Positions 1-64,000 of a stretch of 64,000 nucleotides of DNA are shown piece after piece. Below the pieces are notes generated by a model that did not search any database, was not told where the DNA came from, and saw only the letters and a program-made list of their open reading frames with translations. The stretch is taken from positions 1 to 64,000 of the forward strand of contig JAJRQI010000053.1 of assembly GCA_024280335.1 (NCBI GenBank). Reading direction: 5' to 3'. Origin of the DNA: Deltaproteobacteria bacterium. Its GTDB lineage: Bacteria > Desulfobacterota > Desulfuromonadia > Desulfuromonadales > Geopsychrobacteraceae. A program made the translations under genes and the position numbers. How positions within the stretch are numbered: the first letter of the stretch is position 1; every line of letters starts with the position of its first letter.

Positions 1-137
1 AAAAACGCTGGCACGGTACATATTTTTGCCTATGTGGCCGAATTCCGACGAGTCGCAATAACCACCTTGGCTGGGCAAATCGCAGTCCAACTTAATCGTG
101 GCTGAATTTTGTTAAAACAGGCTTTTTCTGCCAAGCA
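1..137. other. left-edge stretch with no recognised gene
   Basis: This lies downstream of miaA. A forward frame entering from the left edge stays open for 34 codons, to a TGA at 103-105, but the residues are not recognisable and the other frames are equally uninformative. hfq, which often follows miaA, is not visible here. No terminator hairpin was seen. Confidence 0.4.
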
Positions 138-1049
138 CTACATAAAATTCCCAACTCGCCGGCACAATTCCCCGAACGGCTCCCCCTGCCCGTCCAGCCA
201 GTGGATCGACACCCCCTGCTTTTCCATCCGCCGAAAGAAGGTCTCCTGCCGTTTGGCAAACTGGCCGATGGCGCTGCGCAGCTTCTGCTGCAAGTCGTTG
301 CGGTTCAGTTTGTCTTGCAGATGCTGGGCGATCAGCCGGTATTCCAGACCGTAGAATTCCAGCTGCTGCCAGGCAACCCCAGTATCGTGCAACTGCTGCA
401 CCTCGTCGATCATCCCGGCATCGAACCGCTGCTGCAACCGCAGGGCGATCCGTTGGCGGAGGATTTCGCGCGGCCATTTCAGACCGAAGACCAGCGGACG
501 GAGCTGCGGCAAAGGCGGCAGAGTATCGACAGCGGCCCGTTCCCCTTCGGCAATTTCGATGGCCCGAATCAGCCGTTGCCGATCATTCAGATCGGTTCGA
601 TTGTGCTGCCCAGGCTTCAGAACCAGCAGGTGTTCCGCCAGTTGCACATCCGACAGCGGCTCTAATTCACTCCGCAGTATCGGATTTTCCGCCACCTCGA
701 CCAGTCGGTAACCGCGCAGCAGCGCATCCAGATAAAGTCCGGTGCCGCCGCAGAGAATCGGCAGCCGGTCCCGGGTCCAGATCTCCTCGATAGCAATAAA
801 GCAATCGCGCTGGAACTGAAAGACGTTGTATTCCGTTCCCGGCGCGGCAATATCGATCAGGTGATAGGGGACCTCGCCGTACTCCGGCAGATCCTTGCCG
901 GTCCCCAGGTCCATGCCTCGATAGACCTGGCGTGAATCGGCGGAGATAATTTCGGCATTGAACCGTCTGGCTGCCGCGACCGCCAAACCGGTTTTCCCGC
1001 CGGCGGTGGCGCCGAGAATGACGAGCAGATTGCTGTTACTTTTGTCCAT
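138..1049 (-). CDS. miaA: tRNA dimethylallyltransferase MiaA
   Basis: MiaA transfers a dimethylallyl group from DMAPP to N6 of adenosine 37 in tRNAs reading UNN codons, a cytoplasmic modification that supports decoding accuracy. The 303-residue product opens with a P-loop, GATAGGKT at residues 13-20, followed by the family motif SADSRQVYRGMDLGTGK near 36-52 and a C-terminal region ending in normal family length. An in-frame ATG six codons upstream (1067) exists, but GGGAG sits just before the ATG at 1049, so the shorter start is preferred. It diverges from pcnB across a gap of about 130 bp. Identification is by family motifs and is firm. Confidence 0.95.
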   Translation of the reverse strand: MDKSNSNLLVILGATAGGKTGLAVAAARRFNAEIISADSRQVYRGMDLGTGKDLPEYGEVPYHLIDIAAPGTEYNVFQFQRDCFIAIEEIWTRDRLPILCGGTGLYLDALLRGYRLVEVAENPILRSELEPLSDVQLAEHLLVLKPGQHNRTDLNDRQRLIRAIEIAEGERAAVDTLPPLPQLRPLVFGLKWPREILRQRIALRLQQRFDAGMIDEVQQLHDTGVAWQQLEFYGLEYRLIAQHLQDKLNRNDLQQKLRSAIGQFAKRQETFFRRMEKQGVSIHWLDGQGEPFGELCRRVGNFM

Positions 1050-1181
1050 GAAAGCTCTCCCGTGCAAAACCTCGCCAGAATAGACCAGATGAACCTTCCT
1101 GCCTATGGCAAATCCCTTTTATCCAGCAGCGACAATCTGCTATAGTCCGCCTGACTTAATAACCCGCACCCCAGGCAACAG

Positions 1182-2435
1182 ATGTCAAAACCCACTTCGC
1201 ATCAACCGATTATTCTGCCCCGCGACCAGCACCCGATCTCGCGCAAACAGATCGACGAGGAGACCCTCAAGGTCCTCTATCGCCTGCATCGCAATGGCCA
1301 GCTGGCCTACCTGGTCGGCGGCAGCGTCCGTGATCTGCTGCTCGGCCGCAAACCGAAAGATTTCGACATCGGCACCGACGCCACCCCGGCGCAGGTACGA
1401 CGACTGTTCCGCAACTGCTTTTTAGTCGGCAAACGCTTTCGCCTGGCGCACATCCGTTTTGCCGGGAACAAACTGATCGAGGTCGCCACCTTCCGCCGTC
1501 ACCCGCGTGAAGATGAACTGCCGGAGGATCATGACGAGCACTTCCATTTTGTCCAGAACGTTTTCGGCAGCCCGCGCGAAGATGCCTTTCGCCGTGATTT
1601 CACCATCAATGCGCTGTTTTACAATATTGCTGATTTTTCGATTGTCGACCATGTCGGCGGCTTACAGGATCTGCGCGAAAAAAAGCTTCGCGTCATCGGC
1701 GACCCATTGATCCGCTTCAGCGAAGATCCGGTGCGGATGCTGCGGGCGCTGGAATTTGCTGCGCGGCTCGATTTCAGCCTGGATGAGACAATCCTTGCGG
1801 CGATCGAAGCGAAAAAAACGTTGATCGCGACTGCCGCTCCGGCGCGAATTCGCGAAGAGATCATGGAGCTGTATCGTCACAAAGTGGCCGGGCCGGTGCT
1901 GAAACAGTGCCGTGAACTCGGCATGCTGCCGCACTTGCTGGCCGGCTATCCAGGCACTGACGAAAGCATTGCACTGATCAGCAAGATCGATCAGCGCACC
2001 GCATCCGGGGTGCCGATTGAAGAAGGCTTCGCGATTGCCGCCCTCTATCTGCGTCTGTTCATGGACAGCTGTCCGCCGTCACCGGACCTGCACATCACTG
2101 AGGTTCTGCATAAAGCCAACGAAATCATCTTTCCCCACTGCCGCTATTTCAGCATTGCTCACGGGATTCGCCATCAGGCGCGCGAACTGCTGGTCGGCTG
2201 CTTCCGGCTGGCGCGCGGCCGCGGCACACGTGGCGAGCGCCGTTTTCTGCAACATCCGCTGACGCCGAAATCTCTGGAACTGTTCAAACTCTGGTCCGAG
2301 GTCCGTCCCGAGCTGCTGCCGCTGGTCAAAGAGTGGCAAAAAGCGATCCAAACCTCGCCTGCCGAAAAACAGGAAACCCGGCGGCGGCCACGAAGGAGAA
2401 GGCGCAAACCTTCGACCCGGCTACCGACCCACTAA
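1182..2435 (+). CDS. pcnB: PcnB-type poly(A) polymerase / tRNA nucleotidyltransferase superfamily
   Basis: This is a class II nucleotidyltransferase that adds 3' nucleotides to RNA, most likely poly(A) tails that promote RNA decay. The catalytic head is plain: GGSVRD at 46-51 and KDFDIGTDA with the metal-binding pair D60/D62. It is followed by the RRDFTINAL and RFSEDPVRMLRALEFAARL neck motifs. The C-terminus ends in an arginine-rich tail (RRRPRRRRRK), as in PcnB proteins and unlike typical CCA-adding enzymes, which is why poly(A) polymerase is preferred. No HD domain is evident. A CCA-adding role cannot be excluded from sequence alone, since some deltaproteobacterial PcnB-like proteins have divided activities. 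Confidence 0.88.
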   Translation: MSKPTSHQPIILPRDQHPISRKQIDEETLKVLYRLHRNGQLAYLVGGSVRDLLLGRKPKDFDIGTDATPAQVRRLFRNCFLVGKRFRLAHIRFAGNKLIEVATFRRHPREDELPEDHDEHFHFVQNVFGSPREDAFRRDFTINALFYNIADFSIVDHVGGLQDLREKKLRVIGDPLIRFSEDPVRMLRALEFAARLDFSLDETILAAIEAKKTLIATAAPARIREEIMELYRHKVAGPVLKQCRELGMLPHLLAGYPGTDESIALISKIDQRTASGVPIEEGFAIAALYLRLFMDSCPPSPDLHITEVLHKANEIIFPHCRYFSIAHGIRHQARELLVGCFRLARGRGTRGERRFLQHPLTPKSLELFKLWSEVRPELLPLVKEWQKAIQTSPAEKQETRRRPRRRRRKPSTRLPTH

Positions 2436-2846
2436 ACCACCCTGCACTGAAAGTGCAGGGGTTGAGTCGGGACTGAAAGTCCCTTTACAAGCAAAATCAC
2501 AACCCTCTTTAATCGTCATCCTTGCGAATGCGGGGATCCAGTCCACGATAAACTCTGGATTCCCGCCTACGCGGGAATGACAAAAAATGAGTGGCCACTG
2601 AAAGTCTTGGACTAAAGTCCCTCGTTTTTACTAACGTGATGGAACAATAAATATCCCTCCCTCGAACCAACCATTGAACATCATTAATATTTCTTCTTGC
2701 ACTCAAATATCAGCCTCTTCTTTGTCCACAAGAAACCAGTAAAAAAATTTCACCGGCGGCTTGACTTCCCTCCCTGCGCAAAGTTACGTTGCTTAGTGTA
2801 GATTGGAGCCACCCAACATTCTGACGCATGATTCAGGGAGAAACCT
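2436..2846. repeat. intergenic region with small hairpins and a REP-like palindrome
   Basis: No gene is seen. Short hairpins share a loop GAA: CTGCACT-GAA-AGTGCAG near 2445 and GGGACT-GAA-AGTCCC near 2470, with a related ACTGAAAGTC / GGACTAAAGTCC pair near 2597-2625. At 2514-2582 lies a palindromic element, cgtcatccttgcg...cgcgggaatgac, that contains the core GGATCCAG...CTGGATTCCCG also found at 22057-22134 and 36291-36365. This is a dispersed REP/BIME-like family. A possible promoter, TTGACT near 2761, is too weak to call. Confidence 0.6.
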
Positions 2847-4577
2847 ATGTTTGACAATCTGAAAATCGGCAACAAGCTGCTGCTGCTGTCCGGAGTAATT
2901 CTGCTGCTGCTGCTGACCACCCTCTCCTGGAGCCTGTTCGGACTCTCGACAACGATGCATAACGGCACCCAGGTATCGGCAGGCAACAAGCTGCGCAGCG
3001 AACTGCAGGGCCTGGAAAATGCCCACCTGAAATGGGCGCACAAGGTCCGCGATTTCCTTGTCAATCCCAAAATCACTGAACTGCAGGTCAAACTGGACCC
3101 CAACAGCTGTGCGCTCGGTCAGTGGTACTATGGCGCAAGCCGCCGGCACGCTGAAACGATGTTGCCGGAAATAAAGGCCGATCTGCAAGCCCTGGAAGGA
3201 CCGCATCGCCTGCTGCACGCCTCCGGGGAAAAAATCAAGCAGGCCTATGATCCGCAGAATCCTGCCGCCGCGAATGCTATTTATGCCGATGAAACCGCCC
3301 CCAATCTGAAAAAAATCGGCACGCTGATGAGCGCAATGACCAAGTCGTCGAAACAGCACATCATGTCTGACAGCGAAATGATCGCCACCGCCCGGAGCAC
3401 CCGTAACGGCATCATCATTCTGGGGATTATTGCTCTGTTGATCGGCGTGGCCCTGGCTGTTTTGATCAGCCGTTCCCTGACGGTGCCGATGAAGAAAACC
3501 GTGGCGATGTTGACGGATCTGGAAAAGGGCCACCTGGACAAGCGCCTGCAGATGAACCGTACCGACGAAATCGGCCAGATGGCCGCCACCATGGATCAAT
3601 TTGCCGACAGTCTGCAAAATGAAGTTGTCGATTCTCTGCAGAAACTGGCGAGTGGCGACCTGACCTTTGAGATCCAGCCGAAGGATGAGCGGGACCTGCT
3701 GCGCGGCAGCCTGAAAAAGCTGGGAACCGACCTCAACCTGCTGATGCAGCAGGTTTTGACCGCTAGCGATCAGATTGCTTCGGGCAGTGTTCAGGTCAGT
3801 GACTCTGCGCAATCGCTTTCGCAAGGGGCCACAGAATCGGCCGCGTCGCTGGAAGAGATCAGCAGTTCAATGAATGAAATCGGCGCCCAGACCGGCCAGA
3901 GCGCTGAAAACGCCGATCAGGCCAACAGTCTGGCCGCCACTGCCGCCGACGCTGCGGCGACCGGCAGTGAACGGATGAACGACATGATCGGCGCTATGGG
4001 TGAGATCAACGAGGCCAGTCAGAGTATTGGCAAAATTATCAAAGTTATCGATGAGATCGCCTTCCAGACCAATCTGCTGGCGCTCAATGCCGCCGTCGAA
4101 GCGGCACGCGCCGGGCAGCACGGCAAAGGCTTTGCCGTGGTCGCGGAAGAGGTACGCAACCTGGCCGCCCGCAGCGCCAAAGCCGCCCGGGAAACAGCGA
4201 GCCTGATCGAAGGTTCAATGGAAAAAGTGACCAACGGCACCCGGATTGCCGAACGAACCTCCACCTCTTTGCAGGAGATCGTCAGCTCAGTCACCGAGGT
4301 CACAGATCTGGTCGCGGAAATCGCTTCGGCCAGCAACGAACAGGCGAATGGTGTCTCGCAGGTGAATATCGGCCTGCAGCAGATCGATCAGGTCATCCAG
4401 CAGAACACTGCCAGTGCCGAGGAGAGTGCCGCAACCAGCGAAGAACTGTCCGGACAGGCCGCTGAACTGAAAAATCAACTGAGCCACTTCCGTTTGAAAA
4501 ACTCCACTTTTTCAGCATCCCCAGCGATGACAGCAGCGCAGAGGGCCTTAGCTGCTCCGGCTGCTGATTTCGGCTGA
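2847..4577 (+). CDS. methyl-accepting chemotaxis protein with a CZB-like sensor region
   Basis: This chemoreceptor has 576 residues. TM1 is at about 10-33 and TM2 at about 187-208, so residues 34-186 should face the periplasm. That segment carries H60-x-x-W, C88-A-L-G-Q-W and H120/H124, the one-Cys three-His spacing of chemoreceptor zinc-binding (CZB) domains. HAMP follows TM2. The signalling hairpin [21 protein letters not shown] is at about 402-424, with the standard [20 protein letters not shown] flank. No C-terminal CheR-docking pentapeptide is visible. It stands alone, ending in its own terminator. CZB domains are often cytoplasmic, so a periplasmic position is worth noting. The CZB call rests on motif spacing; the MCP call is certain. 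Confidence 0.93.
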
Positions 4578-4642
4578 AGCGGACAAGTCGCCCAAGCTCC
4601 ACAGATCAAAACTCACTCAAAACCTGATTTTGTACTGACATC

Positions 4643-4680
4643 AAAACGGCGAGCCGGAAAATCGGCTCGCCGTTTTTTAT
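4643..4680 (+). terminator. Rho-independent terminator of the first chemoreceptor gene
   Basis: A perfect stem aaaacggcgagccg (4643-4656) / cggctcgccgtttt (4663-4676) with a 6-nt loop runs into TTTTTT. It separates this receptor gene from the next one at 4862. Confidence 0.9.
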
Positions 4681-4861
4681 TCTGCCAGGATCGGGAACAA
4701 AGCTTGACCATGTGTTTTTATTTATGATATTGATTTAATCTTCAGCCGTATACAATCTTCGTCACAGCAGGTCAACCTCAACTGCCGCTGGCGTCAAGAA
4801 TTCATTGCCGGGCAAAAAATCGCTCCGGCCGCTAAAGGAAGTCCCAAAAGGAGCTTAGGTT

Positions 4862-7039
4862 ATGTCCATCCGTTACAAATTGATGCTCATGTTGCTGCTG
4901 GCGGTGCTGCTGCCGATGATGGTCAGCCTGTCAGTCTCCAAATACTACTCGGGCCAGACACGAGAGCTGGCAACCAGAGAATCGATCGCCCTGGCGCAGG
5001 CCGATATCCAGCATATTATTGAAGGCTCCAGAAATCTGGTCGCGGCCAACAAGAAGTCGATGGACGCCGGCCGGGCAAATACCATCATGACCTTCCTGCG
5101 CTCGGCCGCCGACCTGCTTTACGATCAGGTCAGTAAGGTCTATTACACAACCCCCAAAGAACAGCAGATGGTCGAAATCCGCAAACTGATGCTCTCCGGA
5201 AAGTTCGGCTCTTCCGGCTATGCGTTCGGTATGAACAGCAAGGGCACCCTGGTCATTCATCCCAAAAGTGAAGGTAAAAATCTGGCCGGCAAGAAACATA
5301 TTGATGAGATGATTGCCAAACGCAACGGCTTCATCCGCTATACCAGTGCCACCACCGGCCGCGAAAAATTTGCCCACTACCGCTATTTCAAGCCTCTCGA
5401 CCTGATCATTGCGCCCGGTGCCTTTATCGATGAACTCTCCTACATTGTCGACCTGGATGCGGAGCTGGATGCCCTGGATGAACTTCATGCCCAGCTGCGC
5501 AAGATCAAGGTCGGCCAAAAGGGTTTCTTCTGGGTTGTCGAAGCTTACGAAGATGGCGGCGGCGATTTTCTCGTCACTCCGGTCGATGAAGATATGGACA
5601 AGCTGGATCAACTGATGAAGGACGCCGATGGTAACGAGTACCTGGCCGGGCTTATCGAACAAAGTCTGCAAGCCGGCGAGGATAATATTTCTGAAATGAA
5701 ACTGCGGCTGGGCAACCCGGTCTCAGGCGAGACCGAGCAGATGATCTTGAACTTCACCTATTTCAAGCCACTCAGGTGGATTATCGGCACGGCAATCCCG
5801 GAACAGGAACTGTTTTTCACCAGCCGACAAGTTGAAGCTGCGTTCAATCAGATGAATCTGGCGGTCATTATTGCCACAGTAATTCTGCTGATCGTTGCCT
5901 TGCTTGCCGCTCTGCTCACCGCCAATGCGGCTCTCCGGCCGATCCGCAGTGTACAGATGATGGCCGCGGAAATGTCTTTGGGCCACTTGGATACCCGCCT
6001 GAACATGGACCGCAAGGATGAACTCGGTGAGATGGCCCGCGCCATGGACTCTTTTGCCGAGGATCTGCAGACCCAGGTGGTGGCAGCGTTACAACGATTG
6101 GCCAATGGCGACCTGACCTTTACCATTGAACCGAAAGATGAGCGGGACCAGATCCGCGGTGCCATCAAAACCCTGGAAGAGGATCTGAATAAAGTGATGC
6201 AACAGATCCTGGCCTCTGCGGATCAGATCGCTTCAGGCAGTTCTCAAGTCAGCGATTCCGCCCAGGCGCTCTCGCAAGGCGCCACAGAATCGGCCGCCTC
6301 GCTTGAGGAGATCAGCAGTTCAATGAATGAGATCGGCTCCCAAACCGGTCATAGTGCTGAGAATGCCGCCCAGGCCAACAATTTAGCCAATGAAGCGGTA
6401 AAATCTGCAACCTCCGGCAGTCAGCAGATGGAAGAGATGATCGTTGCCATGGGCGAAATCAATGCCGCCGGACAAAGCATCAGCAAAATCATCAAAGTGA
6501 TTGATGAGATCGCCTTCCAGACCAACCTGCTGGCACTGAATGCTGCCGTGGAAGCAGCCCGAGCCGGCCAACACGGTAAAGGCTTTGCCGTGGTTGCCGA
6601 AGAAGTCCGCAACCTGGCCAGCCGCAGTGCCAAAGCCGCCAGTGAAACCTCAGAGTTGATCGAAGGTTCCGTGGAAAAAACCGCCAACGGCACCCGGATT
6701 GCCGAGCGAACGTCTGCATCATTGGCGGGGATTGTCCTTGAGGTCGGCAAGGTTAACGACCTGATTGCAGAAATTGCCACGGCCAGCAACGAACAAGCCC
6801 AGGGCGTTTCACAAATCAACACCGGACTGCAGCAGATCGACCAGGTCATCCAGCAGAACACCGCAACCGCAGAAGAGAGCGCCGCAACCAGCGAAGAACT
6901 TTCCGGTCAAGCGGCAGAGCTGAAGAACCAGCTGCAGCGCTTTCGCTTAAAGGAGAGTGAAGCGGGATTCTCCGTTCAACCGCAAATCCCGCAACTGGCA
7001 GCAGATTCGCTAATGAACCGGTCGGGTTGGGGAGAATAA
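4862..7039 (+). CDS. methyl-accepting chemotaxis protein with large Cache-type sensor
   Basis: The 725-residue receptor has TM1 at about 7-27 and TM2 at about 331-355. The roughly 300-residue periplasmic part contains two Cache-like modules: one around [21 protein letters not shown] and one around [17 protein letters not shown], followed by [18 protein letters not shown]. It should therefore be a small-molecule sensor; the ligand cannot be read. HAMP spans about 357-410, and the signalling tip [21 protein letters not shown] is at about 549-569. Its cytoplasmic half is nearly identical in sequence to that of the preceding receptor, so both probably couple to the same CheA/CheW arrays. RBS AAAGGAG lies 9 nt upstream of ATG. 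Confidence 0.93.
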
Positions 7040-7043
7040 ACCG

Positions 7044-7084
7044 ACGACAAAAGGCGTACATGTTGTGCGCCTTTTGTCGTTGCT
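7044..7084 (+). terminator. terminator-like hairpin after second chemoreceptor
   Basis: A 13-bp perfect inverted repeat, acgacaaaaggcg (7044-7056) / cgccttttgtcgt (7068-7080), lies just past the stop codon. The following T tract is poor, so efficiency is uncertain. Confidence 0.6.
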
Positions 7085-7239
7085 CCATCTAGGACCAGTC
7101 CTCCCTGTAGCAACAACAAAGTCGTAATTCTAACGACTTGGCACCCTACAACCCTGCAGGCATTGCTTGAAACTTCCAATCAGCAATCTGAACCTGCCGA
7201 ACAATAAAAATAAAATTAAAAAAAACTACTTTTTGGGCT

Positions 7240-7267
7240 TTGAATATTCTTATTTGCTCTGTATAAT
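7240..7267 (+). promoter_or_regulatory. sigma-70-type promoter of the che operon
   Basis: TTGAAT (7240-7245), a 16-bp spacer and a consensus TATAAT (7262-7267) lie in an A/T-rich stretch about 95 nt upstream of the cheA start. The 7085-7360 interval has no other recognisable feature. Confidence 0.6.
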
Positions 7268-7360
7268 TAATTTTCATGATTTTATGGGAACCCCTACAGT
7301 TCTCAGCAGATGCAAAGAAACCGAAACCACAGCCCTGTGCAAAAAGATTGAGGATGTGCG

Positions 7361-9685
7361 ATGAGCATGGAAATAGACAACGACCAGATTGAAATCATCC
7401 AGGAATTCGTCACCGAAAGCCAGGACATGATTGAGCAGCTGGAACCGCAGATCATCGAACTCGGGCAGAACAGCGATCCGGAGACGATGAATGCCATTTT
7501 CCGGCTGTTTCATTCAATGAAGGGAAGCGCCGGTTTTCTGGAATTCGATCATATCACCCGGGTGGCCCATGCTGCCGAGAACCTGCTCGATCTGATCCGT
7601 AACGGTGAGATCGACCTGGTGCCGGATCACGTCTCTCTGCTCTGCAGCGCATGCGACTTTGCCAAAGATGCGCTCGAGCAAGTCGACAGCAACTATACTG
7701 ATAAAATGATGGCCCCGGCGGCGGATGAGATGTCTGAGAGACTGCATCAGGCAATCGAAGTGGCCAAAGGGGGCGGTGCAACAATCGCAGCAGAGCCTGA
7801 GGTCGCAGCACCTGCGACTGAAAAGCCGACGGCCAGTGAAGCAACCGCACCGGAACCGCCGGTCGAAGAGTTCAGCTTCCCCGATGAGCTGCCGAAACTT
7901 GAAATCACCGATGAGATGCGCCTGAGTTTTGTTCAGGAAGGGAATGAACTGCTGCAGAACGCCGAGCAGGGGCTGCTGGCCTGGGGCGAAAACCCCGGCG
8001 ATACCGATTCGATCGGCGACATTTTCCGCCAGATTCACAGTTTTAAAGGCAATTGCGGCTTCTTCGGTTTTTCACAGATGGAAAAACTGGGCCACCAGAT
8101 GGAAAGTATCCTCGACCGGGTTAAATCAGGCTCCAAGTTGGCGATCGACAATCCGGCCGATCAGCTGCTGGCCGCCCTCGATTTCCTGCAGCAGGCAACC
8201 AACGATGTCTCTGACGGCAAAGAAGGGCTGATCGACAACCTTGAGGAGCATCTGCACAATCTCCAACTGCTGGTGCCGCCGCTGCTCGGCGAGATCCTGG
8301 TCGAAGAAGGGGTCAAACCTGAAGCGGTCGCCAAAGCGGTCGAGACGCAGAAAAAACCGGTCGGCGAAATCCTGCTGGAAAAAGGCGACGCATCACCGGG
8401 CCAGGTCGATAACGCCCTGAAGAAGCAAGCCGCCAATCTGAAAAAAGCCAAAGCAGAGAGCAAACCGGTGATACGCACCAAACCCCCGGCCAAGCGTCAG
8501 GACATCCGCGTTGACCTGGGCAAGCTCGACAGCCTGATCAATCTGATCGGCGAGATGGTCATCGCCGAGAACATGCTGATCCACAACCCTGACCTTAAGG
8601 GACTGGAGTTGGAGAACTTCAACAAGGCCGGGCAGCACATGTCCAAACTGGTGCGCGAACTCCAGGAGATGGCGATGACCATCCGCATGATCCCGGTTTC
8701 AGGTCTGTTTCGCCGGATGATCCGTCTGGTGCATGATATTTCGGTCAAGGCCGGAAAAAAAGTCGAACTGGAGTTGATCGGCGAAGAGACCGAGATCGAC
8801 AAAACCGTCATCGAAACGATCACCGACCCATTGGTTCACCTGCTGCGCAATTCCCTTGACCACGGTCTGGAACCCCCGGATGAGCGGGTCGCAGCGGGCA
8901 AATCAGAAAAAGGTACGGTCCGCCTGCAAGCGCGGCACGAAGAGGGTGAGGTCTGGGTCACGGTTGAAGATGACGGCCGCGGCCTGAACCGGGAGAAGAT
9001 CCTGGAAAAGGCGATCAACAAAGGTCTGATCGAGCCGGAAGAGGCCGCCGAGATGAAAGATCGCGCCATCTTCAATATGATCTTTGCCCCGGGATTTTCC
9101 ACTGCTGCCCAGGTCACGGATATCTCCGGTCGTGGTGTCGGCATGGACGTGGTCAAGCGGAACCTGGAAAAAATCAAGGGCAAAATCGACGTCAGCAGTG
9201 CCGCCGGCGGCGGAACCCGGATCGACCTGCGCATCCCGCTGACCCTGGCGATTATCGACGGCATGGTGGTTCGGGTCGGCACTACCACCTGTATCGTGCC
9301 GACGCTGTCGATTCTGGAAGCTTTCCGGCCGGTGCTGGAGCAGATCACCAACACGCCCGACAAGCAAGAACTGGCCAAGGTCCGCGACAGCTTCTTTCCG
9401 ATCATCCGGCTGCACGAAATGCTTGAGAAGGAACCGGACTCGAAGAATCTGGATGAAGGCATCCTGATCGTTCTCGAATATCAGGACACCCATTTTTGTC
9501 TGCTGGTCGATGAAATCCTCGGCCAACAACAGACGGTCATCAAGGGTCTGTCCGACTACATCGGCAATGTTTCCGGGGTCTCCGGCTGCACCATCCTCGG
9601 TGATGGCGGCGTCAGTCTGATTCTGGATGTCGGCGGTCTGATGGAGTCGATCGAAAATAAAGCAACAAAACTAATCCAGGCATAA
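7361..9685 (+). CDS. cheA: chemotaxis histidine kinase CheA with two HPt domains
   Basis: CheA autophosphorylates on an HPt histidine and donates phosphate to CheY and CheB. This 774-residue form has two HPt domains: H51 in FHSMKGSAGF and H226 in IHSFKGNCGF. They are joined by an Ala/Pro/Glu-rich linker. Residues about 308-355 hold two GEIL-x-E-x-G...Q modules in the place where a P2 domain would often sit. The dimerisation helix begins near VDLGKLDSLINLIGEM; the ATPase has HLLRNSLDHGLE, DDGRGL and GRGVGMDVV; the CheW-like regulatory domain follows LTLAIIDGMVV. It is the first gene of a 13-gene operon. GAGG lies 8 nt before the ATG. Confidence 0.97.
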   Translation: MSMEIDNDQIEIIQEFVTESQDMIEQLEPQIIELGQNSDPETMNAIFRLFHSMKGSAGFLEFDHITRVAHAAENLLDLIRNGEIDLVPDHVSLLCSACDFAKDALEQVDSNYTDKMMAPAADEMSERLHQAIEVAKGGGATIAAEPEVAAPATEKPTASEATAPEPPVEEFSFPDELPKLEITDEMRLSFVQEGNELLQNAEQGLLAWGENPGDTDSIGDIFRQIHSFKGNCGFFGFSQMEKLGHQMESILDRVKSGSKLAIDNPADQLLAALDFLQQATNDVSDGKEGLIDNLEEHLHNLQLLVPPLLGEILVEEGVKPEAVAKAVETQKKPVGEILLEKGDASPGQVDNALKKQAANLKKAKAESKPVIRTKPPAKRQDIRVDLGKLDSLINLIGEMVIAENMLIHNPDLKGLELENFNKAGQHMSKLVRELQEMAMTIRMIPVSGLFRRMIRLVHDISVKAGKKVELELIGEETEIDKTVIETITDPLVHLLRNSLDHGLEPPDERVAAGKSEKGTVRLQARHEEGEVWVTVEDDGRGLNREKILEKAINKGLIEPEEAAEMKDRAIFNMIFAPGFSTAAQVTDISGRGVGMDVVKRNLEKIKGKIDVSSAAGGGTRIDLRIPLTLAIIDGMVVRVGTTTCIVPTLSILEAFRPVLEQITNTPDKQELAKVRDSFFPIIRLHEMLEKEPDSKNLDEGILIVLEYQDTHFCLLVDEILGQQQTVIKGLSDYIGNVSGVSGCTILGDGGVSLILDVGGLMESIENKATKLIQA

Positions 9686-9708
9686 ACACGCTGTGAAGGA
9701 GGAGAACC

Positions 9709-10230
9709 ATGGCTGAAGATAAGAGATACGACAATGTCCAAGAAGAGATCGACAGCGAAGACACCCAGAAAGACAAGTACCTCACCTTCCACCTGGCGGG
9801 TGAAGACTACGGGATTGAAATTCAGTATGTCATCGAAATTATCGGTATCCAGAAAATCACCGATGTGCCGGATATGCCCGCCTTTATCCGCGGCGTTATC
9901 AACCTGCGCGGCAAGGTGATCCCGGTCATGGACGTGCGCGCCCGGTTCAATCTGCCGGATCGTGATTACGATGATCGCACCTGTATTATCGTCGTCAATA
10001 TCGACGAAACAGAAGTCGGGCTGGTGGTTGATGAAGTCAGTGAGGTTTCCGACATCCCGGAAAGCAACGTCGAACCGCCACCGAAAACCGGCAAAGGGAC
10101 CGGCGGTCAATATATTCAGGGCATGGGCAAGATCAACAACGCCGTCAAGATCCTGCTCGATGTCCACAAGCTGCTGTTCAGTGAAGAGATGATGGCGCTG
10201 ATCGCCAAAGCTCAGGAGGATCACAACTGA
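9709..10230 (+). CDS. cheW: chemotaxis coupling protein CheW
   Basis: CheW links receptors to CheA in the array. The 173-residue product carries the CheW fold motifs: YLTFHLAGEDYGIEIQYV at its beginning, the VINLRGKVIPVMDVRARF core, then a VGLVVDEVSEV strand. It has a roughly 20-residue acidic N-terminal extension and a charged C-terminal tail compared with minimal CheW. A strong SD, AAGGAGGAG, precedes the ATG, 23 bp after cheA. It is part of the che operon and probably cotranslated at a high rate relative to cheA. Confidence 0.96.
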   Translation: MAEDKRYDNVQEEIDSEDTQKDKYLTFHLAGEDYGIEIQYVIEIIGIQKITDVPDMPAFIRGVINLRGKVIPVMDVRARFNLPDRDYDDRTCIIVVNIDETEVGLVVDEVSEVSDIPESNVEPPPKTGKGTGGQYIQGMGKINNAVKILLDVHKLLFSEEMMALIAKAQEDHN

Positions 10231-10303
10231 GTTGCAAGCTACGCTGACTCAAAACAACAGAAAGCATCGCATTGCTGGCAAGGGGGGGGATGGAGAAGAA
10301 TAA

Positions 10304-12352
10304 ATGAATTTTAAAAAGCTGTTGCGCCTGAATCTGAGCAAAAAAATCATTCTGATGGCGATGACCATCACCATTATCTTCGGCATCGCCTTGATCGGGC
10401 TCTACCAGGGGGTTCGCAGCAACAGTCTGAAAGAGCGACAGTTTAAAGTTCAGCATCAGACCGAAACGGCCTGGTCGGTCCTCGACTATTACGCAGGCTT
10501 GGAAAAAAGCGGTCAACTCAACCGTGACGATGCCCAGCAGCAAGCGATGGCTGCGGTTAAAAAACTGCGTTACGGCAAAAGCGGCTACTTCTGGATCAAT
10601 GATATGCAATCGGTAGTGATCATGCATCCGATTAAACCGGCGTTGGACGGCAAGGACCTTTCCGGCCTCAAAGATAAGAACGGTAAGCAGATTTTTGTCG
10701 AATTCGTCAAGGTCTGTCGGCAGCAGGGGGCCGGTTTTGTCAACTATCTCTGGCCGAAACCCGGTTTTGATGATCCGGTGAAAAAGATCTCCTATGTCAA
10801 GCGACTTGCGGGATGGGATTGGATTGTCGGCACCGGGCTCTATGTCGATGACATGGAAGCCGCCTTGAGCAGCATCCGCACGACCAATCTGAGTGTTATT
10901 CTGCTGGTTATTATCGTTACCGCATTTCTCACCTGGCTGGTCAACCGCAGTATCTCAAAACCATTACTGCAAATCCGCAAAGCGATCTACCAACTGGCCC
11001 AGGGAGAAACCAACATCCAGGTCGACTGCGGAAAGCCGGTCGACTGCTCCAAAGCCAAAGGCTGCAGTGAGCCGGACTGTCCCAGCTACGGCAAAGAAGA
11101 TATCTGCTGGGTCACCGCCGGCTCCTTCGCTGCGGATAAACACTGCCCGCGCGCCCAGCGCGGTGAAAACTGCCGTTCCTGTGAACTCTATGGGCCCAAA
11201 AACAACATGCAGGAACTCGGTTCGGCACTGCAGGGGCTAGCCAACTCGATGAAACTTCGCGCCAACCTGGCCCGCCAGATTGCCGACGGCGACCTGACCA
11301 AAGAGATCATGGTCTCGTCAGAGCATGATGAACTGGGCAACGCTCTGGTTCGCATGCACGCGAATCTGAAAAACATTCTCTGTCAGATCCTGACCACTGC
11401 CGGGCTGATCGACAGCGGCTCATCTTCTGTCGAGGGGACCAGCCAATCGTTGACCGACGGTTCAACCCGTCAGGCGGCCTCACTTGAGCAGATCAACAGC
11501 TCGGTGGCGCAGATGTCCGACCAGACCCGCCGCAACGCGGAACATGCCAACCAAGCCAACTCGCTGGCCAATCAGGCCAAGGGTGCGGCAGAAAAAGGCA
11601 ATCAGCAGATGGACGATCTGGTCCGGGCGATGGCAGAAATCAACCAGTCGGGGCAGAGTATCGGCAAGATTATCAAGGTTATCGATGAGATCGCCTTCCA
11701 GACCAACCTGCTGGCATTGAATGCCGCCGTCGAAGCCGCCCGCGCCGGTCAGCATGGCAAAGGCTTTGCCGTGGTCGCCGAAGAGGTCCGCAACCTGGCG
11801 GCCCGCAGTGCCAAGGCCGCCCAGGAGACGGCCGAACTGATCGAGGGCTCGGTGGTAAAAGCGAGCAACGGGGCCAAACTGGCCGACACCACCGCAGCGG
11901 CACTGAGCGAAATCGTCGCCGGCATCACCCAGGCCACCGACCTGATGGGTGAAATCGCCGCGGCCAGCAATGATCAGGCACAGAGCACCGACCAGATCAA
12001 CAGTGGTCTGCAGCAGATCGATGAGGTCGGCCAGCAGAACAGCAGCTTTGCCCATGAGACGGCATCGACGGCCGAGGAGCTGGCCAGTCAGGCGCGTCAC
12101 CTGAACCATCTCCTGGCACAATTCAACCTGGGACAGTTGCCGAATAACCGCTTAACCTCCGTTGTCCCGCCGAGCAGTGTGCCAAAATCACTGCCCCGCA
12201 GCCCGGTAGCCGCCAGCCGTCCGGTCGCAAAAGCAGCAGCACCGGCAGCAATCAGACCGACGGTCCCGGCTTCAGCCTGGAAAAACATTGAAGAAACGGC
12301 GGAACTAGCACCCAGGATCGCGCTGGATGATGATGAGTTCGGTAAATACTAA
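10304..12352 (+). CDS. methyl-accepting chemotaxis protein with sCache sensor and cysteine-rich insert
   Basis: The 682-residue receptor has TM1 at about 14-34, a single Cache domain at about 45-190 ([20 protein letters not shown], then [14 protein letters not shown]), and TM2 at about 196-214. Between TM2/HAMP and the coiled coil lies a cytoplasmic cysteine-rich segment: eight Cys from C242 to C293, including C-S-E-P-D-C-P, I-C-W and N-C-R-S-C-E-L-Y. That pattern looks like a metal or redox module rather than a normal HAMP continuation. The signalling tip [21 protein letters not shown] is at about 462-482. Being encoded inside the che operon, it is probably the cognate receptor of this pathway. 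Confidence 0.93.
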
Positions 12353-12381
12353 ATGGCCAGTCAGCTCCAAAATGGAAACCC

Positions 12382-13254
12382 ATGAATAATAATCTACAAA
12401 AGGGCCCGGTTCAGGTCCATAGCATGATGTCGATCTCCGACAAAGAGTTCGCTCAGCTGCGCGACCTGATCCACCGCCGCTTCGGCATCAACCTGACTGA
12501 ACAGAAACGTTCGCTGCTGGTCGGTCGCCTGCAGAAGCTGATGCGTAAACTGGATCTGGCAACCTTTTCCCAGTACTACGACTACCTGACGGAAGACTCC
12601 TCGGAAAAGGGCTTGAGCGAGCTGGTCGACCTGATCTCGACCAACCACACCTATTTCAATCGGGAGAAGGACCATTTCGATTATTTTTCCACAACCGCCC
12701 TGCCGACAATCATTGAGCAGCTGAAGCGGCAGAAACGCAAGGATCTGCGTATCTGGTGCGCCGGCTGTTCCACCGGCGAGGAACCTTACACCCTGCTGAT
12801 GCTGATGAGGGAATACCTGGGCAATGAATACAGTTCGTGGGACGCCGGGATTCTGGCGACCGACATTTCCGATCGGGCCTTAAGTATCGCCAAGCGCGGC
12901 ACCTATGGCAGTGATCGGGTCATGCAGCTGCCGGAAACGCTGCAGCGCAAGTATTTCACCCCGGCTGCCGCGGGAGAGCTGGCGGTCTGCGAGCAGATCA
13001 AAAAAGAAGCGACCTTCCGCCGTTTCAACCTGATGAACACGACCTTTCCGTTCAAAAAGCCGTTCCAGATGATCTTCTGCCGCAACGTCATGATCTATTT
13101 TGATCAGCCGACCCGCGAAGCGCTGGTCTCACGCTATCATCAACATACCGAACCCGGCGGCTACCTGTTTATCGGCCATTCGGAAACCCTCGGCCGCAGT
13201 CAAAACCTCTACAAATACCTCAAACCGGCCCTCTACCAGAAAGGAGAGCTTTGA
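12382..13254 (+). CDS. cheR: chemotaxis receptor methyltransferase CheR
   Basis: CheR methylates receptor glutamates with SAM. The N-terminal helical domain is followed by the SAM-binding motif GCSTGEEPYTLLML starting near residue 128, the LATDISDRAL strand, and MIFCRNVMIYFD, all typical of the family. The 290-residue length fits. No C-terminal TPR is present. An internal ATG-ATG pair about 14 codons in is an alternative start, but it lacks a better SD. Its TGA overlaps the cheB ATG by one base (TGATG), implying translational coupling. Confidence 0.96.
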   Translation: MNNNLQKGPVQVHSMMSISDKEFAQLRDLIHRRFGINLTEQKRSLLVGRLQKLMRKLDLATFSQYYDYLTEDSSEKGLSELVDLISTNHTYFNREKDHFDYFSTTALPTIIEQLKRQKRKDLRIWCAGCSTGEEPYTLLMLMREYLGNEYSSWDAGILATDISDRALSIAKRGTYGSDRVMQLPETLQRKYFTPAAAGELAVCEQIKKEATFRRFNLMNTTFPFKKPFQMIFCRNVMIYFDQPTREALVSRYHQHTEPGGYLFIGHSETLGRSQNLYKYLKPALYQKGEL

Positions 13255-14312
13255 TGCCCAAGGTGATCCGTGTTCTGGTGGTCGACGATTCAGCCCTGGT
13301 CCGCAACATCCTCAGTCAGGGGTTATCGATCGATCCGGGCATTGAGGTGGTCGGCACCGCCTCCGATCCGTACATCGCGCGAGATAAAATCGTTGAATTA
13401 CAACCGGATGTTTTAACGCTGGATGTCGAAATGCCGCGCATGGATGGCGTCGCCTTCCTGCGTAAATTGATGCCGCAGTATCCGATTCCGACGGTGATGG
13501 TCAGTTCACTGACCCAGCGCGGCAAGCAGATCACCATCGATGCGCTGGATGCCGGAGCGGTCGATTTTGTTTCCAAGCCGACCAGCAATATTGCCGCCGG
13601 GCTGAACGCCATGCTGATGGAGTTGCGGGCCAAAGTTAAAATAGCCTCGACGGCCAATGTCTCACACTGGAAAGGCCGGCGACCGAGCCCGCCGCCGCAA
13701 ACGGCGCCTAGAGCCAGTAAAGCCCTCTCTGAATCGACCAACAAGGTCATTGCCATCGGTGCCTCGACCGGGGGAACGGAGGCGATCCGCCGGGTCGTCG
13801 AAGAGCTGCCTGCAACGACACCGGGCGTGGTGATTGTCCAGCATATGCCGGCCGGTTTCACCAAAATGTTCGCCGATCGTTTGAATCAACTCTGTCAGAT
13901 GCAGGTCAAGGAAGCGGAGGATGGCGACCGGGTCCGCTCGGGACTGATTCTGATCGCAGCCGGCGGCATGCAGATGAAAGTCGTCCGCAGCGGCGGCTTC
14001 TACCAAGTCCGCTGCGGCGGCACTGAAAAGGTCAGTGGCCATTGCCCGTCGGTCGATGTGCTGATGCACTCCGTCGCCCAACAGGTTGGATCTAACGCCG
14101 TTGCTGCTATGCTTACCGGTATGGGTCAAGATGGTGCCGAAGGGATGCTGGCGATGAAAACCGGTGGTGCCCGCTGTATCGCTCAGGATGAGGCCAGCTC
14201 AGTGGTCTTCGGTATGCCGAAAGTCGCCTACGAAAAAGGCGGTGCAGAACGTCTGGTGCCGTTGGAAAGAGTGGCACCGGCCCTGCTTGGCCTTCTTACG
14301 GAGAAAAAATAA
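13254..14312 (+). CDS. cheB: chemotaxis response regulator / protein-glutamate methylesterase CheB
   Basis: CheB demethylates and deamidates receptors when phosphorylated. The N-terminal receiver has D11/D12, phospho-acceptor D57 (LTLDVEMPRMDG) and K108. The C-terminal esterase has the catalytic triad S171 (GASTGG), H197 (QHMPAGFT) and D293 (GQDGAEGM). The linker at about 136-160 is Pro/Ala-rich. The ATG at 13254 is chosen over an upstream TTG because AGGAG precedes it at normal spacing. It overlaps cheR and cheD by one base each. Confidence 0.97.
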   Translation: MPKVIRVLVVDDSALVRNILSQGLSIDPGIEVVGTASDPYIARDKIVELQPDVLTLDVEMPRMDGVAFLRKLMPQYPIPTVMVSSLTQRGKQITIDALDAGAVDFVSKPTSNIAAGLNAMLMELRAKVKIASTANVSHWKGRRPSPPPQTAPRASKALSESTNKVIAIGASTGGTEAIRRVVEELPATTPGVVIVQHMPAGFTKMFADRLNQLCQMQVKEAEDGDRVRSGLILIAAGGMQMKVVRSGGFYQVRCGGTEKVSGHCPSVDVLMHSVAQQVGSNAVAAMLTGMGQDGAEGMLAMKTGGARCIAQDEASSVVFGMPKVAYEKGGAERLVPLERVAPALLGLLTEKK

Positions 14313-14800
14313 TGGGCCAGATTATCCTCGGAGTCGGTGATTTCGGAGCCTCCAATCAGGCAGGCGAAGTGGTGAAAACCTTCGCGCTCGGTTCCTGCGT
14401 CTCCGTCATCATGCTCGACCCCAAAACCAGAACGATCGGCATGGTCCATGTGGCGCTGCCCGATTCCTCGATCAATAAAGTCAAAGCCCATGAAAAGCCA
14501 GGCTACTTTGCGGATACGGGGATCCCGGTGCTGTTGCAACAGATGACAAGGTTCGGCTGTCACAAGCGCGGCAAAGGGATGGTGGTGAAACTCTGCGGCG
14601 GGGCGAATGTCATGGATACCAATGACACCTTCAAGATCGGCAAACGCAACGCCCTGGCAATCAAAAAGATCCTCTGGTCCTTCGGCATGGGCGCTGTCTC
14701 TGAGGATTTAGGGGGGAACTTCAGCCGCACAGTGACGATCTCAGTCGAAACGGGCCAGGTGACACTCAGTTCGCCTGGACGCCCGAACTGGCAATTGTAG
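14312..14800 (+). CDS. cheD: chemoreceptor glutamine deamidase CheD
   Basis: CheD deamidates receptor glutamines and, in some bacteria, binds CheC to stimulate its phosphatase activity. The signature TFALGSCVSVIMLD gives nucleophile C29, with H46 in MVHVALPDSS and T23 completing the usual triad. The C-terminal part has the VKLCGGANVMD and IGKRNALAIKKIL motifs. Length is 162 residues, normal for the family. The start overlaps the cheB stop (TAATG). With several CheX/CheC-family proteins downstream, a regulatory CheD-phosphatase pairing is possible but not shown. Confidence 0.96.
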   Translation: MGQIILGVGDFGASNQAGEVVKTFALGSCVSVIMLDPKTRTIGMVHVALPDSSINKVKAHEKPGYFADTGIPVLLQQMTRFGCHKRGKGMVVKLCGGANVMDTNDTFKIGKRNALAIKKILWSFGMGAVSEDLGGNFSRTVTISVETGQVTLSSPGRPNWQL

Positions 14801-14812
14801 GGGGACTTAAGG

Positions 14813-15691
14813 ATGAAAAAAATCGGTCAGGACGAATTACAGAAGATTGTCAAATCGGTTCCCATGTTGTCGGCCAGCGCCTCGCAGTTGCTGCAGTTGA
14901 CAGCGAAACCGGATCACGAGTTGCTGGAAATAGTCACCCTGGTCAGAACTGACGCGACCCTAACGGCGCGGGTTCTCAAGGTGGTCAATTCGGCAGCCTT
15001 CGGTCTGATCAACGATATCACCTCGATCGACCGGGCGATCTCCTACCTGGGGGAGCGGATTATTGTCAGCATCGCCATCGGCGATTGCGCCGGTAAATTA
15101 TTCGAAAAGGAACTCTCCGGGTACGAGGCGGCAGGCGGAGATCTGTGGAAACACGACTTGCGAACCGCAATTGCCGCGCGTGAGGTGGTCGTCCAGAGCG
15201 ATGCTGAAATCAGCCCGGATCTGGCTTTTACCGCCGGGCTGCTGCACGATATCGGCAAGGCACTGATCTCAGATTACTTAAAAGACTCGGCACCGGAAGC
15301 ACTGGCGCTGATCTCTTCGCAGGACAGTAAAGACTATCTGGAAGCCGAGGAGCAGATGATCGGCTTCGACCATACCCGGGCCGGCTTTGAATTGGCCAAA
15401 GTCTGGAAACTGCCGGCTGAACTTGCCGAGGTGATCCACCATCATCACAACCCGGCGGACGCTGTGGATCAATACCGGGAGCTGGTCTATGCTGTCCATC
15501 TGGGTGACAATATTGCCATGCTGGGCGGCTTCGGAACCGGGTCTGACAGTATGCAGTACCGACTCGATCCGAATTACAGCGACTATTTCAATCTGACACC
15601 CAAAACCTTGGCCAACATCATGTTGACGGTCGATATGGAATTCGAAAAACTGGCGCAATCACTCGGCAACTCAGGGGACGCGGAAGAATGA
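14813..15691 (+). CDS. HDOD-domain signalling protein
   Basis: HDOD domains are HD-related, usually non-catalytic signalling modules common in chemosensory and c-di-GMP networks. Residues about 15-210 match the fold: PMLSASASQLLQL, the DATLTARVLKVVNSAAFG strand-helix and AISYLGERIIVSIA, then FTAGLLHDIGKALI and VIHHHHNP in the C-terminal half. The HD pair in LLHDIGK is retained, so residual hydrolase activity cannot be fully excluded. It lies between cheD and cheY and overlaps cheY by 4 bp (ATGA). Such HDOD genes are frequent in che operons of Geobacter-like bacteria. The partner is unknown. Confidence 0.88.
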   Translation: MKKIGQDELQKIVKSVPMLSASASQLLQLTAKPDHELLEIVTLVRTDATLTARVLKVVNSAAFGLINDITSIDRAISYLGERIIVSIAIGDCAGKLFEKELSGYEAAGGDLWKHDLRTAIAAREVVVQSDAEISPDLAFTAGLLHDIGKALISDYLKDSAPEALALISSQDSKDYLEAEEQMIGFDHTRAGFELAKVWKLPAELAEVIHHHHNPADAVDQYRELVYAVHLGDNIAMLGGFGTGSDSMQYRLDPNYSDYFNLTPKTLANIMLTVDMEFEKLAQSLGNSGDAEE

Positions 15692-16062
15692 AACGAATTA
15701 TTATTGCAGACGATTCAGCAACCGCCCGCATGTTTATCAAGCGTTGTCTGGATATTATCGGACTCAGCGAGGCTGAGTATGTCGAGGCAGAGCACGGCAA
15801 GGAGGCACTTGCCGCAGCCAAAGAAAAACTGCCAGACCTGTTACTGACCGACCTGAATATGCCGGTGATGGATGGCGAGACCCTGTTGAAATGGGTCAAG
15901 GCCAGCCCGAAACTTTGTGACCTGCCGGTGATTGTCATCACCAGTGCCGGCAATCCGGCCAAAGAAGCCCAGTTACTGAAATTGGGCGCTCGTCAAGTCC
16001 TCAATAAGCCGGTTTCGCCACCGGTCATGATGCAGGCGCTGGCAGATTTTCTGGATGATTAA
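15688..16062 (+). CDS. CheY-type response regulator
   Basis: This is a single-domain receiver of 124 residues: acidic pair D8/D9, phospho-acceptor D55 (LTDLNMPVMDG), T85 and K107 (NKPVS). All five functional residues are in place, so it should accept phosphate from CheA. It is one of two single receivers in the operon; it overlaps the HDOD gene by 4 bp and is followed 9 bp later by a CheX-family gene, which suggests a matched receiver and phosphatase. It may be a phosphate sink or HDOD partner rather than the motor-binding CheY. Confidence 0.92.
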   Translation: MKRIIIADDSATARMFIKRCLDIIGLSEAEYVEAEHGKEALAAAKEKLPDLLLTDLNMPVMDGETLLKWVKASPKLCDLPVIVITSAGNPAKEAQLLKLGARQVLNKPVSPPVMMQALADFLDD

Positions 16063-16071
16063 GGAGACAGC

Positions 16072-16557
16072 ATGATCGAGCACAAACCCCTCTACCAGGC
16101 AATGCAGCAGGCGGTCAGTCAGACCCTGGAAAACATGGCGTTTATGGAAGTCATGGAGCATTTTGACCCCGACTATGAGATTCCGGCCGAGCAGTTGGCC
16201 TGGACCAGCCTGCTGATTTCTGACCCGGTTCAGGGTGAAGTCCGGCTGGCGATGACAAAAACGCTGCTGGAAAAATTGACTGCGGCAATCTTTGCCCTGG
16301 AACCGGAGGAGATCAGTCAAGCACAAATGGACGACATCCTCCATGAACTGCTGAACACCATCGCCGGACTCTTCATGACCAACCTGCTGGCGGATAACCA
16401 GACCTTCCAGCTCGGGCTGCCGGAAGCCGGCGAAGGAGAACTTCCCGAACTGGAAGAAAGCGCGGTTGTCTGGAAGCTAATGACTGCTGACGAAGATCCA
16501 CTACAGCTGTTTGCCGTCGGCGTCCCCCTGGTTGCCCTCAACAAACCTGCTGAATAG
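16072..16557 (+). CDS. divergent CheX-like putative CheY-P phosphatase
   Basis: The 161-residue protein has weak overall similarity to the CheX/CheC family, but it contains the diagnostic helix D88-x3-E92-x2-N95 in DDILHELLNTIAG, where E and N of the CheX signature position the attacking water. It is more divergent than the two CheX genes downstream. Its last codons (CCT GCT GAA TAG) lie inside a 17-bp sequence, gctgaatagttaccaaa, that exactly matches the end of the MITE-like element at 22181-22321, so the C-terminus may have been trimmed or supplied by an old insertion. SD AAGGAG is present. Confidence 0.7.
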   Translation: MIEHKPLYQAMQQAVSQTLENMAFMEVMEHFDPDYEIPAEQLAWTSLLISDPVQGEVRLAMTKTLLEKLTAAIFALEPEEISQAQMDDILHELLNTIAGLFMTNLLADNQTFQLGLPEAGEGELPELEESAVVWKLMTADEDPLQLFAVGVPLVALNKPAE

Positions 16558-16598
16558 TTACCAAATAATTTACCTTTTCTATCCAAAGGAGTAAGCAA

Positions 16599-16970
16599 AT
16601 GGGTAAAACTGTACTGATTGTCGATGATTCCACGACCATGCGTAAAATTGTCGCACGTTCCCTGCGTCAGGCCGGGATCGATTTCGATGAAATCCTTGAA
16701 GCCGGAGACGGCCAGATAGCCTTGGACGTTTTGCGAGAAAACAGCGTCGATATTGTCCTCAGCGACATCAACATGCCGAATATGAACGGTCTGGAATTTC
16801 TCAAAGCCAAATCGGAAGATCCGGCGATTAAAGACATCCCGGTGATAATGATTTCAACCGAAACCGGTGCCGATATTATTGATGAAGCTAAATCCTACGG
16901 TGCCAAAGGGGCTGTCAAAAAACCGTTCACCCCTGACCTGATCAACGATACGCTCGGGCCGCTGCTCTAA
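16599..16970 (+). CDS. cheY: chemotaxis response regulator CheY
   Basis: This receiver has 123 residues: D9/D10, D56 (VLSDINMPNMNG), T87 and K108 (VKKPFTPD). It begins GKTVLIVDDSTTMRKIV, the classic CheY opening, and lies directly before two CheX genes. It is the better candidate for the motor-binding output regulator of the operon. SD AAAGGAG precedes the ATG by a short A/T spacer. It is separated from the next gene by about 80 bp without an obvious terminator. Confidence 0.93.
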   Translation: MGKTVLIVDDSTTMRKIVARSLRQAGIDFDEILEAGDGQIALDVLRENSVDIVLSDINMPNMNGLEFLKAKSEDPAIKDIPVIMISTETGADIIDEAKSYGAKGAVKKPFTPDLINDTLGPLL

Positions 16971-17051
16971 CCTCAAAAAATATTTCTTCCCTCATTTTAC
17001 CGGCCAGCCGGGATAACTCCCAACTGGCCGGTTCCGATAAGGAGCACTTCT

Positions 17052-17513
17052 GTGGAGTATGCGCAACCGATTATCGATGCGACCCAGGAAATTTTTTCAA
17101 GCATGATCATGCTTGATGTTGTGCCGGGTGAACCCTTTGAACGCGGCAGTGAGCCGCTGAAAAACAGTATCTCCGGAATCATCGGCCTGGCAGGAAAGTC
17201 GAAGGGGCTGCTCGGCATCCATCTGCCCAACTCAATGGCGCTCTCCATCACAACTGCATTTTTAGGCATGGAGGTCGAAGAGATCGACGAAGATGTTCGC
17301 GACGCAATCGGTGAACTGGCCAACATGTTAGCCGGCAGTATCAAGACCGCTCTGGATCCAAAAGGGAGCGAGATCCAATTGTCGATGCCCTCGGCGATCC
17401 ATGGCGAAGAGTATTCGATCGACTGCCTGGCGAATGCGATCAACATCGCGGTTCCCTTTGCGCTGGATGGCGAAACCTTTCTGGTTGAATTACAACTGCG
17501 TGAAGAGTCCTGA
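17052..17513 (+). CDS. cheX: CheX phosphatase
   Basis: CheX dephosphorylates CheY-P as a homodimer. The 153-residue product has the family signature D84-x3-E88-x2-N91 in VRDAIGELANMLAG, preceded by ISGIIGLAGKSKGLLGIHL and MALSITTAFLGME. It starts with GTG behind AAGGAG. It is paralogous to the next gene (same layout, signature residues at identical positions, both starting GTG), so the pair probably arose by tandem duplication. Confidence 0.92.
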   Translation: MEYAQPIIDATQEIFSSMIMLDVVPGEPFERGSEPLKNSISGIIGLAGKSKGLLGIHLPNSMALSITTAFLGMEVEEIDEDVRDAIGELANMLAGSIKTALDPKGSEIQLSMPSAIHGEEYSIDCLANAINIAVPFALDGETFLVELQLREES

Positions 17514-17571
17514 AGCTCTATAAATCCTCCCCGCCGCCTGGTTTAATATTTACGCTTTATTGAGGGTTATT

Positions 17572-18030
17572 GTGGAATTTGCTAAAAAAATCGTCGATTC
17601 GACCGAAGAGATCTTTAACACCATGATCTTCATGGATATTTCAACTGACGGATGCATGTCTGAAGGGCAGGAGATTCTTTTCAGCAATGTCTCGGCGATG
17701 ATCGGACTCTCCGGTAATTTCACCGCGATGCTCAGCCTTCACTGCTCCGGATACATCGCGATGGAGATTGCCGGAGCAATGCTCGGCATGGAACTTGAAG
17801 AGATTGATGCTGATGTCAAAGATGCCCTCGGCGAGATTGCCAACATGATCGCCGGCGGCATCAAGGAACGATTCGCCAGTGAAGATATCAAGCTTGAGCT
17901 GGCAATTCCGACAACCGTTTCGGGTAAATCGTACAGCATTTCTTCCCCGACCCGCAGCAACCGGGTGATCATTCCGTTCGACCTTGTGCAGGGACAGTTC
18001 TTTGTGGAGATGAAATACAGTCTCAACTAG
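17572..18030 (+). CDS. CheX phosphatase, tandem paralog
   Basis: The second CheX has 152 residues, with D84-x3-E88-x2-N91 in VKDALGEIANMIAG. It is similar to the upstream paralog throughout (EEIFNTMIFMDI against QEIFSSMIMLDV). The start is set at GTG 17572, behind GAGGG, rather than at a TTG four codons upstream, because it matches the GTG start of its paralog. Both retain the catalytic pair, so neither looks decayed; they may act on different CheY proteins or form a heterodimer. Confidence 0.9.
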   Translation: MEFAKKIVDSTEEIFNTMIFMDISTDGCMSEGQEILFSNVSAMIGLSGNFTAMLSLHCSGYIAMEIAGAMLGMELEEIDADVKDALGEIANMIAGGIKERFASEDIKLELAIPTTVSGKSYSISSPTRSNRVIIPFDLVQGQFFVEMKYSLN

Positions 18031-18065
18031 GCCCTGCGACATACTAACGCAGGATAGAGGGTATT

Positions 18066-19823
18066 TTGAGCGATCAGCGGGCCATAGTCGATGTTGTCTG
18101 TAAAACCGGGATTACCAATCTGGCAACCGAGATCGGCGCTTTACTTGGCCAGGAACTGACCTGCTCCGCCGTCCAACTGGAAATCCTCAGTAAAGCAAGC
18201 CTCTTCAGCGATCCCGCTCGCGAAAAAACCATTCTCACCCGCATCGATGTGACCGGCGATCAGTCAGGCGACTGCTTCCTGTTGACCCGCCTCGACACCG
18301 CGATCACCCTCGGCGGCACCCTGATCATGCTTCCCGAGGAGATGATCCGGGAACAGATTACCGCCGGCAAACTTGATGGCGAGATGCCGGACGCCTTCGG
18401 CGAGGTCGCCAACATCATTGCCGGGGTCTTCACCCAGGCATTTGTCGACAAATATCCTCAATCGATCCGCTTTGTCAAAAAAACCGTTGAAGAACTGATC
18501 CCAAGCAAGATCGACATTCCCGGCGATGAGCCCTTTCCTCCCGGCAACTACTACCGTGCCAGCTGCGTCCTGAATATTGGCGACAACAGCCTGGGACCGG
18601 TTGAATTTATCGTGCCGACCGCAGTTTTCGCCCTGGAGGAGACCGCTGCCGAGACGGAAACAGCACAACAACCTCCGGCAGAAGTGGTCCCCGCTGCCGC
18701 AACAGAAGTTGTTGCGCAACCCGCCCCCGTAGACGCACCAGCGCCCCCCGCGGAAAAATTGCCCGCCTTTGCCGCTGCCAAAAAACTGACAGATGTTATT
18801 TTCAAAGCGACGATCAACCAGCTCGGCGGCGAGATGGGGGCGCTGCTCGGCAAGGATTTGGTCTGTGAGGACATCCAGCTGGAGATGGTGAAAAAAACCA
18901 GCTTCTTTTCCGACCACTGTCTGGAAAAATCGGCCATGTCGCTGGTAAAAATCAGCGGTGACCGTGACGGTTGCGGCTACCTGTTTGTCCAGATCCCCGA
19001 TGCCATTATTCTCGGCGGCACATTGATCATGCTGCCCGAGGATCTGATTGCGGAACAGGTTGAAAAATTTGCCTTTGAAGGGGAATCGGTCGATGCCTAC
19101 GGTGAAATTGCCAACATCCTCTGCGGCGGCCTGACCCAGGTATTTCTTGACCGTTACCCGAAACAACTGCGCTTTGTCAGGACCGAAACAGAAGTTCTGG
19201 TGCCGAGCAAACTGGACCCGGAGGCAGATGAGCCGTTCCCGGAAGGGGATTACTACCTGGCCAGCTTTTCCATCGGCCTGGAAGGCTATCAGCTCAACAG
19301 GATGTCGTTGCTGTTTCCGGGTGAGATTTTTGACCTCTACCCCGGCCAGGTTGATGCCGTCGCCGCAGATCCGGCAGCGCAAACGGCCGCCGCAGCGAGC
19401 ACAGCAGCCCCGGCGGCCGGTGAAGCCGTCACCGCCGCGCAGCAGACCGATGAGGCACCGATTGTTCTGCTGGTCAGTGAACGACAGAATGAGGCGGCGC
19501 CGTTTGTCGAAATCCTCTCATCCAGCAATTGCACCTGCAAGGTTCTGGGCTTTCAGGATGACATCAAGACGCTGGTCCAACAACATCGATTGCTCGGCAT
19601 TTTCCTCATCATGTCGCAGGTGAGTGAAAAAGGCTTTGCCACTGCGATCAAACTGCAGTCGCTCGGCAAACCGGCACCGCCGTTGATTTTCGTCGGCCCG
19701 GACTGGACCCGCTCGACCGTTATGCGGGCAGTAAAATACGGGGCCAGAGATATCCTGATGTTACCCGCCACCGGCGAGGAGATCCAGGAGAAGATTTCTC
19801 ACCATATTTTGAAAGCCAGCTAG
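18066..19823 (+). CDS. double CheX/CheC-like phosphatase with C-terminal pseudo-receiver
   Basis: The 585-residue protein is built from two homologous CheC/CheX-like domains (about 1-190 and 238-430) and a C-terminal receiver-like domain (about 464-585), joined by Ala/Pro/Glu linkers. Each phosphatase domain keeps the signature: D109-x3-E113-x2-N116 and D343-x3-E347-x2-N350. The receiver fold is recognisable (APIVLLVSE, PLIFVGPDW, VKYGARDIL), but the acidic pair reads S-E, the phospho-Asp position falls in LIMSQVS, and no conserved Lys is present, so it should not be phosphorylated. It starts with TTG behind GAGGG. It is the last gene of the che operon. Confidence 0.85.
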   Translation: MSDQRAIVDVVCKTGITNLATEIGALLGQELTCSAVQLEILSKASLFSDPAREKTILTRIDVTGDQSGDCFLLTRLDTAITLGGTLIMLPEEMIREQITAGKLDGEMPDAFGEVANIIAGVFTQAFVDKYPQSIRFVKKTVEELIPSKIDIPGDEPFPPGNYYRASCVLNIGDNSLGPVEFIVPTAVFALEETAAETETAQQPPAEVVPAAATEVVAQPAPVDAPAPPAEKLPAFAAAKKLTDVIFKATINQLGGEMGALLGKDLVCEDIQLEMVKKTSFFSDHCLEKSAMSLVKISGDRDGCGYLFVQIPDAIILGGTLIMLPEDLIAEQVEKFAFEGESVDAYGEIANILCGGLTQVFLDRYPKQLRFVRTETEVLVPSKLDPEADEPFPEGDYYLASFSIGLEGYQLNRMSLLFPGEIFDLYPGQVDAVAADPAAQTAAAASTAAPAAGEAVTAAQQTDEAPIVLLVSERQNEAAPFVEILSSSNCTCKVLGFQDDIKTLVQQHRLLGIFLIMSQVSEKGFATAIKLQSLGKPAPPLIFVGPDWTRSTVMRAVKYGARDILMLPATGEEIQEKISHHILKAS

Positions 19824-19840
19824 CAGGCTGACACCGGACA

Positions 19841-19874
19841 AAAAAAGGCGGTCCGATCGGACCGCCTTTTTTAA
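19841..19874. terminator. bidirectional terminator between che operon and tkt
   Basis: A perfect 14-bp stem, aaaaaaggcggtcc (19841-19854) / ggaccgcctttttt (19859-19872), with loop GATC. T tracts occur on both strands, so it can stop the che operon and the convergent tkt transcript. Confidence 0.92.
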
Positions 19875-19923
19875 TACAACCCCAAAAGCGGGCGCCCTAT
19901 AGTCGCTCCGCCAGTGTCTTCAA

Positions 19924-21912
19924 TCAGCCAAGCAGTTCCTTTGCCTTGGCAACAAAGTTCTCCGCAGTAAAGCCGAAGTGCTTCATCAACTCACCGGCCG
20001 GAGCACTGGCCCCGAAACCTTCCATGCCGATGATGCTGCCGGCACAGCCGACATAACGCTCCCAGCCGAAAGTCGCCGCAGTTTCCATTGCTACCCGCTT
20101 GCTGCAGGCAGCAGGCAGCACCTGTGCGCGATAGTCGCTATCCTGAGCGTCAAACAGCTCCCAGCTCGGCAGCGAAACCACCCGGGTACCGATCCCTTCA
20201 GCCTGCAGGGTCTCGCGAGCCGCCAGCGCATGCTGTACTTCGGAGCCGGTGGCGATCAGGATCAGCTGCAACTCACCCGCCTCTGCGGCCAGCACATAAC
20301 CACCTTTTTGCAGGCCATCAGCCGCAGCAAACCGGCTGCGGTCGACGGTCGGCAGCCCCTGACGAGTCAACACCAGGGCGGTCGGCCCCTGACGGTTAGC
20401 GATCGCCGCCTTCCAGGCTTCGACGGTCTCGTTGGCGTCGGCCGGACGGATCACGGTCAGGTTCGGCATCGCCCGCAATGAAGCCAGATGCTCGATCGGC
20501 TGGTGGGTCGGCCCGTCTTCACCGAGACCGATCGAGTCGTGAGTAAACACATAGATCGGTGCCAGGCCCATCAATGCGGCCATGCGGATTGCCGGACGCA
20601 TGTAGTCGGCAAAGACGAAGAAGGTCCCGGCAAACGGGATCAGTCCCGGTGTATGACAGAGGCCGTTCATGATTGAACCCATGGCATGTTCACGGATGCC
20701 GTAGTGGATATTGCGGCCGCTCTCTCCCGGCAGCCAGGATTTTTCGCCTTTGATTTCGGTATTGTTCGAGGGTGCCAGATCGGCAGAACCACCGAGTAAA
20801 AAAGGCAGTTGCGGAGCCAGCGCGTTGATCGCGGCACCGCTGGCCTGCCGGGTCGCCTTGGCCTCACCGGCAGCGAAAGTCGGCAGGGCAGAATCCCAAT
20901 CGGCGGGAAGCTCGCCCTTCGACACCGCCAGCCAACCTGCTACCGTCGGCTTGGCTTTTTTTACCTCAAGCTGCTGCTGCCAAACATTTTCCAATTCGGC
21001 CCCTTTGGCAAGGCAGCCGCCCATATGTTCCGCCACTGCGGTCGGAACCACGAAGGTCGCTTCCGGATCGCGGCCATACGCCTCTTTGGTCAACCGCAAC
21101 TCCTCAGCACCGAGCGGGGCACCATGCGCATCGTGGGTATCCTCTTTGTTCGGCGCGCCGATCCCGATGTGGGTCCGGGCAATGATCAGCGAGGGGCGCG
21201 GATCATTTTTCGCGCGCTCCATGGCCGTATCAATCTCCGCCAAATTCTCCCCTTCGACACGCTGGACATGCCAACCACAAGCCAGGTAGCGGGCGCCGAC
21301 ATCCTCGGTGAAAGCCAGCGAGGTATCCCCTTCAATGGTGATCTTGTTATCCAGGTAGAGATAATTCAGCTGCCCCAGCTTCAGATGCCCGGCCAAGGAG
21401 GCCGCTTCCGCAGAAACCCCTTCCATCAGGTCACCGTCGGAGCAGATCACCCAGGTGCGATAATCGAACAGTTCAGCATCGACATGCTGCGCCAGATACT
21501 GACCGCCCATCGCCATGCCGACCGCTACGGCGACACCCTGGCCGAGCGGCCCGGTGGTGGTTTCAACCCCCGGAACGTGGCCGAATTCAGGATGACCGGC
21601 CGTTTGACTGCCGAACTGACGGAAGTCTTTGATCGCATCCAGCGACAGGTCGTAACCGGTCAGGTGCAGCATGCTGTAGATCAGGGTCGAGGCATGACCG
21701 CAGGAAAGAATAAAGCGATCCCGCCCGGCCCAATCGGGATTGGCAGGATTATGCCGCAAATGCTTCATGTAAAGCAGATAGGCGATCGGTGCTGCTTCCA
21801 TCGGCGTACCGGGGTGACCCGATTTGGCCTTTTCCACCGCATCAGCGGCCAGCAGGCGGATGGTATCAATCGATTGACGGATAACGGGGTCAGCAAACTC
21901 TTTCGACGGCAT
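19924..21912 (-). CDS. tkt: transketolase
   Basis: This thiamine-diphosphate enzyme of the non-oxidative pentose phosphate pathway has 662 residues, normal for full-length transketolase. Landmarks are AKSGHPGTPMEAAPIAYLLY, then HVPGVETTTGPLGQGVAVAVGMA, the ThDP/metal motif SDGDLMEGVSAEAASLAGH..N, the pyrimidine-domain GIREHAMGSIMNGL and the C-terminal domain starting VLILIATGSEV-like. The ATG at 21912 has GGAG 7 nt before it; the longer frame to 21969 lacks support. It is monocistronic, convergent with the che operon, with a REP element in its upstream region. Confidence 0.96.
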   Translation of the reverse strand: MPSKEFADPVIRQSIDTIRLLAADAVEKAKSGHPGTPMEAAPIAYLLYMKHLRHNPANPDWAGRDRFILSCGHASTLIYSMLHLTGYDLSLDAIKDFRQFGSQTAGHPEFGHVPGVETTTGPLGQGVAVAVGMAMGGQYLAQHVDAELFDYRTWVICSDGDLMEGVSAEAASLAGHLKLGQLNYLYLDNKITIEGDTSLAFTEDVGARYLACGWHVQRVEGENLAEIDTAMERAKNDPRPSLIIARTHIGIGAPNKEDTHDAHGAPLGAEELRLTKEAYGRDPEATFVVPTAVAEHMGGCLAKGAELENVWQQQLEVKKAKPTVAGWLAVSKGELPADWDSALPTFAAGEAKATRQASGAAINALAPQLPFLLGGSADLAPSNNTEIKGEKSWLPGESGRNIHYGIREHAMGSIMNGLCHTPGLIPFAGTFFVFADYMRPAIRMAALMGLAPIYVFTHDSIGLGEDGPTHQPIEHLASLRAMPNLTVIRPADANETVEAWKAAIANRQGPTALVLTRQGLPTVDRSRFAAADGLQKGGYVLAAEAGELQLILIATGSEVQHALAARETLQAEGIGTRVVSLPSWELFDAQDSDYRAQVLPAACSKRVAMETAATFGWERYVGCAGSIIGMEGFGASAPAGELMKHFGFTAENFVAKAKELLG

Positions 21913-22056
21913 ATAAAGACTCCTTGGTCTGATTTTTAAGAGCGCATATTGAAACAGGAACCGACTCAAAAAACAAGGGGAAGTCGTGGGAAAATTGCAT
22001 TAAAATCTGCAACGGTGAGGAGAGAGAAAAAGGAACTCTTCTGCACAGATAATAAT

Positions 22057-22134
22057 CTGTCATTCCCGAGGGTGTAATCGGGAATCCAGACATTAAAACC
22101 ATGGATCCACGATAGAATCATTCGGGGATGACAG
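22057..22134. repeat. REP/BIME-like palindromic element, copy 2
   Basis: It begins ctgtcattcccgag and ends ttcggggatgacag, with an internal GGAATCCAG...ATGGATCC core. It is in the opposite orientation to the copy at 36291-36365 and related to 2514-2582. Confidence 0.75.
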
Positions 22135-22180
22135 CCGTTTTTGCCAGCAGCTCTGATGGTGCTGAATCGTTACAAAAAAA

Positions 22181-22321
22181 GTAACTATTCAGCACATCCC
22201 GCCTTCGGCACTCTGGCGGCGTTGCTGTGCTGCTCAAATGCTCACATAACCATTGTATGCTCCGCTTCTGCGCTGCTCGCGCCTTGCCAGAGTACCAAAT
22301 TCGGGCGTGCTGAATAGTTAC
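22181..22321. mobile_element. MITE-like element, copy A
   Basis: The 141-bp element is bounded by perfect 15-bp terminal inverted repeats, GTAACTATTCAGCAC and GTGCTGAATAGTTAC. The interior is also an imperfect palindrome (cactctggc ... gccagagtac). It has no coding capacity. A near-identical copy in the opposite orientation lies at 24024-24163, on the other side of the glutamate-cysteine ligase gene. A solo inverted end, gtgctgaatcgttac (22159-22173), is separated from the left end by seven A residues. Confidence 0.8.
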
Positions 22322-22322
22322 C

Positions 22323-22370
22323 AAAAAAATAGGGTCGATAACCGAGGGAGGCTGTCCCTGTTATCGACCC
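22323..22370 (-). terminator. Rho-independent terminator of the glutamate-cysteine ligase gene
   Basis: An 11-bp perfect stem, GGGTCGATAAC / GTTATCGACCC, with a nested AGGGA/TCCCT, is followed on the minus strand by ATTTTTTT. It lies about 250 bp beyond the stop codon, immediately next to the MITE end. Confidence 0.75.
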
Positions 22371-22545
22371 TTAAGCAAGAAAGGAGGTACGATGTAACCT
22401 TGTTTTTATCAACCATCCGACTGCCACACCGAACCGTTGATGTCAGCAACTCTATCGGGATTCACCAGGGAAAAATACGTGGCGTCGCGTATTTGTTTGC
22501 CACCAGAAACACAAAAGTCGACTGCGTAAATACACAGTCGACTCA

Positions 22546-22632
22546 AGCTGTAAGCTGTAAGCTGTAAGCTGTAAGCTGTAAGCTGTTAGCTGTTAGCTGT
22601 TAGCTGTTAGCTGTTAGCTGTTAGCTGTTAGC
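22546..22632. repeat. heptanucleotide tandem repeat
   Basis: About 12 copies of a 7-bp unit are present: agctgta for the first part, then agctgtt. The last copies enter the 3' end of the glutamate-cysteine ligase gene, whose stop codon (22621-22623) and last codons lie inside the array. Confidence 0.92.
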
Positions 22633-23979
22633 ATAATCACAATGTTCGAACAGCAGCGCCAGTTTTTCCTGGCGACTCCCCTGCCAACGGGCCAGTAACC
22701 GCTCCGCCAAGGTCTGTCCGCTGCTGACGATTTCATCCAGGGGCTGCAGGAAGATACTTTCGTCGGCACCACTATTGCCCCGTTGAAACTGTTTTTTCAA
22801 ACTGCTTGCCGCGTAGGGCAAAAGCTCTGCCACCACTTCGCGCAAATTACCGCCACGGAACCGGGTGCGCAAACCATCCCGCCAGGATAATCGGTAAAAC
22901 TGCTCGAAATCAGCCAGATCCATGTCGGCGAAGATCGATTCTACTGCCGCCAGCGCCGCTTCGTCGTAGAGCAGCCCCTTGTAAAAGGCGGCAACCGAAG
23001 CGGTGTGAGCCGGCGGTAAACTATCGGCGCTGCGCACTTCGATCTGCGGCCGCAACCGGACCTCGGGGAACAGGGTCGACAGGTGCAGATCCCAATCCTC
23101 CAGAGTGGCACGCTCCGCTTGCCAACCCGATTCTAAATACTGACGAAAACTAAAACGGCTGCCGGTCAGATCGATCAGTTTATTCTCACGCTGAAGAAAA
23201 TAGAGCGGGACGTCGAGGGCGTACTCGACGAAATCACTGAATCCGGATCCCGCTGCAAACAACCCTGCAATCAAACCGCAACGGTCGGCATCAGTCCGCG
23301 ACCAGATCTCCCCACGCAAGGAGAGAAACCCGCTGGGCCGATCTTCAAGAATCGGCGAGTTGGCAAACAGTGCATAACAGACGGGACTGAGCCACTGTAC
23401 GACGCGCAACTTACGGGCGCAGTCGGCTTCGTCGGAAAAATCAAGATTAACCTGGGTACCGGCCGTCTGTTTCATCATCCGCTGCCCCATATCGCCGGTT
23501 TTCAGCATGTAGGGGCCCATGATACCGTAGCGCGGTTTCGGCAGCCAGGCGATACGCTCCAGCGGGGTGAACGGCTGCGTCCCCAGACCGAGAAACGCGA
23601 GGCCGGTTTCCTGCCCCACCTCGACAATCTGCTGCCGGTAACGGCCCAGATCACGCCAGCTGCAATGGATATCGCAACAGAAGCGACCGGACAGTTCCAG
23701 CTGCCCGCCCGGTTCCAAGGTCACGGAAGAACGTGTCCCCTGTAAACCGATCAGATGCTCACCGGCATAGCTCCCCTGCCAGCCGCCGACCCCTTCCAGC
23801 CGGGCCAGCAAATCACGGATCCGCTCGTAACCAGCCGCCTCACCGGTCTGCCGGTCGACTACCAGTTTTTCCGCTTCCAGCCCGACCCCCCAATCGCAAC
23901 GCGGCCGTGCACCGCGGGCCAGGAAATCGATCAACTGCCGGCGATTCTCTATCGGTTGCTGCTTCGTGCGGTCGGCCAT
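22621..23979 (-). CDS. glutamate-cysteine ligase, GCS2 (plant/EgtA-like) type
   Basis: It probably joins glutamate and cysteine to gamma-glutamylcysteine, the first step of glutathione or related thiol synthesis. The 452-residue product has GVGLEAEKLVVD near the start, TLEPGGQLELSG (substrate/metal site), YGIMGPYMLKTGDMGQRMMKQTAGTQVNLDFSD and LFANSPILEDRPSGFLSLR, characteristic of the GCS2 family found in plants and proteobacteria. No gshB is in the window. The gene sits between two inverted MITE copies and ends inside a heptamer array. SD: GGTGAG before ATG. The exact thiol product is not determined. Confidence 0.9.
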   Translation of the reverse strand: MADRTKQQPIENRRQLIDFLARGARPRCDWGVGLEAEKLVVDRQTGEAAGYERIRDLLARLEGVGGWQGSYAGEHLIGLQGTRSSVTLEPGGQLELSGRFCCDIHCSWRDLGRYRQQIVEVGQETGLAFLGLGTQPFTPLERIAWLPKPRYGIMGPYMLKTGDMGQRMMKQTAGTQVNLDFSDEADCARKLRVVQWLSPVCYALFANSPILEDRPSGFLSLRGEIWSRTDADRCGLIAGLFAAGSGFSDFVEYALDVPLYFLQRENKLIDLTGSRFSFRQYLESGWQAERATLEDWDLHLSTLFPEVRLRPQIEVRSADSLPPAHTASVAAFYKGLLYDEAALAAVESIFADMDLADFEQFYRLSWRDGLRTRFRGGNLREVVAELLPYAASSLKKQFQRGNSGADESIFLQPLDEIVSSGQTLAERLLARWQGSRQEKLALLFEHCDYANS

Positions 23980-24023
23980 CTAGCTCACCAGTCACCTTTC
24001 ACGGAGGGGGAAATTCCCCAGTC

Positions 24024-24163
24024 GTAACTATTCAGCACGCCCTAATTTGGTGCTCTGGCAAGGCGTGAGCAGCGCAGAGGCGCAGCATACATGGTTATGT
24101 GAGTATTTGAGCAGCACAGCAACGCAGCCAGAGTACCGAAGGCGGGATGTGCTGAATAGTGCC
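24024..24163. mobile_element. MITE-like element, copy B (inverted)
   Basis: It starts GTAACTATTCAGCAC and ends GTGCTGAATAGTGCC. The sequence between is highly similar to the reverse complement of 22181-22321 (for example caaggcg-gagcagcgcag, then atggttatgtgag). It lies between the glutamate-cysteine ligase start and the aminotransferase stop. The last three bases of the right end are altered. Confidence 0.8.
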
Positions 24164-24173
24164 CCCCAGTCTA

Positions 24174-25478
24174 TCAGGACTTCAGGTAACCGGTCACGGC
24201 GTTGGCGATGGTAATGAAAATCTGCGTAAACTCTTTTTCGTCCAGTTCCAGCAGGGTAATGCGGAAGCCCCGCTCTTCGGTGCAGAAGGAGGAGATCGGC
24301 ACGGTACAGATTCCGGTTGAAGCGAGCAGATAATAGACAAAACGCTTGTCGGTCGACACCCCCGGCTGGTTGACCAATTCCGCGACCATCTCGCGCACCT
24401 CGGCAAGCTCGATCGGCAGGCTCTGCTCGCTGTTGAGCACGCCCTTTTCAAACACCACGCTCATGTAGAAGGCACCGTTGGTCCGGTTGACCTTGAGACC
24501 AGGAACTTCCTTGAGCAGGTTGTAGGCGATATTTGAATACTGCTCGTAACGGTTGCGCCGCTCGGCGAGATAGGCCGGATATTCAGGATGGCTGAGAATC
24601 AGCGGAATCGCTTTCTGCGGCAGCGTGGTTGAACAGACCTCAACCATCTTCGAATTGAGAATACTCTGCACATACTGGGCGAAGATCGGGTCCTTGTCAG
24701 CGTTGTAGACCTCGATCCAGCCGCAGCGGGAGCCGGGCCAGGGGAGTTCTTTACTGATCCCTTTCATGGCAATGGCCGGCAGGTCGCCGATCAGATCAGA
24801 GATCGGCTTGGTGGCAGTACCGTTGTAGCAGAGGTTATGATAAATCTCATCGCAGATCAGGAACAGATCGAACTCTTTGCAGATGGCGATGATCTCGGTG
24901 AGAATTCGCTCCGGATAGACCGCCCCGGTCGGGTTATCCGGATTGATCATCAGGATCCCCGAAATCGCCGGATTGTATTGCACCGAAAGGCGCAGATCGT
25001 CGATGTCCGGGTACCAGTTATTGTCCGGATCAAGTTTGTAGGTAATCGGCTTCTGGCCGGCGTGGGCACCTTCTGCCGAAGAGTGGGTCGAATAGGTCGG
25101 TGAAGGGCCGATCACCCGCGCCTCACGGCGCAGCAGACCGTAAACTTTCTGGATGGCGTCTCCCAGGCCATTGAAGAAGATGACATCCTCGGCAGTAATC
25201 TGGGTTCTGCCCCGCTGGTTGGTCTGCTCGGCCAGAAACTCACGAGTCGCCAACACCCCCTTGGTGGCACAGTAGCCGTAGGAGCAATCCTGCATGGTCA
25301 GATTGGAAACGATCTCTTTCATCCAGACCGGGATTTTCTCACCTTTGGCAATCGGGTCACCGATATTTTCCATATTGGTCTTGATGCCGAGCTTATTCAG
25401 TTTTTCGGCAATCTCGACAATCGCGCGGATTTCGTAGGTCAGCTCACCGGCACCGATATGAACAATGTTGTTACGCAT
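24174..25478 (-). CDS. class I/II PLP-dependent aminotransferase, probably alanine-related
   Basis: The 434-residue fold-type I aminotransferase has NPDNPTG at 179-185, CDEIYH with D210/Y213, the PLP lysine K243 in GISKELPWPG and R251. It belongs to the broad aspartate/alanine aminotransferase superfamily; substrate cannot be assigned from motifs. The start is ATG 25478 with GGAG 9 nt upstream; a TTG five codons earlier overlaps the SD. The 5' leader encodes an Ala-rich peptide followed by a terminator hairpin, which points to control by Ala-tRNA charging and hence to an alanine-forming enzyme. That substrate assignment is inference. Confidence 0.85.
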   Translation of the reverse strand: MRNNIVHIGAGELTYEIRAIVEIAEKLNKLGIKTNMENIGDPIAKGEKIPVWMKEIVSNLTMQDCSYGYCATKGVLATREFLAEQTNQRGRTQITAEDVIFFNGLGDAIQKVYGLLRREARVIGPSPTYSTHSSAEGAHAGQKPITYKLDPDNNWYPDIDDLRLSVQYNPAISGILMINPDNPTGAVYPERILTEIIAICKEFDLFLICDEIYHNLCYNGTATKPISDLIGDLPAIAMKGISKELPWPGSRCGWIEVYNADKDPIFAQYVQSILNSKMVEVCSTTLPQKAIPLILSHPEYPAYLAERRNRYEQYSNIAYNLLKEVPGLKVNRTNGAFYMSVVFEKGVLNSEQSLPIELAEVREMVAELVNQPGVSTDKRFVYYLLASTGICTVPISSFCTEERGFRITLLELDEKEFTQIFITIANAVTGYLKS

Positions 25479-25504
25479 CTGTTGCTTCTCCAATTCAGAT
25501 ATAG

Positions 25505-25537
25505 AAAAAGGCCATGGATTGTGCTGTCCATGGCCTT
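25505..25537 (-). terminator. leader attenuator terminator upstream of the aminotransferase
   Basis: On the minus strand AAGGCCATGGA (25537-25527) pairs with TCCATGGCCTT (25518-25508) and runs into TTTTTC. It lies between the leader-peptide stop codon and the SD of the aminotransferase gene. The 5' arm contains ATGGACAG (25531-25524), which can instead pair with CTGTCCAT at 25589-25582 inside the leader coding sequence, an antiterminator alternative. Confidence 0.8.
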
Positions 25538-25566
25538 CTGTTTATTATTGAATAAACTCGTGCAGT

Positions 25567-25647
25567 TCACCGCTGCGGGTGATGGACAGTCGTCAGGCGT
25601 AAGGTCGCCGCCTGAAACGCTCGTGCTGCCGCTGCTGTTTTCATCAT
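25567..25647 (-). CDS. alanine-rich leader peptide of the aminotransferase
   Basis: A 26-codon frame begins MMKTAAAARAFQAATLRL and ends at TGA 25569-25567. Seven of 26 residues are Ala (codons 5-8, 10, 13, 14). AAAGGGG lies about 10 nt before the ATG. The downstream segment CTGTCCAT (codons 19-22) can pair with the terminator arm. A ribosome held at the Ala codons would leave this segment free, while one reaching the stop would cover part of it. This is the classical geometry of amino-acid attenuation. It is too short for routine gene calling. Confidence 0.7.
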   Translation of the reverse strand: MMKTAAAARAFQAATLRLTTVHHPQR

Positions 25648-25682
25648 CTTGATTGACCCCTTTAACAGAATTTAGAATGTCT

Positions 25683-25711
25683 GAATTATCATAGAGCAAA
25701 AAGCAAGTCAA
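25683..25711 (-). promoter_or_regulatory. sigma-70-type promoter of the leader/aminotransferase transcript
   Basis: Minus strand: TTGACT (25711-25706), then TATGATAATTC with -10 candidates GATAAT (15-bp spacer) or TAATTC (17-bp spacer). The transcript would start near 25676, about 30 nt before the leader-peptide ATG. Confidence 0.6.
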
Positions 25712-25786
25712 ATCTTTTCCCGGAAATCGAGCAGAACAAAAACTCTGTTACACTTTAATCAACCTCATCAACCAGCGGAGAGATGG

Positions 25787-28729
25787 ATGATTCTGCGCAA
25801 AATCGGCGTACTGATGCTGCTTCTTTTACCGCTGCTGCAACCACCCGCAGTTGCCGCCGATAATTTCACCGGCCCCGCCGCTATCATCGAACCCCTGCCG
25901 GATAACCAAACCCTGCGCCGCTGGATAACAGCGATCAAAGAAAACCGTCGCGGCCCATTCAGGCGGCTGCGTTGGTTCTGCAACGACGGCGAGGTTCTGC
26001 CGCCCGAGCCCTATGCCTGCCGTGAGCATGGCGGCGGTGTCCAGCACGGCGAGTGGAGTGAACGGGTCAGGTTGCTGCGCCGGCACAACTATCTGATCGC
26101 CACCCTGCTGGCCGACATCCGGCCGGAAAGCTTCTACGTCCAAAGCGACTGGCGGGCACAACTCAAGCAGATCATCCTTGAGCAATACCTGATCGAAACG
26201 GATGACGGCTGGCTGTTCCGGCGGGCTCACTACTACCGCGGAGCGCTACAGGCCGAGGATGAGAACTGGCATGGCGAAGCCCTGCTGCGCAGCCTGTTTG
26301 AGCAACCCGGAATGCTCGATGAAAAGTTTCTGCTGCTGCGCGAAGCGATCCGCTGGCTGCCGCATGGCCGTCAGCACGACCCGCTGATCGAAATGCGCCA
26401 ACTGGCGCTGGAGATCGAAGAATCAGATCCGACCTTCGCCGCCTTACGGATCAAGCTGCACACCCGTCCCGATGCGACCGACAGCGAGCAGGTCCAGCGC
26501 CATGCCGAACAGGTCCCGGAGCCGCTGCAGGAAAAATATCAGCGGTTGATAACACTGATCGACAGCGTCACCAGGCCACGCGGCAATCCGTGGCAGCAGG
26601 CCTATCAGCTCGGCATCGATCGCGCACCGCAACTCGCCAAAGGACTGGACAAACCGGCAGCTGGAGGATCTCAGGAACTTTCTGCCAGCATCCGCTTTTC
26701 CCGCAGCAGCCAACTGCTGTTTCGCAGCCGTAGCGAGCTGGCAAGCGCAGTTGGCAAGCGGCAGAAGCTCAACTGGCTTGATGTCAGTCTGGATCTGGAA
26801 CATGAACTCTACCGCAGCGCCAATCAACTGCTGAGCCAACTGCCGACAGCGAGCCGACGCCAGCGGCTGGCCTGGATTGAACAGGGGATGAATGCTCTCT
26901 ACGGGATCGGTTTTCTCTCCCGGCGGCAGTGGGACAGCCAACGACAGGCGCTGCGTACCCTGCTTAAAAAACCGCTATCAGTCCACCGCTATCAGCAGGA
27001 GCTGACCCAGTTGGCCCGCATCAGTCGCTGGTCAGAGAACCGCCTGCGCTACCACTTCGACCGTACCATCGACCATCTGGCGCGGCTCGATGCACAGTTC
27101 AACGGTTTTCTCCAGGAACGCTTGCGGGCCGGCCCGTTGTTGCCGATCGCCCTGATCATCGAAAGTCTGCTGAAAGACAGTCAGCGACTAGGCGGCGTCC
27201 GCCGGCAGCTGTTCGGCCGGGCAACTGCCGGGCTGCAACCGCTCAATCCCGGACTGGCCCGCGGCCGCCTGGAACTGGTCACTGATCCGCAGAACCATCC
27301 GTTCAGCGCGGACGGCATCTACCTGCTGCCGGAAACGGTCGCAGAGCTGCCACCGGTCGCCGGAATTCTGACCCGCGGTGCCGGAAACGCGCTGTCGCAT
27401 ATCCAGCTGCTGGCCCGCAACCTCGGCATCCCCAACCTGGCGATCAGTGAACGGCTGGTCCCCGAACTGGCCGAACATGCCGGGGAGATCATCGTTGTTG
27501 CCGTCAGCCCGGCGGGCGTGGTGCAGATTGAGGAGGATTCAGCCGTCTGGCGGCAGCGCTTCAATCAGCAGAACAGCGCAACAGAACTGCTGATCGATCC
27601 CGACCTGAACAAACTTGACCTGCAACAACGGCAGATTCTCAGCCTTGAACAGGTCGGAGTCAGCGACTCCGGACGGATTGTCGGGCCGAAGGGGGCCAAC
27701 CTGGGCGAACTGAAACAGCTTTACCAGCAACTGGTTCCCGATGCGCTGCTGATCCCCTTCGGCCGCTTCCGCAACCTGCTCGATCAGAGCACGGCTCCGG
27801 ACGGCCGAAGCCTGTTCAACTGGATGCGTGACAACTACCGCCGCCTGGAACAGCTTCCCGCCACTGAAAACAAACCACAGAAGACCGCTGAATTTCTTCG
27901 TCAACTGCAAGAGCAGATCAGATCAACCCCGCTGCCTGAAGATTTTCTGGACGAACTGCGCAGCGCGCTGGAGGAGCATTTCGGCCCGGACGGCAGTTTT
28001 GGAGTTTTTGTCCGCAGCGACACCAATGTCGAGGATCTGCCCAACTTCACCGGTGCCGGACTGAACAGAACCGTTCCGCATGTGGTCGGCTTTGCGAAAA
28101 TCGTCACCGCGATCCGTGAGGTCTGGGCCTCTCCCTTCAGTCTACGCGCCTATCGCTGGCGCCAGGCTCAGATGCGCGCGCCGGAACATCTCTACGCCTC
28201 GGTTTTATTGATGCGCAGTGTTGCAGTGGAAAAATCGGGCGTCATGGCGACCAGCGACCTGCTCGGCGGCGAGCGGGGAAAGATCCATGTCGCCACCAAT
28301 GAAGGGATCGGTGGTGCGGTCAATGGTCAACGCGCCGAAGAGCTGCTGATCGACCAGCAGAACGGCAAAGTCCGCCTGCTGGCCCAGGCGAGCGCCGAAC
28401 AGAAACGGATTCTGCTGCCGACCGGCGACATCGGCACGGTTGCCGCTGCCGCACCGCAGCAATTATTGAGCGACAGTGAGATTAAGCAGCTCAGAGAGAT
28501 GGCCGAATTGCTGCCGAAACAGTTTCCCGGCCTGCGCGATCGGCAGGGGCAGATCAAACCGGCCGATATCGAGTTCGGATTTTTAAACGGCCGCTTCGTC
28601 CTTTTTCAGATCCGCCCTTTGCTGGAGAGTAAAGGGGTAAAAAAAGATCTCTACCTGGCACGGCTGGATGCCGCGATCAGCGTTACAGAGCAAAGTGTCG
28701 ATCTCGAAACGGTCCCGCTGGAGCCTTGA
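25787..28729 (+). CDS. exported dikinase-like protein (swivelling His domain plus PPDK/PEP-synthase ATP-binding domain)
   Basis: The 980-residue protein begins with a typical Sec signal peptide (MILRKIGVLMLLLLPLLQPP, cleavage near AVAA-DN). Residues about 30-500 are Arg/Leu-rich, helical and unrecognised. A PEP-utiliser mobile domain follows, with phospho-His candidate H538 in LSHIQLLARNLGIPN. Then comes a PPDK_N-type ATP-grasp at about 620-960 (VGPKGANLGEL, FVRSDTNVEDLPNFTGAG, FQIRPLLES). No PEP-binding TIM barrel follows. The order His domain then ATP domain is that of alpha-glucan water dikinases, opposite to PpsA/PPDK. The substrate is unknown; export of an ATP-using enzyme is puzzling. 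It is followed 3 bp later by an exported serine hydrolase. SD GGAGAG. Confidence 0.8.
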   Translation: MILRKIGVLMLLLLPLLQPPAVAADNFTGPAAIIEPLPDNQTLRRWITAIKENRRGPFRRLRWFCNDGEVLPPEPYACREHGGGVQHGEWSERVRLLRRHNYLIATLLADIRPESFYVQSDWRAQLKQIILEQYLIETDDGWLFRRAHYYRGALQAEDENWHGEALLRSLFEQPGMLDEKFLLLREAIRWLPHGRQHDPLIEMRQLALEIEESDPTFAALRIKLHTRPDATDSEQVQRHAEQVPEPLQEKYQRLITLIDSVTRPRGNPWQQAYQLGIDRAPQLAKGLDKPAAGGSQELSASIRFSRSSQLLFRSRSELASAVGKRQKLNWLDVSLDLEHELYRSANQLLSQLPTASRRQRLAWIEQGMNALYGIGFLSRRQWDSQRQALRTLLKKPLSVHRYQQELTQLARISRWSENRLRYHFDRTIDHLARLDAQFNGFLQERLRAGPLLPIALIIESLLKDSQRLGGVRRQLFGRATAGLQPLNPGLARGRLELVTDPQNHPFSADGIYLLPETVAELPPVAGILTRGAGNALSHIQLLARNLGIPNLAISERLVPELAEHAGEIIVVAVSPAGVVQIEEDSAVWRQRFNQQNSATELLIDPDLNKLDLQQRQILSLEQVGVSDSGRIVGPKGANLGELKQLYQQLVPDALLIPFGRFRNLLDQSTAPDGRSLFNWMRDNYRRLEQLPATENKPQKTAEFLRQLQEQIRSTPLPEDFLDELRSALEEHFGPDGSFGVFVRSDTNVEDLPNFTGAGLNRTVPHVVGFAKIVTAIREVWASPFSLRAYRWRQAQMRAPEHLYASVLLMRSVAVEKSGVMATSDLLGGERGKIHVATNEGIGGAVNGQRAEELLIDQQNGKVRLLAQASAEQKRILLPTGDIGTVAAAAPQQLLSDSEIKQLREMAELLPKQFPGLRDRQGQIKPADIEFGFLNGRFVLFQIRPLLESKGVKKDLYLARLDAAISVTEQSVDLETVPLEP

Positions 28730-28732
28730 GCT

Positions 28733-30004
28733 ATGCGAATTTTCCCGGCCATAATTCTAAGCCTGTTGTTTTGCAGCAACCTCTGCAGCTATCCGCTCGA
28801 TGGCGCGGCCACAACCGGGATCGAGCGACTGGCAGGCTACCGAATGATCCAGGCAGGCGAAGCACCCGGTCGCCGGCTGTTTCCCGGCGCGCTGCTGCCG
28901 CTCGATCAAGTCCAGTTACGCCTGCTCGGTCGCCCGGCCCTGGAACTACCGGAAAATGATCCGCAACTGACCGCTGAAATTGTCGCTTTTCTGGCTCAGG
29001 ATCAGGAGAACTACAGCTTTTCCCTGCTCGATCTGAGCAACCCGGAACAACCGCTGTTTGCCGAGCATCAGGGACAACGCAATTTTAACCCGGGCAGCCT
29101 CGGCAAGCTGCTGATCGCGATCGGCCTGTTTCAGGCGTTGGCCGATCGTTATCCGGATGATATCGAGGCACGCAGAAAACTGCTGCGGGAACGGCAGATC
29201 ACCGCCGACCGCTTCATCCTCAACGACCTACATAAGGTGCCATTCTGGAACGCGGCGCAGCAGCGGATGACTTACCGCAAAATCGAGATCGGCGACAGCG
29301 GCAATCTCTACAGCTGGCTCGACTGGATGCTCTCCCCCAGCTCCAATGCTGCGGCAGCGATGGTGCTGCGTGAATACCTGCTGATGGTGCGGTTTAAAGA
29401 CACCTACCCGGTCGATCAGGAAACTGCGGAGAGTTTTTTCAGAAACACGCGCAGAAGTGAACTGCTGCAGCTGCTGATCAGCAGTCTGCAAGCACCGATG
29501 CGGCGCAACGGTCTGGACCCGGAGCAGCTGCGTCAAGGGGGGTTTTTCACTTGGCAGGGAAAACAGCTGGTGCCGGGCGGCAGCAGCAAAGCGAACAGCC
29601 GCAGCTTCCTGACCTTGCTGCTGCGGATGGAGCAGGGGCGACTGGTCGATCCGTTCTCCAGCCTGGAACTGAAACGGCTGCTCTACATGACCGAAAAGCG
29701 GATCCGTTATGCTTCGCACCCGGCGCTCAAGCAGGCGGCCGTCTACTTTAAATCAGGCTCGCTCTACAGCTGTCAGGCGGAGCCCAATTTTACCTGTAGA
29801 AAATATCGCGGGAACAAACAGAATCTGCTCAATTCGGTGGCGATCATTGAGGAACAACAGGGGGAGACTCTGCTACACTACCTGATCGTAGTCAGCTCGA
29901 ATGTCTTGCGGGTCAATTCGGCGGTAGCCCACCAGACCCTGGCGATGCGGATTCATCGCCTGCTGCAGCAGCGCGATAAAGAGGGGAAAATGCTTCAGGA
30001 ATGA
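28733..30004 (+). CDS. exported serine hydrolase, class A beta-lactamase/PBP fold
   Basis: The 423-residue product has a signal peptide (MRIFPAIILSLLFCSNLCSY); the cysteines near its end could even form a lipobox-like site, but none is convincing. Penicilloyl-hydrolase motifs are present: S122-L-G-K125 (SxxK), S203-S-N205 (SxN) and K340-S-G (KTG-like). This suggests a cell-wall-related peptidase or hydrolase rather than an antibiotic resistance enzyme. It starts 3 bp after the dikinase-like gene, so the two are cotranscribed. Its 3' end overlaps the convergent gene, which encodes another member of the same fold, by 10 bp. Confidence 0.8.
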   Translation: MRIFPAIILSLLFCSNLCSYPLDGAATTGIERLAGYRMIQAGEAPGRRLFPGALLPLDQVQLRLLGRPALELPENDPQLTAEIVAFLAQDQENYSFSLLDLSNPEQPLFAEHQGQRNFNPGSLGKLLIAIGLFQALADRYPDDIEARRKLLRERQITADRFILNDLHKVPFWNAAQQRMTYRKIEIGDSGNLYSWLDWMLSPSSNAAAAMVLREYLLMVRFKDTYPVDQETAESFFRNTRRSELLQLLISSLQAPMRRNGLDPEQLRQGGFFTWQGKQLVPGGSSKANSRSFLTLLLRMEQGRLVDPFSSLELKRLLYMTEKRIRYASHPALKQAAVYFKSGSLYSCQAEPNFTCRKYRGNKQNLLNSVAIIEEQQGETLLHYLIVVSSNVLRVNSAVAHQTLAMRIHRLLQQRDKEGKMLQE

Positions 30005-30873
30005 AGCCGCAGGATCAGGTCGTCAAGGCGGACGATCAGGCGACTGAGCCACTCGCCGCCCCGGGCATCTTCCGCCAGCGCCACGGCGATGTAGCGACGA
30101 CCATTGTGCTCGATCAGGGCACTATCTGCATGGTACTGACGCCAAGAACCGGACTTCCGGTAGATTTCGGCATCGGGGCGGGACTTTAGGCCTTTGACGA
30201 ATTTGTGTGCGATGGCCGGTTTACTGAGGATGGTTTTCATCTGCCGACTCATTTCCGGTGAAACCAGCTGGCCGGTTTCCAGTAGATAATAAAATCGCGC
30301 CACCTGAAATGCCGTGGCGCCGTGAGACAGGTTGGACAAGGGATCCCGCTTCCAGGCCCCGGCTTTGCCATACTCTTTGCCGACCCAGAGCCCGCCGTTA
30401 TGCCGCGGGTCGTAGAGACGATATTTGGGTGATTGCAGCAGGTCGGCCAGATAGGCCTTGCCGACCCGATTGAGCATCTCGGTAGCGGCCCGGTTGGAGG
30501 AATTGCGGATCATCCGGATCAATTTTTCTTCGGTGGCACGATCAAATTCCATTTCGCCGCTGGCGATCCGCTCAAAGGCACCCAACAGGATGGCAATCTT
30601 CGGCAGACTGGCAGCATACATCATCCGATCACCATTGACCTCGGCCAGCTGAGGTCGCATGGGATCGGTAATATCGACCAGGGCGACGCTCAGTTTATTG
30701 CGAGCGGCAGCCTTGTCCAGCTTAAGATCACGCAGGCAGGCTTCCAGCCCTTCTTGCAGACGACGGTTAGAACAGGTGTCCAAGGCAGGTGATTGCTGCG
30801 AGCTGAAGACCGGGGGGATGGAGATAAAAAAGGTCAGCAGGACTATTAATATTTTCTTAGTTAAACTTTTCAT
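29995..30873 (-). CDS. exported serine hydrolase, class A beta-lactamase-like
   Basis: A 292-residue product is predicted when translation starts at ATG 30873, giving a clean signal peptide (MKSLTKKILIVLLTFFISIP). ATGs at 30882 and 30885 are alternatives, and none has a strong SD. Motifs: S89-L-P-K92, S125-S-N127 and K240-S-G, all in the right order. It is distantly related to, and convergent with, the hydrolase encoded at 28733-30004. It diverges from the translocase-family gene at 30910. The enzyme is probably secreted to the periplasm; the substrate is unknown. Confidence 0.8.
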   Translation of the reverse strand: MKSLTKKILIVLLTFFISIPPVFSSQQSPALDTCSNRRLQEGLEACLRDLKLDKAAARNKLSVALVDITDPMRPQLAEVNGDRMMYAASLPKIAILLGAFERIASGEMEFDRATEEKLIRMIRNSSNRAATEMLNRVGKAYLADLLQSPKYRLYDPRHNGGLWVGKEYGKAGAWKRDPLSNLSHGATAFQVARFYYLLETGQLVSPEMSRQMKTILSKPAIAHKFVKGLKSRPDAEIYRKSGSWRQYHADSALIEHNGRRYIAVALAEDARGGEWLSRLIVRLDDLILRLHS

Positions 30874-30909
30874 TTCGCGCATCATACTGTAAAATAGGCA
30901 GAAAAGCAA

Positions 30910-32181
30910 ATGCCAGAAGCAAAAAAAATAAATAATCGCTGCAATCAGCGTTATCCGGCCCACCGGACGCTCAGTATTCGAGCCGCCTTTCTGTTCGCGA
31001 ATTTCCTGCTGATCATTATGGCTCTCTACCATCTGAAACCGGCCAGCCGGTCACTCTTTATCGAGTATCTCGGTGCCGACCAACTGCCTTTTGTCTGGAT
31101 CGGCACGGCACTGACCATGGCGATATTCATCGGCATCTATCACCGCCTGGTCGAACGCTGCAGCCGGGTCGCTCTGGTGCTTGGCAGCTGTCTTTTGCTG
31201 GCGCTGGCGCTGGTGATCTTTCGCATCCTGCTCAACTCGCCCGGCCCGGTCCTGGCAACCTGTTTCTACATCTTTGTCGATATCCTCAGCGTTCTGATGG
31301 TCGAACAATTCTGGAGTCTGACCAATTCGATCTACAGTACCAGGGAGGGGAAAAGCTGGTATGGCTACATCGGCACCGGCGGGTTGGTCGGCGGGGTGCT
31401 TGGTGGCGGTGCCTCAGCGCTGCTGCTGAAACATACCGCGCTGCAGACTGCCGACCTGCTGCTGGTGGCCGCCGGAATTATCCTGCTGCTGTTCCTGCTG
31501 ACCTGGCTGATGGGCAGGCTGGGACTGTACTGTGAAGTTGAGGATCATGGGCAAGGAGTAGAGTACACCGGCGGCTGGCAGGCGTTGAAGAAAAGTCGCT
31601 TTTTGCTGTTGATTACAGCGCTGCTGCTGCTGTCACAACTGGCTTCACCATTGATTGAGTTCCAGTTTATGAAAACCGTGGAAGCCAGCTACCGGGTGAT
31701 GGACCAGCGAACCTCTTTTTTGTCACTGTTTTTCAGTATCATGGGGACCGTCTCAATCCTCGTCAACCTGCTGTTGACCCCCTTGATCCACCGGGTTTTC
31801 GGCGTAATCACCGGGCTGCTCATCCAGCCGCTGGCGATCACCCTGTGTACCCTCAGCTTTATGTTCGCGCCCGGCTTGCTGCTGATCGCTGCCGCAAAGA
31901 TCGGCGATCGCGGTCTCTCCTACTCGATCAACCGGGCCTCCAAAGAACTGCTCTACGTACCGATCGACTCGGTGCTGATCTATCAGGCGAAAGCCTGGAT
32001 CGACATGTTCGGCTATCGGCTGTTCAAAATCTTCGGCGCCGTGCTGATCCTCATTTTCAGCCGCTGGATCAGTCCCCCCTTAAGCCTGCCGCAGTTAAGC
32101 TGGCTGGTGCTGGGCATCTGCACTCTCTGGCTGCTGGTACTGCTGGTGCTGCGTAAAGAATACGCTGGCATCGAAAAATAA
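30910..32181 (+). CDS. ATP/ADP-translocase (Npt/NTT)-family integral membrane carrier
   Basis: The 423-residue protein has about 11-12 hydrophobic segments. Family-like landmarks are YHLKPASRSLFIEYLGADQL near the start, FWSLTNSIYSTREGKSWYGY, the glycine-rich IGTGGLVGGVLGGGASALLL, and DRGLSYSINRASKELLYVPI followed by QAKAWIDMFGYRLFKIFG. These match the branch of the nucleotide-transporter superfamily found in free-living bacteria, where the substrate is mostly unproven. It diverges from a serine hydrolase gene and lies downstream of an exported ATP-binding protein, raising the idea of nucleotide supply outside the membrane. Another MFS-like substrate remains possible. Confidence 0.75.
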   Translation: MPEAKKINNRCNQRYPAHRTLSIRAAFLFANFLLIIMALYHLKPASRSLFIEYLGADQLPFVWIGTALTMAIFIGIYHRLVERCSRVALVLGSCLLLALALVIFRILLNSPGPVLATCFYIFVDILSVLMVEQFWSLTNSIYSTREGKSWYGYIGTGGLVGGVLGGGASALLLKHTALQTADLLLVAAGIILLLFLLTWLMGRLGLYCEVEDHGQGVEYTGGWQALKKSRFLLLITALLLLSQLASPLIEFQFMKTVEASYRVMDQRTSFLSLFFSIMGTVSILVNLLLTPLIHRVFGVITGLLIQPLAITLCTLSFMFAPGLLLIAAAKIGDRGLSYSINRASKELLYVPIDSVLIYQAKAWIDMFGYRLFKIFGAVLILIFSRWISPPLSLPQLSWLVLGICTLWLLVLLVLRKEYAGIEK

Positions 32182-32306
32182 TTGCCTGCTTTCTTCAGCG
32201 TCAAGCGCTCACCGGGCAACGAAAATAACCACTAATGCTCCATCCGTAACTATTCAACTGAATGGCTTCGGGCTATCCATCGCGGTGTTGAAATTACCTC
32301 CATCCT

Positions 32307-33212
32307 TCAAAGCAGCACCATCAACAGGGTCAGGGTCAACAGGCTGGCCAGGGTCGAAACCACCACCACAGAGGTGACAAAGCTCGGCACAATGTCATTC
32401 TCTTTGGCGATGATCGCCACCAGAATCGCCGTCGGCATCGCCGCCTGAAGCACCCCGGAAGCGTGCTCAATCGGACTCAGCCCGAACGGCAGCGCAACCA
32501 GCAGCGCCAACGCCGGTGCCAGCAACAAGCGAACCGCCGAGGCGGTTAAAACATCGCTCGACAACACCACCCGCTTCTGTTCCAGCAGTTGCAGGCCCAA
32601 AGCAAACAGCATCACCGGGATCATCGCATCCGCCAGCAGGCCAATCATTCGTGAGCACAGCAGCGGTATTTGCAGCCCCGCCGAGGAGACCAGCAAGGCC
32701 GGGAGCGTCGCCCACAAGGCCGGGGTTTTCAGCACCCCCCAGATCGCTCCCCGACCGCCGCCGCGCGCCCAGCCGGCAACGCCGACACAGACAATAAAGG
32801 CGCTGATGGTGATCGCGACAAAGTAGATGGTTGCCGGAGCCAGAGCCGCTTCTCCAAGCCGGAAACGGATCAACGCCAGACCATAATTGCCGACATTACC
32901 GAACACCGCGATCATCACGAAGGCAGCGATCATTTCTTTCGAGCGACCGAGCAGTCGGGCGATGCCGCCGGCAGCAAAAGCCGCCAGCAGATGGGTGGCG
33001 ACAATGAAGCAGAACATCTTCAGCGCGCTGCCCGGCGGCACCTGTGAGCCGCTGATCGCCTGGAAGATAAACGCCGGGACGAACACATAGTAAGCGACCC
33101 GGGTCAGGGTCCGCGCCTGCAACTCCAGGCGGCCGCCGAGCAGGTAGCCGAGAGCGACGATGCCGAAGACCGGCAGAATAACATTGAGAAAAACCGAAAA
33201 GAGATCAACCAC
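32307..33212 (-). CDS. AEC (auxin efflux carrier)-family transporter
   Basis: The 301-residue membrane protein has about ten TM segments in two halves. It opens VDLFSVFLNVILPVFGIVALGYLLGGRL, with TRVAYYVFVPAFIF and FGNVGNYGLALI, and later LGLQLLEQ and MPTAILVAIIAKEN, all typical of the AEC/malonate-efflux-like family. The substrate is unknown (family members move organic acids or amino-acid-like compounds). The start is GTG at 33212, with only a weak upstream SD. It is monocistronic. A GTAACTATTCA motif (32246-32256), resembling the MITE end, sits just past its stop codon. Confidence 0.87.
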   Translation of the reverse strand: MVDLFSVFLNVILPVFGIVALGYLLGGRLELQARTLTRVAYYVFVPAFIFQAISGSQVPPGSALKMFCFIVATHLLAAFAAGGIARLLGRSKEMIAAFVMIAVFGNVGNYGLALIRFRLGEAALAPATIYFVAITISAFIVCVGVAGWARGGGRGAIWGVLKTPALWATLPALLVSSAGLQIPLLCSRMIGLLADAMIPVMLFALGLQLLEQKRVVLSSDVLTASAVRLLLAPALALLVALPFGLSPIEHASGVLQAAMPTAILVAIIAKENDIVPSFVTSVVVVSTLASLLTLTLLMVLL

Positions 33213-33498
33213 GACACACCCGAAAAGAAAGAAGTTCCAAACCTGTCCGTAAAACTAGCGTTTCCCGCGCATTTATCCTAACAAAAAAACTCCCGGCAAA
33301 TTATGGTCAGAGATAAGGAACTGTTAGAGATCTTTGCGGACCGAATGGGTGCTAAATGACTGTATTCTGCTAAACTTATGGACCGACATCGGAGAGAAAC
33401 CTGAGCCGAACAAGCGAACTTGCCGCCGGGCAGGACAAATCCAACAGAATTCTGAAATTCGACACCCATCCCAATCAACAGACTTGGTGTTTGTAATA

Positions 33499-36276
33499 AT
33501 GACAGAAGTTGAAAATACGACCGTTTCGGGCTGGCCTATCGGTAAAAAGATGACCGTGGCTTTTTTGCTGATTGCTGTGCTGCCGATGTCCCTTGTTGTC
33601 TACTTCAACCTGGACCAGAGCAGAAAAGAGGTTGCCGAGATTGCGGGGGCGGAGCTGACCAGTCTTTCACAGAGCACAGCCTACTATATCGAACAGTTGC
33701 TACTGGAAAATCAACGCAATTCGGCAACCCTTGCAGGGAATCCTCTGGTCGTACAATTCTTCCGCTCGACTGCTGAAGAACGCAGGGCGTTGCGGCCGCA
33801 GATTAACCAGCTGCTCGAAAATTTCACCGCGAATCATCCGGATTACCACGCCACCGGCCTGCTGGACGCCAGGGGCATCGTCCAGGCAACCCTGATAGAA
33901 GCCCTGATCGGCAAAGACCGATCCTTTAGAGACTATTTCCAGGCATCGATAAAGGGCGCATCCTTCATCTCGGATATTCTTGTCGGCCGCAGCACCGGGA
34001 AGCCGGGCGTTTTCCTGACCAACCCCATCAAAACAACCGCAGGAGAAATCTTGGGGATTGATCTCATCTGGCTCAAGGCCGACACCATCTGGAACATCGT
34101 CGATCAAGTAAAGGTGGGCAAGCAGGGGATCGGCTATTTAGTCGATCAGGACGGCGTGATCATCGCCCACCCCAAGCGTGATCTCCTCTATCACAGCTTA
34201 GGCGAGTTACCGGCCGAGACAGTTTCAACCATCTCTTCGACCCTTCGCTTCGGAACCGCCAAGGAGACCGAAGCAGCACATATCCCCCAGAGCCTGAGGA
34301 TGGACCGGTTGGCCGCCCGGGTCCTCTCGGACCGGGGAACAGGGACCTTTCGCTACTTCTCTCCCCTCGATCAACAATACCATATCGCCGGTTACACCTC
34401 CTTAAAGAATCAGACCTGGACGGTGATTGTCGATCTGCCCGAAGCCCAATTCGTGGCTCCGTTGAACCGATTGCGGACAGTGGCACTTTTGAGTATCGGC
34501 CTGGTTGCCCTTATCTCGCTGGCAATTTCTGTTTTGCTGGCCAGAAGCATCACTCGGCCGATCCGTCACCTGACCAAGGTGGCCGTCGATATTAAATCTG
34601 ATCGACCTTTCGATCCGGACACTATTGCCAGAGTCACCGCCGGGAATGATGAAATCGCCTATCTGGGACGTGTCTTCAGTTCAGTGGTTCAGTCCCTTCA
34701 ACAGAGTGAGGAGAAGTATCGGATCCTGGTAGAAAATGCGCCGGATCTCAACTACAGAACCGACCTGGAAGGTAGAATCGCCTTTATCTCTAATTCAGTG
34801 AAGCGGCTGTCGGGCTACAGCGTGGAGGAAGCCATCGGCATGAAAATGGCGGAAGAGATCTATTTTGATCCGGCAGAAAGAAACCTCTTTTTGGCCGAGC
34901 TGCAGCAAAACGGTTCGGTCCGTGATTTTGAATCCCAACTGAAACGCAAGGATGGTTCCACCTGGTGGGTCTCCACCAATGCACACTTTTACAGGGATAG
35001 AGAGGGCAACATCCGGGGCGTCGAAGGCGTGGCCAGGGATGTTACCGAACGTCGGGCGGCAGAGAACGCCCTGAAAGCCAGTGAGACGATGTTCAGGTCG
35101 ATCTTTGAGTGCTCGCCGCTGGCCTTGGTACATATTGACCATGCGGGGACGGTAACCGCAGGCAATGAGAACCTGTGTACGATTCTCGGCAGCTCAAAAG
35201 CTGAGATCATCGGCTTCAACACCATCCGGTCTCTGAAGGACCAGCAGATGAAAGCGGCCATTACCCGTGCGCTGGCAGGGGAAAAATCCCACTTTGAGGG
35301 AGAATATCTCTCTGCTATCAGCAATCGCACAACGCCGATCCGCGCAAACTTCGCACCGGTCCCGGCGAGTAACGGCAGTGTTTCAAGTGTCATCGGCACC
35401 TTGGAGGATATCAGCGAACAGTACCGGACTCAGGAGATCATCATCCAGACGGAAAAAATGATCTCGGTAGGTGGCCTTGCCGCCGGCATGGCTCATGAAA
35501 TCAACAATCCTCTGGCGGGGATTCTTCAGAGTGCGGAAGTCATAAGCAACCGGATCGCAGGAGACTTCCCTGCCAATCGCAAGGCTGCTGAAGCCATCGG
35601 CATCCCGTTCGAAAAGATCAGTGAATACATGGAGAGTCGTAATATCATTAATCTTTTGACATCCATAAAAGAAAGTGGAAACCGCGCGGCAGGGATCGTC
35701 AGAAATATGCTTTCGTTCAGCCGAAAGGGCGAATCCCAGTTTGTCTTGTGCGATATCATGGATCTGCTGGACAGCACCATTGAACTCGCTGAAAACGATT
35801 TTGACATGATGACAAAAAATGATTTCAAAAAAATAAACATTGTCAGGGAATACCCAAAAAACCGACTGGAGGTCACTTGTGAGAGAAGCAAAATCCAGCA
35901 GGTATTTCTGAATATTCTCAAAAATGGGGCTCAGGCCATGATCGAAGAACGAACCCGGCAGGGGCTTGAGGAGGGAACAAAGAACCCGACCTTCATTCTG
36001 CGAACCTACAGCGCAAACAATATGGCCTGTATAGAGATCGAAGATAACGGCCCGGGGATGGACGAACAGATCCGCAAACGCGTGTTTGAACCATTTTTCA
36101 CAACAAAAGGCGTCGGCACAGGAACCGGGCTGGGCATGTCCGTTTCTTATTTCATCATCACGGAAAACCATGCAGGCAGGATGTCAGTGAAATCTGTTCC
36201 GGGCAAAAGCTCAACATTTATGATCCAGCTCCCGCTGCAAAGAACGCTTGTAACTATTGAGCATAATCTGAATTGA
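33499..36276 (+). CDS. membrane sensor histidine kinase, Cache-HAMP-PAS-PAS-HisKA-HATPase
   Basis: The 925-residue sensor has TM1 at about 17-38, a double Cache periplasmic domain at about 40-310 (RSFRDYFQASIKG, KQGIGYLVDQDGVIIAHP), TM2 at about 328-350 and HAMP to about 405. PAS domains lie at about 410-525 and 531-640. The phospho-acceptor is H666 in MAHEINNPLAG, and the C-terminal ATPase has DNGPGMDEQIRKRVFEPFF and GTGLGMSVSYF. The ATG at 33499 is chosen because residues before it look non-coding. No response regulator is adjacent. The final residues LVTIEHNLN come from a MITE-end-like sequence (gtaactattgagca at 36250-36263), suggesting the natural C-terminus was replaced. Confidence 0.9.
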   Translation: MTEVENTTVSGWPIGKKMTVAFLLIAVLPMSLVVYFNLDQSRKEVAEIAGAELTSLSQSTAYYIEQLLLENQRNSATLAGNPLVVQFFRSTAEERRALRPQINQLLENFTANHPDYHATGLLDARGIVQATLIEALIGKDRSFRDYFQASIKGASFISDILVGRSTGKPGVFLTNPIKTTAGEILGIDLIWLKADTIWNIVDQVKVGKQGIGYLVDQDGVIIAHPKRDLLYHSLGELPAETVSTISSTLRFGTAKETEAAHIPQSLRMDRLAARVLSDRGTGTFRYFSPLDQQYHIAGYTSLKNQTWTVIVDLPEAQFVAPLNRLRTVALLSIGLVALISLAISVLLARSITRPIRHLTKVAVDIKSDRPFDPDTIARVTAGNDEIAYLGRVFSSVVQSLQQSEEKYRILVENAPDLNYRTDLEGRIAFISNSVKRLSGYSVEEAIGMKMAEEIYFDPAERNLFLAELQQNGSVRDFESQLKRKDGSTWWVSTNAHFYRDREGNIRGVEGVARDVTERRAAENALKASETMFRSIFECSPLALVHIDHAGTVTAGNENLCTILGSSKAEIIGFNTIRSLKDQQMKAAITRALAGEKSHFEGEYLSAISNRTTPIRANFAPVPASNGSVSSVIGTLEDISEQYRTQEIIIQTEKMISVGGLAAGMAHEINNPLAGILQSAEVISNRIAGDFPANRKAAEAIGIPFEKISEYMESRNIINLLTSIKESGNRAAGIVRNMLSFSRKGESQFVLCDIMDLLDSTIELAENDFDMMTKNDFKKINIVREYPKNRLEVTCERSKIQQVFLNILKNGAQAMIEERTRQGLEEGTKNPTFILRTYSANNMACIEIEDNGPGMDEQIRKRVFEPFFTTKGVGTGTGLGMSVSYFIITENHAGRMSVKSVPGKSSTFMIQLPLQRTLVTIEHNLN

Positions 36277-36290
36277 TTGGCAAAAACGTT

Positions 36291-36365
36291 CGTCATCCCC
36301 GAGTGATTCTATCGGGGATCCATGGTTTTAAATCTGGATTCCCGATTACACCCTCGGGGATGACG
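36291..36365. repeat. REP/BIME-like palindromic element, copy 3
   Basis: Perfect 13-bp ends CGTCATCCCCGAG (36291-36303) / CTCGGGGATGACG (36353-36365), with core GGATCCATGG...CTGGATTCCCG. It is enclosed by MITE-end-like sequences at 36250-36263 and 36374-36391. Confidence 0.8.
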
Positions 36366-36481
36366 GATTATTTATTGTGCTGAAGAATTACCAAAGTTTC
36401 AAAGTAAACGGTTCAGCCCGATGGTCTCGGGGGGAACCGTTGAGCGACAGGTCGGGCGGGCCAGTTCCGCTGGGCAAACCG

Positions 36482-36521
36482 AAAAAAGGCTCCCGGCATT
36501 GAATTGCCGGGAGCCTTTTTA
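36482..36521 (-). terminator. Rho-independent terminator of nifJ
   Basis: A perfect stem aaaaaggctcccggca / tgccgggagccttttt with a 6-nt loop lies 20 bp past the nifJ stop; T tracts occur on both strands. Confidence 0.9.
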
Positions 36522-36541
36522 ATCAGCTGATAAAAATCAGC

Positions 36542-40123
<3,582 letters not shown>

Positions 40124-40262
40124 GTAAATCCTCCTTGAAACAGTGGGAAACGGACGAATCCTTGTCAAAGGACCGTAGCTTTACTGCTGAGTTTAACTAA
40201 AAGGATCGACAGAGACAAAAAAACATCCCTGGCGAAGATAAATCAATTTGCTGCACTCATTT

Positions 40263-40862
40263 TCAGAGTTCACGCCGTCCGGCAACCGCCTGCTGAACAG
40301 TCCCGGTATCGATATACTCCAGGTCGCTGCCCATCGGGATACCGTGAGCCAGGCGAGTGACCCGCACACCCTTCTCCTTGAACAGTTTGGCCAGGTAGAG
40401 CGCGGTTGCTTCCCCCTCAACGGAGAAGTTTGTCGCCAGCAGAACCTCTTCGAGCGGCTCCTGCTCCAATCGTTGCCACAACTGCGGCAGCTTCAAATCT
40501 TCCGGCCCGATACCGTCAAGCGGCGAGAGCGCGCCATGCAGCACATGATACAGACCGGAATACGCGTGACTGCGTTCGATCGCCAGCAGATCCTGCGGTT
40601 CCTGCACAATACAGAGCCGCCGACTGTCTCGCGCCGGGTCGCGACAGATCCGGCAAAAACTCTCTTCTGCGACATGAAAACAACGCTGACAGAAGCCGAC
40701 CTTGCGTTTCATTTCCAGCAAGGCCTCGGCCAAGGCGGTGACATCGGACTCCGAAGCGCGCAAAAGATGGAAGGCCAAGCGCGCCGCCGTCTTACTGCCG
40801 ACCCCGGGCAACTTGCCTAATTCAGCGGTTAAACGGGCAAATGACGGAAGCGAGCCTAGCAT
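40263..40862 (-). CDS. recR: recombination mediator RecR
   Basis: RecR works with RecO/RecF to load RecA on gapped DNA. The 199-residue product has the helix-hairpin-helix LPGVGSKTAARLAFHLL, a Cys4 zinc finger (CQRCFHVAEESFCRIC) and a Toprim domain (CIVQEPQDLLAIE, HGALSPLDGIGPEDL), with the C-terminal ATNFSVEGEATALYLAKLF. Length is standard. SD GAGG. It is the last gene of the dnaX-ybaB-recR cluster, but a terminator at 41047-41090 separates it from ybaB, so it may need its own promoter in the 250-bp gap. Confidence 0.97.
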   Translation of the reverse strand: MLGSLPSFARLTAELGKLPGVGSKTAARLAFHLLRASESDVTALAEALLEMKRKVGFCQRCFHVAEESFCRICRDPARDSRRLCIVQEPQDLLAIERSHAYSGLYHVLHGALSPLDGIGPEDLKLPQLWQRLEQEPLEEVLLATNFSVEGEATALYLAKLFKEKGVRVTRLAHGIPMGSDLEYIDTGTVQQAVAGRREL

Positions 40863-40988
40863 GGAATCCTCATGAAATCCAACGTTTTAAAATGGCGTTC
40901 TATTTTTTCAGGGATACTAAAAAAGTAAAATTTCCCTGAAATGGTTTCTGGCCCATTGGTCTGACCAAAAAGAACTCTACCACGTGAT

Positions 40989-41026
40989 TTGAACATTTTT
41001 CAATCCTTTTATCGTATACCGTATAC
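40989..41026. promoter_or_regulatory. two palindromes upstream of recR, possible operator
   Basis: TTGAACATTTTTCAA (40989-41003) and GTATACCGTATAC (41014-41026) are both dyad-symmetric. They lie in the gap between the ybaB terminator and recR. Regulatory function is inferred only from symmetry and position. Confidence 0.35.
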
Positions 41027-41046
41027 AGAAAAAATCCAGCCGCAGA

Positions 41047-41090
41047 GAAAAAAAATCCCCGCAGATCAGAAGTTTGATCTGCGGGGATAA
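41047..41090 (-). terminator. terminator after ybaB
   Basis: On the minus strand a 13-bp stem, TCCCCGCAGATCA / TGATCTGCGGGGA, is followed by TTTTTTTT. It lies 20 bp past the ybaB stop. Confidence 0.88.
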
Positions 41091-41109
41091 TGTTTTTATT
41101 TTACCAAAC

Positions 41110-41424
41110 CTAGAACATGCCGGGGATATTCATCCCGCCGGTTGCCTTGCTCATCTCCTGTTTGATCATCTCCTGGCTTTGCTTGATCGCTTCGTTAACC
41201 GCAGCCAGCACCAGATCCTGCAGCATCTCGACATCATCGGGATCGACGACATCTTTTTCGATCTGCAGGCTGAGCAGTTCCTGCTTGCCGTTGACCCGTG
41301 CTGTGACCATTCCACCACCCGCAGTTGCTTCGATCTCCTTGGTTTCCAGCTCCTGTTGCACCCGAGCAATCTTTGCCTGCATCTGCTGGGCCTGCTTCAT
41401 GATATTACCAAGTCCTTTTGCCAT
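41110..41424 (-). CDS. ybaB: YbaB/EbfC nucleoid-associated protein
   Basis: This small dimeric DNA-binding protein of 104 residues opens MAKGLGNIMKQAQQMQAKI, followed by a coiled helix, the ATAGGGMVTARVNGKQELLSLQI strand region and the DVEMLQDLVLAAVNEAIKQSQ helix. The C-terminus is Gly/Met-rich (MSKATGGMNIPGMF), usual for the family. It lies 118 bp after dnaX, in the conserved dnaX-ybaB-recR order. SD GGAGG about 10 nt before the ATG. A bona fide terminator follows. Confidence 0.96.
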   Translation of the reverse strand: MAKGLGNIMKQAQQMQAKIARVQQELETKEIEATAGGGMVTARVNGKQELLSLQIEKDVVDPDDVEMLQDLVLAAVNEAIKQSQEMIKQEMSKATGGMNIPGMF

Positions 41425-41542
41425 AATCTTCTTTCCTCCACAGATTAATATAAGTCGGCGTCTGCCGGCGGTTTATTACTCTATCCGTTGCCTGAAACGA
41501 CCAAACAATGGTCTCACAAAAAAGAATACGATGGCGACGCCA

Positions 41543-43231
41543 TCAAACGAATCCCTTGTCGATCGGTTTGATCTCTTCGATCGTTCCGCCGAAAATTTCT
41601 ACTGCCGTCTTCACCATCGGGTGCTGCTCAGCATTTTCCTTTAATTTTTTCTGCCGATCAGTCTCCAGCTGAACGCGTTCTTCGTGCAGAGATGGCGGAG
41701 TCCCCCGCTCACCGTTAACCAGTTGAAATTCGACCTTGACGTCGCTAGTGAAATATTCCCGTGCCAGCACCTCAAGCGCGTCGCGCAGATCGTTGTCAAG
41801 CAGATTATAGTACTGTCGGGGGAAGCCGATTCTCAATTTCGGCAATTTCAACAACAGCAAGCAGCCGTGTTCCAGGCGCGAGCCGAGCGGACGGCGCCGC
41901 TGATTGATAAACTCAACCAGGCCCAGCCAACTTTTCTCCCCCATATCCACAGCTGCAGCAACTGCAGGTTCAGGCTTTTTCAGCTCCGGCCCCTGCGCTG
42001 GCGGCGGTGGGGAATCCAGGCTCGGCGCCGGGGCCGAAGTTGCCGCGGGAACCGGCGTAGAAACCGGGGCCGGCAGCCCGCCGCCGGCCAGTCGACGCTC
42101 CAGCGCCTCCAGCTTCTTAACCAGCGAAGCGACCTCGATCCCCCGCGGCAAGCTGGCCAGCTTGACCAGCACCATCTCCATGGTCAGGCGCGGATAGTTC
42201 GAGACCGCCAGCTCCGCCTCGCTGCGAATCAGCAACGACAGTAACCGGTGCAGATCCTCCAGGCTGACGGGAGTTGCCAAAGAGCGCAGTTCCTGCAGCT
42301 CAACCTCGGCATAATCGAGTAGATCTTCCGGCTGGTCGGTGACTTTCAGGATCACCAGCGCCCGGACCAGCTCCACCAACTGCCGGCAGAACTGCCGAAA
42401 AGAGTGGCCATGCTCATCAACCCGCTGCACCACGGCCAATGCCTGCCGGGCATCGCGGGTCAGAATCGCCTCGATACAATCGAGCAGGATGCGGCGACTG
42501 ACCAGACCGAGCAACCCCTGCAGGCTGTCGTCATCAATCTGCTCGCCGCAGAAAGCAATCACCTGATCGAGAGTCGACAGGGCATCACGCATGCTGCCGC
42601 CACCGCTGCGGGCAACCATCGATAGGCCGACATCGGAAATCTGGATATTTTCCTGTGTAACGATGTGGCGCAAGTGACCCTGCAGCGGACCGAGACCGAT
42701 TTTTCGAAAATCGAACCGCTGACAGCGCGAAAGGATGGTGATCGGGATTTTATGCGGCTCGGTGGTGGCAAAGATAAACTTGGCGTGTGCCGGCGGCTCT
42801 TCGAGGGTCTTCAGCAGGGCATTGAACGCATTGATCGAAAGCATGTGGACTTCATCGATGATGAAGATCTTGTAGCGCGATTGCGCCGGCAGGTAGCGGA
42901 TATTCTCGCGCAGTTCGCGGATATCATCAACCCCGGTATTCGACGCACCATCAATTTCAAACACGTCGATCCCCTGGCTGGCAGTGATTTCAACACAGGA
43001 CGGACAGACGCCGCAGGGTTCAGTGGTCGGTCCCTGCTGACAGTTGAGCGCCTTGGCAAAGATCCGCGCCGCCGAGGTCTTGCCGACACCGCGCGCACCG
43101 GTAAACAGAAAGGCATGGTGAACCCGATCGGCGCTGATAGCATTCATCAGCGTCTGGCTGACATGTTCCTGACCGATCAGATCAGCAAACAGTTGTGGGC
43201 GCCATTTGCGGGCCAGAACCAGGTAAGACAT
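41543..43231 (-). CDS. dnaX: DNA polymerase III subunit gamma/tau
   Basis: The clamp-loader ATPase has 562 residues: Walker A GARGVGKT at 45-52, a Cys4 zinc module (C64, C73, C76, C79), Walker B IIDEVHML and the sensor SRCQRFDF, then domain III. The Pro/Ala-rich linker (VSTPVPAATSAPAP) leads to a shortened tau C-terminal region. A short AAAAAA run occurs near the end, but no clear frameshift cassette (slippery heptamer plus stem-loop) is evident. SD GGAG. It is transcribed with ybaB. Upstream lies a 16-bp inverted repeat and the SRP RNA gene. Confidence 0.97.
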   Translation of the reverse strand: MSYLVLARKWRPQLFADLIGQEHVSQTLMNAISADRVHHAFLFTGARGVGKTSAARIFAKALNCQQGPTTEPCGVCPSCVEITASQGIDVFEIDGASNTGVDDIRELRENIRYLPAQSRYKIFIIDEVHMLSINAFNALLKTLEEPPAHAKFIFATTEPHKIPITILSRCQRFDFRKIGLGPLQGHLRHIVTQENIQISDVGLSMVARSGGGSMRDALSTLDQVIAFCGEQIDDDSLQGLLGLVSRRILLDCIEAILTRDARQALAVVQRVDEHGHSFRQFCRQLVELVRALVILKVTDQPEDLLDYAEVELQELRSLATPVSLEDLHRLLSLLIRSEAELAVSNYPRLTMEMVLVKLASLPRGIEVASLVKKLEALERRLAGGGLPAPVSTPVPAATSAPAPSLDSPPPPAQGPELKKPEPAVAAAVDMGEKSWLGLVEFINQRRRPLGSRLEHGCLLLLKLPKLRIGFPRQYYNLLDNDLRDALEVLAREYFTSDVKVEFQLVNGERGTPPSLHEERVQLETDRQKKLKENAEQHPMVKTAVEIFGGTIEEIKPIDKGFV

Positions 43232-43312
43232 GAATTTCTCCGCAATCGTTGCAGTAAAATCAAAAGGACAGGGGTAAAAAAGCGATTTTGTAATCTAAAG
43301 AAAGGTTTAATT

Positions 43313-43382
43313 GCCACCAAGGCACCAAGAAACCTACCCCTCAAGAACTTCGATTCTCTTGGCGGATTGGTGCCTTGGTGGC
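43313..43382. repeat. 16-bp inverted repeat upstream of dnaX
   Basis: GCCACCAAGGCACCAA (43313-43328) and TTGGTGCCTTGGTGGC (43367-43382) are perfect complements 38 bp apart. They resemble the widespread 'caaggcaccaag' repeats seen in other bacterial genomes. They lie just upstream of the dnaX start and downstream of the SRP RNA. Confidence 0.8.
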
Positions 43383-43450
43383 TAAAAGATTGAGATTTCA
43401 ATCTTTTTCCCTGGAACCTTCTTTTATGGTTATAGAGCCGAAACGAAAAA

Positions 43451-43580
43451 TTGCCGGTAGAAGTGACAGCCAGGCACCCCCGCGGCACACGTCCAAACCC
43501 GTTACCGCTGCTCCCTTCCGGGCCTGACGGAGTTCACGGATGTCCGTTGCGCGGGACCCGGCTGTCACTTCTACCGGCAA
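43451..43580 (-). ncRNA. ffs: signal recognition particle RNA (4.5S-like)
   Basis: A perfect 21-bp terminal stem (43451-43471 / 43560-43580) closes a long hairpin. The apical part on the minus strand reads GTCAGGCCCGGAAGGGAGCA, the universally conserved SRP domain IV with the GGAA tetraloop and the asymmetric loop bound by Ffh. A TTTTT run follows the 3' arm on the minus strand, as in a terminator. The exact 5' and 3' ends may be a few bases inside the stem. Confidence 0.93.
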
Positions 43581-43630
43581 CCTTAACCGGGTTTTTTACA
43601 ATTACTATTTGATCTACCGATATATCAGGG

Positions 43631-43745
43631 CTGATCAAAAATGCCCAAATGCTAGGCGCCCGCAGCTTAACGGAATAAGACGTACCGCCAGGTACGTCGT
43701 TGACGTGAAGCAAGGGCAACGCCGCAGATGGGCGTTTTTCATCAG
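43631..43745. mobile_element. second MITE-like palindromic element
   Basis: The 115-bp element has imperfect 17-bp inverted ends, CTGATCAAAAATGCCCA / TGGGCGTTTTTCATCAG (15 of 17 match), and an internal dyad ACGTACC...GGTACGT. It lies between the SRP RNA and the tRNA gene and has no coding capacity. It resembles small interspersed palindromes known from Geobacter-like genomes (from memory, not searched). Confidence 0.6.
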
Positions 43746-43751
43746 ACAAGT

Positions 43752-43845
<94 letters not shown>

Positions 43846-43899
43846 GCAAGCTGGGTAAGATACACTAAGGGCGCGGAAGCTGTAAAGAGATTTTTCCGC

Positions 43900-43947
43900 C
43901 GGAATCCAGCGGTTAAAACCGATCGGAATCCAGCGGTTAAAACCGAT
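43900..43947. repeat. 24-bp tandem duplication
   Basis: CGGAATCCAGCGGTTAAAACCGAT occurs twice in direct succession (43900-43923 and 43924-43947). Each copy contains the hairpin CGGTT-AAA-ACCG. It lies 20 bp past the stop of the FlhB-like gene. Confidence 0.9.
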
Positions 43948-43967
43948 GTGTTTTTGTGAATCAAACC

Positions 43968-44252
43968 CTAAGCCTTACCGGTTGCGTAGCGACCGTTCAG
44001 CCGATAGATAAAGGCGAGGATTTCCGCTACCGCCTGGAACAATTCGGGCGGGATTTCTTCGCCGACCGGAACCCGGCCGAGTACTTCGAGCAGATCGGGA
44101 TCCTGGACAATATCGACCCCGGCCGCTTCAGCGGCAGCGACAATCCGCCGCGCCATCTCCCCGCTGCCGGTCGCTGCGACCTTGGGCGACGCCCCGGGTC
44201 GATGATCGTAATGCAGGGCAACCGCCTGCTCAGGTCTGGATTTTCTGGACAC
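43968..44252 (-). CDS. FhlB-like protein (FlhB cytoplasmic-domain homolog)
   Basis: The 94-residue protein resembles the C-terminal switch domain of FlhB. It begins near RPEQAVALHYDHRPGASPKVAATGSG, then IVAAAEAAGVDIVQDPDLLEVL and EEIPPELFQAVAEILAFIYRL, the FlhB_CC pattern. The self-cleavage NPTH of FlhB is replaced by a sequence beginning RPEQ, so autocleavage is not expected. Stand-alone FhlB proteins can partly substitute for the FlhB C-terminus in some bacteria. The start is GTG, 3 bp after the fliK stop, with SD AGGA. Its coupling to fliK fits a role in hook-length / export switching. Confidence 0.85.
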   Translation of the reverse strand: MSRKSRPEQAVALHYDHRPGASPKVAATGSGEMARRIVAAAEAAGVDIVQDPDLLEVLGRVPVGEEIPPELFQAVAEILAFIYRLNGRYATGKA

Positions 44253-44255
44253 GTC

Positions 44256-46127
44256 TTAGATCCTCGCATCAAGCATCCCGAGTTCCTCGGGCAACAAACG
44301 TTCGCGTAACTGTCGAGTCGGCTCCTGAGCATCAGCGGCAAAACTGACCCCCTGCAGCGGCACCGTCTCAATGGCCTCTTGCAACTCTGCCGAGCAGTCC
44401 TGCAGATACTTCATCTTCTCTTGATCTTCACAAGCCAGCCGCAAATGCAGCCCCTGCTTCTCATAGAGCATATCGATCCGCATGCTCCCGAGTGCCGACA
44501 GCCGCAAAGAGATCGATAGCTGGAGCGGCGGTTCCGGCTCCTGCTCATCCGCCTTGCGCTGATTTTCGACAAACAGGTAGCCCTCTTCCAGTTCGGGGAA
44601 CAACAGCGGTAAAAACTGAACCTGATCTTCGGCTAACTTGGCTTTACACAGTTGCAACAGTTCGAGTCGCTGCAACGGCTCCTCGCCTTTCTTGCCCAGC
44701 CCCTCGCGCAAAGAGAGCAGATTCATTTTCAGGCTGGCCAAGGCAGACTTCTTTTTGCCGTTCAGCAGTTCTGCCTCCAGATGAAAGCCGAACAGTTGCG
44801 ACAACATCCCGAGCTGACCACCTTCAGGACGCATGACTCCCTGCTGAATGATCTGCGTCAGTTGACTGGACAGTGCTTCCAGCCCGGGCAACAGCGCCGT
44901 CCCGGTCGCCACCGGTTGCGGTAACTGCTGGAGCTTATCGAGTAATCCTTCCAGACGACCACGCAGTTCAGCCGGCAAGCCGCCCTTCTCCAGCTGCAGT
45001 TTTTCTACCTGTAGCAGCAACTGCTCCAGCCCGGCACTCACCTCTTGCGGCAGCACCGGCAGCGGAGTTACTGCTGAGGGTGTCACTGCGGCCGCAGTCC
45101 TCGTCGACGGCACGGCAACCGGCTGATCAGAAACAGTTGCAAGCAGTTGCAGCTCAGCGACCCCACCGAGCAGCGCCACTTGCGGCTGCGACTGCGGCAG
45201 CGTTCCGGGAAGCGTGGCCGCCTGCGGCTTGGCACTCGCCACCGTCGGTGGCAGAGTCATCGTCTGTCGAGCAACATCCAACTTCGCCAGCAAACGACCC
45301 AACTCCCCGGCAAATGGTGCCGGCAGTTGCGGCGACTGCTGCAGCGGTCCCAACTGGGTCGCCAGCTCGTTTAACTGAATCGTCGGGATCTGGCTTAATA
45401 AACCTCCCGGCTGCTGCAAAGGGAGCAGCAGTTTGCGGGTGGCAGCGACCCAGTCTTGCGGCAAGGGCCGGGTTTGGCCCTTCGGCAGTTGGTCCAGCTG
45501 CTGCTGCAGATCACGAATCAGACCGGCAACAAGCAAATCGGGCGATGGCCCCGCAGAACTTTGGCGAACAACTTCCCCGGCCGCTGTTGCCGGCAGGGAA
45601 AAGGGCAAAATCTCCGGCCCTTCAGGAGAGGGAAGTGCCAGCTGCCGCACCTGCCCGGCCAGTTGGACAATTTCAGCGATCATCCCGTTCGGCAGCTGTC
45701 CCCCTGGCTGTAGCAACTGCTGCAACCGGTCATAAAGCTGCCGATTCGCCTGGGGTAACGGCGCTTGTGGTTGCTGCCGCAGTTTATTGACCAATTGGAC
45801 CCAATCATAGCGACGGGCCAACAGCGGCAGCAGCTGGTTCAGCCGCCCGACCAGCTGATCATTCAGCACCATGAATTCCAGGCGCGGGTGAGTCTGGAGA
45901 ACCTGCAGGGTCAGCTTCTGCCCTACCTGAAGTTCGAGGTCACTCTGGGCACGATAGTGGCGCTGGTTCATCTCCAGCAATGCCCGATCCAGCCCGCCCT
46001 CAACAACCGTCGCCCGGATAATCTGCTCCATGCGCAGATCGACCTGCCGCTCCTCCGGCGTTGCAACCGGATTGGTCGTCGACTGCTGAACCAAACTTGG
46101 CGATGTGAGAGGATTGACTATAGTCAT
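44256..46127 (-). CDS. fliK: flagellar hook-length control protein FliK-like
   Basis: The 623-residue protein is Gln/Leu/Pro-rich with low-complexity stretches in the N-terminal two-thirds, as expected for a molecular ruler. The C-terminal 130 or so residues form the compact FliK substrate-switch domain (LSISLRLSALGSMRIDMLYEKQGLHLRLACEDQEKM...). FliK measures the hook and triggers FlhB to change export specificity. Cotranscription with the FhlB-like gene supports the call. SD about 6 nt upstream of ATG 46127. The sequence of the ruler part is too divergent for confident alignment. Confidence 0.85.
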   Translation of the reverse strand: MTIVNPLTSPSLVQQSTTNPVATPEERQVDLRMEQIIRATVVEGGLDRALLEMNQRHYRAQSDLELQVGQKLTLQVLQTHPRLEFMVLNDQLVGRLNQLLPLLARRYDWVQLVNKLRQQPQAPLPQANRQLYDRLQQLLQPGGQLPNGMIAEIVQLAGQVRQLALPSPEGPEILPFSLPATAAGEVVRQSSAGPSPDLLVAGLIRDLQQQLDQLPKGQTRPLPQDWVAATRKLLLPLQQPGGLLSQIPTIQLNELATQLGPLQQSPQLPAPFAGELGRLLAKLDVARQTMTLPPTVASAKPQAATLPGTLPQSQPQVALLGGVAELQLLATVSDQPVAVPSTRTAAAVTPSAVTPLPVLPQEVSAGLEQLLLQVEKLQLEKGGLPAELRGRLEGLLDKLQQLPQPVATGTALLPGLEALSSQLTQIIQQGVMRPEGGQLGMLSQLFGFHLEAELLNGKKKSALASLKMNLLSLREGLGKKGEEPLQRLELLQLCKAKLAEDQVQFLPLLFPELEEGYLFVENQRKADEQEPEPPLQLSISLRLSALGSMRIDMLYEKQGLHLRLACEDQEKMKYLQDCSAELQEAIETVPLQGVSFAADAQEPTRQLRERLLPEELGMLDARI

Positions 46128-46495
46128 AGGCTCTTTTCGGCTGAATTCCCCTTTTAGTTTACCCCAGTCAATGTCCGTTAGATATTTGCAGTCAGAACAA
46201 TCTACTTGCCTCCCCCTTTAGTAAAGGGGGATTGAGGGGGATTTGATAGTCTTAAACCCCTCAGATGATTGAATAAGTCAAAATATTGGCCACATTAAAT
46301 ATTTTCATCAAAAAAACTTACAGCAAAACAGCAACTGCCTCAAGCAACAAGCCTAATCAACTGTTTTAGCAGCTATTTTCAGCATGGCATACTAATCGCT
46401 ATAGAATAAAAATAGCACTAAAGTTTTCAGCAGCACAGGCCGAAGAGATGCATAACGTCAGCTTCGGGCAACTCCCGAATGGCCAAAAGGACGAA
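46128..46495. other. intergenic region between fliK and the GGDEF gene
   Basis: It contains a dispersed motif cttgcctccccctttagtaaa-ggggg at 46206-46246, which recurs at 47733-47775, and a candidate sigma-54 site at 46385-46400. No gene is seen. Confidence 0.6.
46385..46400 (+). promoter_or_regulatory. candidate sigma-54 promoter of the diguanylate cyclase gene
   Basis: TGGCATACTAATCGCT matches the -24/-12 pattern GG-N10-GC with TGGCAT and TCGC elements, about 95 nt before the ATG at 46496. It could also be a chance match. Confidence 0.4.
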
Positions 46496-47488
46496 ATGAT
46501 GAATGCAACAGCCCTAGTTATTGCCGCCAACAATACAAAGAGAGAGCAGATCACTCAACATCTGTCGGCGACCAAGCTCTTTGACCAGGTCAAGCCACTG
46601 GCATCGAGCACCAGCCTGTTTCAGCACCTGGATAAGCATTCCGCTGATATGGTCTGTTGGGCCATCGATAAAACCGAGCCGCAGCCCGACTGGATTGAAA
46701 AGATTCAGAAGATGGAAGCGTGGCACGATTTGCCGTTGATCAGCTTTGCCAACGTCGATGACCAACAAAGCTTACTCAATGGATTCGATCTGGGTGCCAA
46801 AGATTCGATCCGCCTGTCGATCGAAGCGGACGAGCTCAGAGCACGCCTGAGAAGCCATCTCAAACACTGGCAACGCTTGACAGATCTGCGCCAGAGTAAA
46901 GATAAACTGGAAAAAATGGCCCTGACCGACAGCTTGACAAACATCGGCAATCGAGCCACTTTCGATATGAGCATGAAACAGGTTGCGGCACGCACCCAAC
47001 GCTCGGGAACCCCCTTTTCACTATTGATGATCGACCTGGACCACTTCAAATGGTTCAATGATACCTACGGCCATCAAGCGGGAGACAACGTCCTGCAGCA
47101 GGTTGCCAAGGCGATCAGTGCTTCAGCACGGGATGCGGACATCTGCTGCCGCTACGGCGGAGAAGAGTTTGCCGTTATCCTGCCGGACACCGAAGCAAAG
47201 AATGCCCTGATCCTGGCAGAACGAATCCATAAACAGATTGCCCGGGTTTCGAGAAAATTGCGCCAGCATCGCCTGCCGATCACCGTCAGCATCGGCGTCA
47301 GCAGCGCCAGTCAACAGGGTTCGAGCCGCCCGGAAGAGATCATCGCTGAAGCGGATCGGGCTCTCTATCTGGCCAAAGAGAATGGTCGTAACCGCACCGA
47401 AACCTGGCCACCGGGAAGCTTCCCGTCACACAACATAAAACGGATCCAGCCGACAACGGAACAGCAATTGGCATTTGGAACCGGGTAA
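46496..47488 (+). CDS. diguanylate cyclase with N-terminal degenerate receiver domain
   Basis: The 330-residue protein has an N-terminal receiver-like fold. At the phospho-Asp position it reads MVCWAIDK, so it is probably not phosphorylated. The GGDEF domain starts near LTDSLTNIGNRATF; its active site GGEEF begins at G221. The product-inhibition I-site RDAD lies five residues upstream (RDAD-ICCRY-GGEEF). It should synthesise c-di-GMP under feedback control. The start at ATG 46496 is preferred because AGGA precedes it; an ATG at 46448 is possible. The adjacent PilZ gene is a likely effector. Confidence 0.92.
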   Translation: MMNATALVIAANNTKREQITQHLSATKLFDQVKPLASSTSLFQHLDKHSADMVCWAIDKTEPQPDWIEKIQKMEAWHDLPLISFANVDDQQSLLNGFDLGAKDSIRLSIEADELRARLRSHLKHWQRLTDLRQSKDKLEKMALTDSLTNIGNRATFDMSMKQVAARTQRSGTPFSLLMIDLDHFKWFNDTYGHQAGDNVLQQVAKAISASARDADICCRYGGEEFAVILPDTEAKNALILAERIHKQIARVSRKLRQHRLPITVSIGVSSASQQGSSRPEEIIAEADRALYLAKENGRNRTETWPPGSFPSHNIKRIQPTTEQQLAFGTG

Positions 47489-47507
47489 AAATTCTCGATA
47501 AAAAACA

Positions 47508-47541
47508 AAAAAGCCTGCGACTGATATGTTGCAGGCTTTTC
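47508..47541 (+). terminator. terminator after diguanylate cyclase gene
   Basis: Stem aaaagcctgc / gcaggctttt with a 12-nt loop, then TTCTGG. It lies 20 bp beyond the stop codon. Confidence 0.8.
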
Positions 47542-47592
47542 TGGTTAAAGGCGGGGGCTAAATCCCCCCTAACCCCCCTTTTTCAAAGGGGG

Positions 47593-47775
47593 GAATGCCG
47601 TACTAAATACCAGCCGCCCCCTTTAGCAAAGCGGGGTGAGCACAATGTCCTTGCCTCCCCCTTTTTCAAAGGGGGGGAATGCCGTACTGAATGCCAGCCG
47701 CTCCCTTTAGCAACGCGGGGTGAGCACAATGTCCTTGCCTCCCCCTTTAGCAAAGGGGGATTGAGGGGGATTTGC
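47593..47775. repeat. 84-bp tandem repeat with purine/pyrimidine-rich palindromes
   Basis: Two direct copies of an 84-bp unit beginning gaatgccgtact (47593-47676 and 47677-47760) are each flanked by ccccctttttcaaaggggg or ccccctttagcaaaggggg palindromes. The end of the array, cttgcctccccctttagcaaa-ggggg, matches 46206-46246. It lies between two convergent genes and shows no gene. Confidence 0.85.
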
Positions 47776-47786
47776 CTCAGCAAGGT

Positions 47787-48443
47787 TCAGCTGCCGAGCA
47801 CCTGAACCTTCAGACGCAACTGCTTGCGCTGCTCGGCCAGACAGTAAGAGACGATCGCATCCTGATCTTCCTGCTCGATATCGACAAAGCTCAAAGCCAC
47901 CTGTTTGCCGCCGGCCATCTCGTAAGTCCGGACCACCTGGGCAACACACTCAATCACCCGGGGCTGGGAAATTTCCAGTACGATCTCCAGGCCGATTTCG
48001 GTCCCCGCCGCCAAGCTGTCATCCACCGGCAGGCGCAAGCCGCCGCCACTGATATTGATCGGTGTACGGATCGATCTTGCCAAGGGGCTGTTTTCGGTCA
48101 GCAGCCAATAGCTGACCGAAAGATCAGCATCGACCCTGAAGTAGGCCCGTTTCTGATCATGAGTGAAAGACTCCAGCATCTCCAGCTGCAGTTTGGCATC
48201 ACTGAGGACCGTGGTGATCATCGCCCGAATCGATTTGGTGGCTCCGGCAACATCAAACGAGACCTGACATGGGTCCTTAATGACCAGGCTATCCGGATTT
48301 AATTGGTCGGGGAGAAAGGTAATTTCAAACTGGGGAGGGGTGGTTATTTTTGCAACACCATCAATAAGCTGTTGCTCTCCCGCTTGCAGAGGCAGAACAA
48401 CTTTAACAACTCGATAGTCTTTTAAATGATCTAAAACTGACAT
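47787..48443 (-). CDS. PilZ-domain c-di-GMP-binding protein, YcgR-like
   Basis: The 218-residue protein has an N-terminal flagellar-brake-like part (about 1-105) and a C-terminal PilZ domain. The c-di-GMP signature RxxxR is seen as RAYFR and N-x-S-x-x-G as NISGGG, both intact. It probably slows or tunes the flagellum when c-di-GMP is high. It closes the flagellar gene string and is convergent with a diguanylate cyclase across a repeat array. It is separated from the FlgN-like gene by about 50 bp, so probably cotranscribed with the filament genes. Confidence 0.9.
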   Translation of the reverse strand: MSVLDHLKDYRVVKVVLPLQAGEQQLIDGVAKITTPPQFEITFLPDQLNPDSLVIKDPCQVSFDVAGATKSIRAMITTVLSDAKLQLEMLESFTHDQKRAYFRVDADLSVSYWLLTENSPLARSIRTPINISGGGLRLPVDDSLAAGTEIGLEIVLEISQPRVIECVAQVVRTYEMAGGKQVALSFVDIEQEDQDAIVSYCLAEQRKQLRLKVQVLGS

Positions 48444-48493
48444 AACAGACCCTGAAGAGGATCGATAACATTCTCGATTTTGCCAGCCCCAAC

Positions 48494-48895
48494 TCAGCCG
48501 ACGCCTAAAGAACCTTTTGTCCGGGGCGCCGCTGGATGGTAACCGGAAACTGCCACTCGCCCGTCTTTCAACTGCGCCAATTCAGCGGCAGTGACCGACA
48601 TCATGCCACGGACTCTTGGCAAAAGCAAATCATTCATTTCCACAATCTGTTCCAGTAGTTGCGTGCGCTGCAGCAACAGTGGATGAGCTTGCCAACGAGC
48701 TGAATCCCGGGCGATTTCGGCGAGTAATTCACGGTCACTTAACCCGGCGTCATCCTGGAGGGACTGCAACCGGGCAGTGTATTCATGTAATTGCTCAGGA
48801 TCACCCTTGGCAAGCAACTGTTCAAGCTGCTGTGCGTGTTCAATGATCTGCCGGTACTGTTCGATCGATTTCTGCAAACGGGCATCCATATCCAT
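48494..48895 (-). CDS. FlgN/FliT-like flagellar export chaperone
   Basis: The product is about 133 residues, almost entirely helical with heptad-like Leu/Gln periodicity (IEQYRQIIEHAQQLEQLL, LQRTQLLEQIVEMNDLLL). Position right after fliS and content resemble FliT/FlgN-type chaperones that guard FliD or hook-associated proteins; sequence identity to either is too low to choose. Start codons GTG 48901, ATG 48895 and ATG 48889 compete; AGGTG before 48895 gives it a slight preference. It begins 8 bp after the fliS stop. Confidence 0.65.
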   Translation of the reverse strand: MDMDARLQKSIEQYRQIIEHAQQLEQLLAKGDPEQLHEYTARLQSLQDDAGLSDRELLAEIARDSARWQAHPLLLQRTQLLEQIVEMNDLLLPRVRGMMSVTAAELAQLKDGRVAVSGYHPAAPRTKGSLGVG

Positions 48896-48903
48896 CCCCA
48901 CAC

Positions 48904-49335
48904 CTAATAGGCAACAACTGAACGCTGAGCTTCTGCACGCACAGGCTGGACGGCCTGTTGTTCACGACGATGAATAATTGCCGCTTCGGCAAAAGCTTCA
49001 CGCAAATCGAGCAAAATCTTTTCAACCGGATCCAGACGTTTCGCATCGCTGCGAGCATTAACCGCAGACAGCTCCATCAGCATGAAATCGTAGAGCCGGC
49101 TAAGATCGACTGCGATTTCGCCACCAATCTCACGATCCAGGGTATTGGAAAACTCGGTAATAATCGCAATCGCCTTACCGATCGCCGTCGACTTTACCCC
49201 CAAGTTGCCGGCTTCAACCGCCTCTTTGGCCTGACGAACAAAACGGATAGCTCCATCATAGAGCATGATCAGCACCTGCTCCGGAGTAGCAGTTGTCACC
49301 TGATTGCTCTGGTACTGGTTCATATAAGCGTTCAT
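48904..49335 (-). CDS. fliS: flagellin export chaperone FliS
   Basis: FliS binds the flagellin C-terminus to prevent early polymerisation. The 143-residue product opens MNAYMNQYQSNQVTTATPEQ, then VLIMLYDGAIRFVRQAKEAV and ITEFSNTLDREIGGEIAVDLSRLYDFM, the family's four-helix core. A C-terminal extension of about 20 residues is unusual. It starts directly after the fliD stop, with SD GGAGG within the end of fliD. Confidence 0.96.
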   Translation of the reverse strand: MNAYMNQYQSNQVTTATPEQVLIMLYDGAIRFVRQAKEAVEAGNLGVKSTAIGKAIAIITEFSNTLDREIGGEIAVDLSRLYDFMLMELSAVNARSDAKRLDPVEKILLDLREAFAEAAIIHRREQQAVQPVRAEAQRSVVAY

Positions 49336-50721
49336 TTATCTCCTCCCACTATTCATATTGCTAATAGCTGTCATTTGCTGGCTAAGAAAAGAACTCTGTG
49401 CGTTCAGTAAGCTGACCAACTGCTCCATGGCAGAGAACTGAGCACGCATAGTCTCCTCCCGCTTTGCCATGCGGAGTTCCATGCGGGCAACCTGATCGTC
49501 AATCCGTCGGATATTGGAGGTCGTGATCTCTTTACTCGAAGCCAAAAAACCGGTAGTGGAGTCAGTCACCCCTCCGAGATAGCCGACCAACCGAGTTGAA
49601 ATCCCTTCGACCGTCGTATTCCCCTGGGCGTCCTTCTCGCCGGCAAAAAGCTTCTCCAGGTTGACCACACCACTATCCAGGACTTTATCAAATCTGGTGG
49701 AATTGAGCTCAATGGTACCATCCAGCTGGGTCTCCAAGCCGATTTCCGACAGGGTATTATAAGCTCCCGTGCCGCCGATATCAGTGGTCAGAAAACTCCG
49801 TAGCTTTCTCTGCACTGAAGTAAAGCGACTGTCGTTATCCCAGTCGGCACCAGTCTGCCCGGCAATGTAGTTGACAATATCGTTGTAGGCCGACACGAAA
49901 TCTTCAACCGTCTTCTTGATCGCGTTATCATCCTGTGAGATCGAAACATTGGTCGACTCATAGATGTCACGCGGTGGGTCCCCGGGCGCTATTGAATCTT
50001 GGGCCTGCAGCAGGGCGCCTTCATCCAGAAGGTTCAGGGTAACACCGGGAATGGCGTCGGTAATGGTATTACTGCTGCTCTGGATATCGATTCCATCAAC
50101 AATGATACGAGCATCGGTTCCGATCTGGGTGGTGGTGAAATTCAGTTCGGAAAAGGTCGAAGCACCATCAATATTAATACCTCCCGCCCCCGATTGATCA
50201 GCAGTCAGAATCAGCCGATTCGGCGTCCCCGACCCATCATTGATGATGGAGGCGGTAAGCCCGATACCCGTAGTATTATTGATCGCCGCCTGGATATCAG
50301 TCAAACTGTCTCCAGCGCTGATAGTCACCGTCTGGCCATTCAGGATCAGATCACCGCCAGCGGCCACCGTATATCCATCGACAACACCATCGGCCACCTC
50401 TTTTTCCTGTTTGGCCAGACTGACCACCTCGATCGAGTAATCAGTCTGCTGCGCGTCACTGGCGGCCGTTGCGGTAAAGAAACTGCTGTCGCTCTGGGTG
50501 GTCTTTTTGACCGCTACCTCATCGGCGGTATCGAGGCCCTCAATCTTTGACAACAAGCTTTCCAGCTTGGTGTTGAAGGTCGTAAAGGCCGCCTGCCTTG
50601 CGGTGAGAAAACTCTTATCGCGTTGCAACCGATCGATCGGCCGTCGTTCGATCTTCATCAATTCGGACACAATCGAACCGGTATCCAGCCCGGTAGCCAG
50701 CCCACCAAATGTAATGGCCAT
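49336..50721 (-). CDS. fliD: flagellar filament capping protein FliD
   Basis: FliD caps the filament and folds incoming flagellin. The 461-residue product begins ITFGGLATGLDTGSIVSELMKIE, with the N-terminal FliD motif, then a FliD_C region ending in the coiled-coil RIDDQVARMELRMAKREETM and FSAMEQLVSLLNAQSSFLSQQM, the standard C-terminus. Length is normal. SD GGAG. It forms a tight string with flaG upstream and fliS downstream. Confidence 0.96.
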   Translation of the reverse strand: MAITFGGLATGLDTGSIVSELMKIERRPIDRLQRDKSFLTARQAAFTTFNTKLESLLSKIEGLDTADEVAVKKTTQSDSSFFTATAASDAQQTDYSIEVVSLAKQEKEVADGVVDGYTVAAGGDLILNGQTVTISAGDSLTDIQAAINNTTGIGLTASIINDGSGTPNRLILTADQSGAGGINIDGASTFSELNFTTTQIGTDARIIVDGIDIQSSSNTITDAIPGVTLNLLDEGALLQAQDSIAPGDPPRDIYESTNVSISQDDNAIKKTVEDFVSAYNDIVNYIAGQTGADWDNDSRFTSVQRKLRSFLTTDIGGTGAYNTLSEIGLETQLDGTIELNSTRFDKVLDSGVVNLEKLFAGEKDAQGNTTVEGISTRLVGYLGGVTDSTTGFLASSKEITTSNIRRIDDQVARMELRMAKREETMRAQFSAMEQLVSLLNAQSSFLSQQMTAISNMNSGRR

Positions 50722-50737
50722 ATCGCACTCCTGCCTG

Positions 50738-51085
50738 TCAGCTCTGGGTATCGACCAGGTTCCCGCGTAAATCGTTCAGTGCCGCCTTAAGCTCCAGCAA
50801 TTCTTCAGCAGGAACTTGGCGGATCACTTCATTCGTCTCCTGATCCACAACCTTAACAACCAAAGAATTAGTGTTCTCATCCTTCTCAAACCGCACGCTG
50901 TACACGCCTTCTTCAGTCAATGCCTTGATCTGCTTAAGAATCTCTTCGGGCTGAATCTGGTCCTTTTCAGGTGTAACTTCCTGAGTCAGATCATCCTTCT
51001 TCTTGCGAACTTCTTCGACCTTGTCAGGGGCCTTATCCAACCGCGAAACATCACTCCCAGTCAGATTAATCGCTTCAACTTTCAT
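50738..51085 (-). CDS. flaG: FlaG-family flagellar protein
   Basis: The 115-residue FlaG-like protein has a charged N-terminal part (KAPDKVEEVRKKKDDL) and the FlaG C-terminal domain, VRFEKDENTNSLVVKVVDQE then NEVIRQVPAEELLELKAAL, matching the family core (V-V-x-D-x-x-T-x-E-V-I-R-Q-I-P). FlaG influences filament length in several bacteria. ATG 51085 with AGGAG upstream is chosen over GTG 51088. It lies between fliC and fliD. Confidence 0.92.
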   Translation of the reverse strand: MKVEAINLTGSDVSRLDKAPDKVEEVRKKKDDLTQEVTPEKDQIQPEEILKQIKALTEEGVYSVRFEKDENTNSLVVKVVDQETNEVIRQVPAEELLELKAALNDLRGNLVDTQS

Positions 51086-51138
51086 CACGCTCTCCTTCCT
51101 CGCTTGCCCTTTGTCTCCGGTTAAAAGCTGTTTCAGGG

Positions 51139-51167
51139 AAAAATGGGGGTCGGTCGAACCGACCCCC
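51139..51167 (-). terminator. terminator after flagellin gene
   Basis: The stem GGGGGTCGGT / ACCGACCCCC with a 3-nt loop is followed on the minus strand by ATTTTT. It would separate the abundant fliC mRNA from flaG-fliD-fliS. Confidence 0.9.
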
Positions 51168-51190
51168 GAGTAGAATGGAAATTCCCTGAA

Positions 51191-52120
51191 TTAACCGAGT
51201 AACGAAAGAGCCAACTGCGGAGCTTGATTCGCCTGGGACAGAATCGAAACACCGGCCTGCTGCAGAATATTCATCTTGGTCATCTGAGATGTTTCCTGGG
51301 CGATATCCGCATCCAGGATCCGCGAACGGGCCGCGGTCAGGTTCTCAGAAACGTTCTGCAGGTTGGAGATGGTCGACTCGAAACGGTTCTGCACCGCACC
51401 CAGGCCACCACGGATGGTGTCGATGGTGTTGATCGCAGTATCGATGGTGGTGATTGCGCTTTGGGCCGCAGTGAAGGTGTTGACGTTGAGGGCACCAGAG
51501 GCCCCAATAACGGTACTAGTCGAAGTACTTGTTGCGGTGGTACCCGAAAGAGCCACACCACTTACGCTTACAGTAGTACTCGTTGCGGCACCAGCCAAGC
51601 CGAGCGCCGACTGGTTTGCAGCACCGATATTCACCGTGATGGTCTGACTCGCGTTGGCGCCGACCTGGAATACGGCACCGTTGCCACTGCCGGAGAAACC
51701 GCCGGCGAGCAGGACCTGGCCGTTAAACGAAGTCGTGCTGGCGATACGATCGAGTTCACTCAACAACTGAGAAACCTCAGAATTGATGGAACCCCGGTCG
51801 GCAGAGGTGTTGGTGTCGTTGGATGACTGAACAGCCAGTTCACGCATCCGTTGCAGAATGTTGGTACTCTCCTGCAGAGCACCTTCAGCAGTTTGCGACA
51901 TGGAAATCGCATCATTAGCGTTACGGGTTGCCTGGTTCAGGCCGCGGATTTGTGCGGTCATCCGGTCAGAAATGGCCAGACCGGCGGCGTCGTCCTTGGC
52001 GCTATTGATCCGCAGACCAGATGACAGGCGTTGCATTGACTTGTTGAGCGCCCCTTGAGATTTTCCAAGGTTACGTTGGGCGGTCAGGGAAGCGACGTTA
52101 GTGTTAATTGTTAATGCCAT
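51191..52120 (-). CDS. fliC: flagellin
   Basis: Filament subunit of 309 residues with conserved D0/D1 ends: [40 protein letters not shown] and, at the C-terminus, [20 protein letters not shown] plus LSLLG. The variable middle is short and Ser/Thr/Ala-rich, especially 180-209 ([24 protein letters not shown]), a plausible O-glycosylation region for the Maf proteins encoded upstream. SD GGAGG, long 5' UTR. Only one flagellin gene is in the window. Confidence 0.97.
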
Positions 52121-52261
52121 GTTTTTTTCCTCCGTGAAATAAGTTTGTTTGCGGGCATCCTTGCCCTTGGGCTTACTAATTCACCCTTTGTGTTACTTGC
52201 CAACCCTGACGCTACCTTGTCTCGTACCTCCTTTCCTGCCAGTCTTGGCCGTTCTACCTGC

Positions 52262-52289
52262 TCATCGTCAAAAAGCTAAAAACTCTTTA
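52262..52289 (-). promoter_or_regulatory. candidate sigma-28 promoter of fliC
   Basis: On the minus strand TAAAG (52289-52285) and GACGATGA (52269-52262) resemble the TAAA-N15-GCCGATAA pattern with a 16-bp spacer. It lies about 140 nt before the fliC ATG. The leader between also holds an internal AAGGAGG not used as a start. Confidence 0.5.
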
Positions 52290-52304
52290 CCAAAAAATAG
52301 GTTT

Positions 52305-54833
52305 TTAATCGACCTCGCTAAGTTGTTGAATTTCATTTAACATTTTTTGCACAATTTGATTGTTCGGGTCCTTTTCAAGAATATAGTCAAAGGCCATTCG
52401 GGCCCCTTCGAGTGACCCCGCCTCAAGATAATATCGCCCCAACTTCCCCATTGATAACAAATCGTTCGGCACTAAATTTAAATAGGCAACATACATTTCT
52501 AATGATGGTTCAATTTTCCCTTCAAGCCAAAGAAGATCTGCGTATTTCGTCATGTACAAAGGAGATATTCCGGCAAGACACTCAAAGGCCAGCGATAAAT
52601 TTTCACCATCTTCCGCTGCAAATGAAATCGAAGCGATACGCACTAACGCTTTTTCCAATACAAACGAGCAGTTGCGCTCAACAATATTCTCATAATGACT
52701 CAGGGCCTGCGCCCTGTCTTCATCCAGCTCCGCCAGATACCCCTTGGCCAACGAAAAGAGACTGCGTGCATCTTCGGTTTCATCACCTGTCAAGCTTCCG
52801 ACCATAATCCGCAGTGAATCCGAGAACTTGCGATCAAAATACACCTGAGCCTGCCCTCTTAGCTTCTTGTAGTCTTTCTCTTTCGGTGCCGAATCGGAAC
52901 TCAGATCCTCCTCGCGCGCCATGATACCCGCAAATCGTGCTTCGAGTTGCGCCAGTTTTTTACGCTCCCGATCCCCAAGTTCATCAAAGATATCCGCACG
53001 ACGCTGCTTCAGTACTGCGCCGCGACCGAACAGGAGTTGCTCTTCCCAATAGTCGAACAGGGCGACATCAAGCGGCCCGGTTTCTTCTTGCAATCTTGAG
53101 CGCAGACAGATTTCAGCATTCTCGATCAGTCCGAGCAGCTTACGGGCGACATCCCTGAACGCCTCGTAGTAGATCCGGCCAGCCTCCTCAGCCTCGGCAA
53201 AGCTCCGTGAGTCCTGTTTCCCTGGACGTACCATGCGCAAAAACCTCAGCGCTCCGTAGCCCTTAGCAAAGCGCGTGAAGGCGGAAAGGTCAGCATGCAG
53301 TCTGGCCTCTATACGATCCAGCTGCTTCTTCCCCTGCGACCCTGCCTGCCCTTGAAAGAGTGCTGCATTTACCTTCAATGCGTCGATGGATAAGTGTTCA
53401 ATCTCCCGGTAAGCCCGGCGGGCTCGATCGAGTTCTTCCAACATCTGTCGATAATGACCACAGCGATCTGCAGAACTTTCTTGCGGGCAGGCACGAGTAA
53501 GCGTTTTTTCGGCTGGCTCGCCAACTGGATCGATTTGAATATTTTCTGTCGGGATATATTCCACATAGGGGATTTTTGCTGCCCCTGCCGCCATATTGAC
53601 GATCTGACATCCGTCTTCAAGAGCCTTACGCGCAAGATCACCAGTAATCTTAACCCCATGGGCAAAAGCGTAGATGGTTTCGGCGCGCTCACCACCGTTA
53701 GTCACTATTCCACCAGGCACTTCGCCCAAACGGACCCCGCCTTCACGACCCTGAGTTGTTTGCCCATAGATCTGCCCTTCGCTACTGAAGCAAAGGTCAA
53801 CCCCGCCGAGCACGAGCTGAGAGACCCCAAGTTGCATGGCGACAAAGAGTGCCGTCTGCGTCACCGTCGGGCCATAGAGGCTCAGCGTTTCAATATTGAG
53901 CGGGGTCGGCCAGGGAAAACGCTGGCCCAGATACAACGACTTCCCCTTCCACTGCCCCAAAAGCAAAGGGGAAACATGATGCCCATGAACCAGAATTGTC
54001 GTTTCTGGAAAGTTGAGCATCTCGCGACTGACATCGAAGCTGAGATGTGACGGATCGATTGTCACGACAATGTCGGGCACGAGCTCTGCTTCTAGCAAGC
54101 GACGCGAAGCGCGCGATACCGCAATGATGACCAGCTTATTGCGATTCTTTTTGACCCAGGGGATAATCTCATCGAGAGACGGACCGACACCGAGGACGAC
54201 CGCCGTCTTACCAGGAAAAAGCCCCTGCAACCCATTTGCACTCAGGCGGTTGTCGGCCAAGTTTTCAAATTGGCGGGCAATGAAACTGTGCTCCCCCAGA
54301 TTGAGCATTGTGACCCACTTCGCATGCTGCATTGCGGACTGAATTTCCATGTGCAGTTCGATATAGGCAGAGAGGTGCGCATCCATGGCACAAATCGTTC
54401 GTTGAGAAAAAGCCTTATTCGAGTAGATATATTCACTGCCGTTTAATCGTTTCAGATGCTTGCCCAAATGATCCAGCGTTGAAACGACGACGTTTTCTGG
54501 TAAAGAATCAAGGTCCACAACCTCTGAGATCCGCTCGAGAACCTCAGGGAGCTCAACGACAATTATTTTTGAACTTATCGATTCATTAATTCCACACAAA
54601 TACTTGATCAACAGCCCTGAATCACTCCCGATAAACAGGTAGAGACCATCATCTTCAAAATAATTTTCTCCCAGAAAATCGATATAAACATCGGCCGCAT
54701 TCAATTTTGAAAAGGTATTGTGATTTACAGAATGGAGATACTTATCTCCATATTGGTTTTCAAAAAAAGGCCCAAGATCCAGGGCTGGAGTTTCATTCCG
54801 GACCCCATCGCTACCATGTTCAACTGTGATCAT
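52305..54833 (-). CDS. Maf-type motility accessory factor (DUF115) with C-terminal TPR-like region
   Basis: Maf proteins transfer nonulosonic acids to flagellin Ser/Thr. The 842-residue product has the central DUF115 domain (about 180-430) with GKTAVVLGVGPSLDEIIPWV, VSRASRRLLEAELVPDIVVTIDPSH, GPTVTQTALFVAMQLGVSQLVLGGVDLCF and the downstream NMAAGAAKIPYVEYIP. An N-terminal Rossmann-like part precedes it. The C-terminal quarter contains helix-turn-helix TPR-like repeats ending GRYYLEAGSLEGARMAFDYI. Placed between fliC and the sugar genes, its role in flagellin glycosylation is well supported by context. It overlaps the small upstream gene by 4 bp. Confidence 0.88.
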   Translation of the reverse strand: MITVEHGSDGVRNETPALDLGPFFENQYGDKYLHSVNHNTFSKLNAADVYIDFLGENYFEDDGLYLFIGSDSGLLIKYLCGINESISSKIIVVELPEVLERISEVVDLDSLPENVVVSTLDHLGKHLKRLNGSEYIYSNKAFSQRTICAMDAHLSAYIELHMEIQSAMQHAKWVTMLNLGEHSFIARQFENLADNRLSANGLQGLFPGKTAVVLGVGPSLDEIIPWVKKNRNKLVIIAVSRASRRLLEAELVPDIVVTIDPSHLSFDVSREMLNFPETTILVHGHHVSPLLLGQWKGKSLYLGQRFPWPTPLNIETLSLYGPTVTQTALFVAMQLGVSQLVLGGVDLCFSSEGQIYGQTTQGREGGVRLGEVPGGIVTNGGERAETIYAFAHGVKITGDLARKALEDGCQIVNMAAGAAKIPYVEYIPTENIQIDPVGEPAEKTLTRACPQESSADRCGHYRQMLEELDRARRAYREIEHLSIDALKVNAALFQGQAGSQGKKQLDRIEARLHADLSAFTRFAKGYGALRFLRMVRPGKQDSRSFAEAEEAGRIYYEAFRDVARKLLGLIENAEICLRSRLQEETGPLDVALFDYWEEQLLFGRGAVLKQRRADIFDELGDRERKKLAQLEARFAGIMAREEDLSSDSAPKEKDYKKLRGQAQVYFDRKFSDSLRIMVGSLTGDETEDARSLFSLAKGYLAELDEDRAQALSHYENIVERNCSFVLEKALVRIASISFAAEDGENLSLAFECLAGISPLYMTKYADLLWLEGKIEPSLEMYVAYLNLVPNDLLSMGKLGRYYLEAGSLEGARMAFDYILEKDPNNQIVQKMLNEIQQLSEVD

Positions 54834-55114
54834 CCTTGATCCCCTTTCACCAACGAATCCGGCACTGAAAATAAGGGCAGCACCTGAAATTCAAGAATAT
54901 CTGCCGCATAAAGGTAATTTTTGCACGACTGCGCCGTAAACAGTAGCTCCAGCCACCCGTTCAAGGCCTGCAAGTCCTGCTCGGGCCAGCCTGATATCTT
55001 TGTTCCGATCAGACCGGTTGCATCTGCCAGCGCTTCGCTTCCGGCCGCTTCCATCCCAAGACGAAAGGAATCGGCCGCCATTCTCAGGGTCTGTGGAATT
55101 TTGACACCGATCAT
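54830..55114 (-). CDS. small protein between two Maf genes, function unknown
   Basis: A 94-residue open frame, with SD GGAAGG, starts 1 bp after the second Maf gene's stop and overlaps the next Maf gene by 4 bp (ATGA), so it is probably translated. It is Ala/Leu-rich and helical (KIPQTLRMAADSFRLGM, LQALNGWLELLFTAQSCKNY), without transmembrane segments. No known family is recognised. Its locked position suggests a partner of the glycosylation machinery, but that is inference. Confidence 0.7.
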   Translation of the reverse strand: MIGVKIPQTLRMAADSFRLGMEAAGSEALADATGLIGTKISGWPEQDLQALNGWLELLFTAQSCKNYLYAADILEFQVLPLFSVPDSLVKGDQG

Positions 55115-55115
55115 T

Positions 55116-56405
55116 TCAACCTTCCAGGTAAGTTGTACCTTGAATCAAGGCGCCCTTGCGGCTGGCATTGACAAACTGAACCTGTGGCCAGAGCGCGATA
55201 TAGTCTTCCAGATCTCTCAAAAAACCCCTGAGATTTGCCGCAGTGGCGATCTTTTCACCGAATCCGCTCTGGACCCAGGGATCACCGGGTTGCAGTCTCA
55301 GCGTTTTTGAGTGGGCACTGCCGGGCACGTGGCTCATCCCATTTGGATAGGCAAAGTCCGCCCCCAGCAGAATAATCTTCCGGCCACCGACCCGCATGGC
55401 AAGATCAACTGCGGGATGAAACACCGTACCGGATGAATACAGTTTCCCCTTGGGGATTTCTGCCGCCAGCTCCTTGTAGCCCTGCTCATTCGAATACGCA
55501 GTGAGACGGAGTCCGGGCCAGAGTTGCAGAAACTCAGGATGAACCCGTGGAAAATAGACCAATGGGACCTCCCTCAGCAGATCAAAGTCAACCCCGTCAA
55601 ACAGGGCCAACTGCTCATGATGAGAGGGATCAATCGCGACTACCGCATCCGGACAGATGCCCTCTGCCAGCAGTGGTCTGACCGCAGTATCGACTGCGAT
55701 CAGGTAGGAATTGCTCTGCTGCCGTATCCAGTCATAATGATCGGCCAGGGTCGGACCGGCACCTGCAACCAGTACCGTTTTGCCGGCATTGATGCCGAAG
55801 AGCGTTGCAACATCGCCGTCAGTTTGAACAAAAGGCCTGTTTTCCACCAGACGCTGTTGAGTTTCTATATTTGAGGCACCCTGTTTGGCCCGGATAAACG
55901 GCGTGGAAAGTTCCAAAGTAACCTGATCTCTCAGGCGTGCGGCGGCATCTTCGGCGAGTTGCAGTTCTGGCGTGACTGCGGCGAACGGTTGTTGCAGACC
56001 ATCAAGCTTCCCGGCCAACAGCAACTGCAGTCGAGGATCAGTCAGCCAGATACGGTGATCAATACTCGAAAAGCTGAGTCGTGAAATCGCAGAATTCAGC
56101 AACACAACTGTTACCTTGCTCAATTGCTGTCTCATCAAAAGTGCCTGAGGTAAATCCCCGAGGCCCACGCCATAAACCCAACATTTTCGCGCAGTCTCGG
56201 GCACCAGCGATGCCTGCAAATGAGCTTCCGCCTGTCGGTCATAGCAGCTACTGAGATGAATGCCCGCCACTGAAAATGTGGTTTCAGGGGTGCCTTCGAT
56301 CACAGCTGTCTGCTCCGGCAGCTCGGCAGCTGTGATTTTCTCGGCAACAAGCGGCCAGCGTTCAGCGATTATCTGGATATTGTTTGTGAAAATTTCGTCC
56401 AGCAC
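55116..56405 (-). CDS. second Maf-type motility accessory factor (DUF115)
   Basis: The 429-residue DUF115 protein has GKTVLVAGAGPTLADHYDWI, LIAVDTAVRPLLAEGICPDAVVAIDPSHH, SSGTVFHPAVDLAMRVGGRKIILLGADFAYP and GSAHSKTLR, the core shared with Maf proteins. It is a paralog of the larger Maf encoded next, but lacks the TPR-like tail. Start is GTG, with GGTGGAG 4 nt upstream. Two different Maf proteins could attach different sugars, act on different sites, or form a pair. Confidence 0.88.
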   Translation of the reverse strand: MLDEIFTNNIQIIAERWPLVAEKITAAELPEQTAVIEGTPETTFSVAGIHLSSCYDRQAEAHLQASLVPETARKCWVYGVGLGDLPQALLMRQQLSKVTVVLLNSAISRLSFSSIDHRIWLTDPRLQLLLAGKLDGLQQPFAAVTPELQLAEDAAARLRDQVTLELSTPFIRAKQGASNIETQQRLVENRPFVQTDGDVATLFGINAGKTVLVAGAGPTLADHYDWIRQQSNSYLIAVDTAVRPLLAEGICPDAVVAIDPSHHEQLALFDGVDFDLLREVPLVYFPRVHPEFLQLWPGLRLTAYSNEQGYKELAAEIPKGKLYSSGTVFHPAVDLAMRVGGRKIILLGADFAYPNGMSHVPGSAHSKTLRLQPGDPWVQSGFGEKIATAANLRGFLRDLEDYIALWPQVQFVNASRKGALIQGTTYLEG

Positions 56406-56545
56406 CCTGCTCCACCGTGGTTTGAGGAATTGATGACAACAAGTTCACGCACAAGTAGCAACAAACTCATGACCTGATTCTTATCGGCAGGGAAAGGATG
56501 TTTTTTTAGAGATTATTTAAAATAGATGGGAGAATTGACTTAATT

Positions 56546-57730
56546 TCAGCTGTTGCAGCAGGCGGCAATAGCACCCACAACAGTTTTCAATTGCTCTTTT
56601 TGCAGGCCGACAGAACAGGGGAGGCTCAGCGCCCTGTCGTTCAGCTTTTCTGCGACCCCCTCACCAACAAACTGGCTTCCTGGGTAGGCAGGTGATTTAT
56701 GCAGGGGTTGCCAAAGTGGCCGGGTCTGGATGTTCTGCGTTGAGAGTTTCTGCATCAGATTTTTGCGGTCCATGCCGAACGTATCAGCATCCACCAACAT
56801 CGTGTAGAGCCACCAGGCACTGGTTCCATAGCCGGGCTCCGGCATCGCCATTGCGCCAGGGATCGCAGCCAGCTTTATCGAATAATCAGCCGCGATTCCT
56901 TTTTTCAACTGAAGGTAACGATCCAGCTGTTCCAGCTGTGCACAACCCATGGCCGCCTGAATGTTGGTCAGCCTATAGTTAAAACCGACTGCGCCGTGGA
57001 TATATTCCACCGGGTCGTCCTTGGCCTGGGTCGTCAGGTAGCGGGCTCTGTCTGCCCAGTCTTCGCGGTTGGTCACCAGCATCCCGCCGCCGCCGGTAGT
57101 GATCATTTTGTTGCCATTGAAACTGTAGCAGCCGATATCACCGATGCTGCCCAGAGGCTGTCCGGCGTAGTTTGCACCTAACCCCTCGGTTGCATCCTCA
57201 ATGACAACCAGGTCAAAGCGTTTCGCCAGGGCCAGAATGGGGGCCAGGTCGACCGGATGACCAAGAATATGCACGGGAATGATGGCGCGAACCCGACGCC
57301 GGGTCTGACGATTATAGAGGGCACCAGCGACCGATTCACACTGACGTTCGAGGAAATCTGTTACGCATTGCGGGTCCATCTGCCAGAAATTCTCTTCGGC
57401 ATCGATGAAAACCGGCCAGGCACCTGCATATCGAATTGCATTGGCCGGGGCAATAAAGCTCAGAGCTGAAACCAGCACCTCATCATCGGGTTCAACTCCA
57501 GCAATGAGCAGGGCGGTGTGCAGTGCCGAAGTTCCATTGACCGTGGCAACGGCATGTCGGCTGCCAACCCGCTCGGCCAGCATCTGCTCAAAACGATCGA
57601 CATAAGCACCCACCGAAGAAACCCAGGCCGTATCAAGGCAGTCCTTGACATACTGCCATTCGTTACCGCTGACATCCGGGACACACAGCGGGATGGGCTG
57701 TTCGGATGAGGCCAATGTTTGATCAGACAA
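56546..57730 (-). CDS. legC: LegC-type DegT/DnrJ/EryC1 sugar aminotransferase
   Basis: This PLP enzyme aminates the 4-keto sugar made by LegB. The 394-residue product has HAVATVNGTSALHTALLIAG near 60-80, EDATEGLGANYAG, and the PLP lysine K208 in SFNGNKMITTGGGG. The start is set at TTG 57730, inside the last codons of legB with GGAG 7 nt upstream; residues predicted further upstream read through legB and are not credible. The overlap with legB (8 bp) supports coupling. LegC is favoured over PseC because of its neighbours. Confidence 0.87.
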   Translation of the reverse strand: MSDQTLASSEQPIPLCVPDVSGNEWQYVKDCLDTAWVSSVGAYVDRFEQMLAERVGSRHAVATVNGTSALHTALLIAGVEPDDEVLVSALSFIAPANAIRYAGAWPVFIDAEENFWQMDPQCVTDFLERQCESVAGALYNRQTRRRVRAIIPVHILGHPVDLAPILALAKRFDLVVIEDATEGLGANYAGQPLGSIGDIGCYSFNGNKMITTGGGGMLVTNREDWADRARYLTTQAKDDPVEYIHGAVGFNYRLTNIQAAMGCAQLEQLDRYLQLKKGIAADYSIKLAAIPGAMAMPEPGYGTSAWWLYTMLVDADTFGMDRKNLMQKLSTQNIQTRPLWQPLHKSPAYPGSQFVGEGVAEKLNDRALSLPCSVGLQKEQLKTVVGAIAACCNS

Positions 57731-58706
57731 CGTAAACTCCGGGCCGATACTTGTCGAGATTCTCCCGCAGCCAGGCGATGGTCCTTTCCAAGCCCTCCTC
57801 AAGGCTCACTTCTGGATTCCAGCCGAGCAGATCTGTTGCCAATCGGCTATCGGCCAACAAGCGTTCGACCTCACTCTTTCCCGGCCGAATTCGACAATCA
57901 TCACTTTCCAGCTCAATTTCAGCTCCGGTCAGTTCGGCGATGAGCTGAGCCAGATCATTAATACTGATTTCCCGTCCCGAACCGAGATTGATCGTCCGAC
58001 CAATAGCTTTGGGTGTTAATGCTGCGAGCATGAATCCGGTGACAGTATTATCGACAAAATTCATGTCCCGAGTCGGCGACAAGCTGCCCAACTTAACTTT
58101 TTTGCCTGACAGACATTGGGTAATAATGGTTGGAATGACTGCCCGAGCCGATTGACGGGGGCCGAAGGTATTGAATGGTCGAACCGTGACAACCGGAACC
58201 TCAAAAGAGCAAAAGTAGGATTCGGCAATCTTATCAGCACCAATTTTACTGGCAGAGTAGGGTGACTGGCCCTGCAACGGATGCTCCTCGCTGATCGGAA
58301 CCTGCAAAGCGGTCCCGTAGACTTCACTGGTCGAGGTATGGACCACCCGTTCAACCCCCGCTTCCCGCGCGGTCTGTAAGATGTTCAGGGTGCCGTTGAT
58401 GTTTGTCCGCACATAAGAAGCCGGGGCGACATAGGAGTAGGGGATCGCTATCAGGGCCGCCAGATGCAGAACGATATCGATATCTTTCACTACCTGCCTG
58501 ACGCTGTCCGCATCGGCAACGTCGCCGGCAACAATCTCCATATCGCCGCTCTGCGCCGAGTGGTCCAGCCACCCGCGACTCCCGAGGGCATTGTAATGAA
58601 CAAGGGCGCGCACTGAAGCCCCCTCAGTACAGAGACGTTCCGCCAAGTGACTGCCGATAAAACCACCCGCACCGGTTACCAGAACCTTTTTGCCTTGCCA
58701 GTTCAC
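57723..58706 (-). CDS. legB: LegB-type NDP-N-acetylglucosamine 4,6-dehydratase
   Basis: The extended SDR enzyme of 327 residues has NAD motif TGAGGFIG at 11-18, catalytic Y150-x3-K154 in PYSASK, and the YGT / R-P-F-N pattern (VTVRPFNTFGPRQ). In the Campylobacter legionaminate route LegB acts on GDP-GlcNAc; the ptmE-like gene upstream agrees with that. Start is GTG with AGGAG upstream, overlapping the ptmE-like stop by 4 bp. Confidence 0.9.
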   Translation of the reverse strand: MNWQGKKVLVTGAGGFIGSHLAERLCTEGASVRALVHYNALGSRGWLDHSAQSGDMEIVAGDVADADSVRQVVKDIDIVLHLAALIAIPYSYVAPASYVRTNINGTLNILQTAREAGVERVVHTSTSEVYGTALQVPISEEHPLQGQSPYSASKIGADKIAESYFCSFEVPVVTVRPFNTFGPRQSARAVIPTIITQCLSGKKVKLGSLSPTRDMNFVDNTVTGFMLAALTPKAIGRTINLGSGREISINDLAQLIAELTGAEIELESDDCRIRPGKSEVERLLADSRLATDLLGWNPEVSLEEGLERTIAWLRENLDKYRPGVYVV

Positions 58707-59764
58707 GCAGACAATCTCCTTTTTTCCAGATCAGCGTTGGCACGTTCATAATCAGCATGCTGCCCGATATCGAGCCAGTATTCCATGATCGGGAAACTGA
58801 CCACGTTCTTGCCGTCTTCGATCAAGGCATCAATCAGATCGGTCATATCATAGCGTTCATTCTTCGGAATATACCTGTGGGCGATCGGGTTCAGCAAGTA
58901 GATACCGGCATTGACCAGAAAAGTATGCTTCGGCTTTTCAGTCAGTTTACGTACGCTCGCCCCCTCGCAGACCATCACGCCATAGGGGATCTGCACCTCA
59001 TACTGACGCACCCCGACCGTGAGATCGGCCTGGTGCTCGCGGTGAAAAGCGAGCATCGCGCGATAATCCACCTGCGTCATGATGTCCCCGTTCACAACTA
59101 GGGTCGGTTGCTCCGGAACGGGCATCAGGCCGAGAGCGCCTGCCGTCCCCAGAGGGCGGTCTTCCGGCACATAATCGATCCTCACTCCAAACTTACGGCC
59201 ATTACCGAAATGATTCTCGATCTTCTCGGGCATATAATGGGTCGTAACCTTAAGGTCACGAATCCCGGCCGCGCGCAGGTTATCGACGATGTGCTCCATA
59301 ACCGGCCGATCACCGACCGGCAGCATCGGTTTAGGCAGGGTTTCGGTCAGCGGCAACAAACGCTTGCCAAATCCGCCCGCCATGACCACCGCCGACAGTT
59401 CACCGGCATCCTGCTTGATCAGGTCGGAAATCCAGACCAGGTCGATCAGGACACCCTGCTCGTTCACTATCGGGATATGGCGAATCGATTTCTTGCGCAT
59501 GATCGTGAAGATCTGGGTGATGCTCATATCCGCGCTGCCGGCAAGATAGGAGCGCTGCATAACCATGGCCGCGGGCGCATCCATCGAAACCCCGGCAATC
59601 ATCGCCCGCCGCAAGTCGCCGTCGGTCAGGACACCGCGTAATTTTTGTGCGCCATCGACAACCAGGGCAATCTGCTTGGTCCCCTCCTCAATAACCCTGG
59701 CGGCCTGATGCAGGGAGTCTTCGTTGGAAACACAGAGTTTTTTGATCGGAATCTTCAGGTACAT
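58703..59764 (-). CDS. ptmE: PtmE-like nucleotidyltransferase with CBS domains
   Basis: The 353-residue product combines two N-terminal CBS motifs (about 1-120; LRGVLTDGDLRRAM, IRHIPIVNEQGVLIDLV) with a sugar-1-phosphate nucleotidyltransferase domain: VVMAGGFGKRLLPLTETLPKP, then VVNGDI and YWLDIGQHADY. PtmE of Campylobacter is a glucosamine-1-phosphate guanylyltransferase that starts the GDP-linked legionaminate pathway. ATG 59764 with GGAG at 7-nt spacing is chosen. CBS domains suggest adenine-nucleotide control. Guanylyl specificity is by analogy. Confidence 0.83.
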   Translation of the reverse strand: MYLKIPIKKLCVSNEDSLHQAARVIEEGTKQIALVVDGAQKLRGVLTDGDLRRAMIAGVSMDAPAAMVMQRSYLAGSADMSITQIFTIMRKKSIRHIPIVNEQGVLIDLVWISDLIKQDAGELSAVVMAGGFGKRLLPLTETLPKPMLPVGDRPVMEHIVDNLRAAGIRDLKVTTHYMPEKIENHFGNGRKFGVRIDYVPEDRPLGTAGALGLMPVPEQPTLVVNGDIMTQVDYRAMLAFHREHQADLTVGVRQYEVQIPYGVMVCEGASVRKLTEKPKHTFLVNAGIYLLNPIAHRYIPKNERYDMTDLIDALIEDGKNVVSFPIMEYWLDIGQHADYERANADLEKRRLSA

Positions 59765-59781
59765 AGGGCATCTCCATGACT

Positions 59782-60804
59782 CTAGTAATGCGCCAGAGGA
59801 CAACGGGAACAGGTGGGCACAGCGGCATAGCGCCCCGTACTGTGGTTCTCTCTCAATTGCCGGTAGGTTTCGCCCTGCCAGATTTCGGCGGCCGACTTGT
59901 CATGAATATTTCCCATGACCAGTTCCCGTGCCGAATCGATACAGCAGGGCGTCACGACACCATCCGGGTGGACGAACATCCTTTGCCAGAGTTGCGGACA
60001 ACAGTAGTTGTTCTGTTTTTCCTCTTGGGATACCACCGCCCGCTCCGGATTCGACTGGCCGCTATGATCCAGATAATCGACATAGGCCACAGCATCGACG
60101 ATCGGGCCGAACAGACGCTTAAACTCTTCCCACTCCTGCTGATTCTCCTGCATCAGCACCATCGAAACCCGGGTAAACGGCTTGATCGACCCCAACTCTT
60201 CGCGCAGGTGCATGAAGTTCTTGATATTATTGAGCACCTGGTCATAACTGGCCCCGACCCGGATACTTTCGTAGCGCTCTGGAACAGGCGAATCGAAGGA
60301 GAAGAAAAGCTTATCCAGTCCCGATTCGATCAGGGCTCGCGCGGTCTTTTCGTCGAGCAATGCCGCATTGGTGTTAAACATCACATCGAGCACGCCAGCC
60401 TGTTTGGCATAGCGGATCATCTCGACGATGTTCCTGTTCATCAGCGGTTCGCCGAGGTAGTTGTACTTGACCGAACACAGACCCTGGCTGACGCCCTCGT
60501 CGATCAAACGTTTATAACTGTCCAGATCAAAGGCCTTTACGCTCCAGAAATTCCCGGCTTCGACCATTTCGGTTCGGGGACACATGACGCATTTGAGGTT
60601 ACAAGCCGAAGTCGCCTCAATATCGAGATGGATCGGAAAACCCTCCAGAATCTTCTGTTGCGGGTTCTTTTCCCACTTATAACGATAATCCCAGTATTCC
60701 GTAGGCAAACTCGATTCCCAACGCGCGACCCGGCTGTTGGCCTGCTGGTGAAAATTGTGATCGATCGGGGTATCGACATCGAAATCGGCACGAACATCAG
60801 ACAT
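59782..60804 (-). CDS. radical SAM / SPASM-domain protein
   Basis: The 340-residue enzyme has the radical-SAM cluster motif C68-NLK-C72-VM-C75 and a C-terminal SPASM-type cysteine set (NNYCCPQLWQRMF, TPCCIDSARELVMGNI, CSRCPLAH). It lies in the middle of the nonulosonate cluster, between ptmE and the CMP-transferase, so it probably modifies the sugar or a protein substrate; Campylobacter ptm loci also hold a radical-SAM gene of unsettled chemistry. Start ATG 60804 has AAGGTG upstream. The substrate cannot be inferred further. Confidence 0.8.
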   Translation of the reverse strand: MSDVRADFDVDTPIDHNFHQQANSRVARWESSLPTEYWDYRYKWEKNPQQKILEGFPIHLDIEATSACNLKCVMCPRTEMVEAGNFWSVKAFDLDSYKRLIDEGVSQGLCSVKYNYLGEPLMNRNIVEMIRYAKQAGVLDVMFNTNAALLDEKTARALIESGLDKLFFSFDSPVPERYESIRVGASYDQVLNNIKNFMHLREELGSIKPFTRVSMVLMQENQQEWEEFKRLFGPIVDAVAYVDYLDHSGQSNPERAVVSQEEKQNNYCCPQLWQRMFVHPDGVVTPCCIDSARELVMGNIHDKSAAEIWQGETYRQLRENHSTGRYAAVPTCSRCPLAHY

Positions 60805-60832
60805 GATGACACCTTGTGGAAGAGGGATACTG

Positions 60833-61564
60833 TTATGCAACCTTCAGGGCCTGTTCCTGACGCTGCCTAAGCAGCTGTTCCGCCCGCTGGAAGTCTTCGA
60901 GGGTATCGATATCCAGCGCCGAATCACGATCGATCCGGTAACCGGCCATCGAGCGGAAGTCAAAAATCGCCTGCTGAGGGTCGCACTGGGCAAGATACCT
61001 GCAGCGGGAAACGACGACCGCCTGGCTGTGGGTGTAGAATGTCGGCAGATCCTGACGACGCAACGGCTTGTCCGCCAGCGGGACCAATTCGGACAGGACG
61101 CCGTCGGCCTCCTGCTGATAGATAAAATAGGGATGATCCTCAACGGCACAGATCGTCAGCGCCGAGTCAGATTCCGAACGCCACAACAGATCGATCGTTG
61201 CGTCGATCTGGGCCACTGTTCGCAGCGGCGACGTCGGTGCCAGAACAGCGATAGCCGCCGGCCGGCAGTTCTCATTCTCCACCAGCCAGCGCATGGCGTG
61301 TTGCACAACACAGAGCGAAGTGGCGGTGTCGGTGGCAAACTCGGCCGGGCGCAAAAAGGGCACTTCCGCCCCGAAGCGGCGCGCGACTTCGGCGATCTTC
61401 GGATCGTCGGTAGAGACGATAACGCGATGAATGCTGCGCGACTGCAGGGCCGCGTTTATGGTATGGGCAATCAACGGCTGGCCTGCCAGCGGACGGATAT
61501 TTTTACCCGGCACCCCCTTGGAACCACCACGAGCAGGAATAATTGCGACTACGTTTTGGGTCAT
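60833..61564 (-). CDS. legF: CMP-nonulosonate (legionaminate) cytidylyltransferase
   Basis: This enzyme activates the nine-carbon sugar with CTP for transfer. The 243-residue product has the cytidylyltransferase signature ARGGSKGVPGKN near residues 11-22, STDDPKIAEVARRFGAEV, and LAPTSPLRT. It is a single-domain NeuA/LegF/PtmB-type enzyme. Start ATG 61564 with GGAGG upstream is used; the frame extends further but unsupported. Which sugar it prefers (Leg, Pse or Neu) rests on neighbours. Confidence 0.87.
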   Translation of the reverse strand: MTQNVVAIIPARGGSKGVPGKNIRPLAGQPLIAHTINAALQSRSIHRVIVSTDDPKIAEVARRFGAEVPFLRPAEFATDTATSLCVVQHAMRWLVENENCRPAAIAVLAPTSPLRTVAQIDATIDLLWRSESDSALTICAVEDHPYFIYQQEADGVLSELVPLADKPLRRQDLPTFYTHSQAVVVSRCRYLAQCDPQQAIFDFRSMAGYRIDRDSALDIDTLEDFQRAEQLLRQRQEQALKVA

Positions 61565-61648
61565 TTTGCCTGTCCTCCCCATCCCTAGGGTCATTAAGCA
61601 TCCAGCTATAGTCTATTCGACAAAAATGATTTTATTCTTAAGCTTTTT

Positions 61649-62611
61649 TTACGCGGTACCTGATTCCACAACCTTCTCCTCCAGTTCACGAACCCGCTGC
61701 GCAAGATTTACTCCAAAGCGGGTTCCGATTCTGAACTCAGGCTTTCTTTGCTGACCGGGCTCATCGACATATTCCACCTTCTGCAGCACCAGGGTTGAAT
61801 CGGCCGTTTTGATCCGCACCCCCTGATCAGGTTCAATCCCGACCACGACACCTGCAGTCGCCTCATATTGTGGCCAGTCCGGGTCATAGCTTGCGCGCCA
61901 GAGAATAATTTCCCGTTCGCCCAAAAAACTCCTCGCACCGGGGCCGGGAGCCGAGATCCCTCTGATTTTATTATAGATTTTGCGGCTCGGAGTATTCCAG
62001 TCTATCCATTCGTCTCCGGGGCCGCGTTGCGGAAAATAACTTCCCGGCAGATGCGACTGCTTACGCCGTTCATAATTTCCGCAGGCCAGGAGTTCGACCG
62101 TATCGACCACCAGGCGGGGGAACTGCGGCACGACGCGATCAAGCAGCGAACGGTAATCGTCCTCCCAATAGACCGGCAGGGTACGCTGCAGGATGATATC
62201 TCCCGTGTCGATGCCTTGATCGACAAAATGGGACGTCAGTCCGATCTCCTGCTCCCCGTTGATCAGGGTCCAGTTCAACACACTGCGACCGCGATACCAG
62301 GGGAGTTTCCCGGCATGGAAATTAACGAAACCGCGGGGCGCCGTATCCAGAATCGGCTGCCGCAGGATCTGGTCGTAGGAGACCGACAAATTGAGGTCCG
62401 GTTGTAAGGAGCGGACCAGATCCAAAAAATCGGGGGCGTTGCAACGCGGCGGCTGATAAACGGGCAAGCCGAGCTCTGCGGCCGCCTGAGAGAGTTCGTC
62501 ATCCGTGGGTTTGACCCGCAGAACCACGCCGGCAATCTCCCGCCCCGCGGCAACAAGCTGGCGCAGGGCCGCCGCCCCCCAGGAGGCATCGCCAAAGTAC
62601 AAGATTTTCAA
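61649..62611 (-). CDS. sugar N-formyltransferase-like protein (Fmt superfamily)
   Basis: The 320-residue protein has the catalytic set of formyl-tetrahydrofolate-dependent transferases: N97 and H99 in FVNFHAGKLPWYRG, and D135 in DQGIDTGDI. Their spacing equals that in methionyl-tRNA formyltransferase. A C-terminal region resembles Fmt OB-like parts but is shorter. Encoded between neuC-type and CMP-transferase genes, it probably formylates an amino sugar intermediate. Start TTG with GGAG at 7 nt; its first base coincides with the neuC-type stop region. Formylation of the C7 or C5 amine is an inference. Confidence 0.8.
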   Translation of the reverse strand: MKILYFGDASWGAAALRQLVAAGREIAGVVLRVKPTDDELSQAAAELGLPVYQPPRCNAPDFLDLVRSLQPDLNLSVSYDQILRQPILDTAPRGFVNFHAGKLPWYRGRSVLNWTLINGEQEIGLTSHFVDQGIDTGDIILQRTLPVYWEDDYRSLLDRVVPQFPRLVVDTVELLACGNYERRKQSHLPGSYFPQRGPGDEWIDWNTPSRKIYNKIRGISAPGPGARSFLGEREIILWRASYDPDWPQYEATAGVVVGIEPDQGVRIKTADSTLVLQKVEYVDEPGQQRKPEFRIGTRFGVNLAQRVRELEEKVVESGTA

Positions 62612-63783
62612 ACCGACTCTCCGTTCAGGGGTAGATCGTGAAAAGACTTGAGGATCAGACCGGAGCCGAGCTCAACACTCCTCAATGTTCCGACGATGAT
62701 TTCTGCGGCCTGCCCGCAGCCGTAAGGATTCACCACCCCCTGCAGTCCGTCGCGAAATGCGGGATCGAGCGCCTGCCCAATTCCGGCGAGTATCGCAGCG
62801 GCCTGGTTGCCGGTATCGATCAGGTTCTTACCCCGCACCCTGCCCTGCTGCCGGATGCCGACATTGACCACCGGCAAACCAAATGACGCGGCCTCGATAA
62901 TCCCGCTGGAGGAATTACCCACCATGGCCGCCACAAGCTTCATCACACTGAAATAGGCCTGGGTTCCTAGGTTATCAACCATGGCCGCCTGCGGGCAGCG
63001 CCGCACAAAGTCCTGGACTTTCAGGTTCAGCAGGCGCCCTGCAGTATCGGCGTTGCCCAGGGTAAAGAGCAGCGGACGCCCGGTCTGCTCCAGCGCCGCA
63101 AGTAGGGCATCGACCTGTGCTTCGGCCTGGGAATATTCGAGGGTCACCGGATGGTAGGTGACCAGCAAGGTCTCCGCGGTCGGCAGCACACCAAACCGCT
63201 CGGCGATCTGTTCGGCGCTCAACAGGGGGAGTTGCTGCAGATTATCCAGACTGGGGGCTCCGCAGCAGGTCACGCGCCAGGGCTCTTCTCCCAGCTGGAT
63301 CACCCGCGTCCGATACTCCGTTGTTGTGACAAAGTGCAGATGGCTGAGCTTGGTCAACGAGTGCCTGAGGCTCTCATCTATCGCGCCCCTGGTCAGTTCC
63401 CCCCCGTGGATATGGGCGACGGGAAGATTGAACGGCAAAGCGGCCAGAGCAGCCGCATGCATCTCGAAGCGATCGCCGAGAACCATCAGCAGATCGGGAC
63501 AGGACCGCGCGAAGGCGCGGCCGAAGCCCTGCACCCCGAGTCCGGTCGACAGCGCCACCCCGGCAGGGGAGTCGGAAGAGAGCAGACAGTCGACGCGCTC
63601 GGCAATATGATATCCGTCTTCTTCGATCGCCCTGAGGGTCATTCCGAACTCCGGGCTGAGATGCATCCCGGTAACAAGGAGCGACAGATCAAAATCGTCC
63701 GCTGCCTCCAGCAACCGCAGCAGCGGCAGGTAGATGCCGTAATCAGCGCGCCCCGAGGTGACAACCGCAATTCTCTTCTTCAT
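62608..63783 (-). CDS. legG: NeuC/LegG-type hydrolysing NDP-HexNAc 2-epimerase
   Basis: It removes the nucleotide and inverts C2 of the NDP-sugar, giving the six-carbon precursor for the synthase. The 391-residue product has the family pattern: VTSGRADYGIYLPLLRLLE, GDRFEMHAAALAAL, IHGGELTRGAIDESLRHSLTKLSHLHF, LVTYHPVTLEY and VGNSSSGIIEAASFGLPVVN. It overlaps the neuB-type gene by 4 bp (ATGA) and the formyltransferase gene by 4 bp. LegG (GDP-sugar) is preferred over NeuC by context. Confidence 0.9.
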   Translation of the reverse strand: MKKRIAVVTSGRADYGIYLPLLRLLEAADDFDLSLLVTGMHLSPEFGMTLRAIEEDGYHIAERVDCLLSSDSPAGVALSTGLGVQGFGRAFARSCPDLLMVLGDRFEMHAAALAALPFNLPVAHIHGGELTRGAIDESLRHSLTKLSHLHFVTTTEYRTRVIQLGEEPWRVTCCGAPSLDNLQQLPLLSAEQIAERFGVLPTAETLLVTYHPVTLEYSQAEAQVDALLAALEQTGRPLLFTLGNADTAGRLLNLKVQDFVRRCPQAAMVDNLGTQAYFSVMKLVAAMVGNSSSGIIEAASFGLPVVNVGIRQQGRVRGKNLIDTGNQAAAILAGIGQALDPAFRDGLQGVVNPYGCGQAAEIIVGTLRSVELGSGLILKSFHDLPLNGESV

Positions 63784-64000
63784 AACAGGTCCTCAAGCAG
63801 AATCAGCTGATCCAATGCAATCTTCACCCGCGCCTTCCTGCCGACAAGCTGGGGCAGAAAGGACGGCACCAGGCCGGTTCCGGGCCGTTTAACGCTGACC
63901 ATCTGCAAATCAATAACCTCGCCGGGCCGAATGTCGCGCGCAGCAACCAGGCTTTTGCGCGCAACCTCGGCGGTATTCAGTTCACTGGCGGTCGGCCGCT
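63780..64000 (-). CDS. legI: NeuB/LegI-type nonulosonate synthase, C-terminal part (runs off right edge)
   Basis: Only the last 73 codons are in the window. They form the SAF (antifreeze-like) domain: ARKSLVAARDIRPGEVIDLQ, then MVSVKRPGTGLVPSFLPQLVG and RKARVKIALDQLILLEDLL. That domain closes the active site in NeuB-type synthases that condense the sugar with phosphoenolpyruvate. The stop codon overlaps the legG ATG. The catalytic barrel lies outside the window. Confidence 0.85.
   Translation of the reverse strand, partial: RPTASELNTAEVARKSLVAARDIRPGEVIDLQMVSVKRPGTGLVPSFLPQLVGRKARVKIALDQLILLEDLL

Follow-up and report, generated by a model that had tools for sequence, protein, structure and literature searches.

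A candidate alanine-responsive leader-peptide attenuator upstream of a PRK06855-family aminotransferase gene in Desulfuromonadia

What controls the PRK06855-family aminotransferase gene encoded on the minus strand of the window (the whole 64,000-nt stretch of DNA analyzed here), and does the short alanine-rich reading frame ahead of it take part in that control? An initial annotation, made from the letters alone, had placed a promoter-like site, a leader peptide frame, a terminator and a competing RNA pairing upstream of the gene, and direct reading confirms these elements on the minus strand at the positions given for them. We consider it very likely that they form a ribosome-mediated transcription attenuator which senses charged tRNA-Ala and controls this AlaA-like aminotransferase, very probably letting the cell switch the gene on when alanine is low. 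The elements of the locus are as follows.

25711-25706 and 25690-25685, minus strand: promoter-like site, TTGACT and GATAAT with a 15-nt spacer; read directly
25647 (ATG) to 25567 (TGA), minus strand: leader ORF of 26 codons; read directly and conserved in relatives
25630-25626, minus strand: region 1, GGCAG in Ala codons 6-8; from RNAalifold and pair counts in 25 relatives
25594-25614, minus strand: hairpin CAGGCG...CGCCTG within the leader, between regions 1 and 2; from 25 relatives
25589-25582, minus strand: region 2, the antiterminator strand CTGTCCAT, in leader codons 20-22; pairs with region 3
25537-25505, minus strand: intrinsic terminator; read directly, supported by folding and conserved in 25 relatives
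25537-25527, 25526-25519, 25518-25508 and 25509-25505, minus strand: 5' arm, loop (8 nt), 3' arm and T run of the terminator
25531-25524, minus strand: region 3, ATGGACAG, shared between the 5' arm and the loop of the terminator; complementary to region 2
25478 (ATG) to 24174, minus strand: aminotransferase gene, PRK06855/NF005334, fold-type I, 434 aa

The promoter-like hexamers are present as first described, and by eye many relatives show TTGACT...TGTGATAAT-like blocks in the corresponding position, but the spacer is short and the site is absent from the consensus-scan listing for the minus strand. The leader peptide, MMKTAAAARAFQAATLRLTTVHHPQR, contains seven alanines, at codons 5-8, 10, 13 and 14. 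The terminator hairpin is also where it had been placed, although folding gives it 13 pairs instead of the 11 originally counted. Of 200 shuffles of the RNA from leader to terminator, 198 fold less well than the real sequence (z -3.55), and the 8-nt match between leader and terminator has a p value of about 0.005 against 200 shuffles. Because an ORF with at least seven Ala codons arises in 4 of 100 dinucleotide shuffles of the upstream region, the layout is only suggestive in the window sequence alone. We regard the comparative evidence given below as decisive for the reality of the layout. Elsewhere in the window, an inverted repeat of about 138 nt (22184-22321 and 24024-24160, 93-96% complementary) surrounds a glutamate-cysteine-ligase-like gene, and the 3' end of that gene carries a heptamer tandem repeat, (A/T)AGCTGT, at 22531-22635.

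Upstream sequences were collected from 80 named loci, 30 same-family loci, the window's own among them, and 80 chosen stretches; of 115 loci, 8 without a match to the N-terminus of the gene product and 2 with less than 150 nt upstream were dropped, and 145 unique upstreams were obtained after merging duplicates. The layout was defined as an ORF of 12-60 codons with at least 5 Ala in 14 codons and a terminator after its stop codon. It was found in 83 of 91 unique upstreams from the same order, in 24 of 37 from other orders of the class and in none of 17 from outside the class, and block-shuffled controls gave 0 positives in 725. The leader frame is therefore kept within the class, where the aminotransferase family itself is present in 251 of 277 genomes.

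Among the loci that miss the layout (8 of 91 in the same order and 13 of 37 in the other class orders), no leader is visible in L035, L038, L045, L050, L168, L188 and several loci of family f25. The miss at L141 is due to a short stretch, and L119, L122 and L025 are threshold misses, the Ala run of L119 and L122 falling just under the threshold. In L095 (G011) the leader lies outside the 420 nt examined, and a covariance-model match (see below) is located 284 nt before the gene. In L144 (G136) a gene has been inserted and the leader is found 1.1 kb upstream, retaining its position at the head of the cluster. L199 (G136:C101:43500-45400) has one gene between attenuator and aminotransferase, and the leader there may govern a two-gene unit. 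The upstream of L024 (Desulfuromusa kysingii) is identical to that of L107. Common to the attenuator-less loci L035, L038 and L050 is a palindromic GAATACTGTATACAGTTT-like site that precedes the promoter-like site, about 170-186 nt before the aminotransferase ATG, and variants of this palindrome can be seen by eye in L168 and L188. It is possibly an operator that took the place of attenuation.

The layout is specific for one gene. We scanned 838,380 nt of the window and related loci for short ORFs having 6 or more Ala in 14 codons. The scan detected 143 such ORFs; a strong terminator comes after 43 of them, and every one of these 43 precedes the PRK06855 aminotransferase gene. The same rule applied to other amino acids returned six further ORFs before the aminotransferase (two each for Arg, Gly and Ile) and two elsewhere (one Arg, one Ser). 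A covariance model built from 25 leaders of the window's family (f1) has hits in 93 of 271 class genomes, with two hits in three of these, and 61 of the 65 matches with a known gene position lie 21-243 nt before the aminotransferase on the same strand. Three off-site matches, in G173, G166 and G067, were considered as other genes under the same leader and rejected, since by eye they resemble ordinary terminators without an Ala leader; the fourth, in G136, is the same leader with the inserted gene.

Alternative RNA pairings were analyzed in an alignment of 25 f1 relatives, from which L111 (a near-copy of L109) and L095 (leader not at the expected place) were excluded. RNAalifold, unprompted, paired the Ala-codon GGCAG of region 1 with CTGTC of region 2, a part of the proposed antiterminator strand. 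The complementarity of regions 2 and 3 on which the initial annotation had built its antiterminator is real, but region 1 had been overlooked. Paired cells amount to 97.6% for 1:2, 98.5% for 2:3 and 98.7% for 3:4, and for each of the three helices the percentage paired and the covariation score, which can rise through relatedness alone among these sequences, were reached in 0 of 500 shuffles. Shifting the partner by 1-3 columns leaves pairing at only 22-59%. Two of five covariation measures are not above shuffles, and many pairs are invariant: 189, 188 and 484 of 500 shuffles were as high in pairs with changes on both sides, and 353, 273 and 500 of 500 in further pair types. The 1:2 helix is weak, with 5 bp, and is missing from the minimum-energy fold of the window RNA. 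One of its pairs has changes on both sides, from G-C to A-U in seven sequences, all close relatives, and this may represent one event. In the CAGGCG...CGCCTG hairpin 81% of cells are paired, with both-side changes at two of six pairs.

A contiguous helix between leader and terminator arm reaches p ≤ 0.05 in 25 of 26 f1 sequences, in 21 of 55 other loci of the order and in 2 of 24 loci of families f22-f25. Leaders without a rule-defined terminator (L025, L080, L133 and L142) were excluded from the helix, duplex and swap tests, and L056 and L123 additionally from the swap test. In the swap test, 0 of 5000 permuted combinations equalled the pairing of leaders with their own terminators over 73 thinned class sequences (z 7.5), and again 0 of 5000 over the 42 thinned loci that belong to the order but not to f1 or f22-f25 (z 5.7). 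No effect was seen in f1 alone, where the core is nearly invariant (z -0.1), or in f22-f25 alone (z 0.9, 895 of 5000 permutations). The 8-bp pairing proposed initially is thus well preserved in the family; beyond it the pairing is not kept as such, but other complementary pairs replace the 8-bp core, clearly in the order and only weakly in f22-f25. The core varies across the class (ATGGACAG, ATGGGCAA, GTGGGCA and others) and the leader changes along with it. Pairs reaching into the terminator loop include GAATTGTCCAT/ATGGACAATTC in L107, TTCACTGCC/GGCAGTGAA in L064 and TCCTTGCCCG/TGGGCAAGGG in L044. Comparing whole-duplex energies between leader and terminator arm had given a weak test, both being GC-rich (37 of 105 at p ≤ 0.05; in the median, 26% of swapped arms were as good), and the contiguous-helix and swap tests took its place.

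The locus thus appears to combine a run of codons for one amino acid in a leader ORF, an intrinsic terminator, a predicted antiterminator and a predicted 1:2 pairing. The transcription start probably lies some 30 nt upstream of the leader ORF. When Ala-tRNA is plentiful, a ribosome translating the leader would pass the Ala codons to the stop codon and cover much of region 2, and the terminator (3:4) would form. When Ala-tRNA is scarce, the ribosome would stall on the Ala codons and disrupt 1:2, so that region 2 could pair with region 3 ahead of synthesis of the 3' terminator arm. With 2:3 formed, the polymerase would read into the aminotransferase gene and alanine would be made. Region 2 spans 12-20 nt before the stop codon and in the window ends 12 nt before it, so textbook ribosome footprints would place much of it under a ribosome at the stop codon but not under one stalled at Ala.

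Equilibrium folding was considered as proof of the switch and rejected. At full length the terminator is preferred in every ribosome state, with a mean probability of 0.88-0.96 over 26 f1 sequences, and the switch must therefore be a kinetic race. While the 3' arm is still missing, masked folding agrees with the footprint argument: the 5' arm is predicted to be held upstream with a mean probability of 0.72 when the ribosome is stalled, 0.59 without a ribosome and 0.26 with the ribosome at the stop codon (26 f1 sequences); the corresponding values for the window itself are 0.53, 0.53 and 0.02. These models suggest that the advantage of antitermination is kinetic only and not one of equilibrium, nor does folding predict strong termination of untranslated RNA.

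A looser rule gave 109 leaders from the 145 upstreams, and 87 of these have an in-frame CGA-GCN, which was used as an anchor. Counted from this anchor, Ala is found at +4 and +5 in 80 leaders each, at +6 and -1 in 63 each and at -2 in 56; +2 and +3 are variable, and Ala at +1 is fixed by the choice of anchor. The Ala codons do not vary freely, as shown by the three non-anchor positions +4 to +6, and the conserved positions are encoded by GCA, GCG, GCC and GCT interchangeably. Ala is encoded in 26 f1 leaders by GCG (100), GCA (96), GCT (10) and GCC (2), and in the 26 aminotransferase genes of these loci by GCC (309), GCG (173), GCT (157) and GCA (97). The bias toward GCA and GCG is strong in f1 only, because GCC makes up 209 of 1038 Ala codons over 105 leaders, and the f1 sequences share ancestry and RNA constraint. 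In genus g65 and L124 (L119, L124, L200 and L202-L207) the leader is built differently, and by eye its Ala codons can pair with a downstream GCCGCC-CTGCT block. L119 and other g65 loci keep the Ala run in a different arrangement, which in most of them reads V-H-[AE]-A-A-A-(A)-R (partly by eye).

One alternative is an arrest peptide, in which nascent A-R-A-x-x-A-A-A stalls the ribosome on a cue other than Ala-tRNA and then works through the same terminator/antiterminator switch. It would account for the frequent R-A-x-x-A-A-A spacing and for the Arg that is conserved before Ala with a single rare codon: 87 of 103 Arg-Ala steps use CGA (25623-25621 in the window), which in six window genes makes up 12 of 241 Arg codons. 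We find it unlikely: Gln or Glu replaces Arg in L092, L093, L096, L099, L101, L102, L106 and L110 and Arg is deleted in L094, in each case with the rest kept, L119 and other g65 loci are otherwise arranged with the Ala run kept, and Ala richness stays where the number and place of the Ala codons vary. The leader CGA is possibly a slow codon or reflects a constraint at the RNA level. A cis-acting RNA, that is, a riboswitch or protein-binding leader whose GC-rich sequence merely resembles an Ala-rich ORF, seems very improbable. Nucleotide conservation is indeed high, with a mean column identity of 75% in 25 f1 sequences, and CGAGCTA is invariant in a separate alignment of 24 f22-f25 sequences that excludes L124, though only its CTA is unbiased since these loci were picked by the CGAG motif; however, the block is bracketed by start and stop codons, length changes within f1 leaders are mostly whole codons, Ala is kept via all four synonymous codons, the reading frame of the CACGAG block differs in L119 and L124, which keep the Ala run, and no Rfam match at the site exceeds chance. 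Chance, an Ala-rich ORF in GC-rich DNA next to the terminator of an upstream transcript, would suit the window alone, given the shuffles with as many Ala codons, and can be dismissed as already contradicted by class-wide conservation, the 43 of 43 layouts before one gene and the absence of positives among shuffled controls.

The original interpretation as ribosome-mediated attenuation largely survives these tests of Ala constraint, leader conservation and alternative pairing. With rather more reserve, we suggest a fuller account which we hold as plausible and tentative: the attenuator may be alanine-specific and ancestral to the window's class (Desulfuromonas and Geobacter relatives), the conserved rare CGA inside the Ala run may act as a brake, the f1 leaders, with almost only GCA and GCG, may mainly read one tRNA-Ala isoacceptor, and attenuation may have been lost in a group of loci including genus g23, where the palindromic operator-like site is found upstream instead.

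The aminotransferase scores 743 bits against NCBIfam NF005334/PRK06855 (cut-off 443), and the second NCBIfam match, an alanine aminotransferase model, is below its cut-off. By sequence, the solved proteins nearest to it are E. coli AlaA (4cvq, E 9e-45) and a putative transaminase (1xi9). From this homology and the leader itself, we infer that alanine may be the product of the enzyme. An alanine dehydrogenase, whose gene has no Ala-rich leader, is also encoded in the genome, so that the PRK06855 enzyme is not the cell's sole candidate route to alanine; an Ala-rich leader was found in none of the six alanine dehydrogenase upstreams looked at. The aminotransferase class I/II profile has a further 16 matches in the genome, of which some are partial. 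In the open-access literature we found no activity data on this enzyme, and no papers on alanine biosynthesis in Geobacter or on MJ1391.

Comparative scans have found candidate leader peptides in Actinobacteria (PMC1262725) and other bacteria (PMC2965389), among them candidates for Trp, Cys, Leu/Ilv and His, sought by the same logic of a short ORF with repeated codons plus a terminator. The word alanine is absent from the main text of PMC2965389, PMC1183508 and PMC1262725. Among the matches listed we found no alanine leader-peptide attenuator in the open-access literature, nor in Rfam 15. The kind of mechanism would be a known one, and its alanine specificity appears new as far as found. According to the theory outlined in PMC1183508, the sensitivity of an attenuator scales with the inverse of control-codon usage, so common codons should be poor sensors. 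Alanine ranks with the most heavily used amino acids, and a class-wide Ala attenuator would be a direct test of this codon-usage theory, with the GCA/GCG versus GCC bias in the window's family and the conserved rare CGA as handles. Such an attenuator would also link alanine supply to an aminotransferase family that is widely conserved but has no functional name.

In Firmicutes, T-box leaders of alaS and further alanine genes respond to tRNA-Ala charging; a T-box binds the tRNA itself and does without a leader peptide. The proposed attenuator would have in common with them the response to tRNA-Ala charging and, unlike them, would act through a leader peptide; it gives no T-box match: in the window no Rfam T-box reaches the gathering score, the matches there being SRP RNA and tRNA, and none is among the four Rfam matches at E ≤ 5 in 25450-25730. 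Ribosome-mediated leader-peptide attenuators control the proteobacterial amino-acid operons trp, his, thr, leu, ilv and phe. The arrangement proposed here resembles these leaders in its leader ORF rich in control codons, its 1:2, 2:3 and 3:4 pairings and its intrinsic terminator directly before the gene, and differs from them in its control by alanine, its short 1:2 helix and the rare CGA inside the control run.
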